Source: Candidatus Saccharibacteria bacterium RIFCSPHIGHO2_12_FULL_49_19 (lineage in GTDB: Bacteria; Patescibacteriota; Saccharimonadia; Saccharimonadales; UBA10212). Taken from it: a DNA stretch of 35,238 bases. This document shows, one piece after another, positions 1 through 35,238 of the stretch. Both the position numbers and the translations under genes were made by a program. The notes under the pieces are model-generated. The model did not search any database. It was not told where the DNA came from and saw only the letters and a program-made list of their open reading frames with translations. The stretch spans positions 1 to 35,238 of the forward strand of contig MGCX01000037.1 in NCBI GenBank assembly GCA_001788565.1. The letters are read 5' to 3'. Within the stretch, counting starts at the first letter, position 1. Every line of letters begins with the position of its first letter.

Positions 1-382
1 TATAGTCACCGGGGTTGAATCCAGAGTTTGAGGATTGGGAGATTGGAAACTTCACACAGTTGTTGCCCTGGCAGGAATAGTAGGCGTCGCTGGTGTAAAT
101 GATTTCTATCTGCTGGCCGCCGCTGGTTGCAATGTAACGGGTATTTCCTTGGTCATCGTGCTCAAGCATTGCCGATTGAGTGCCGTCCACACTGATAGTT
201 GCTGTGAACTCTAAGCCCTCGGTGGAAGCCGGGCCGAAAGTGTTGTTGCCGGTGTCAGTACTATTTTGTGATGACTGCTGTTGGCTGTCCGAATCATCAT
301 CCTTAGTCAGCATATAAGCCGCTCCGCCACCGACTACCACCACCGCCGCCACGATTACTCCTATTAATAACGGTCTACTCAT
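1..382 (-). CDS. membrane-anchored secreted hypothetical protein, C-terminus cut by window edge
   Basis: Open frame from ATG at 382 (MSRPLLIGVIVAAVVVVGGGAAYMLTKDDDSDSQQQ...), N-terminal TM helix, SD AAGGAG upstream; runs off the window start. Confidence 0.7.
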   Translation of the reverse strand, partial: MSRPLLIGVIVAAVVVVGGGAAYMLTKDDDSDSQQQSSQNSTDTGNNTFGPASTEGLEFTATISVDGTQSAMLEHDDQGNTRYIATSGGQQIEIIYTSDAYYSCQGNNCVKFPISQSSNSGFNPGDY

Positions 383-437
383 CCCAAAACTCCTTTATAT
401 ATCGGTATTGTACAGCCAACAAAACGCTCACGCCAAA

Positions 438-2546
438 CTAGTCAACTCTGGCGTCTTGGTTTAGTAGGCGTTGGCGCATCTGCGCAAACCGCCTCTGCTG
501 CTCCAAAGCCAGCTCTTCCGGTGTTTTCTTAGCTACTTCCTCACCGTTGGTAGCCGTGGTCGTACCCTGCTTGGCCGGCCGGCCGCCAATGACGTTGACT
601 ACCGGGATGACAATCGGGCTGCGCTGTGTCTGCTCGTACAAGAAATGCGTAACGTAATCTTTAAGCTCGGCTTTAAAGCGGTCCAAGTCCACTCGTTTGT
701 AACGCTGAGCCACCGCCCGGCGAAGTTCGTTTCTAAAGGCATTCATCAGCTCCTCATTGTCTTTCATGTAGATGAAGCCGCGGCTGATGATATCCGGACT
801 GGTCAGTAGTGAGCCGCTCTTTTTATCGATAGTCAAAATCACCGCTACCAGGCCCTCTTCGGCCAGCAGTACCCGGTCCTTGACCACGATGGACGAGACA
901 ATCGCCCCGGTTTGGTCCACCAAAATAGTACCGTGCGGCACTTCGCCGGTAACCGCCATCTTGCCACTGGTTACAGTGACAATATTACCGTTCTCCGCAT
1001 TCAGCAAATTAGACCGCGGTATACCGGCCTCAATCGCCACACCAATGTGATATTTCTTGGCCGTGTAGTCGCCGTAAATCGGCAGGAAAAGCTTGGGCCT
1101 ACACATTTCAATCATCTCGCGGAACTCATCCATACTACCGTGCCCCGAGACATGCAGGGGGCCGCAGTTATCTACCTCGTGGCTCTCATGACGGAAGACA
1201 TGCACCCCTTTGCGCAGTAAATCATCCAACATCGAGCGAATCAGGGCATCGTTGCCGCTGTAAGGAATCGGTGTGCTGGACAGTACTACGGTATCCTGTT
1301 CTTTGAGTGAGATATATTTGTGGTCGCCCAGGCTCATGCGCTGCAGCGCCGAGTTGGGCTCGCCCTGAGAACCGGTACAGACCACGATGACCTGCTGGTC
1401 TTTGAGTTTGGGTACATCAGCGATAGATACAAATGTACCTTTAGGGATCTTCATGTAGCCGTTGCGGACCGACATCTCCAGAGTACTAATCATACTGCGC
1501 CCATCCAGGGCAATCTTACGATTATGTTTGACAGCGGCATTGACCAGCATCTGGATGCGGTTAACGTTGGTAGAGAAGATAGCCACAAATACCCTGCCGG
1601 GGGCTTGTTCCATAATATCTATGAAGCTTTGTTCGAGCGTGCTCTCCGATGGAGTGCGGCCCGGGCGATCGGAAGTTGTAGACTCGCTCATTAGCAGCAA
1701 CACCCCTTCTTTACCGAGCTGTCTTAGCCGATCGGTGTCGGTCTTTTCATGCTGCAGGGGGTTGGGATCCAGACGAAAATCGCCGGTGTTGATCAATCGC
1801 CCCACCGGTGTATCAATTACCACAGAGTTACTACCCGGGATAGAGTGCGTCACCCGCACCAGCTCAATAAAGAACTCGCCAACTTTGAGCCGCTCGTGAT
1901 TATCATCGTTCATTATCACGGTTTTAAGTTCAAAGCCATCAGGCATTGGCAGACCAAAGTTTTCAAATATTTCCTCGACCCGGCCGATGGTGAAGCGGCT
2001 GCCATACACCGGCACTCCCGGATATTTAGGTAAAATGTGCGGCAAACCGCCGATGTGATCCAAATGCCCATGGGTCATCACAAAACCCCTTATTTTGGAT
2101 TGGATTTGGTCTAGATAGGTGGTATCGGCCACGCCATAGTTAATGCCCGGCAAGTCAACGCTTAAGTCGTTGCCGCAGTCAATCACGATGGCGTCTTTGC
2201 CGTACTCAATGACCATCATGTTTTTAGAACCGCCTCCGTCCATGCCACCCAAGCCGATGATTCTCAGCTCAGGGCCGGTGTCCAAGACATTGGCTCTCCG
2301 CTTTGGCGCAGTTGCCTTGTCGCCATTGCTCTTAGCATCGCTATACTGGGCGGCTACCCGGTTAGCATCACCCACTGCTCTTTTTTGGGCACGCAAAGCC
2401 GCTCCACGGCTTACATTCCTCCCAGTTGACGTAACTAGCGACCGGCCTTTAGCTGGTCGCCTCGGCTGGTTGCCATCGCCTCGTTGGCCTTGCCTACCGG
2501 CAGGCAGGCGGTTGGCATTCCGTTTAATATTAGGGTTGTTATTCAT
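438..2546 (-). CDS. rnj: ribonuclease J with basic low-complexity N-terminal extension
   Basis: 702 aa; metallo-beta-lactamase motif HGHLDHIGG, RNase J-type SGHGS and PIYGDYTAKKYH regions; SD AAAGGAAAG upstream. Confidence 0.93.
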   Translation of the reverse strand: MNNNPNIKRNANRLPAGRQGQRGDGNQPRRPAKGRSLVTSTGRNVSRGAALRAQKRAVGDANRVAAQYSDAKSNGDKATAPKRRANVLDTGPELRIIGLGGMDGGGSKNMMVIEYGKDAIVIDCGNDLSVDLPGINYGVADTTYLDQIQSKIRGFVMTHGHLDHIGGLPHILPKYPGVPVYGSRFTIGRVEEIFENFGLPMPDGFELKTVIMNDDNHERLKVGEFFIELVRVTHSIPGSNSVVIDTPVGRLINTGDFRLDPNPLQHEKTDTDRLRQLGKEGVLLLMSESTTSDRPGRTPSESTLEQSFIDIMEQAPGRVFVAIFSTNVNRIQMLVNAAVKHNRKIALDGRSMISTLEMSVRNGYMKIPKGTFVSIADVPKLKDQQVIVVCTGSQGEPNSALQRMSLGDHKYISLKEQDTVVLSSTPIPYSGNDALIRSMLDDLLRKGVHVFRHESHEVDNCGPLHVSGHGSMDEFREMIEMCRPKLFLPIYGDYTAKKYHIGVAIEAGIPRSNLLNAENGNIVTVTSGKMAVTGEVPHGTILVDQTGAIVSSIVVKDRVLLAEEGLVAVILTIDKKSGSLLTSPDIISRGFIYMKDNEELMNAFRNELRRAVAQRYKRVDLDRFKAELKDYVTHFLYEQTQRSPIVIPVVNVIGGRPAKQGTTTATNGEEVAKKTPEELALEQQRRFAQMRQRLLNQDARVD

Positions 2547-2581
2547 TGTTAGTTAATTTCTTTCCTTTCATGACCCGGTCT

Positions 2582-3250
2582 TTAAGCCAGGTTGTCAAAA
2601 ATTGTTCTTTGAGTTGCGCTAGGTCGGGACGGACTTTTCTGAAGCGCCGGCTGAGCCTCGTCTAGCTCCAAGCTTTCTTTAGGCTTCTGCGTTATTTGCG
2701 CTAAGATCTGCGGGATCCGGGCAAAATCAGAAGTTATGACTGTGCGCATTCCGCCGTTATACAGCGCCGCCGCCGGATGAAACAGGGGGAGATAAACCCA
2801 GCCGCGCAGGCGCTTGGGTTGGCCGTGAGCCTTGCTAATTTGAAGTCCCGGCAGGAAGCACTCCATACTGTGGCGGCCAAGTAACACCACTAGTTTGGGA
2901 CGAATCACTTCCAGCTGGGTCTTTAAATATGGTAAAAATTCAGCTTTTTCATCTGGCAAAGGGTCACGATTGTCCGGCGGCCGGTATTTGACGATATTAG
3001 TGATATAAACGTCTTTTCGATGCAGACCGATACCAGCCAGCAGTTCATCCAAAAACTTGCCGGCGGCACCGACGAACGGCAAGCCTTGCTCATCCTCATT
3101 CTTGCCCGGCGCTTCGCCGATAAAAACCAGCTCGGCCTCAGCGCTGCCGTCGCTATAAACCAACTGGGTAGCGCCAGCCGCTAGCTCCGGACAAACCCTG
3201 TCGGCGATTATATCGGCCTTGATCTTATCTAGTTGCTCGGCTTTTGTCAT
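2582..3250 (-). CDS. uracil-DNA glycosylase, family 4-like
   Basis: GEAPGKNEDEQGLPFVGAAGKFLDELL motif; likely start MTKAEQL at 3250, giving a 4-nt overlap with the upstream ORF. Confidence 0.9.
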   Translation of the reverse strand: MTKAEQLDKIKADIIADRVCPELAAGATQLVYSDGSAEAELVFIGEAPGKNEDEQGLPFVGAAGKFLDELLAGIGLHRKDVYITNIVKYRPPDNRDPLPDEKAEFLPYLKTQLEVIRPKLVVLLGRHSMECFLPGLQISKAHGQPKRLRGWVYLPLFHPAAALYNGGMRTVITSDFARIPQILAQITQKPKESLELDEAQPALQKSPSRPSATQRTIFDNLA

Positions 3251-3459
3251 CGTACTCTTGTATATAAAGCTTTGGCGCTGCGTTTGGCTTGCGCGAAGGC
3301 CCAAACCAAAAAACCGATAGCCAAGCCATATTGCCAAAGGGCTCCACTATCGATGGCCAGACTGGCAAACCCGTAAGCAATGCCGGCTAGCGCCAGAGCT
3401 ACTACGCCCCTGACCCACCATCTCTCAATTAGTTTTTGCTCGCTTGATTCTTTAGCCAT
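3247..3459 (-). CDS. small membrane protein
   Basis: 70 aa, two hydrophobic segments, overlaps UDG start by ATGA. Confidence 0.6.
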   Translation of the reverse strand: MAKESSEQKLIERWWVRGVVALALAGIAYGFASLAIDSGALWQYGLAIGFLVWAFAQAKRSAKALYTRVR

Positions 3460-3461
3460 TA

Positions 3462-3656
3462 TTAACCCTTTCTAGATTCCTTCCCTCTCCGATAAAACCA
3501 CATCAGCACGCCAGCCAATATCGCAATCAGAGTAGCTATAAGCCAAGCTTTTTCAGAGCCTGTCTTAACCCATAAGACGTTTCCAATAATTATTCCAAAT
3601 ACTACACCGCTAAGCCAAATGCCCAGCTCTGAATTAAGAAATTTCATCATCTTCAC
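3462..3656 (-). CDS. small membrane protein
   Basis: 64 aa, two TM-like segments, in operon spacing between pnp and the next gene. Confidence 0.6.
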   Translation of the reverse strand: MKMMKFLNSELGIWLSGVVFGIIIGNVLWVKTGSEKAWLIATLIAILAGVLMWFYRRGKESRKG

Positions 3657-3660
3657 TCCT

Positions 3661-5793
3661 TTATTTAGCCATCTCCCGGGCAGCCGCTTTCATACTTAGC
3701 TGCAGCCGTCCCCGGTCGTCAACAGCCACTAATTTGACCGTTACCCTGTCGCCTTCTTTGACGACGTCGCTGGGTTTTTCCACCCTTTCTTCTTTCATTT
3801 CCGAGACATGCACCAAACCCTCTTTGCCCGGCAAAATTTCTACGAATGCTCCGAAATCGAGTACTGAAACTACCCGACAATCCTCGTATATTCTGCCGAC
3901 TTCCGGCTCTTCGGTTAGAGTCCGGATAAACTGGATGGCGGCATCTATACTGCGCTTGTCGGGACTGGCGATCATGACTGTACCATCATCTTTGATATCT
4001 ATCTCGGCACCGGTTTCGGCGATGATTTTATTGATAGTCTCGCCGCCCTTGCCGATAACTTCGCGGATTTTCTCGGGGTTGATGGTGATAGCCTCAACGC
4101 GCGGCGCGTGCGGGCTCATCTCGGCCCTGGGTTTGGGAATAACTTCCAGCATGTGACGCAAAATCTCCGCGCGGCCTTCCTTAGATTGCTCCAGGGCTTG
4201 CTTCAAGGTCTCTACGGGCAAGCCGTGAACCTTCATGTCCATTTGCAGAGCCGTAACCCCCTTTTCGGTGCCGGCTACCTTAAAGTCCATATCTCCGGCA
4301 AAATCCTCGGCGTCGGCGATATCTGACATAATGATTGATTTTTTGCCGTCGGTCATCAGTCCCATAGCAATCCCGGAAACTGGGGCCGAAATCGGCACCC
4401 CGGCGTCCATCAAAGCCATGCACGATGAGCAGGTCGCCGCCATGGAGGTTGAACCGTTTTGGCTCATTATCTCGGTCACTGAGCGGATGGTGTACGGAAA
4501 ATCGGCTTCCGCCGGCAGAACCGGCATCAACGCGCGCTCGGCCAGATAACCGTGGCCGATCTCACGGCGACCCGGCGAGCCTAAGCGGCGGACTTCGCCG
4601 ACGGTGTAACCGGGCGCATTGTAGTGATGCAAAAAGCGGCGTTCGCCCTCGCGCTCCATGGTGTCAACCATCTGTGCATAGCTTAAGGGGGCCAGAGTGA
4701 TGATATTCATTGCCTGGGTGACACCTCTGGTGAACAGGCTGGAGCCGTGCGCCCGAGGTAAAAAGCCGACTTCAGAGGACAATGGGCGGATTTCGGTTAG
4801 AGCTCGGCCGTCCGGACGGACGCTCTCTGCCAAAATGCCTTCACGGACATCTTTATGAACGGCCGTGTCAAAGGCTTCGTCGTAATCAGCTTTAGCGGAT
4901 TCAAATTCTTCTTCGCCGACTTTACCCCTGAAATGCTCGTGCATTTTGTGGCGCAGGTCAGACACCAGATCATTTCGTTCCGGGTACGGCGCTCGTAAGT
5001 TCTTGCCCAGCTTGTCTTTGACCCAGTCGTTAACGTTCTTTGTTACAGCCTCGTCCGGCAGCAGTAGTTCATACTGTTGCGGCTGCGCGCCAACTTTTTT
5101 GGCCAGATCCTCCTGCAGTTTTATCGCCGGCTGGATCGCTTTATGGGCAAAGTCCAGAGCTTTGACAATCTGCTGCTCACTGACTTCGCGGGCTCCGGCC
5201 TCGACCATCATGATGGCGCTCCGAGTGCCGGCCACCACCAAATCCAGCTCGCCTTCATCCAGCTCTTGCAGCGTTAAAAAGGCCTCGGGTTTGCCGTCTT
5301 TTAGTCCTACTCGCGCGCCGGCCACCGGACCCTCAAAAGGCACACCGGTTAATGTGAAAGCGGCGCTCATGGCAATCATAGCAATTGAATCGGGGCGGAA
5401 GTTAGGGTCCATGCTCAAAACAGTGGCCACACCCTGGACCTCATGCCGGTAGCCCTTGGGCCACAGCGGCCGAATGGGGCGGTCAATCAGCCGGCCGATC
5501 AGTACGGCCTCGTCGCTGGGACGGCCTTCGCGTTTGATAAAGCGGCTGCCGCTTATCTTGCCAGCGGCATAAAATTTTTCTTCATAGTCAATAGACAACG
5601 GAAAATAATCCAGCCCTTTAACCGTCTCCGGACTGACCATAGCCGTGCCCATCACCACCGTGTCACCGTAGCGGGCCAGCACGCTGGCGCTGGTTCTAAA
5701 TCCCACGCGATTTACTTCCAACGTCAAAGGCTTGCCGCAAAAATCAGCGGTAACCGATGTTATTTTCTTCCCAAAGGGATTAATCGTACTCAT
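3661..5793 (-). CDS. pnp: polyribonucleotide nucleotidyltransferase
   Basis: 710 aa; two RNase PH-like cores (GRREIGHGYLAERALMPVLP), KH (IREVIGKGGETINKI) and S1 (GAFVEILPGKEGLVHVSE) domains. Confidence 0.97.
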   Translation of the reverse strand: MSTINPFGKKITSVTADFCGKPLTLEVNRVGFRTSASVLARYGDTVVMGTAMVSPETVKGLDYFPLSIDYEEKFYAAGKISGSRFIKREGRPSDEAVLIGRLIDRPIRPLWPKGYRHEVQGVATVLSMDPNFRPDSIAMIAMSAAFTLTGVPFEGPVAGARVGLKDGKPEAFLTLQELDEGELDLVVAGTRSAIMMVEAGAREVSEQQIVKALDFAHKAIQPAIKLQEDLAKKVGAQPQQYELLLPDEAVTKNVNDWVKDKLGKNLRAPYPERNDLVSDLRHKMHEHFRGKVGEEEFESAKADYDEAFDTAVHKDVREGILAESVRPDGRALTEIRPLSSEVGFLPRAHGSSLFTRGVTQAMNIITLAPLSYAQMVDTMEREGERRFLHHYNAPGYTVGEVRRLGSPGRREIGHGYLAERALMPVLPAEADFPYTIRSVTEIMSQNGSTSMAATCSSCMALMDAGVPISAPVSGIAMGLMTDGKKSIIMSDIADAEDFAGDMDFKVAGTEKGVTALQMDMKVHGLPVETLKQALEQSKEGRAEILRHMLEVIPKPRAEMSPHAPRVEAITINPEKIREVIGKGGETINKIIAETGAEIDIKDDGTVMIASPDKRSIDAAIQFIRTLTEEPEVGRIYEDCRVVSVLDFGAFVEILPGKEGLVHVSEMKEERVEKPSDVVKEGDRVTVKLVAVDDRGRLQLSMKAAAREMAK

Positions 5794-5814
5794 AGTGTTT
5801 ATTACCTATTTCTA

Positions 5815-5864
5815 GTAGGTAACGAGGTTCAACCCGCCTTTAGCGGACTGTTTCCGTCACCTAC
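5815..5864 (-). promoter_or_regulatory. structured pnp leader between rpsO and pnp
   Basis: GTAGGTGACG/CGTTACCTAC helix (one G-U) enclosing GTCCGC-loop-GCGGGT on the minus strand. Confidence 0.6.
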
Positions 5865-5939
5865 AGATTATTTAATGATGCTAGAACTTTTTAGATTCTA
5901 GATTTTGGACATTATTTTCTAACGTCCAGCGTCCAACAT

Positions 5940-6200
5940 CTAACGTCTAATACCTAGTTCTTTGATTAGCTTGAGGTATTCGTCTCCATCTTTCTCGGCG
6001 ATGTACTTCAGCAGTTTCTTACGCTTGCCAACCAGCTGCAGCAAACCGCGCCGAGCCATGTGATCCTTCTTGTTAGTTTTCAAATGGGCAGTCAGCTCGT
6101 TGATACGCGCCGTCATAGCGGCAACCTGTACAGGTGCCGAACCAGTGTCGGCTTTGGCTGGACTGGAAGCAGTCTTCGCCTTTTCTTCAGCTGTTACCAT
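5940..6200 (-). CDS. rpsO: 30S ribosomal protein S15
   Basis: [50 protein letters not shown]...ELGIRR. Confidence 0.95.
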
Positions 6201-6230
6201 CTGTTGGAGCTAATTCTAGCAAATCTTCTA

Positions 6231-6950
6231 CTATTTGGCAAGGTGTTCTAAGAGGTCACTATCCAAAGAAACAGCTTGATTAACACTATACTGCCCTACC
6301 TCTGTGCGGCGGAGGGCTGAGAGATAGGCGCCGGTGCCTAGCTTTTCACCGATATCCCCGGCCAAGGACCGAACGTACGTGCCGCTACTGACCTCTGTTA
6401 CAATCTTCAACTTAGGGTATCCATAACCTAGAACCTCTAACCTATAAACTTTCACCTGGCGTGGCTCCAATTTAACTTCTTTGCCCTGCCTCGCCAATTT
6501 ATAGGCTCTCTGGCCGCCGATTTTAACAGCGCTGTAGGCATGAGGAGTCTGCTCGATTTGCCCCTCAAACTGCCCCAAAACCTCTCTGATGGCCATTTCG
6601 GTCGGTTTTTGGCCGCTTTTTGGTGTTATTTCACCCTCAATATCCCCCGTTGTACTGGTTGCCCCCAAGGTAATTTCGGCCTCATAAGTCTTGTCCAATT
6701 TGCTAAACTCCTGCGCTCGTTTGGTATATGAGCCGACGACCAACACAAGCAAACCTGTCGCGAAGGGGTCCAGCGTGCCGGTATGCCCCACCTTGATAGG
6801 TTTTAGTTTATAGGTTTTAGTTTTTAGTTTTTCACTATCAACTACAAACTGACCACCATCAACTTGGTGGCGAAGTATCCTTCGCACCTTAGCCACAACG
6901 TCATGCGATGTCCAGCCAGCCGGCTTATCAACTAGAAGTATCCCGTCCAT
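6231..6950 (-). CDS. truB: tRNA pseudouridine(55) synthase
   Basis: MDGILLVDKPAGWTSHDVV, KVGHTGTLDPFATGLL, SSGTYVRSLAGDIG motifs. Confidence 0.95.
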   Translation of the reverse strand: MDGILLVDKPAGWTSHDVVAKVRRILRHQVDGGQFVVDSEKLKTKTYKLKPIKVGHTGTLDPFATGLLVLVVGSYTKRAQEFSKLDKTYEAEITLGATSTTGDIEGEITPKSGQKPTEMAIREVLGQFEGQIEQTPHAYSAVKIGGQRAYKLARQGKEVKLEPRQVKVYRLEVLGYGYPKLKIVTEVSSGTYVRSLAGDIGEKLGTGAYLSALRRTEVGQYSVNQAVSLDSDLLEHLAK

Positions 6951-6975
6951 AACCCAAATTATAAAGTAAAGAGCG

Positions 6976-8814
6976 TTAGATTATGGGTGGGGGCGGCTGT
7001 TGCTGCTGAGGCGGTGTTGGTGGTGCGGGCACCATGGCGCCGGGGTTGGAAGCTAGCGGCAAGGGCGGCGGGACCGGTGGAGGCGGTGGGGGAGCCATCA
7101 TGTCAGCGGTGGAGGCTGCTACTGCCCCGTTCGGCAAGTTCAAGCTAGGTGTTCCATTGGCTAGCGGTGGAGCTTGGGCCGGCGGCCCCGGCGGGTGCAA
7201 ATCCAAGCTCACTGGCTGAGCATTCAATGAAGTTACCGGATTAAGCGCCGGGTTGAACGGCTGGGCGGCCAAGGCACTGGCAACGGCATTACGGGCCGAA
7301 TCAACATCAGTGCTGGGAGCTGGCGGCTGGTAAATGGGCGCCTGCTGGAGAGGCTGTTGAGCAACGGGAGGCGGAGCTAGCGGCGCGGCAGGCGGAGCTT
7401 GCATCGGCTGCGACGGTGGTGGAGGTGGTGGAGGCGCCTGCTGGGCGATACCAGCTGGCTGGACCGCGGGACCATGATCGATTACACCCTCTACCCCGCT
7501 GTTAGTGGCTAGAGGATCAATTGACACAGCATTATAAGGATTGTGCCACTCCGGCTCGGTATTAGCCGTAAAAGGAGCGGCCAGAGCCGGTTGGTGGCCG
7601 ACTGGATCCAAAAGCTCATGCTGGCCCGGTACCGGTGCTACTGAGGGTAAAATCTCAGCACGAGCCGGGCCGGGGGTTGGCATATATCCGGAAGGCTTGA
7701 TAACTGTTGGTTCAGGCGCGATTTTGGAAACTTCCAGCGGCGGTGCCGGAGGTGGCAGCGGTGGAGCCTGCGGTGGCGGGGCTTGTGGCGGGCCTGCCTG
7801 TCCGGTAGGCAGGGGTACCGGCGGCGGCGGCAGCGGTGGAGCCTGCTGTTGATCTCGGAGCTTCTTCAGCCGATCTACCTCAGCCTTAATATCGTCAGGG
7901 GTTTTTAGATTGCCCTGCTCGTCAATGCGGATCTCATTAGCCCCGACTTGGACTTCGGGGCTGTCTTTTTGACCCGGTTCATGAGCGACTTTAAGTTTAC
8001 CCTCCGTGGACTTAGACGGGGCCTGTTTTGCAGGAGCTTGCTTGGCCGCCGGCGGAGGCGGCGCTGATGGTTCCAGCTTAGTGGCAATCAGCTGTTGATT
8101 AGCGCCGGCGGCCATCAGTTGAGCCGCCATAGTCATAACTTTCGGCGTGGTCTTGGCATTTCTGAAGCGCTCGGTCTCGGCTACGATACCTGTCAAAAAC
8201 GACGTAGCCATCTGATTATCAATAAGTCCTGTGCCAAAGGCCTCAGAAATACTTACAATCATTTCGGATAACGAGCTGGCCTGCGGGTCCTGCCAGTTGA
8301 TCTGGCCGATACTTACCGGGTTGCCCTGCCCGGCATTGACAGTCACCATTGTGGCATCGTGCAGAATCCGCCCATGGGCGGCGATAGCCTGGTCAATTTG
8401 GTTGCGATCCTTGACGCCTAGCGCCAAGACTACCTCAACATTGAAATCACCCTGTGAAAAAACTAAGTCTTTCTCGCTTATAGAGGTTCGGTACGGAGTT
8501 ATAAAGATGCGAACTACTTGGTCCTCTACTTTGTAGCGCAGCTTATCGGCCTTGTTTTTATCGAGACTGATGATGAAGTCGCGCAATGAGTCGGTGTTAG
8601 CCTCAATGGTTTTTTCAGGCTGTAAAAATTCAATAGTTGATGGAATAACACCCGAAAACACCGCGGTGGCGTGCTTATCCATGCGGTTTAGCAGCAGGGT
8701 CACTCCGACACAGGCCGCCAACTGGTCAACCGTCGGGTTGGCAGCTACCGTGACCAGGATATTTTGAGCCTGCTTAACTCGCTCGACTATCTGCTGCTTA
8801 GCTTGGGCATCCAT
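6976..8814 (-). CDS. DHH/NrnA-like protein with apparently degenerate active site and long proline-rich C-terminal region
   Basis: N-terminal ~260 aa resembles the bRecO/NrnA DHH fold (ILVTVAANPTVDQLAACVGVTLLLNRM); C-terminal half is poly-Pro/Ala/Gln; lies directly upstream of truB, as nrnA often does. Confidence 0.6.
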   Translation of the reverse strand: MDAQAKQQIVERVKQAQNILVTVAANPTVDQLAACVGVTLLLNRMDKHATAVFSGVIPSTIEFLQPEKTIEANTDSLRDFIISLDKNKADKLRYKVEDQVVRIFITPYRTSISEKDLVFSQGDFNVEVVLALGVKDRNQIDQAIAAHGRILHDATMVTVNAGQGNPVSIGQINWQDPQASSLSEMIVSISEAFGTGLIDNQMATSFLTGIVAETERFRNAKTTPKVMTMAAQLMAAGANQQLIATKLEPSAPPPPAAKQAPAKQAPSKSTEGKLKVAHEPGQKDSPEVQVGANEIRIDEQGNLKTPDDIKAEVDRLKKLRDQQQAPPLPPPPVPLPTGQAGPPQAPPPQAPPLPPPAPPLEVSKIAPEPTVIKPSGYMPTPGPARAEILPSVAPVPGQHELLDPVGHQPALAAPFTANTEPEWHNPYNAVSIDPLATNSGVEGVIDHGPAVQPAGIAQQAPPPPPPPSQPMQAPPAAPLAPPPVAQQPLQQAPIYQPPAPSTDVDSARNAVASALAAQPFNPALNPVTSLNAQPVSLDLHPPGPPAQAPPLANGTPSLNLPNGAVAASTADMMAPPPPPPVPPPLPLASNPGAMVPAPPTPPQQQQPPPPII

Positions 8815-8899
8815 GTTTTTTATTTTACGCTTTTGCTTTTCGGATTTCTGAGGGCAAGACTACCATAACCACTATGATTTAGCAAGGAGTTTCTCCCCT

Positions 8900-8928
8900 T
8901 TGACAAGATCAGTCCTAATCTGTATATT
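8900..8928 (+). promoter_or_regulatory. rpsT promoter, sigma70-type
   Basis: TTGACA (8900-8905), 17-nt spacer, TATATT (8923-8928); 8 nt before the GTG start. Confidence 0.85.
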
Positions 8929-8936
8929 AGAGTCTC

Positions 8937-9305
8937 GTGCCAATTATTAAATCAGCTAAGAAACGAGTGAAGCTGGCCGCTAAGGCCCATGCTCGTAATG
9001 CTCGTACAAAACGAACCCTGCGTGAGGCTTTGAAAGCTTACCAGGCCGCTTTGGCTCAAGGTAAGCCGGCTGAAATTACCAAGACTCAAAAGGCTGCTAT
9101 CCGTGCTTTAGATATGGCTGCCAAGAAGTCTGTTATCCATAAGAACAAAGCCGCCCGTAAGAAGTCACAGCTGGTCGCCCAAGCTAAATCCGCCGGAGTT
9201 AAACCCTCTAAAACTACTGTCAAGAAACCAGTTGCCAAAAAACCTGCCATTAAGCGTGCCACAGCTTCAAAACCAGCCCGCAGTCGTACCTCTGTTCACA
9301 AGTAG
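8937..9305 (+). CDS. rpsT: 30S ribosomal protein S20, lysine/alanine-rich C-terminal extension
   Basis: GTG start; MPIIKSAKKRVKLAAKAHARNARTKRTLREALKAYQ...; S20 signature. Confidence 0.92.
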   Translation: MPIIKSAKKRVKLAAKAHARNARTKRTLREALKAYQAALAQGKPAEITKTQKAAIRALDMAAKKSVIHKNKAARKKSQLVAQAKSAGVKPSKTTVKKPVAKKPAIKRATASKPARSRTSVHK

Positions 9306-9332
9306 TCTCAATCTATAAAACTCCTCAGAACT

Positions 9333-9361
9333 TTGCTATTTTACTCCTTTTATGGTAAAAT
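9333..9361 (+). promoter_or_regulatory. promoter of GC-rich cassette
   Basis: TTGCTA, 17-nt spacer, TAAAAT. Confidence 0.55.
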
Positions 9362-9364
9362 ATT

Positions 9365-9423
9365 AACGTTCTCCGGAGTTTGAGAGTTGTTCGCCCCGCG
9401 AACACTCGCACCCCGGAGACGTT
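9365..9423 (+). promoter_or_regulatory. structured 5' leader of GC-rich cassette
   Basis: Outer stem AACGT(T)CTCCGG (9365-9376) / CCGGAGACGTT (9413-9423) enclosing GAGT(T)GTTCGC-CCC-GCGAACACTC (9384-9407). Confidence 0.6.
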
Positions 9424-9448
9424 CCCTGACCCCTACCAGAAAGGTGAC

Positions 9449-9625
9449 ATGAACCGAAAGCTTGCCGCAGTCGGTGTCCTCGGCATCGTCGCCGGCCTCC
9501 TGACCCTGCCAGTTGACCTCGGTTTTGGCATCGGGTTCATAGCGCTCGGCTCCGCAATCATCGCGGTGGCCAGAGGCTGGCATAAGGACCCGGCGCCCTC
9601 ACCCCCGACCAAGGAGAAACCATGA
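9449..9625 (+). CDS. small membrane protein, cassette ORF1
   Basis: MNRKLAAVGVLGIVAGLLTLPVDLGFGIGFIALGSAIIAVARGWHKDPAPSPPTKEKP; start moved from the track's TTG (9380) to ATG 9449 behind AAAGGTGAC; ATGA overlap with ORF2. Confidence 0.65.
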   Translation: MNRKLAAVGVLGIVAGLLTLPVDLGFGIGFIALGSAIIAVARGWHKDPAPSPPTKEKP

Positions 9626-9927
9626 ATGTAATCAAGATCTACGAGGAGCGACTGGACGTGGCGCTGGTCACGACCGTCGCCATCGTTGGTCTGATCCTCA
9701 TCGGTCTGGCGGTCGCCTGGGCCCGTCGGTTTCGGGTGACCAACCCGAAGGTCTGGCACCTCATGATGCGCGGCCTGATCGGCGTCACCAGCCTCCTGAT
9801 GGTAATTCTCGCCATCAAGTGGATCATGGTTGACGACGTGTACTCCGCGTTGGTGGCGATGCCTCTGGCAGCAGCCGGGTTCGCCTACCTGCTTCTCGGC
9901 GGCGCCCCATATAAGCACACCAGCTAG
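9622..9927 (+). CDS. membrane protein, cassette ORF2
   Basis: 101 aa with three hydrophobic segments; SD AAGGAG; GC-rich third positions. Confidence 0.7.
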   Translation: MNVIKIYEERLDVALVTTVAIVGLILIGLAVAWARRFRVTNPKVWHLMMRGLIGVTSLLMVILAIKWIMVDDVYSALVAMPLAAAGFAYLLLGGAPYKHTS

Positions 9928-9936
9928 GAGGTCATG

Positions 9937-10041
9937 ATGCGCAAGTTCATCATCGCCTCCGCCGGCCTCACCGCCGCACTCGATCTGGGCGTCCTCGTCT
10001 GGATCGGCAAGTGGGCCTGGGCGCCAAGGAGGTCACGATGA
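9937..10041 (+). CDS. small hydrophobic protein, cassette ORF3
   Basis: SD AGGAGG at 9926-9931, 5 nt before ATG 9937; MRKFIIASAGLTAALDLGVLVWIGKWAWAPRRSR. Confidence 0.55.
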   Translation: MRKFIIASAGLTAALDLGVLVWIGKWAWAPRRSR

Positions 10042-10157
10042 TTAACCTCGTCCTCATGCTGGTATTCGTACTGGTACTGGGGATCGCTGTGCCCGCCGGG
10101 GTAGCAAAGTACTCACCGCGGTGGGAGCGTCAGGGAACCCGCCTCCGTTCGGACTAA
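10038..10157 (+). CDS. small hydrophobic protein, cassette ORF4
   Basis: SD AAGGAGG at 10026-10032; ATGA overlap with ORF3; MINLVLMLVFVLVLGIAVPAGVAKYSPRWERQGTRLRSD; stop lies in the terminator loop. Confidence 0.55.
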   Translation: MINLVLMLVFVLVLGIAVPAGVAKYSPRWERQGTRLRSD

Positions 10158-10177
10158 CGTCCGAACGGAGGTTTTTC
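10142..10177 (+). terminator. Rho-independent terminator of GC-rich cassette
   Basis: Perfect 13-bp stem CCTCCGTTCGGAC-TAAC-GTCCGAACGGAGG followed by TTTTT. Confidence 0.92.
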
Positions 10178-10190
10178 CTTTTCATGGCCA

Positions 10191-11105
10191 CTATATTGTC
10201 ACAATATAGGTTTTCAGGGCTTCATCCATATCTAAAGAGGTGGTTTTACCCCTGACATCGATGTCTAAAGCCTCGCTAGTCAGTATTTTTAGCTTCTTAT
10301 CCTCAATTTTTTCGGCCAGCCCAAATGCCTTACTGACCGGAAAAACGTTGGCACCAATGTCGCTGGCGACTTCATCAGCCCTCCGCTGGCCGGCATGTTT
10401 AGCCAAAGCAATCAGCCGCAATTGCCAGGCCATCATTGCCAAAATGGCCTGCGGTTGGACCTTTTGAATTCTCTGCTCCTCATAAAGTTTCAGCGCCCGT
10501 TTTTTGTCTCCGGAAAAAGCGGCGTCCAGCAGGTCAAAAACTTTGCTTTGTGGTGTTGGTTCGGTCAAAAGTTCAATATCTTCACGGTGGACGTCAGATT
10601 TATACGTCAGCAGTTTTTCCAACTCGTTGGCTAGGATGGCTTGGTTAGTACCAACCCTATCCACCAAAAAATTAGCATCCGCCAGACTGAGCTTAGCATC
10701 CAAATTTTTGGCTTCGGAGGCAAGCCATTTAGCAAGTTCGCGTGAGTCCAAATCTTGATAATACTCCAGCTTTGTTTTGGACTTCAAGATCTTGTAAAAA
10801 GTTGTCCGTTTATCTGTTATAGGTTCATAAAAGACAACGTCAGTCGAATTAGTAATTGAGCTAATTATTTGTTCAATCTGCTCCGGACTGGGCTTGAGTG
10901 CGGACAGATTTCTAACCACTACCATTTTTCGGTTTGACAAAAATGGCAGGCTGGAAACGGCATCCCGCACGGTGGACAGATCAGCCTCCTCGGCATCAAT
11001 TCGCTCTAGTGCCAGCTCACCATACTCTGCCACAAACTTGCTGACCAACTCACCCAGCCGCCGCCTCACCAAGTACGAGTTCGTGCCGGTTATAGTTATT
11101 ATCAT
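10191..11105 (-). CDS. holA: DNA polymerase III delta subunit
   Basis: MIITITGTNSYLVRRRLGELVSKFVAEYG... typical HolA organisation; start at 11105 overlaps mutM stop (ATGA). Confidence 0.85.
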   Translation of the reverse strand: MIITITGTNSYLVRRRLGELVSKFVAEYGELALERIDAEEADLSTVRDAVSSLPFLSNRKMVVVRNLSALKPSPEQIEQIISSITNSTDVVFYEPITDKRTTFYKILKSKTKLEYYQDLDSRELAKWLASEAKNLDAKLSLADANFLVDRVGTNQAILANELEKLLTYKSDVHREDIELLTEPTPQSKVFDLLDAAFSGDKKRALKLYEEQRIQKVQPQAILAMMAWQLRLIALAKHAGQRRADEVASDIGANVFPVSKAFGLAEKIEDKKLKILTSEALDIDVRGKTTSLDMDEALKTYIVTI

Positions 11106-12031
11106 TTCGACTCCTGGGGGGCTTTTTGGCAGCGTGGACAGATGTGCGTCCCGCGCCCAGCCACCCGTATTTTGACTATCTCGGTGCCGCAACGTGGACA
11201 AGGCTGGCCCTCCCGCCTAAAGACCTGGGCTATCTTTATATAACTGCCCTTCTTACCCTCGGCATTCACATAATTTCTATCTGTACTGCCGCCATTTTCA
11301 ATGGCTGAATTTAAGACTTGGCGTAAGTCATTATAAAGTGCCACCAGCTTGGTGCGGGGAATATCGGCCACCTTAGTTGACGGGTGGATTTTGGCCAAAA
11401 ACAGCGATTCATCGGCGTATATATTTCCTACCCCGGCAATGACTGTTTGATCCAGCAAAACTGCCTTGGCAGTACTGTTTTTTCGGGTCATTAAACGCTC
11501 TATAAAGTCTTTGACGGTAAAATCATCTTCTAATGGTTCTGGACCAGCCTTCTTTAGAAAGTCAATTTCTGGAAGTTCCAAATCCGGCAGCAGACGCATC
11601 CAGCCAAATTTACGCTGGTCGTTGAAGAAAAGTTTGGAACCATCAGTCAAGTCAAGGACTACACGAGTGCTTTTATCAGGGAGATTGCCTCTTAGAGAGT
11701 CCGTAGGATGCCCACCTCCAAACTTTTCTTCAGAGCCTAGAGACTCGAGACTCGAGACTCGAGACTGTTTTCCTGCTTGAGGCAGGAAAACGAGTTGGCC
11801 GGTCATTTTAAGATGGATTACTAAACTGTAGTCACTAGACAGTCCAATAATTAAGACCTTGCCTCTTCTTTTAACATCCTTAATTTTGGCATTGATTAGA
11901 AACTTGGCCACATCGGCAGGGGCATTCGGAAAACTCTTGGGCCAATCATGCCACACATCAGCTACTACCCTGCCCGGCAGTAATTTGGCTAAACCATTAC
12001 GCACCGTTTCCACTTCAGGCAATTCAGGCAT
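11102..12031 (-). CDS. mutM: bifunctional DNA-formamidopyrimidine glycosylase/AP lyase
   Basis: MPELPEVETVRNGL start (12031), H2TH region, C-terminal zinc finger CPRCGTEIVKIRVAGRGTHICPRCQ. Confidence 0.95.
   Translation of the reverse strand: MPELPEVETVRNGLAKLLPGRVVADVWHDWPKSFPNAPADVAKFLINAKIKDVKRRGKVLIIGLSSDYSLVIHLKMTGQLVFLPQAGKQSRVSSLESLGSEEKFGGGHPTDSLRGNLPDKSTRVVLDLTDGSKLFFNDQRKFGWMRLLPDLELPEIDFLKKAGPEPLEDDFTVKDFIERLMTRKNSTAKAVLLDQTVIAGVGNIYADESLFLAKIHPSTKVADIPRTKLVALYNDLRQVLNSAIENGGSTDRNYVNAEGKKGSYIKIAQVFRREGQPCPRCGTEIVKIRVAGRGTHICPRCQKAPQESK
11732..11766. repeat. period-7 tandem repeat (CGAGACT) inside mutM
   Basis: AGAGCCT AGAGACT CGAGACT CGAGACT CGAGACT. Confidence 0.9.
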
Positions 12032-12053
12032 GTTTCTATTATACTTTGAGGTA

Positions 12054-12293
12054 ATGGACAGCTTGCAGGACATCCTAAGTAAAAAAGACTTCAAGCCGCC
12101 TGATGAGCTGGCAGTGGTTAAAGATTACGTCCGTCGACGCTACAAAAGCCCTTGTTCTGTCAAAATTGAGAGAAACGCCCTGATTTTAAGTGTTCGTAGC
12201 TCAGCGTTGGCTGGGATGCTGTTCTTAGAGCGCCAGACCCTGATTGAGGCCTGCAGCCTTAAGCACCGCCTAGTAATCCGCACAAGCTACTAA
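12054..12293 (+). CDS. small protein, possibly DUF721/DciA-like
   Basis: 79 aa MDSLQDILSKKDFKPPDELAVVKDYVRRRYKSPCSVKIERNALILSVRSSALAGMLFLERQTLIEAC...; divergent from mutM. Confidence 0.5.
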   Translation: MDSLQDILSKKDFKPPDELAVVKDYVRRRYKSPCSVKIERNALILSVRSSALAGMLFLERQTLIEACSLKHRLVIRTSY

Positions 12294-12298
12294 GAATT

Positions 12299-12410
12299 AT
12301 CAATGTTCAAGTTTCAATGTTCAATGAATATAGTTAATGCTTATAATGATTCAATGCATTGCCCATTGACTATTCATTGAGCTTTGAGCAATGATAATTG
12401 AGCATTAGCT
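12299..12410. repeat. degenerate period-7 repeat array, intergenic
   Basis: TCAATGT TCAAGTT TCAATGT TCAATGA ... ATTGACT ATTCATT GAGCTTT GAGCAAT GATAATT GAGCATT. Confidence 0.7.
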
Positions 12411-12803
12411 CCGCAGGAGCTTCTCTAGGTCGGATTTCATTTGCTTGAAGTCCTGGAAGTAGATTCCTTTCATGCCGAGCGTTTTGGCAGCTTCGACATA
12501 GTGCTCTTGATCATCAATAAACACTGCCTCCTCTGGCTTAACTCCCAGATTTTGCATAGCTAGTTCATAAATCCGCGGTTCAGGCTTGGCAACCCCGGCT
12601 TCATAGCTAAGTACAACGTCGTCAAATAATTTCAAATCATCAGGAGACAAAATCAAGTAAATAAATCCGGCTAGCACATTAGAGACTATGCCAATTTTGT
12701 ACTTGGGCTTAAGTTGGTTTTTGACGTAGTCTAAAACTTCCCGGTTGGGCTGCTGGTTTTGCTCCAGCACACCAAAGAAATCAAATATAACTGCTTTGAT
12801 CAT
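12405..12803 (-). CDS. HAD superfamily hydrolase
   Basis: MIKAVIFDFFGVL, KPEPRIYELAMQNLGVKPEEAVFIDDQEHYVEAA motifs. Confidence 0.88.
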   Translation of the reverse strand: MIKAVIFDFFGVLEQNQQPNREVLDYVKNQLKPKYKIGIVSNVLAGFIYLILSPDDLKLFDDVVLSYEAGVAKPEPRIYELAMQNLGVKPEEAVFIDDQEHYVEAAKTLGMKGIYFQDFKQMKSDLEKLLRS

Positions 12804-12832
12804 ACTAATAGGATAGCTTAGTTAAGGATTGT

Positions 12833-13429
12833 TTAGTTGGTTGAGCTGGTGGTTGCGCTTAGACTGACGTTGGAGGTCAGCTGGCCGTAGTTGGTTATCT
12901 GGTTTTGAAACAGCTGCTGAAGCGTAGATGATTTTACCGCCAGAGTGCCCTTGACGTTGCCGCAGGATGAACTCCAAAGATAAGATAGTATTTCCCCGCC
13001 GTCGTTCAGCTCAAACTCGAAGAGCTGGCCTAGAGGACATTTTCCAAGGGGGTCAGCCTGAGCGGACGGAACTTTTCTTTCAGCCAAAAAGCCGGCGCTG
13101 TTTATGGCCGCTAAGAACTCCTTGTAGGCCGGCGCTGTGTTGGAAAAGGTCTGTGTCTGGATAACGTTTCCAGAGTACCCGGCGATGATATCAAGTCGGC
13201 GCTGGTACTGACCGACGGTGATGCGGATCGAGCGATGGACGTCTTCCCCGTTAATTATGCCCCGAGTAGTTACACTGACCTCGGCGTAAGTATCAAAGTA
13301 CTGGGGTAGTGGCTTAACTTGCTGCTCCACAGGTTTTTGCTCACCACCACCGCCACTAAATAGCAGGATAATGCCGACTAGCAGCAAAAGAATCACCACT
13401 GCAAAACCGATGAGATAACGATTAACCAT
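12833..13429 (-). CDS. membrane-anchored extracytoplasmic hypothetical protein
   Basis: N-terminal TM helix followed by a 165-aa soluble region. Confidence 0.6.
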   Translation of the reverse strand: MVNRYLIGFAVVILLLLVGIILLFSGGGGEQKPVEQQVKPLPQYFDTYAEVSVTTRGIINGEDVHRSIRITVGQYQRRLDIIAGYSGNVIQTQTFSNTAPAYKEFLAAINSAGFLAERKVPSAQADPLGKCPLGQLFEFELNDGGEILSYLWSSSCGNVKGTLAVKSSTLQQLFQNQITNYGQLTSNVSLSATTSSTN

Positions 13430-13492
13430 CTTAAACTGTTACTTAGCCCGCCAAAATTCGCCTAAAGTGAATTTCGGAGGGTTTTCGGCAGT

Positions 13493-13521
13493 ATTATACA
13501 ATTTTTACCATACTTTTTCAA
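13493..13521 (-). promoter_or_regulatory. sigma70-type promoter for 12833-13429
   Basis: Minus strand TTGAAA, 17-nt spacer, TATAAT. Confidence 0.75.
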
Positions 13522-13557
13522 GAGCTGTTTGGATCTTACGCTCTGTATGATGAACTC

Positions 13558-14304
13558 ATGAGCAGTGAAGTGGTATTACCTCTGGAGTCCAGTAATGACG
13601 TGCGGCTAGTCGGGGGTAAGGCCGCTTCGTTATGCCAGCTAATACAGGCTGGATTTAATGTTCCCAAGGGTTTTGTAATAACAACTAAAGCGCTTAAGTC
13701 GGATAGCAAGAGTTTAGAGGCTTCCATTTTGAATCATTATGATCGACTGGGCACCAAGTACGTTGCTGTTAGGTCGAGCGCGGCAAACGAGGACGGTAAG
13801 AACGCTTCTTGGGCCGGACAGTTTGACACATTTCTAAACACCGACCGAGCTGACTTAATAGAAAATATAAAAAAGTGCTGGGCTTCTGCCAAGTCAGGCA
13901 GAGCCAGGGCTTATGCGCGAGGTAGAAGTCTGGAAACAGGGGCAGTGGCAGTGATTGTGCAAGCTATGGTTAACGGCCAAGTAAGCGGGGTAGCCTTTTC
14001 TGTGCATCCGGTAACTAAAAACCCAGATCATATGGTCATAGAAGCAGCACCAGGCCTAGCCGAAGATGTTGTTTCTGGTACAGTCACACCGGATAATTAC
14101 GTTTTTGATAAGAAAAGCGGCTCGGTCGTTGACGGAACGCTGGCTAGCACAAAGGCACACCTCTTTAATAAACAAATAAAAGATGTTGCCGTGGCGGTCC
14201 AAAAGCTAGAAAGCTATTTTGGTTTCCCTGTAGACGTGGAGTGGGCGTTTTCTAACGGCGAGCTCTTTATCTTACAAAGCCGCCCGATAACAACATTGGG
14301 CTAA
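13558..14304 (+). CDS. PEP synthase/PPDK-like ATP-grasp (pyruvate phosphate dikinase N-terminal) domain protein
   Basis: GGKAASLCQLIQAGFNVPKGFVIT, VAVRSSAANEDG, GVAFSVHPVT, VEWAFSNGELFILQSRPIT. Confidence 0.85.
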   Translation: MSSEVVLPLESSNDVRLVGGKAASLCQLIQAGFNVPKGFVITTKALKSDSKSLEASILNHYDRLGTKYVAVRSSAANEDGKNASWAGQFDTFLNTDRADLIENIKKCWASAKSGRARAYARGRSLETGAVAVIVQAMVNGQVSGVAFSVHPVTKNPDHMVIEAAPGLAEDVVSGTVTPDNYVFDKKSGSVVDGTLASTKAHLFNKQIKDVAVAVQKLESYFGFPVDVEWAFSNGELFILQSRPITTLG

Positions 14305-14313
14305 ACTATTGTT

Positions 14314-15414
14314 ATGGCGGACGAGAGGCAGGCCGAACTTTACCAGACTCAAATATCTTTAACTGAGTGGCTTGATAATATCGGCCATAAGGATACCGGA
14401 GCCATCCGCAAAGAGGATAATAACAAACGCGAACGCCTGGCCGTACTTAAGCAGGTCGTGGGAATACCGTACGACGAGCAGGTTAAATTTGAGGCGGTGG
14501 ACTTGCGCGACAAAAAACCGGCCTTTGTTAAATATATGAAGGAGCACGGCGATGAACTGTGCGCCCTACGGTTAATACCCAAAAGGGACAGCCTACCTAA
14601 GCTCCGGCTCCGCGGCGAAACGGTAGCCGGCGTTTACGACTGGTTTTTAAAACAGGATATTAATGCCGAGGATTACCGCGCGGAATATATTCCACATTCA
14701 GATGATTACAAATGGTCGACTATTTTTATCGTTAATAATCATGGCATCCAGGGCGAAGTCATTCGGGGACCGCATTACCAACTGACCCAAGGTTTTTTCG
14801 ACCATGGCAAGCCCGCTGTGTTCAAATTTGATTTTAAAAAGTGGCATTTGTCCAAGAATGACCAGCCAGCTGAAAAACACCTAAAAATGGTAGCCAAGTT
14901 TTTACATATTCCCGATAAAAACAAGCAAAATCAGATAAAAAAACAGCTTAACGGCGAATTCATAAATGATTATTTACTGGGGTATTACGAAACGATTTAT
15001 AGCCAGCAGTATGGTTTATGGTACGTGGATTACAGCCAGAGTTTAGGCAAAATGTACGAAGATTTTCTGATTGAGACTGAATCGAAACCGGTTAAAACCG
15101 CTGTTGTTAAGGGTATGGCCGGCAGTCCCGGCAGAGCCAGGGGTCCAGTCCGCATAGTGGAGCAGGATAAAATTGATATGGATTTTCCGGATGGCGGCGT
15201 GCTGGTCTGCTCCGTTACTACGCCAAATTACGTTCCGCTGATGCAAAAAGCCGCTGCGATTGTAACCGATCAAGGCGGCATTTTATCGCACGCCGCCATC
15301 GTCGCCCGCGAGCTTAAAAAACCATGCATTGTTGGGACCGGCAATGCCACCCAATTATTAAAAAACGGCCAAGTCATATCCGTGGATGCCAACTTAGGGG
15401 TGGTCACCCGATGA
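14314..15414 (+). CDS. protein with C-terminal PEP-utilizing phosphohistidine (swivelling) domain and unassigned N-terminal domain
   Basis: VTTPNYVPLMQKAAAIVTDQGGILSHAAIVARELKKPCIVGTGNAT; no PEP-binding TIM barrel. Confidence 0.8.
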   Translation: MADERQAELYQTQISLTEWLDNIGHKDTGAIRKEDNNKRERLAVLKQVVGIPYDEQVKFEAVDLRDKKPAFVKYMKEHGDELCALRLIPKRDSLPKLRLRGETVAGVYDWFLKQDINAEDYRAEYIPHSDDYKWSTIFIVNNHGIQGEVIRGPHYQLTQGFFDHGKPAVFKFDFKKWHLSKNDQPAEKHLKMVAKFLHIPDKNKQNQIKKQLNGEFINDYLLGYYETIYSQQYGLWYVDYSQSLGKMYEDFLIETESKPVKTAVVKGMAGSPGRARGPVRIVEQDKIDMDFPDGGVLVCSVTTPNYVPLMQKAAAIVTDQGGILSHAAIVARELKKPCIVGTGNATQLLKNGQVISVDANLGVVTR

Positions 15415-15970
15415 GATGCTCCTCATAAAGTTTCATTTTTAGGTGTTTTTCACTGAATTTATGTTTAGCCTGATCTATTAGCTTTATGGTCTTGGGGTTA
15501 ATTTTATCTAGATTTTCAAGGGCTTTCGCGATCTCCTTAATATCGCCACAAACGATATCACAAGTACTGTAAACAAAGGGGTGTCTGTAGTTTTTAATAA
15601 CTTTCCCGGTGATTTCTTTCGTGCGACTATTAAATACGCCTCCGTGTGGGGTTAACCCGATAACCGGCTTTTTCAAGTACTTAGCTATCAGGATTTCCTG
15701 AGAGCCGCCTACACTAAAGTCATCGCTTAGGTAGGCAATTAGGACATCAACCCGAGAGATCATGTGCACATCACTGCCAAAAACCAACTCCGGGTCAGTG
15801 TAGTCCTTGATTGCCCTAGTCGGGTCAAAGCTAATAAATTTTAAGCCAGTTAGCCTGGCTATCTCTCCCAGAAAATCATCCCTCCAATGATGCGAATCGA
15901 AATGAGAGTGTTTGGACATCTTCCCGGCAACATAAACTTTCAATACCTTATGAGTATAGCTTCTTGTCAT
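15404..15970 (-). CDS. nucleoside 2-deoxyribosyltransferase-like protein
   Basis: KVYVAGKMS...W..., DVLIAYLSDDFSVGGSQEILIAKYLKKPVIGL pattern. Confidence 0.55.
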   Translation of the reverse strand: MTRSYTHKVLKVYVAGKMSKHSHFDSHHWRDDFLGEIARLTGLKFISFDPTRAIKDYTDPELVFGSDVHMISRVDVLIAYLSDDFSVGGSQEILIAKYLKKPVIGLTPHGGVFNSRTKEITGKVIKNYRHPFVYSTCDIVCGDIKEIAKALENLDKINPKTIKLIDQAKHKFSEKHLKMKLYEEHLIG

Positions 15971-16022
15971 GATTCCATTCTATCACTGGACATATTTATT
16001 TTTTATAGTATAGTATCCCTCA

Positions 16023-16793
16023 ATGTCAAGACAATATGATTATCCTGTTGACCGGATTGCCGAGAGAATTGGTGATGTATTCAGTGGTTGGCAGGCAAAG
16101 GAAGTTGTCACCTCTAGAACTGATAGAAATAGTTTTCTGGACAATTATGACCTTTGGATGGAGGGGTTGCGGGCTGGTCCTGATCATCCGAATAATTTTG
16201 CCGTGAGTAAGACTGGTGGCCATTTTTCAGAGCTTCCCCTACTGTGGAGTGAGTTCGAGAAAGATCCTGCCGAGGATAAAATGAGTGCAAAGCTTTTATA
16301 TCGGTACTTGATGTTTGTATCCGGGACACATCGTAATATTTCCGCACTGCGCGCGTCTGACGCTGATGACTACCTTACGCGCCGGGCTGGACCGTTAGCT
16401 GTAGATCCCGAAACCGTTGCAAGATCGATACTCTACAACATTCTAAGTGGTATGGACAGACTGAGTGAGGCTCACATTAGTGCCGAGCAAGTCGGTGAGG
16501 AACTCGAACGGACACGTAAGTTTGGCGAGGCTGCAATTTACATGATGTGTGAGCGCGTTGGAACAGATTTTGGGCAACAATACTCGAGGTCAGAACTTGA
16601 GATGTTGTTTGCTCAATCCAACTGGTTAAAGCTAGCCACAAAACACGTTGTGCTATCGGCCAAAATCCGCGGCGGTAGGTTAGAAGAGGTTCCCTTCCAG
16701 CACCCCATGAACAGAACTGATAACCCCGGAATCTACTTTCCCTTCAGCACGGAAGCAGCGTCTACGCCCCAAGCGGCCACGACTGCTAGCTAA
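16023..16793 (+). CDS. hypothetical protein
   Basis: 256 aa ORF, not recognised; TATAGT 8 nt before ATG. Confidence 0.6.
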   Translation: MSRQYDYPVDRIAERIGDVFSGWQAKEVVTSRTDRNSFLDNYDLWMEGLRAGPDHPNNFAVSKTGGHFSELPLLWSEFEKDPAEDKMSAKLLYRYLMFVSGTHRNISALRASDADDYLTRRAGPLAVDPETVARSILYNILSGMDRLSEAHISAEQVGEELERTRKFGEAAIYMMCERVGTDFGQQYSRSELEMLFAQSNWLKLATKHVVLSAKIRGGRLEEVPFQHPMNRTDNPGIYFPFSTEAASTPQAATTAS

Positions 16794-17221
16794 CTCCAGC
16801 TTTTCCCTTGTAGTTCGACGTACTCTTCAAACAGTTTTGGTACTGGATGTGGGACCGCATAGTCCCCAAGGTCTTCTGGTTTAACCCACGCAAAATCGTC
16901 ATGTTCGCGGCTGAGTCGGACTTTATCAGAATCCGCTTCGCACAAATAAAAAATGGCAATTATCTGATGCTTTACTCTCTCTATGGTCGGAAACCAACCA
17001 TCAACCATCATCGGCATGGCTGGCTTTACACTTAGGCCGGTCTCCTCCTTTGCCTCCCTAATTAAGGCATCCATGAAAGGTTCACCTATCTCCACCATGC
17101 CCCCGGGGATTTGATATTTGCCGGCTTGGGTTCCGTCCGCAGCGCTTTCCCTTAATAACAGTAGTTTGCCCTTGTACCGAATAAGGGATTTTGCGGCTAC
17201 CCTCAAAACAGGCTCAGTCAC
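16790..17221 (-). CDS. Nudix hydrolase
   Basis: Nudix box GGMVEIGEPFMDALIREAKEETGL; GTG start. Confidence 0.9.
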   Translation of the reverse strand: MTEPVLRVAAKSLIRYKGKLLLLRESAADGTQAGKYQIPGGMVEIGEPFMDALIREAKEETGLSVKPAMPMMVDGWFPTIERVKHQIIAIFYLCEADSDKVRLSREHDDFAWVKPEDLGDYAVPHPVPKLFEEYVELQGKSWS

Positions 17222-17769
17222 AGTTCGCCCCAGTTTTTGCCGGTGGCAATTTTACTAAGTAAGTTTTTTTCATAGCCATGGTTTGCCCAGCTTTCTGGAT
17301 TAAACTCTTTCAAAATATCCACCGCTTCTTTCCATACCACTTGCTCAACTTCATCTTCCTCAGTCTTTAGATCTTCTACCGATCCTTTCCAACTAACCAT
17401 AAATGCGCCTAGATGTTCTCTGTCTGCAAAATTTCTTTCTGGTTCATCTTGAGTGTTTTTATAAATCAAAACCTGTCTAAAGGCTTTTTCCGGTAAATCT
17501 ATTCCAGTTTCTTCGAATAATTCTTGTTTGGCGCAAGATACATAGGATTGCCCTGGAGCCGCGTGGCCACCAAAGTTTGTCTGCCATTTTCCCGGATTGG
17601 TATCTTTTTTGAGTGATCTTTGCTGGCATAAAACTTTAGTACCATTCACTACCCACACGTCTGTTGCACGGTGCCAGATTGCCTTACTATGAGCTATACC
17701 CCGAGCCACTGGCTCAATTGGGTTATTATTCTCATCAACTGTAAAGAGTAGCTCTTTTGGGTCAATCAT
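17218..17769 (-). CDS. Nudix hydrolase, IDI-like
   Basis: GGHAAPGQSYVSCAKQELFEETGIDL; ends GKNWGEL. Confidence 0.85.
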   Translation of the reverse strand: MIDPKELLFTVDENNNPIEPVARGIAHSKAIWHRATDVWVVNGTKVLCQQRSLKKDTNPGKWQTNFGGHAAPGQSYVSCAKQELFEETGIDLPEKAFRQVLIYKNTQDEPERNFADREHLGAFMVSWKGSVEDLKTEEDEVEQVVWKEAVDILKEFNPESWANHGYEKNLLSKIATGKNWGEL

Positions 17770-18338
17770 AACTCGCCCCAGTTATGGTGAATAGTGTCCT
17801 CCACGGCTTTTAGGGCCTCGGGGGAGAGTCTATCGGCAGCACCAAATACGTAGAACCTAAAAGCTTCAGCGAAAGCCTCGTGGGGTTCTTCACTGCCATA
17901 CTTGGTGGGGCTAAACTTGGGGTCTAGCCTGCTGTAGGAGTCTCCGCCGGATAGCTTGTCTAAGATATGTCCGGATTCGTGAACTAATTCACTGGTAAGT
18001 GTGCTCCAAGGTTGATCCTTGATATCTGGCAACAGGTTGATTGTGTCGCCAGATTCGATAATCCCTTGCTCGACTAAGTAGTCTTCCGATTGTTGCAAGC
18101 TCATCATGGCATCGTCACTGTTGCAGACAATTTCTTTATTTTCAAAGTCCACGTGCGAACCGCGTTTTTCATCGGACTTAAAGAAACGAATCCGGAACTG
18201 CTTCAGCAATTCCATTTGAGCAGGAGTAAGTTTTGCGGCAAGCGCCTCGGCGGCGGCATTTACTGCTAACTGGCACTCCGGGTCTAAAACTGGGCCCAGA
18301 ACCTCAAACGAGCTCGGCTTCAGCGGTTCCTCACTCAT
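17766..18338 (-). CDS. zincin-like putative metallopeptidase
   Basis: TSELVHESGHILDKL (HExxH) followed by EEPHEAFAEAF; ends NWGEL. Confidence 0.6.
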   Translation of the reverse strand: MSEEPLKPSSFEVLGPVLDPECQLAVNAAAEALAAKLTPAQMELLKQFRIRFFKSDEKRGSHVDFENKEIVCNSDDAMMSLQQSEDYLVEQGIIESGDTINLLPDIKDQPWSTLTSELVHESGHILDKLSGGDSYSRLDPKFSPTKYGSEEPHEAFAEAFRFYVFGAADRLSPEALKAVEDTIHHNWGEL

Positions 18339-20980
18339 AGTTCGCCCCAGTTCTTGCCGCTACTGACATCAACTTTGAGCTTCACTGGCAGCTTGTAAGC
18401 GCTTTCCATAACATCCTTGACCGTTTTACCAACCTTATCGGCTTTGCCAGCTGGGCATTCCAGAAGCAGGCTGTCGTGGATTTGCAGCAGCATCTTGCAG
18501 TCGTCATCCAGCTTATCAGCCACCTTAATCATCGCTAGTTTCATGATGTCGGCCGCCGTGCCTTGGGCCGGCATATTGATAGCCGCCCGATAAGCCGCTT
18601 CGCGGACCGCGAAATTGGACGATTTTACATCTGGCGTCGGCCGGCGCCGACCCAGCATAGTCTCCACATAACCCTGCTCTAGAGCCAGTTTCCTAGTTTT
18701 CTCGATATATTCTTTCAGTTTTGGCCGCACCAAAAAGTAGCGCTCAATAAACGCTCTCGCCTGGCCAAAACTCATGCCCGTTCCCTCGGCCAAACCATGC
18801 GGCCCCTGGCCGTAAAGCAGTCCGTAATTGACCGCTTTGGCCTCGTACCTCTGTTGTTTGGTTACTTCTTCTGGTTTAATCCCGTGCACGGCCGCAGCCG
18901 TCAGCACATGAATATCCTCGTCCTTGTTAAAAGCTTCAATCATGCTTTTTTCGCCCGCTAGTACGGCAGCCAGTCGTAACTCAAAGTTGCTGTAATCAGC
19001 GCTAACCAGCACGTTGCCCTTCTCTGCCACAAAAGCTTCACGGATACGCTTGCCCAGCTCTGTTCTCACTGGAATATTTTGTAAGTTGGGATCGGCGCTG
19101 GACAGCCGGCCGGTTGGCGCAATAGTCAGACTGAAAGTGGTGTGCAGGCGGCCATTCTTATCAACCATTTGCGGCAAAGTATCCAAATAAGTACTTTTTA
19201 GCTTGGTCATCTCGCGGTACTGGCTAATCAAGTTGATAATCGGGTGCAGCTCACGCAGCTTAAAGAGCTCGCTAGCTGCCGTGGAGTAGCCGCTTTTGGT
19301 TTTTTTGATACTAGCCGTCGGCAGGTTCAGTTTTACAAACAAGATATCTGCTAGCTGAGCTGGCGAGCTGATGTTGAACTCGGAATTGGCATGGCCGTAG
19401 ATTGTTTGCTCGATATCGCTGATTTGCCCTTCCAGCTCCGCTGAAATCTTCTTTAGTTTGGCCGAGTCAAGTTTTATACCCTCTAACTCCATATCGGTTA
19501 GTATCGGTGTTAGCGGCCACTCCACCTCCCGTGCCAGCTTGGCAACTTTTGGCAGCTTGGCTAGCTCTTTGGTTTGCTTAGTATGCAGCTCCGAAATAAT
19601 AGCGATAATTTCCGGTAATCGCTCAATGAAATCCTCGGTTGGCAAATCGCCGTAAGCCGGGCCGTCATAACCCAGCTGGTCGGCTGCCAAATCGGTGAGG
19701 CTTTGGTTTCGAACTAGAGAATTAATCAGATAGCTGGCGACCAGCACATCATGAGCCGCTTGGCCGTAAGGCAATCCCAAGTTTTTCAAGACTTTTAGAT
19801 CAGATTTAACATCATACCCAATCAGTTTTTTAGACTCGAGACTCAAGACTCGAGACACAAGGCTTGAAGGGTTGAGTTTGGTTAAGTCCAGGATGTATAT
19901 TGATTTATTGTCGCCGACGGCCAGAACTTGGGGATTTTCACCGTGTTTGCCAGCCGCTCGGGAGTGGATAAAAAACGGTCCGGAACCCTTGAGTTTAATA
20001 TTACCCAGCTCTTTACCGGTGTTGACCGCCGCAGCTTTGGGCAGTTTCAGCTTCAAACTACCAGCACTCACCGATTTACCCACCGTTTGCATGCCCGGCG
20101 GCAGGATATTAAGCAGGCTCTTAAACTCCAGCTGCTGCAAAAGTTCCCGGAGTTTATAAGTATCAATCTTGGTTCCGTCCACCTCTGATAAATTGAGCTT
20201 CACGGGCGCATTAGTCCAGATTTCCAGCAATTTTTTGGACAGATAAGCCGATTCTTTACCGGCCTCCAGTTTGGTCCGCAGTTTATCAGGGACTTTATCC
20301 AGATTTTTATAAACCTCATCTAAGGTCTCAAACTTTTGCAATAGCTCTATCGCGCCTTTGGGTCCAATACCCGGTACCCCCGGTACGTTGTCGCTGCTAT
20401 CGCCAGTGATGGACTTGTAGTCTAAAAACTGCTCGACTTTCAAGTTATATTTGTCTTCAAAGCTTTCCGGATGAAACAGTTCAATATTAGAAAAGCCGCG
20501 TTTTAGCGCGTAGACGTGAGCATGGTGGTTGATAACCTGCAGAATATCCAGATCAGAGGTAATTAGCATGGTTTCGATGTTTTTTTTGGCGGCCTGCACC
20601 GCTAGGGTGCCCATGATATCGTCGGCCTCGTAATCATCCAGTTCATAAAGCGGCCAACCGAAGGCCTGCAGTAGCTCGTGAAGTATCGGAATCTGGGCAT
20701 AAAAATCCGGCGGCGGAGCCTTGCGTCCGGCCTTGTACTCCGGATACATTGCCTTGCGCTTGCGGATGTTGGTCTTGGGCTTGTCCCAAGCTACTGCCAC
20801 ATAGTCGGGCTTTAGTTTTTTAAGAAGTTCCAGCGCCATGGCCGCGAAGCCATACACTCCGCCAGTTGGAGTACCGTCTTTGGTAGAAAGGTTGGGCAGC
20901 GCGTAATAACCCCTGTAAAAAACAGACTTCCCATCAATAATCGCCAACTTCTTTCTCTCGGCCACATTCATATTATCCAC
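18335..20980 (-). CDS. polA: DNA polymerase I
   Basis: 5'-3' exonuclease, 3'-5' exo-like and polymerase domains (SADYSNFELRLAAVLAGE, RRYEAKAVNYGLLYG-type region, QIHDSLLLECP); ends GKNWGEL. Confidence 0.95.
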   Translation of the reverse strand: MDNMNVAERKKLAIIDGKSVFYRGYYALPNLSTKDGTPTGGVYGFAAMALELLKKLKPDYVAVAWDKPKTNIRKRKAMYPEYKAGRKAPPPDFYAQIPILHELLQAFGWPLYELDDYEADDIMGTLAVQAAKKNIETMLITSDLDILQVINHHAHVYALKRGFSNIELFHPESFEDKYNLKVEQFLDYKSITGDSSDNVPGVPGIGPKGAIELLQKFETLDEVYKNLDKVPDKLRTKLEAGKESAYLSKKLLEIWTNAPVKLNLSEVDGTKIDTYKLRELLQQLEFKSLLNILPPGMQTVGKSVSAGSLKLKLPKAAAVNTGKELGNIKLKGSGPFFIHSRAAGKHGENPQVLAVGDNKSIYILDLTKLNPSSLVSRVLSLESKKLIGYDVKSDLKVLKNLGLPYGQAAHDVLVASYLINSLVRNQSLTDLAADQLGYDGPAYGDLPTEDFIERLPEIIAIISELHTKQTKELAKLPKVAKLAREVEWPLTPILTDMELEGIKLDSAKLKKISAELEGQISDIEQTIYGHANSEFNISSPAQLADILFVKLNLPTASIKKTKSGYSTAASELFKLRELHPIINLISQYREMTKLKSTYLDTLPQMVDKNGRLHTTFSLTIAPTGRLSSADPNLQNIPVRTELGKRIREAFVAEKGNVLVSADYSNFELRLAAVLAGEKSMIEAFNKDEDIHVLTAAAVHGIKPEEVTKQQRYEAKAVNYGLLYGQGPHGLAEGTGMSFGQARAFIERYFLVRPKLKEYIEKTRKLALEQGYVETMLGRRRPTPDVKSSNFAVREAAYRAAINMPAQGTAADIMKLAMIKVADKLDDDCKMLLQIHDSLLLECPAGKADKVGKTVKDVMESAYKLPVKLKVDVSSGKNWGEL

Positions 20981-21040
20981 TATTCTTGCAGCTTAGGAAA
21001 AGAGCAGCCAGAGTGTCGGATTCACTCCGCACCCTGCGCG

Positions 21041-21066
21041 ATGAGAAAAACCTAGGTTTTTCTCAT
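21041..21066. terminator. perfect palindrome, candidate bidirectional terminator
   Basis: ATGAGAAAAACCTAGGTTTTTCTCAT. Confidence 0.55.
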
Positions 21067-21085
21067 GAGTTAGTACTGCCTAAGC

Positions 21086-21283
21086 TTACTGGGCTGCAGC
21101 GGGCGGCGTAGTTTGAGTGCGGTCTTTTAAAACAAAGTAGACCACGAACAGCGTTATCCACCAAAAGAACAGACTCAGAATAAAGTATCCCAAAAAGCTA
21201 TGGCCTTTACGGCTCGCCACTCGCGCCGGCCAAATGGCGATAATAATCCAAGCAATAAGTGCTAAAATGCCCCATCCTAACAT
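21086..21283 (-). CDS. small two-TM membrane protein
   Basis: 65 aa; SD AGGGGAG before ATG. Confidence 0.65.
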   Translation of the reverse strand: MLGWGILALIAWIIIAIWPARVASRKGHSFLGYFILSLFFWWITLFVVYFVLKDRTQTTPPAAAQ

Positions 21284-21410
21284 GATCTCCCCTTTCTATA
21301 TCCTAATTCTACACCGTAATCAGCAGACCAAACACAACAACGTCATAACGTTATGACGTCATAGCGTTATACGTCACGGGTGGTGTAAGTCAAACGGAGC
21401 ATTGGGTAGA

Positions 21411-22562
21411 TTAGCCCTTTACGACCGCTAGCGGTAAGAGTTTATGAACCGGTTTTATAAGTTCACCTTGTAGCTTGATTATGCGGCCAATATCTTTATA
21501 GGCCATGGGCAGCTCATCGTACTGGCCATGGCGGACATGGAACACTACGTGCCGCATAGCTTGGACTGCCTCCTGGTGGGTAAATCTGCGATTGGCTTCG
21601 TGCCGGCTGATCAAGCGACCCGCTCCGTGTGAGCAGGTGTTGAATGACTCAGCAGGCTGCAAACCTTGGCAGATATAGCTGGCGGTTCCCATCGATCCGG
21701 GGACAATTACCAACCCTTCCGCTTTGACAGCGCCTTTGCGGTGAATAAGCAGTTTATCTCCATAATATGTCTCTATAGCCGCAAAGTTGTGGTGCGTCTC
21801 TATAGACTGCTCTATCTGGAAGGGCATCCCGCAGTCCGCAAAAGCTAACTTTATGCGCTGCAGCATTAACTCCTTACTAGCCACCGCAAAGTCCAAGCAG
21901 TAATTCATCGCCGCCAAGTACATGCTGTATTCAGCCGCTGAGTCCGGGAGGTAAGCAAGTTCAGGTGTTGGCAACTGCTGGTCGCTGCCGGAAAGTTCCA
22001 GGCTTTTTTTGTGGTAATAATCAGCAACCTTTTTACCTAGGTTGCGGGAGCCGCTGTGCACCATTATCCAGATTTTCTGCTGTTCATCAGCCTGGATTTC
22101 AATGAAGTGGTTACCACCGCCTAGAGTGCCAATCTGGCAGGCAATGGCAGCCTTTTGTGAATTTATTATGGGATCATCAATGGATTGTTCTAGAAAAGGA
22201 TGCTGTTGCGCCTCTGGGTGGTGTTTAAAGCCAACTGGCACCAGCTGGTGAATTTTCAGCCGCAGTTCCTCTAGCTTTTTATTAGACAGTTGAGAAGCTG
22301 ACAGGTTGGTCCTGGCGGCAATCATGCCGCAGCCAATGTCTACGCCTACCGCATTAGGCACTACTCCGCCTGCGGCTGCCAATACCCCACCGATGGGCAT
22401 ACCGTAGCCAACATGAAAATCCGGCATCAGGGCTATCCATTTTCGCGCGATGGGATGATTGGAGAGATTGATAGCCTGCTCCAGAGCATTATCATAACCC
22501 GCCAAGTCGGACTCTTCGGCCCAGACTTTTATTGGTAGTTTACCTTTATTGATAGTAATCAT
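21411..22562 (-). CDS. rtcB: RNA-splicing ligase RtcB family protein
   Basis: GVDIGCGMIAARTN, GGGNHFIEIQ, HSGSRNLGKKVADYYHK, SHGAGRLISRHEA. Confidence 0.93.
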   Translation of the reverse strand: MITINKGKLPIKVWAEESDLAGYDNALEQAINLSNHPIARKWIALMPDFHVGYGMPIGGVLAAAGGVVPNAVGVDIGCGMIAARTNLSASQLSNKKLEELRLKIHQLVPVGFKHHPEAQQHPFLEQSIDDPIINSQKAAIACQIGTLGGGNHFIEIQADEQQKIWIMVHSGSRNLGKKVADYYHKKSLELSGSDQQLPTPELAYLPDSAAEYSMYLAAMNYCLDFAVASKELMLQRIKLAFADCGMPFQIEQSIETHHNFAAIETYYGDKLLIHRKGAVKAEGLVIVPGSMGTASYICQGLQPAESFNTCSHGAGRLISRHEANRRFTHQEAVQAMRHVVFHVRHGQYDELPMAYKDIGRIIKLQGELIKPVHKLLPLAVVKG

Positions 22563-22615
22563 GACAAACCTCTCCCAAACAGGTTGTCGTGGTGCCTGTT
22601 TGGCTTGCTGAAGGA

Positions 22616-22921
22616 CTAGTCTTGAGGACTTCTCAAGGTCTCGTGTGGTTGCTCACTTTCCTCAGCCAACAGCCTTTTTAGAAGACTGCAGCGATATAGA
22701 AAATCCGACTCACTGTTAAATACGATTTTAGCCGAAAAAAGCTTCAAGAAATTCAGGGTCCTTTGGTCATAACCGGAATGCTCGGCAAACTGCACCATGC
22801 CTAGCCCGCTTATCGGAAAAACTTCTATGTGGTCGGCGAAATCGCGCAGGCTTCTTAGCCTCGGGAGCCAGCTAACTCTGACTGAAGGAGTGTTTTTCTC
22901 TCTATGTAAAGTTTGCCACAT
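22616..22921 (-). CDS. hypothetical protein upstream of rtcB
   Basis: 101 aa, SD AGGAGG, same strand as rtcB. Confidence 0.55.
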   Translation of the reverse strand: MWQTLHREKNTPSVRVSWLPRLRSLRDFADHIEVFPISGLGMVQFAEHSGYDQRTLNFLKLFSAKIVFNSESDFLYRCSLLKRLLAEESEQPHETLRSPQD

Positions 22922-23175
22922 TTTTAACCTCCTTGCTGTATAGCGAAGGGGCGTGGTCCTTCTCCCTTGCGCAACCTCCTTTCCTTTTTACAGATCGGGG
23001 CCGCGTCTCTTCTACCTTTATTATACTCCCAACAGGGGTAAAAATACAGGAATTAATAAAACCGACCAACCAAGTGTTATTTTTACCTCTCGGTCTAAAT
23101 TCCGTTTTAGGCGACGCTATGAGGTCTTGACGTCAAAACGTCAAAACGTCAGAAACCAAAACTAAGCACTACGAA

Positions 23176-23751
23176 CTATGAACTAATAACTGACTCCAGG
23201 GCTTTTTCGGCTTCGTTTTTGAAGGCTTCTATATCGTCGCCGTTATTTACAAGAGAAATATCGGCCATCTCTTTGACTTTTGACATGCTCAAAGTAGCTT
23301 CGTCGCCACTGTGATGCATCTCGGCTTCTTCTTCAGCTAAGAATTGCTCATATGTCTTCACATCTTCAGTGCTGCGGCCGCGACCCGTGACACGTTTATA
23401 GCGTACCTTTGGATCGGCATCCACCCACACGATGATACCACCGAGCTCTTTGACCTTAGCGGCTTCTCCAGGGTGACGCATCGGTACCACAGCCAAACCA
23501 TCATGCTTGGTTGCCTTTTCTTTGAATAATCTGGCTGCCCTCTCGGTTAATACGCCGTGCCCGTGCTTACGTCGCCACTCGGCGCTTATGCTGCTAAGGT
23601 GCTTCCTCTCTATCGGCAGATTGCGGCGGCGAGCCTCTTCCCTTAAGAAGTCAGAAACCGAAACAAACAGCCAGTTATGGCGTTCGGCCAACATATCCCC
23701 CACGGTGTCCTTGCCCGATCCGTTTGTCCCGCTAATTCCAATCAGCTTCAT
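23176..23751 (-). CDS. P-loop nucleotide kinase / dephospho-CoA kinase-like
   Basis: [25 protein letters not shown]-loop; overlaps upstream ORF. Confidence 0.7.
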   Translation of the reverse strand: MKLIGISGTNGSGKDTVGDMLAERHNWLFVSVSDFLREEARRRNLPIERKHLSSISAEWRRKHGHGVLTERAARLFKEKATKHDGLAVVPMRHPGEAAKVKELGGIIVWVDADPKVRYKRVTGRGRSTEDVKTYEQFLAEEEAEMHHSGDEATLSMSKVKEMADISLVNNGDDIEAFKNEAEKALESVISS

Positions 23752-24791
23752 GTCTGGCTCTCGCTCTCAAGTATCCGATGAATACTTTCTATAAACGGTT
23801 CGATATCAATACCCCTGGCTCTAGCTTTAACACGAAGTTCCATAAGCGCTTCTATTGCTAAACCGTGGATTCTATCGGGGTCATAAAAATAATGCCTGGC
23901 TAGCTGTTCGGCCGTTGCGCGATCTTGCCAGCCAAAGCCGGCCAGCCGGGCAAGAACATAACCCGGCTTACCTTCTATTTTGCCGACGAGCTTGGATATT
24001 GCTCCACTTTCATCAAAAGACTCCGGAGGCTTAGGTGGTCCCGGATCTGGAATTGGTTCAGGCTCTTCAGGGGCTTCATCTAATGAAACTGCTTCGACGG
24101 GTTCGGCTCCCCCAACAATTTCTCTAGCTATCTCTAGGGCTTTAGCTGATTTTTGATTGTTTGGGGTATCGTCTAATCCAAATATTGAGAAAATCCTACG
24201 TTTGTCGGTTTGAATAACCTTACTTCTATAACCGAGTATTTCAGCAATCTCTTCTAGGCCAGACCCTTCTGCCATCAGCACTAAAATATTTATCTGCCTT
24301 TCCGAGAGTTTACCATCTTCCCAAGCTGTTAAAATCTCAGCGGCATTTTTAGGAAAAGGCTCGGGAGCTAGCTTTTTCTTACCAGGAATTGGCTTAGTCT
24401 CGGGCGGCACCTCTTCTTCAGCCTCAGTCGGTTTTTCGTTAACACCAAAGGTTCTGATCCAGTCGCTGAGTGGGCTCTGAGTGGTATCTAAGCCCTGCTC
24501 GACCAAAGCTGTGGTAGCCTCTCTACCTAGTTCCATAATTCTTTCGGTCTCAAAATAATAGAAATCCGCAAGCTCCTGTATGGTCTTTGGTTCGTTTCCG
24601 CCTTGATCAAACCCAATTAAGACCCAGCGGCCTAAACCAGTAACATTTCTGAGGGCCATGTCTAAAGGACTCGGTGTCGTCGACTCTAGGCTGCTAGCAA
24701 CAGCAGCGAGTCTACCCAAAACTTCGTTTTCATCTTCATAATCTGTCGGTCTACCTAGATCTTCCAACTGACTGGCGGGCTCTGAGTTCAT
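23748..24791 (-). CDS. putative transcription regulator: two sigma-like repeats flanking a LuxR-type HTH
   Basis: [48 protein letters not shown]; repeats [23 protein letters not shown] and [23 protein letters not shown]. Confidence 0.55.
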
Positions 24792-25924
24792 TGCAGATAT
24801 TCGTGGAGGCGACGAGTGTCTTTATGCTTTCGCAGTTTGGCCAGCGCTTTCGCCTCAATCTGGCGGATGCGCTCGCGGGTCACTGAAAACTCCTGCCCCA
24901 CTTCCTCCAAGGTGTGGCTCTTACCATCTTCCAGGCCAAAACGCAGCTTCAAAATCTTTTGCTCACGCTCAGTCAGGGTGCCCAAGATTGTCTTGACCTG
25001 CTCTTTTAGGAGCTGCTCGGAAGCTGACTCGGTAGGAGTCTTGGTATCCTCATCCTCAATAAAATCACCCAGTACAGAATCTTCCTCGTCATCGCGAACC
25101 GAAGCGTCCAAGCTGGAGATGTCCTGCTTAATCTTCATGATATGTTCGACTTTATCAACATCCATCTCCATAGCCGCGGCGATCTCCTCATTGGTCGGCT
25201 CGCGATTTAGTTCCTGCGTCAAGCGTCGCTGAGTACGCAGAAGCTTGTTGATGGTTTCTACCATGTGGACCGGAATCCGGATGGTTCGGGCCTGGTCAGC
25301 GATCGCCCGGGTAATAGCCTGACGGATCCACCAAGTGGCATAAGTTGAGAACTTAAAACCCCGGTCGGGATCGAATTTTTCCACCGCCCGCAGTAGCCCG
25401 GTGTTGCCCTCCTGAATCAGATCTAGAAGGTCCAAACCGCGCCCCACATAGCGCTTAGCGATACTAACTACCAGACGCATATTAGCCTCGGCCATAGCGT
25501 CTTTTGCCCGCTTATCACCGGACTTGACTTTTTTAGCCAAGGCTAGCTCTTCCTCGGCGGTCAGCAGAGGAATTTTGCCGATTTCTCGCAAATACAGACG
25601 CACTGAGTCATCGGCGATATCATCCATATAAGCATTATCATTAGCCAACACTACTTCCTCGCTCTCTTCCATAGCCCACTCATCAGAGATATCCGAAGCT
25701 TCAGGTTCAGTGGCCGGCACAACTTCAACCTCGACATCGTGGAGTTCGCTGTACAGATGATCCAATACATCAATATTGGTTGGAGTGTCGGGTATCAGCT
25801 TGAATATCTCGCGTTGGTCCAGCTTGCCCTCTTTTTTGCCGCGAACTAGCAGACGTTTGATTTCCTTATCAAACGTCTTAACAGGTTCCTGCTTCTGGAC
25901 TACTATCTTCTTGGGGTTTGCCAT
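24788..25924 (-). CDS. rpoD: RNA polymerase primary sigma factor
   Basis: Regions 1.2-4.2 ([91 protein letters not shown]); start could be 25939 or 25924. Confidence 0.96.
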
Positions 25925-25944
25925 AGTCTTTACCACCACCCTAT

Positions 25945-27696
25945 CTACTTAATAAGTTCGTTAAGCTTGTCAGCATCAGCTATGAGTTTTTTGAGTTTGC
26001 GCTCATCGGCTGTTTGTACCATTTCTTGAGCAAGTCTATGTTTTTGAGTTTTGACATACCGCTGTAGTAAACGGTGTTTGAGACCCAAGGCCTGCGCCTC
26101 TAAGTCATCTTGAGGCAAGTCTTTATAGAGCTCCTCAAACTGCAATGATATAACTTTAACATAATCACTGATATCTTGCAAAGAGGCGGCTAATTTTGGT
26201 TCCCCATTGAACTTAGGATTTTTCTTTAAAAAATCAAAGACCACTCTAGAAGTGTCGGGACTAAAAAAGTCAGCTTTCATATTCGTTAGAAGCCCCCGCA
26301 AGTTAGGCTTCATTAGCATCATGGCCAAGAAGTGATCCTGGAGTTTTTGGTACTCCCGAGTCTCGCGATCAACGTCGGTGCTATTAGTTTTAACGATACG
26401 CCTCAAAGGTGTTTTTACCTCACCAGGTCCGGATTTCAGCTTATCTCTAACGGCTTCAAAGCTTGTGTCGGTTAACTCGGCGATCCGCTTTAGGTAATGT
26501 TCCTGTTCGACCGGATCGGAAAGTCGTGCAATTGTGGACAGCAAAGCGTTTGTAAAAGCCTTTTTTCCCGGTGCCGTTTTTAAATCCAGCTCGGCGCTGT
26601 AGCGCTCGATCAGCCAATCCGGCGCGTACTGGGCGTCGTCAATGGCTTTTTGCCACTTCTTTGGATCTTTTCTTATCAACTCATCAGGGTCCTTGGCATC
26701 GGCTAAAGCAATGATCCGTAAAGATACTTCGGCGGCATTGGCTAGCGGTATGACCCGCTCGGTAGCGGCAATACCAGCGCTGTCAGCGTCAAAACTAAGC
26801 CGTACGTCCCCGGTAAATCGTTTCAGTATTTTAAGATGCTGCTGCGTCATAGCAGTCCCGGCCGAGGCCACCACGTTTTTAACGCCGGCTTGATGGCTGG
26901 CGATCACATCCAAGTTGCCCTCGGCTACCACCACGTAACCAGCTTTTCTAATAGCCTCTTTAGCCAAATGCAGGCCATAGACTTGCCGACTTTTGTCATA
27001 GACTGCACTCTGAGGGGTATTAATATACTTTGGTGCTTCGGTCGGCGTACTTTCTAGTAGTCTGGCCGTGAAACCAACTATTGTTCCTCGATTGTCGGCC
27101 AGTGGTATCATTATCCGTCCTCTAAACATGTCGCCGGCCCCGGCCCTGCGCATCGTAATTAGCCCAGCCGCATGCATTTCATCTGTTGTGAAGCCATGTT
27201 TAGTCAAAAAATCAGTCAGCGCACCGGTGGTGTGCGGCGCATAGCCCAACCGCCAGTCCAAAATCGCTTGCTTGGTAAATCCCCGCTTCTTTCTGAGGTA
27301 GTTCAGAGCCGTCTTATTGGCAATCAGCTGTTTTTGGTAAAACTTAGTGGCCAGCTCTAGGGCAGCATAGGCCTGCTTCTTACGTTCGCTTGCCCCATTT
27401 TGCCCACTAGTCTTAAACTGGTCCAAATCAACTCCTGCTTTGCGGGCCAGCAGCTGCAGAGCCTCTTTAAAATCCAGTCCCTCAACATCCATCACAAAAC
27501 TGAACATATCTCCGCCCTTGCCGGATGAAAAATCATGCCAGATTTGTTTTTCCGGACTAACTATAAAGCTGGGGGTTCTCTCGTTTGTCCAAGGGCTTAA
27601 ACCCTTGAAATTGCGCCCGGTGCGTTTCAGCTGAATGTACTCGCCAATGACGTCTTCAATATTAAGCCGAGACTTTACCTCGCTCACCGCATCCAT
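25945..27696 (-). CDS. dnaG: DNA primase
   Basis: CHC2-type N-terminus, TOPRIM domain ([26 protein letters not shown]). The zinc-finger cysteines appear to be replaced. Confidence 0.93.
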
Positions 27697-27763
27697 ACCA
27701 TCAGTATATAGCCGAAAGCTGTTACCTGATAGCTTAAGTGGCTTGGTTTGTTATGATGAACCA

Positions 27764-28396
27764 ATGGACTACAAGGTGCCGTTTATCTCTAATACCAAGG
27801 ACAACCTGCACTGCATGCAGTCTGCCTGGATGATGGTGGTTAAGTACTTCAAGCCCCAGTTTGAGATGGATTGGGATAAATTCAGCAGGGTTACCGGTTT
27901 TGAAGAAGATAAAGGCACTTGGGCGATGGCCGGACTGCTGTGGCTTAAAAAGCAGGGCTTTAATGTGATACATCTTGCCTCATTTGATTATGAAGTATTC
28001 GCCCAGACCGGCGGAGCATACTTGCTTAAAAGAGCCGGTAAAGACATTGGGCAATGGATGATTGAGCATAGCAATATGCCACTTGAACAAAAAAGAGCCA
28101 GACGGCTTGCCAAATCAGGCATCTGGAAAAAGCAGGCTGTGCAAATTTCAGACATTAAAAAAAACTTAGACGATGGCTTTCTAGTGGTATGTACAATAAA
28201 TATCCGCAAATTGGATGAACTGCAAGGTTATTTTGGACACGTTGTAGTTGTAAAGGGCTATGATGATAAAAAACTATTTCTGCACGACCCCGGACTGCCC
28301 GGGAGACCTGACAGGAAGGTGACATACAAAGACTTTGAGACCGCTTGGGCAGATCCCAATAAAGATGCCAAAGAACTAAACGCCATAAAACTTTAA
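27764..28396 (+). CDS. C39-like peptidase family protein
   Basis: MDYKVPFISNTKDNLHCMQSAWMMVVKYF ... YFGHVVVVKGYDDKKLFLHDPGL; start at 27764. Confidence 0.65.
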   Translation: MDYKVPFISNTKDNLHCMQSAWMMVVKYFKPQFEMDWDKFSRVTGFEEDKGTWAMAGLLWLKKQGFNVIHLASFDYEVFAQTGGAYLLKRAGKDIGQWMIEHSNMPLEQKRARRLAKSGIWKKQAVQISDIKKNLDDGFLVVCTINIRKLDELQGYFGHVVVVKGYDDKKLFLHDPGLPGRPDRKVTYKDFETAWADPNKDAKELNAIKL

Positions 28397-28664
28397 ATTG
28401 CTTAACTAGTTAAGTATCCCCTATCCTACCTATTTGAAGTATCTTGCCTCTGACTTGATTCCGAACATGTGAGCGAGCCTGAGTAAGAAGTGTCAAAGTC
28501 ACTAACGCCAGGGGCGAGGGACTAGTCGAGCGAAATCCTTAAGAAAACTTATGAGCGAGACCAACCGAAGGGAGTTCCCGAGCTGTGTTGTGACGCTTGA
28601 ACAACCGATTGCATCAAGCGAGCGAACGTTCGGAAGAAAGACTGAGGCGAGATATAATGTGCTT

Positions 28665-29276
28665 ATGCCTCCACAGTCGAATCCGTCTTCCCCGAATCCT
28701 GAATACGATTTCATCATGAATAGTGGCCAGACGGCTCCAAAGCAGTCCAAGCTGCCAATGCCTAAGCTGCCCAAGCTGGCATTACTATTTCTAGGTGTAG
28801 TGGTAGCGCTCATCCTAGCTATTATCATCGTCTCAGTTTTGGGCAGCACTGGTAAAACTGATACCAAACCATATATCGACATCATGTCTCGATCAACCGA
28901 GATCATCCGGGTAAATGATCTGGCTAAGAAGGATTTGCGTGACGCTGATACTCTGGCGCTTTTGACAACCGCCAATGCTGCACTGGCCAGCGACCAAGCG
29001 CAATTTGGTCTATATCTCGGAAGTCTAGGCCAAGAGGTTAAGCCGGAACTCTTAACTGCTTATCTGAACAATGAGACTGACAAGGGGATTGAGACAGCCA
29101 CCCAAAATAACAGCCTCGAAGAAGCTTACGTTACCTACTTAAAGGGCAGCCTGGACGGTTACTTGGGGGCTTTGAAGTCCACTCAGCAAAACGCCGGCCC
29201 GAACGCCAAAGCTATCATCACCGGATCTATCGCCAGCACTGAAGCTCTACTAGCCGCCCCACAATTCCACCCCTGA
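28665..29276 (+). CDS. membrane-anchored hypothetical protein
   Basis: Start MPPQSNPSSPNPEYDF at 28665, six nt after TATAAT; one TM helix. Confidence 0.65.
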   Translation: MPPQSNPSSPNPEYDFIMNSGQTAPKQSKLPMPKLPKLALLFLGVVVALILAIIIVSVLGSTGKTDTKPYIDIMSRSTEIIRVNDLAKKDLRDADTLALLTTANAALASDQAQFGLYLGSLGQEVKPELLTAYLNNETDKGIETATQNNSLEEAYVTYLKGSLDGYLGALKSTQQNAGPNAKAIITGSIASTEALLAAPQFHP

Positions 29277-29285
29277 CGCGCAACA

Positions 29286-29606
29286 TTAACCGGCAACCAG
29301 GCCGTAGGAGTGTTTGATAAGATCTTGGATTTGCGGCCAGGAGAGCTGGCCGGATAAGACGACTGTGTTCCAGTGCTTTTTGTTTAGGTGATAGCCGGGC
29401 ATCACTGACTCATATTTTTGACGCAGGGTTTCAGCCAGCACCGGGTCACATTTTAGGCTGATTCTTAGCGGATCGCTCTTTTCAGAAATCAACGCGAACA
29501 TTCTGTCTTTAACTTTATAGACAGCGGTATTTTCACCAAACGGGTAGTCCAGCTGAGCATTGGGCATGCTCAGCACATAGTCCTCTACCTTCTTGTGGGA
29601 TATCAC
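29286..29606 (-). CDS. MmcQ/YjbR family protein
   Basis: VEDYVLSMPNAQLDYPFGENTAVYKVKDRMFALI ... PGYHLNKKHWNTV. Confidence 0.85.
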   Translation of the reverse strand: MISHKKVEDYVLSMPNAQLDYPFGENTAVYKVKDRMFALISEKSDPLRISLKCDPVLAETLRQKYESVMPGYHLNKKHWNTVVLSGQLSWPQIQDLIKHSYGLVAG

Positions 29607-30001
29607 TTCCTAGCTTTCTTATCTGGGGTAAAGTCGAGGGCGCAGGAGTTTATACAAAATCGCATTCCGGTGGGTTGGTCAGGCGCGTCGTGAAAAACGT
29701 GACCCAAATGCCCGCCGCAGTTTGCACATGATACCTCGACCCGTTGCATGCCGTGGCGGTGGTCCTCGCTTAATTTGACGGCATCGGAGTTAGCGACGTC
29801 GTAAAAGCTTGGCCAGCCGGTACCCGAATCAAATTTGCGATTGGAAGAAAAGAGTTTAGCGCCACAGTTGGCGCAAGCGTACGTAACTTCATCGTTTTTC
29901 TTGAGAAATTTACCTCTGAAGGGTGCCTCGGTACCCTTTTCAAACAGCACCTTCTTTTGCTCTCGAGTTAGTGCCTGGTTTATCGGCTGAGGGTCGCTCA
30001 T
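29603..30001 (-). CDS. msrB: peptide-methionine (R)-S-oxide reductase
   Basis: CANCGAKLFSSNRKFDSGTGWPSFYD, GHLGHVFHDAPDQPTGMRFCINSCAL. Confidence 0.95.
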   Translation of the reverse strand: MSDPQPINQALTREQKKVLFEKGTEAPFRGKFLKKNDEVTYACANCGAKLFSSNRKFDSGTGWPSFYDVANSDAVKLSEDHRHGMQRVEVSCANCGGHLGHVFHDAPDQPTGMRFCINSCALDFTPDKKARK

Positions 30002-30011
30002 ACAAAAAGAT

Positions 30012-30305
30012 TTAGCGCTTTTTCTTGAAGGGGGTAGCTAAAAGCACATATATCCACAGCAGAACTTCCAGAGCTATCAGCTGTAAGACAGCTGCGATGA
30101 CTGGCTGGAGATATATAGCTTTCCATTCTGAGAATGGCCCCGGGTATCCTTCAAATTGCTTGACGTCATTACCAAAATTGGTAAGCCTGGCGGCCAAGTC
30201 AAATGATATTACAGATAGGAAGTTGATGATTATCATGGCCACGACAACTGCCACAATCACCGACGAGGCATCCTTGCGCTTAAGTACTCGGGTAATCATC
30301 ACCAT
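30012..30305 (-). CDS. small membrane protein
   Basis: 97 aa, two TM segments; SD AGGAGAA. Confidence 0.6.
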   Translation of the reverse strand: MVMITRVLKRKDASSVIVAVVVAMIIINFLSVISFDLAARLTNFGNDVKQFEGYPGPFSEWKAIYLQPVIAAVLQLIALEVLLWIYVLLATPFKKKR

Positions 30306-30318
30306 TGGGGTATTCTCC

Positions 30319-30654
30319 TTACTCTTTTTTCTTATCTAACTTATCCAGCCTTAGACTGTGCACCACGAAGTAAACCACCAGTGCAATAGTTAAGAAACTT
30401 ATCAGACTTGAAACAACCGCGCCCCAACTGAGCTTATTGGTGCACACCCCGTTGACGGTATCTAAACAGATATATTTGCTGTTGAGATTTTCAGTGCCGG
30501 GCAGGATTAGCCCGATGATCGGGTTAACCAAATTTGTAACTATTGAATTAACCAGCGCCGTGACAGCCACACCCAGTGTCAACCCAACGGCTAGCCCGAC
30601 TACTCCCTGCTGGCGGATAAATTCCATGAAACCTCTGACGTGCTTCTGTGCCAT
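30319..30654 (-). CDS. mscL: large-conductance mechanosensitive channel
   Basis: GFMEFIRQQGVVGLAVGLTLGVAVTALVNSIVTNLVNPIIGLI. Confidence 0.92.
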   Translation of the reverse strand: MAQKHVRGFMEFIRQQGVVGLAVGLTLGVAVTALVNSIVTNLVNPIIGLILPGTENLNSKYICLDTVNGVCTNKLSWGAVVSSLISFLTIALVVYFVVHSLRLDKLDKKKE

Positions 30655-30669
30655 ACTTTTGTAATTATC

Positions 30670-32349
30670 TCAAACGTGCTCCGGAGCGGCAATGTTAAGT
30701 AGGCCCAGTCCTTTCTCTAGCGTGCCGATGTACGCAGACAGCAGTGTAAGTCTGTCGATTTCCCTCTCGCTGCCGATCACTCTGTTTTTCTCATAAAAGC
30801 GGTTAAAGCTTTGGGTTAACTCGTATAGATACGTGCATATGTAATGCGGCCGCAACTCGGAGGTAGTCTTTTCCACTACCTCTGGGAATTCACTAATTTT
30901 TCTGACCAAACTGCGTTCTGAGTCATTAAGCTGGTAGTTATAGACTCTAATATCTTCAGGTCTTTTTGACTTGTTCATAATTGATCGCGCACGAGCATAC
31001 GCATACTGCAGATAGGGACCACTATTCCCTTCCAAACTTACGGATTCGGTAATGTCGTAAATAATATCTTGACCAAGTCGATGTTTTAAGAACTCGTACT
31101 TCATCGAGCCAAAAACTACCTCGGGTGTATCTTTACCTTCTCCGTAAAGCTCACGAATTTTTTTCTTAATGTCGCTTTCTAGACTATTTAATGTGACGAC
31201 ATCTCCGGTGCGGCTACTCATTTTTCCCTCTGGTAATCTGACGACTCCGTGAGTTATGTGCTGGATTCTAGAAGCCAATTCAGGGTCAATTTGTTCAATG
31301 GCCGCGACTAAGACCTTAAAGTAATCTTCGATTTCGTTTGCTGTAATAACAATAAATTTATTAGCTCCTGGGTAATCACGAGCTTTTGCATAGGCTAACC
31401 CAACCTCCTTTGCTTCGTAGGTCGGCAGACCCTGTTTAGTAATAAATACTCTCTTGTGCAGTCCAACTTTTTCACCATCGTAAATAGTCGCACCTTCACT
31501 TTCCTCAAAGATTTTGCCTGAGTTCTTTTTAACAATTTCTATGCCCTCTTTTGCTGTATCGCTCTCAAAATAGTTTTTTTCAAAGTGTGCATCCAGCTTT
31601 TCGTAAATCTCCTCGAATGCCTCCAAGCTCCATTTCCTGCCCTTATCGTAAAGACGGTTGACTGATTCATGATCACGACTGTAAAGATGGGCGTTTATTT
31701 TATCTATTTCCTCTTTGGCGTTTGGGTCATTTTTATACTCAAGAACTCCCTCAGAGTAGGCTCTACCAAGATCAATAAACGCTTGTCGGTTTTCACCCCC
31801 GATGTTTGATAACGGTCGTCCTTCTCCCGCTTCATCCATCTTTTTCATTCCATAAATAGCCATCGCTATGTGTAGGCCTACATCACCTTGATAGGTTACC
31901 TGGTGGACTTTCCCCCTCGCATTCTCTAGTAATTTACCGACTGATACGCCGACAGTATTTGAGTATGCATGGCCAATGTGGAACTCCTTAAATGGGTTTG
32001 GATCAGTATGTTCTAGAACAATTGTCTGTCCCTTGTATAGATCATTTTTGCCATAGTCTGGCGACATAGCATCATGAACATATTTTTGGAAAGTATCGCC
32101 ACTAAAGAAAAAGTTAATGAAGCCAGGGTCGGCGATTTCTACTTTTTGAATACTTTCCAGTCCACGCAGTTTGCCAGCCAGTAAGATCGCTACTTCGCGG
32201 GGGTTCTTACCAAGTTTTTTACCCAGCTGCATGGCCGCATTGGTCGCCAAATCACCAAACTTTTCATCAGGGCGAGTAAATTGCGGTTGGAAGTCCTCGC
32301 CAAACTCTTTTTTTATGACGGTTTGGAGTTGGTGCTTTAACTCCTGCAT
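30670..32349 (-). CDS. argS: arginyl-tRNA synthetase
   Basis: DPNPFKEFHIGHAYSNTVG (class I HIGH), GKMSSRTGDVVTL (KMS). Confidence 0.95.
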   Translation of the reverse strand: MQELKHQLQTVIKKEFGEDFQPQFTRPDEKFGDLATNAAMQLGKKLGKNPREVAILLAGKLRGLESIQKVEIADPGFINFFFSGDTFQKYVHDAMSPDYGKNDLYKGQTIVLEHTDPNPFKEFHIGHAYSNTVGVSVGKLLENARGKVHQVTYQGDVGLHIAMAIYGMKKMDEAGEGRPLSNIGGENRQAFIDLGRAYSEGVLEYKNDPNAKEEIDKINAHLYSRDHESVNRLYDKGRKWSLEAFEEIYEKLDAHFEKNYFESDTAKEGIEIVKKNSGKIFEESEGATIYDGEKVGLHKRVFITKQGLPTYEAKEVGLAYAKARDYPGANKFIVITANEIEDYFKVLVAAIEQIDPELASRIQHITHGVVRLPEGKMSSRTGDVVTLNSLESDIKKKIRELYGEGKDTPEVVFGSMKYEFLKHRLGQDIIYDITESVSLEGNSGPYLQYAYARARSIMNKSKRPEDIRVYNYQLNDSERSLVRKISEFPEVVEKTTSELRPHYICTYLYELTQSFNRFYEKNRVIGSEREIDRLTLLSAYIGTLEKGLGLLNIAAPEHV

Positions 32350-32373
32350 GCACCTATCATAACAGTAGTCGGG

Positions 32374-33045
32374 CTATTTGCGCTTAACCTTGTGCGGTCC
32401 GCCAGCCAGCCAAATTGCCCCATAAAGTGTGGTTAGCAGAACAAAGAATAAAACCGTGACGGTCACTGCCCTGGGATGTTCCAGAGGGTTTATTACCCGG
32501 TCCGAGACGTTGATAAGCAGTCCCTCGGGGTGGGAAATAACATCCCATGTATTCCAGCGCAAGTCACGACCCAGATAGATGCCAAAGCTGCTAATCAGTA
32601 AAACCGCCGCCACTGCCCCGTGGGCAAAACGCTGGGGCCAGCGCTTTAGAAATTCAAGGTGTATCAAATAGAGACTTATAAACCCCAGCACAAAACCCGA
32701 TACTACCAAGGTCATCATCATGGCGATATCGTAAATCTGGCTGATTTCACCGGATGAAAAAACATGCAAAAAATCCGTCAACACGTACCAAGTGTTGGGT
32801 AAAAAAACTAACCACAGTACACTAAGCGACAGGTTTTGCCAGCTCAGCCAGCGGTCTTTTTTAAGCTCAGTGACCAATAGCCAGCCAAATAACAGGGCTA
32901 GCCAGGCCAGCGCCAGGTTTTGGGGGATGAACCAATAACGGTCAGTTCCGGTAACCAGTATGCGGAAGGCAAACATCACTAATGTTAATCCGCTTATCAG
33001 CCCCAGCGAGCCTAACACCCTTTTGGAAAGTAATCTGCTCTCCAT
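32374..33045 (-). CDS. DUF1361 domain membrane protein
   Basis: FLPNTWYVLTDFLHV ... FGIYLGRDLRWNTWDVISHPEGL. Confidence 0.85.
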   Translation of the reverse strand: MESRLLSKRVLGSLGLISGLTLVMFAFRILVTGTDRYWFIPQNLALAWLALLFGWLLVTELKKDRWLSWQNLSLSVLWLVFLPNTWYVLTDFLHVFSSGEISQIYDIAMMMTLVVSGFVLGFISLYLIHLEFLKRWPQRFAHGAVAAVLLISSFGIYLGRDLRWNTWDVISHPEGLLINVSDRVINPLEHPRAVTVTVLFFVLLTTLYGAIWLAGGPHKVKRK

Positions 33046-33094
33046 ACTTATTAGCTAATTATAGCCCTAACTGAGCATTTTCCAGGTGGTGATC

Positions 33095-33763
33095 CTAGTA
33101 CTTGATAAGCCACTGGGGGCTATCAGTAAGATGCTGCAGCCTAAACCCCAAATCGTTGAGGGTCTTAGCCCGGGCGGCTGTGCCTAAACCCATCACGTTA
33201 AGGGCAACAAAGGGCTCGTGGACGTCAAAACCACAAAAAGCCAAAATACCGTGGTTAATCGGGTGCAGGATCTGTAAAGCGGTAGCCTTGTGTCGTCCCT
33301 CTTCACGGAAGTACTCAGCCGGATGACCGGCGGCTACTAACAACATGGCCTGTTTGCCCCGCAGTAAGCCGTTTTCATAAATCCGGCCCCCGTCGTAGGC
33401 CACACCCATTGCCAGCACCCGGTCGAACCAGCCCTTCAGAATCGCTGGCACACTAAACCACCAAAGCGGCGTCACAAACACGACGATATCGGCTGTTCGG
33501 ATCTTACTTATCTCGCTCAAGATATCCGGTGAAAAGGCTAAATCCAGATTGGTAGCATGCTTCTGCTCGAGCATGTAGTTAAAGTGCCCGCCGGAAGTTG
33601 TGACAAAATCCCATTTCTGGGCCAGAGCGCTAAAGCCTTGGGCATAGAGATCACTAACGACCACATCGTGTCGTTGCTGAGTTAGTTCCTGGGCGGCCAG
33701 ATTTTTCATCGCCGCGGTAAACGAACCGGGCTCGTGGTGCGCATAAACAATCAAAACATTCAT
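33095..33763 (-). CDS. NAD(P)H quinone oxidoreductase, flavodoxin-like fold
   Basis: MNVLIVYAHHEPGSFTAAMKN, VFVTPLWWFSVPAILKGWFDRVLAMGVAYD. Confidence 0.9.
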   Translation of the reverse strand: MNVLIVYAHHEPGSFTAAMKNLAAQELTQQRHDVVVSDLYAQGFSALAQKWDFVTTSGGHFNYMLEQKHATNLDLAFSPDILSEISKIRTADIVVFVTPLWWFSVPAILKGWFDRVLAMGVAYDGGRIYENGLLRGKQAMLLVAAGHPAEYFREEGRHKATALQILHPINHGILAFCGFDVHEPFVALNVMGLGTAARAKTLNDLGFRLQHLTDSPQWLIKY

Positions 33764-33838
33764 CCCGTCAGAAATCCAATCTACTGCCGGTAGATTGGCA
33801 GATTTGATTATTAATCAAATACTTATTTCCTACGGGAT
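33762..33838 (-). promoter_or_regulatory. three-way-junction-like structure at the start codon of the quinone oxidoreductase gene
   Basis: Outer stem ATCCCGT/ACGGGAT plus GAAAT/ATTTC enclosing two perfect 8-9 bp hairpins. Confidence 0.55.
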
Positions 33839-33887
33839 TCACTGCTTACATATTAACGTAAGCACAATGTTTATTTATAGGATATGG

Positions 33888-34328
33888 CTAAGCTGCGGCG
33901 CCGAGAGGCCTTACGGTCTGGTTTTTTAGTCTGAAGATCATCTGACTGATCTTCCAAGTGCCATTACTAGTCTTGATCAAAATGTACTCAATACTGCCGC
34001 GAACGGTCCACGCGTAGCGATCGCCCCGGTCGGCGACGTAATGCACATGCTCCACCGCGGTTGTAACCTTGGCCCGTCTGGGATTTAACATCCTTACAGC
34101 TAAGCGCTTAATAAAATGCCTGGTGGCATAAAAGTAACTGCCGATTTCTTTTCGCCAGCCTTCAATCAGCCGATGTTTAGGTATGACGGCCGGCATCTCC
34201 CCGGAAATAGCCTTGTTATCAATAAATGGTCTCTTCACGAAAAAGCTCTCCAGTCGCTCCCACTGCTTCATATCCTGCAGAAGCGCAACGCTGGTAACAA
34301 TGTCTTTGATCTGTTCTTTGTCGGTCAT
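33888..34328 (-). CDS. SnoaL/NTF2-like family protein
   Basis: 146 aa nuclear transport factor 2-like pattern; SD AAGGAG. Confidence 0.7.
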   Translation of the reverse strand: MTDKEQIKDIVTSVALLQDMKQWERLESFFVKRPFIDNKAISGEMPAVIPKHRLIEGWRKEIGSYFYATRHFIKRLAVRMLNPRRAKVTTAVEHVHYVADRGDRYAWTVRGSIEYILIKTSNGTWKISQMIFRLKNQTVRPLGAAA

Positions 34329-34480
34329 TGGAGAGTTCTCCTTGTCTTTTTTGTTATGTCTTCAGTTGTACACGCGGCAACTGAGAATTGGCTGTTAGTT
34401 TTCTTACAAATTGGACAGATTATTAGTCTCCCCAATCTGATTACATTTTAGCATGGCGGAGCAGACAGGTCTGGAACTTT

Positions 34481-34828
34481 TTACTTAATTTTTCGTTCTT
34501 CTAAGTCTTTTAGGTCTTTTTGCGTTATTCCGTCGATGGTCTCTTCAAAATTGATTTCATAATGATCGGCAAGCCTTACCAAGCAGAACCAGATATCATA
34601 TAGTTCATCAGCTATTTTTTGCTTGGTGGCGGCATACTCGGGTTGGTTTTCGCGTGATTTGACGTAGTACTTTTCCTGAACCATAACAAGTTTCGATAAA
34701 TCACCGACCTGTTTTGACAGTTCAATCACTGCACCTTCGACACCCCACGGCCTCTGTTCAATTTTCTGAAATTCAGTAATCACTCTTTTTGTCTGTGAAA
34801 TAAGTTCGGCGAATGTTTTTTCGTTCAT
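34481..34828 (-). CDS. MazG-like nucleotide pyrophosphohydrolase family protein
   Basis: ELSKQVGDLSKLV ... KIADELYDIWFCLVRLADHYEI; SD AGGAG. Confidence 0.75.
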   Translation of the reverse strand: MNEKTFAELISQTKRVITEFQKIEQRPWGVEGAVIELSKQVGDLSKLVMVQEKYYVKSRENQPEYAATKQKIADELYDIWFCLVRLADHYEINFEETIDGITQKDLKDLEERKIK

Positions 34829-34848
34829 CTAATCTCCTGAGTTACAAA

Positions 34849-34936
<88 letters not shown>

Positions 34937-34976
34937 TCAACAGAGGTAATTATATCCCATAAGCTACAATTAGCGT

Positions 34977-35238
34977 GTGAGCGAACAGCCAGCAAGCAGG
35001 CTAAAGTATGTTAATTGGCTGCTGATTTTTTTAATCGTAGCTATCAATGGCTACATTCTGCTGTCCCCACTCTTGCCCCAGCTTGAACTCTGGCGACGCA
35101 AACAGCAAGTAGAAGCAGTTAGCGGATTGCCGTATAAGACGGACCTTGAATCGGATACCAATAACAACCGGAGGGACGTACCTGAAGATAACCGTGTGGT
35201 CATCCCTAAGATCGCTCTGGATGAGCACATTTGGCAGG
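34977..35238 (+). CDS. sortase-like protein, N-terminal part only
   Basis: GTG start; MSEQPASRLKYVNWLLIFLIVAINGYILLSPLLPQLELWRR...NRVVIPKIALDEHIWQ; runs off the window end. Confidence 0.7.
   Translation, partial: MSEQPASRLKYVNWLLIFLIVAINGYILLSPLLPQLELWRRKQQVEAVSGLPYKTDLESDTNNNRRDVPEDNRVVIPKIALDEHIWQ

What the first reader, a model, noticed from the sequence alone, without database searches (positions are those of the whole stretch)
16790..18358. Tandem cassette-like array: polA and the next two unrelated genes end in the same DNA and the same peptide (NWGEL*)
PolA ends ...SSGKNWGEL, the zincin-like ORF ends ...DTIHHNWGEL and the IDI-like Nudix ORF ends ...ATGKNWGEL. On the plus strand the three 3' ends are TCATAGTTCGCCCCAGTTCTTGCCG (18335), TCATAACTCGCCCCAGTTATGG (17766) and TCACAGTTCGCCCCAGTTTTTGCCG (17218). 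A fourth gene (Nudix, 16790) ends GKSWS, possibly a decayed copy. Each repeat carries the stop codon, a GGGG-rich SD-like stretch and the ATGA/GTGA overlap that starts the next gene. Three unrelated protein families sharing a tail is best explained by DNA duplication: genes inserted one after another at the polA 3' end, each bringing or regenerating a copy of the junction. GxNW-type endings are usual for PolA, so the tail probably originates there. No recombinase is visible in the window, so the mechanism is inference.
Basis: partly seen in the sequence, partly recalled or inferred. Interest (0 to 1): 0.87.

Follow-up and report, generated by a model that had tools for sequence, protein, structure and literature searches.

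The report
Gene cassettes stacked behind polA
In a group of tiny host-dependent bacteria (Saccharibacteria), the last 18-24 bases of the DNA polymerase I gene are a spot where unrelated genes are repeatedly inserted one behind another, each new gene ending in a copy of the polymerase's own tail; this resembles an integron gene-cassette array, but no dedicated recombinase was found.

Summary
The 18-base core occurs exactly three times in the 687 kb genome, all behind polA in one orientation. The genome is a Saccharibacterium. It is not a one-off: about 13 clear extra copies of the polA end lie downstream of polA in 10 genomes (the window's included) of three families. Two copies are non-coding scars.

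Homologues of the zincin and of both tailed Nudix types lack NWGEL away from polA. The gene behind polA keeps changing: 45 of 95 polA genes are abutted by a gene, from 22 clusters. In two genera polA is about 70% identical, but from 17 bases before its stop onward a methyltransferase gene is 95.5% identical, so recent transfer has a breakpoint inside the tail.

Best reading: promoterless genes are inserted at the polA end through short tail homology. The tail is displaced and kept as the ribosome-binding and start junction of the next gene. No dedicated recombinase was found: one Xer-like enzyme per genome. How strands are joined is inferred. New variant of a known kind.

The parts
18335..20980 (-). 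polA (DNA polymerase I, 881 aa), anchor gene; its 3' end is the source of the repeat
   Evidence: Pfam DNA_pol_A 6.4e-141 and 5'-3' exonuclease domains; GxNWGEL ending conserved in Saccharibacteria
18335..18358 (-). tail copy 1 = polA 3' end, GGCAAGAACTGGGGCGAACTATGA; contains the SD-like GGGG and the ATGA start of the next gene
   Evidence: anti-SD pairing above background
17766..18338 (-). cassette gene 1: zincin-like protein (190 aa, HESGH motif), ends HHNWGEL
   Evidence: homologue directly behind polA in G043 lacks NWGEL; only a sub-threshold Pfam hit (ATLF, E 0.06), so family unassigned
17766..17789 (-). tail copy 2, CACCATAACTGGGGCGAGTTATGA (18/24 to polA), in frame with the zincin end
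17218..17769 (-). cassette gene 2: IDI-like Nudix hydrolase (183 aa), ends GKNWGEL; GC3 34.8% against 56.7% for polA
   Evidence: Pfam NUDIX 2.3e-15; homologues elsewhere match residues 1-179 only, without the tail; composition
17218..17241 (-). tail copy 3, GGCAAAAACTGGGGCGAACTGTGA (22/24 to polA)
16790..17221 (-). gene following tail copy 3: MutT-like Nudix (143 aa), GTGA overlap; ends GKSWS, a possible decayed tail
   Evidence: Pfam NUDIX 1.1e-17; homologues sit directly behind polA in L129 and L154 (30-35% identity)

Best explanation
The 3' end of polA is a recurrent landing site for promoterless genes. Shown from sequence: the last 18-55 bases of polA recur downstream of polA in several genomes; tail-bearing genes lack the tail when they lie elsewhere; the gene behind polA differs from genome to genome; in one inter-genus transfer the sharp change in identity falls inside the tail. 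Inferred: an incoming gene, taken up as DNA from a related cell, is joined at the polA end through the short homology of that end. The old polA end, with the ribosome-binding GGGG and the start codon of the gene that used to follow polA, is pushed downstream. It survives as the in-frame C-terminus of the new gene (or as a non-coding scar), so that the next gene keeps its translation start. Repeats give an array polA-tail / gene-tail / gene-tail. I think a dedicated integrase is not involved and that natural transformation plus short-homology recombination suffices; this last step is the least certain.
For: Only three cores in the genome, all behind polA. Recurrence in 10 of 95 loci surveyed, 8 of 15 in family f1 plus f9 and f16, with copies up to 24/24 identical. 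Close matches to polA ends: 9 same-strand against 1 opposite-strand in 503 kb. Non-coding scar copies in G006 and G004 cannot be explained by selection on a peptide. The G004 copy extends 48 bases and resembles G001's polA (6 mismatches) more than its own (15). The G001 copy matches the polA end of its congener G014 better than its own (2 against 4 mismatches of 24). Homologues away from polA lack the tail (Fisher p 1.8e-4). G004 against G011, different genera: polA -150..-17 is 68% identical, -17..+361 is 95.5%, third positions 95%. 22 gene clusters abut polA directly in 45 of 95 loci. The tail pairs with an assumed anti-SD better than other polA windows, -5.9 against -2.8 kcal/mol. Nudix1 has atypical GC3. 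Saccharibacteria are naturally competent (PMC10633639).
Against: Some genes behind polA carry no tail at their end (G014, G043, G072), so insertion need not leave a copy. The genes that follow tail copies occur directly behind polA elsewhere only slightly more often than other genes of the region (7/12 against 104/353, p=0.04; against local genes 28/64, hardly different). The anti-SD energy of the tail does not differ between coupled and uncoupled polA. The left boundary of copies varies (18 to about 55 bases). The sharp breakpoint at -17 in G004/G011 fits recombination at the tail itself better than ordinary exchange through long polA arms. No empty and filled pair of the same species was available.
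Confidence: 0.58

Rival explanations
1. Site-specific recombination: a recombinase acting in trans (the single Xer-like enzyme or one supplied by a visiting element) integrates circular one-gene cassettes whose attP is a copy of the polA end, as islands do at tRNA genes.
For: Breakpoint inside the tail in G004/G011; displaced end plus restored end is the classical signature of islands (PMC4383910); one-gene units with the repeat at the 3' end and in one orientation; one conserved Xer-like tyrosine recombinase, a tyrosine recombinase being found in 15 of 16 genomes.
Against: No inverted-repeat arms in the tail and no hairpin; no integrase in any array; serine recombinases in only 3 of 16 genomes and absent from most array-bearing ones; copy length is not constant.
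Confidence: 0.25
2. Minimal-mobile-element exchange: whole genes between conserved neighbours are swapped by ordinary homologous recombination in long flanks after natural transformation; tail repeats are incidental duplications.
For: polA ... HAD / fpg / holA framework with shuffled genes between; natural competence shown in Saccharibacteria (PMC10633639).
Against: In the best-resolved transfer, identity does not extend into polA beyond -17, apart from a separate palindromic insert; does not explain repeated copies of the same 18-24 bases at gene ends.
Confidence: 0.2
3. The tail copies are selected as a C-terminal peptide tag or as a strong translational-coupling signal and spread by gene conversion or convergence without gene insertion.
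For: All differences in the window core are synonymous; 11 of 13 clear copies are in frame; SD-like pairing; G058 and G072 share the order polA-NudixA-NudixB but only G058 has the tail.
Against: Two copies are non-coding; identity includes bases upstream of the SD-like part, up to 24/24; the tail is absent from the same proteins elsewhere; a copy can match another genome's polA better than its own.
Confidence: 0.1
4. Vertical inheritance: the Nudix protein family simply ends this way.
For: Four related NudixA proteins (40-51% identity) behind polA all carry W[GS]xL ends.
Against: 25 homologues elsewhere lack it, as does the polA-adjacent one in G072; the G058 copy is 23/24 identical to its own polA.
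Confidence: 0.03

Closest known systems
Integron gene-cassette arrays (IntI / attC)
   Same: Tandem promoterless single-gene units in one orientation, each ending in a short repeated site, anchored at one end.
   Different: No integron integrase found, no folded attC-like hairpin, the repeat is coding sequence of polA, and the anchor is a housekeeping gene.
Integrative islands and prophages at gene 3' ends (tRNA, tmRNA and some protein genes)
   Same: Target gene end is restored and a displaced end fragment marks the far border; tandem insertions possible.
   Different: Units are mostly single genes of about 0.5-0.7 kb without an integrase; the displaced end is fused in frame to the inserted gene.
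Minimal mobile elements (Neisseria; Saunders and Snyder)
   Same: Different whole-gene cassettes between conserved genes in a naturally transformable lineage.
   Different: Minimal mobile elements are defined without a repeated junction and do not stack behind a repeat; here the breakpoint lies in an 18-24 base repeat.
Translationally coupled operons with ATGA overlaps
   Same: Stop/start overlap and SD-like stretch in the upstream gene.
   Different: Ordinary overlaps do not share 18-24 bases of near-identical coding sequence between unrelated genes.

Membership tests
Integron | Integron-type tyrosine integrase (IntI) in the genome | tested here: not met
   One tyrosine recombinase in G000, scoring 133 bits on the integron-integrase model (cut-off 265) but over the XerA-type cut-off; the assembly is 92% complete
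Integron | attC sites that fold as single-strand hairpins | tested here: not met
   Tail folds at -0.5 to -2.1 kcal/mol, z above 0
Integron | Promoterless cassettes in one orientation with the site at the 3' end | tested here: met
   (promoterless inferred from ATGA/TAATG overlaps)
Integrative island at a gene 3' end | Restored target gene end plus displaced copy at the far border | tested here: met
   clearest in G004 and G006
Integrative island at a gene 3' end | Element encodes an integrase | tested here: not met
   No recombinase ORF recognised in the arrays; genome-wide search
Minimal mobile element | Different whole-gene cassettes between the same conserved genes | tested here: met
   22 gene clusters directly behind polA, HAD/fpg/holA downstream
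Minimal mobile element | Exchange by homologous recombination in the conserved flanks | tested here: inconclusive
   In G004/G011 high identity starts at -17 inside the tail, not in the polA flank; only one recent transfer resolved, and its right border is off the G011 contig

The most novel reading that the evidence does not exclude
Saccharibacteria have a gene-capture platform in which the polA 3' end serves as a fixed, self-duplicating attachment site: cassettes are added at the polA end in trans, each regenerating the site, giving integron-like arrays without an integron integrase.
Probability: 0.3. Interest if true: 0.87.

Novelty: new variant of a known kind. Interest (0 to 1): 0.68.

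Why it matters
Reduced, host-dependent Patescibacteria are not known for integrons, yet here a housekeeping gene end acts as a gene-acquisition site across families, supplying a ready ribosome-binding site and start overlap so that an incoming promoterless gene should be expressed at once. It gives a concrete, testable locus for how these genomes gain nucleotide-metabolism and toxin-antitoxin genes, and it explains a puzzling pattern (unrelated proteins sharing NWGEL ends). Cultivated, transformable Saccharibacteria make it testable.

Tried and rejected
The 'second copy' in G108 is a contig-end overlap, not a repeat; extra pattern matches in G184, G008:C9 and G138 are unrelated or other genes. 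The idea that genes after tail copies are preferentially those seen right behind polA elsewhere was tested with a control and is only weakly supported, because the whole region is a shuffled pool. I first took the structured element after the scar copies in G006/G004 for the native polA downstream sequence; one search showed it is a dispersed multicopy element, so that argument was dropped. Viral-contig search with the 24-mer found only a phage family-A polymerase with the same ending. Searches for papers on Saccharibacteria/Patescibacteria integrons or cassettes found nothing relevant in the open-access library. Rfam search of the window found only a tRNA. No defence-system match for the cassette genes beyond a Nudix model.
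Full report
What is in the window. On the minus strand polA (18335-20980) is followed by a zincin-like ORF (17766-18338), an IDI-like Nudix ORF (17218-17769) and a MutT-like Nudix ORF (16790-17221), each starting inside the stop of the one before. PolA, zincin and the first Nudix end NWGEL*. The core AACTGGGGCGARYTRTGA occurs exactly three times in the 687 kb assembly, at these three gene ends, and the backward control does not occur. The differences in the core are synonymous. The 24-base ends are 22/24 and 18/24 identical to polA. The organism is a Candidatus Saccharibacteria member by its nearest polA relatives.

It recurs. I fetched the polA 3' region of 94 further genomes of the order. 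PolA ends GxNWG[EDKQ]L almost everywhere. Extra polA ends downstream of polA, same strand: G001 (Nudix, HKNWGDL), G005 (Nudix, GQDWSEL), G008 (Nudix, GIDWGEL), G002 (Nudix, RKNWSEL), G015 (methyltransferase GQNRGQL; 84-aa protein GKNWGGL; kinase GKNWGEL), G023 (AAA_33 kinase, 24/24 identical) and G058 (Nudix, 23/24). There are also two non-coding scars, in G006 behind a two-gene toxin-antitoxin-like module and in G004 behind a methyltransferase. Close matches are 9 on the same strand against 1 on the opposite strand in 503 kb. Among 2,852 same-strand gene pairs compared without prior choice, polA-tail pairs top the list, apart from tandem paralogues. Possible decayed tails in G003 (GRDWS), G009 and the window's GKSWS are suggestive only.

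The tails belong to the place, not to the proteins. Window Nudix1 homologues elsewhere (best ones) align to residue 174-179 and end without NWGEL. For the G058-type Nudix, four of five copies directly behind polA carry the tail and none of 25 copies elsewhere does. The zincin homologue in G043, also directly behind polA but in another family, ends RDKL. The tail in G058 replaces only the last few residues of the natural end, compared with L272 and L279.

PolA's end is a turnover site. In 45 of 95 loci a gene starts within -5..+3 of the polA stop, and these genes fall into 22 clusters: several Nudix types, methyltransferases, NTP-pyrophosphohydrolase-like, AKR, HAD, deaminase, kinases and others (several of these names are from sequence motifs, not profile searches). 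The polA end codes for a stretch that pairs with an assumed anti-SD better than other parts of polA, -5.9 against -2.8 kcal/mol on average. So any gene put right behind it gets a ribosome-binding site for free (inference).

A caught transfer. G004 and G011 belong to different genera; their polA genes are about 70% identical in DNA. From base -17 before the polA stop through at least +361 they are 95.5% identical, third codon positions 95%. The change falls inside the tail. In G004 the methyltransferase is followed by a 48-base polA-end copy that is nearer to G001's polA (6 mismatches) than to G004's own (15). In G001 the tail copy (GDL) is nearest to the polA end of its congener G014. Both fit a displaced or imported polA end. 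The right border in G011 is beyond its contig end.

Mechanism. Shown: duplication of the polA end, gene turnover, horizontal movement with a breakpoint in the tail, and absence of the tail elsewhere. Inferred: the joining reaction. A dedicated recombinase was looked for. There is one tyrosine recombinase per genome in most of family f1; that of G000 is of Xer type and not integron type. Serine recombinases occur in only three of 16 genomes, G000 among them but not array-bearing G001, G002, G004, G005, G006, G008 or G015. The tail has neither convincing dyad arms nor a hairpin. Saccharibacteria are naturally competent and recombine imported DNA (PMC10633639). I therefore favour short-homology recombination of imported DNA at the polA end, the displaced end being kept because it carries the ribosome-binding site and start of the next gene. 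Site-specific recombination by the Xer-like enzyme or a visiting element remains open.

What argues against. Genes without tails also sit behind polA (G014, G043, G072). The gene after a tail copy is not clearly more often a 'polA-first' gene than its neighbours are. G058 and G072 share polA-NudixA-NudixB order but only one has the tail, which leaves room for tail copying or tail loss.

Comparison with the known. It works like an integron array in architecture but fails two defining features, IntI and folding attC. It shares the restored-end and displaced-end signature with islands at tRNA genes (PMC4383910) but carries no integrase. It is like minimal mobile elements in exchanging whole genes at a fixed place (definition in PMC3082526), but with a repeated junction. 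I found no paper describing it, within an open-access library only.

Noticed in passing
L069:1418-1600, L073:1676-1780, L130:498-580, L250-L265: A structured, apparently non-coding element starting TTNGTTCCATTTTGTNTCGGCAAAACGGAACCCAAAANCCGAC (hairpin, then more stems) is dispersed in many copies in Saccharibacteria (8 in G077, 3 in G074) and sits right after two polA-tail scars and 28 bases after polA in G085; no Rfam match in the three polA loci scanned.
   Followed up: partly
L073 and L074, about 260 to 157 bases before the polA stop: A palindromic repeat (GGCGATGGTAGCGG ... CCGCTACCATCGCC, then ATCCTGAGCGGAGCGATAGC) is inserted in frame in the polA coding sequence of G004 and G011 and is 96% identical between them, reminiscent of Rickettsia palindromic elements; longer polA C-termini in G003, G009 and G015 suggest more cases.
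   Followed up: partly
window 13558-14304 and 14314-15414: PEP synthase-like protein split into an ATP-binding ORF and a PEP-utilizer mobile-domain ORF next to each other; the same pair lies opposite to polA in L062 and L068.
   Followed up: no
window 16023-16793: 256-aa ORF on the plus strand, convergent with the array, with no match in Pfam, NCBIfam or PADLOC; a related-looking ORF is in L063 opposite the array.
   Followed up: no
L267:2983-5472: Phage family-A DNA polymerase on an IMG/VR contig ends FGKNWGEL, identical in the last 7 residues to Saccharibacteria PolA.
   Followed up: no
L300:457-1968 (G000 contig C38): The window's genome carries a large serine recombinase (503 aa) on another contig; most array-bearing relatives lack one.
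   Followed up: partly
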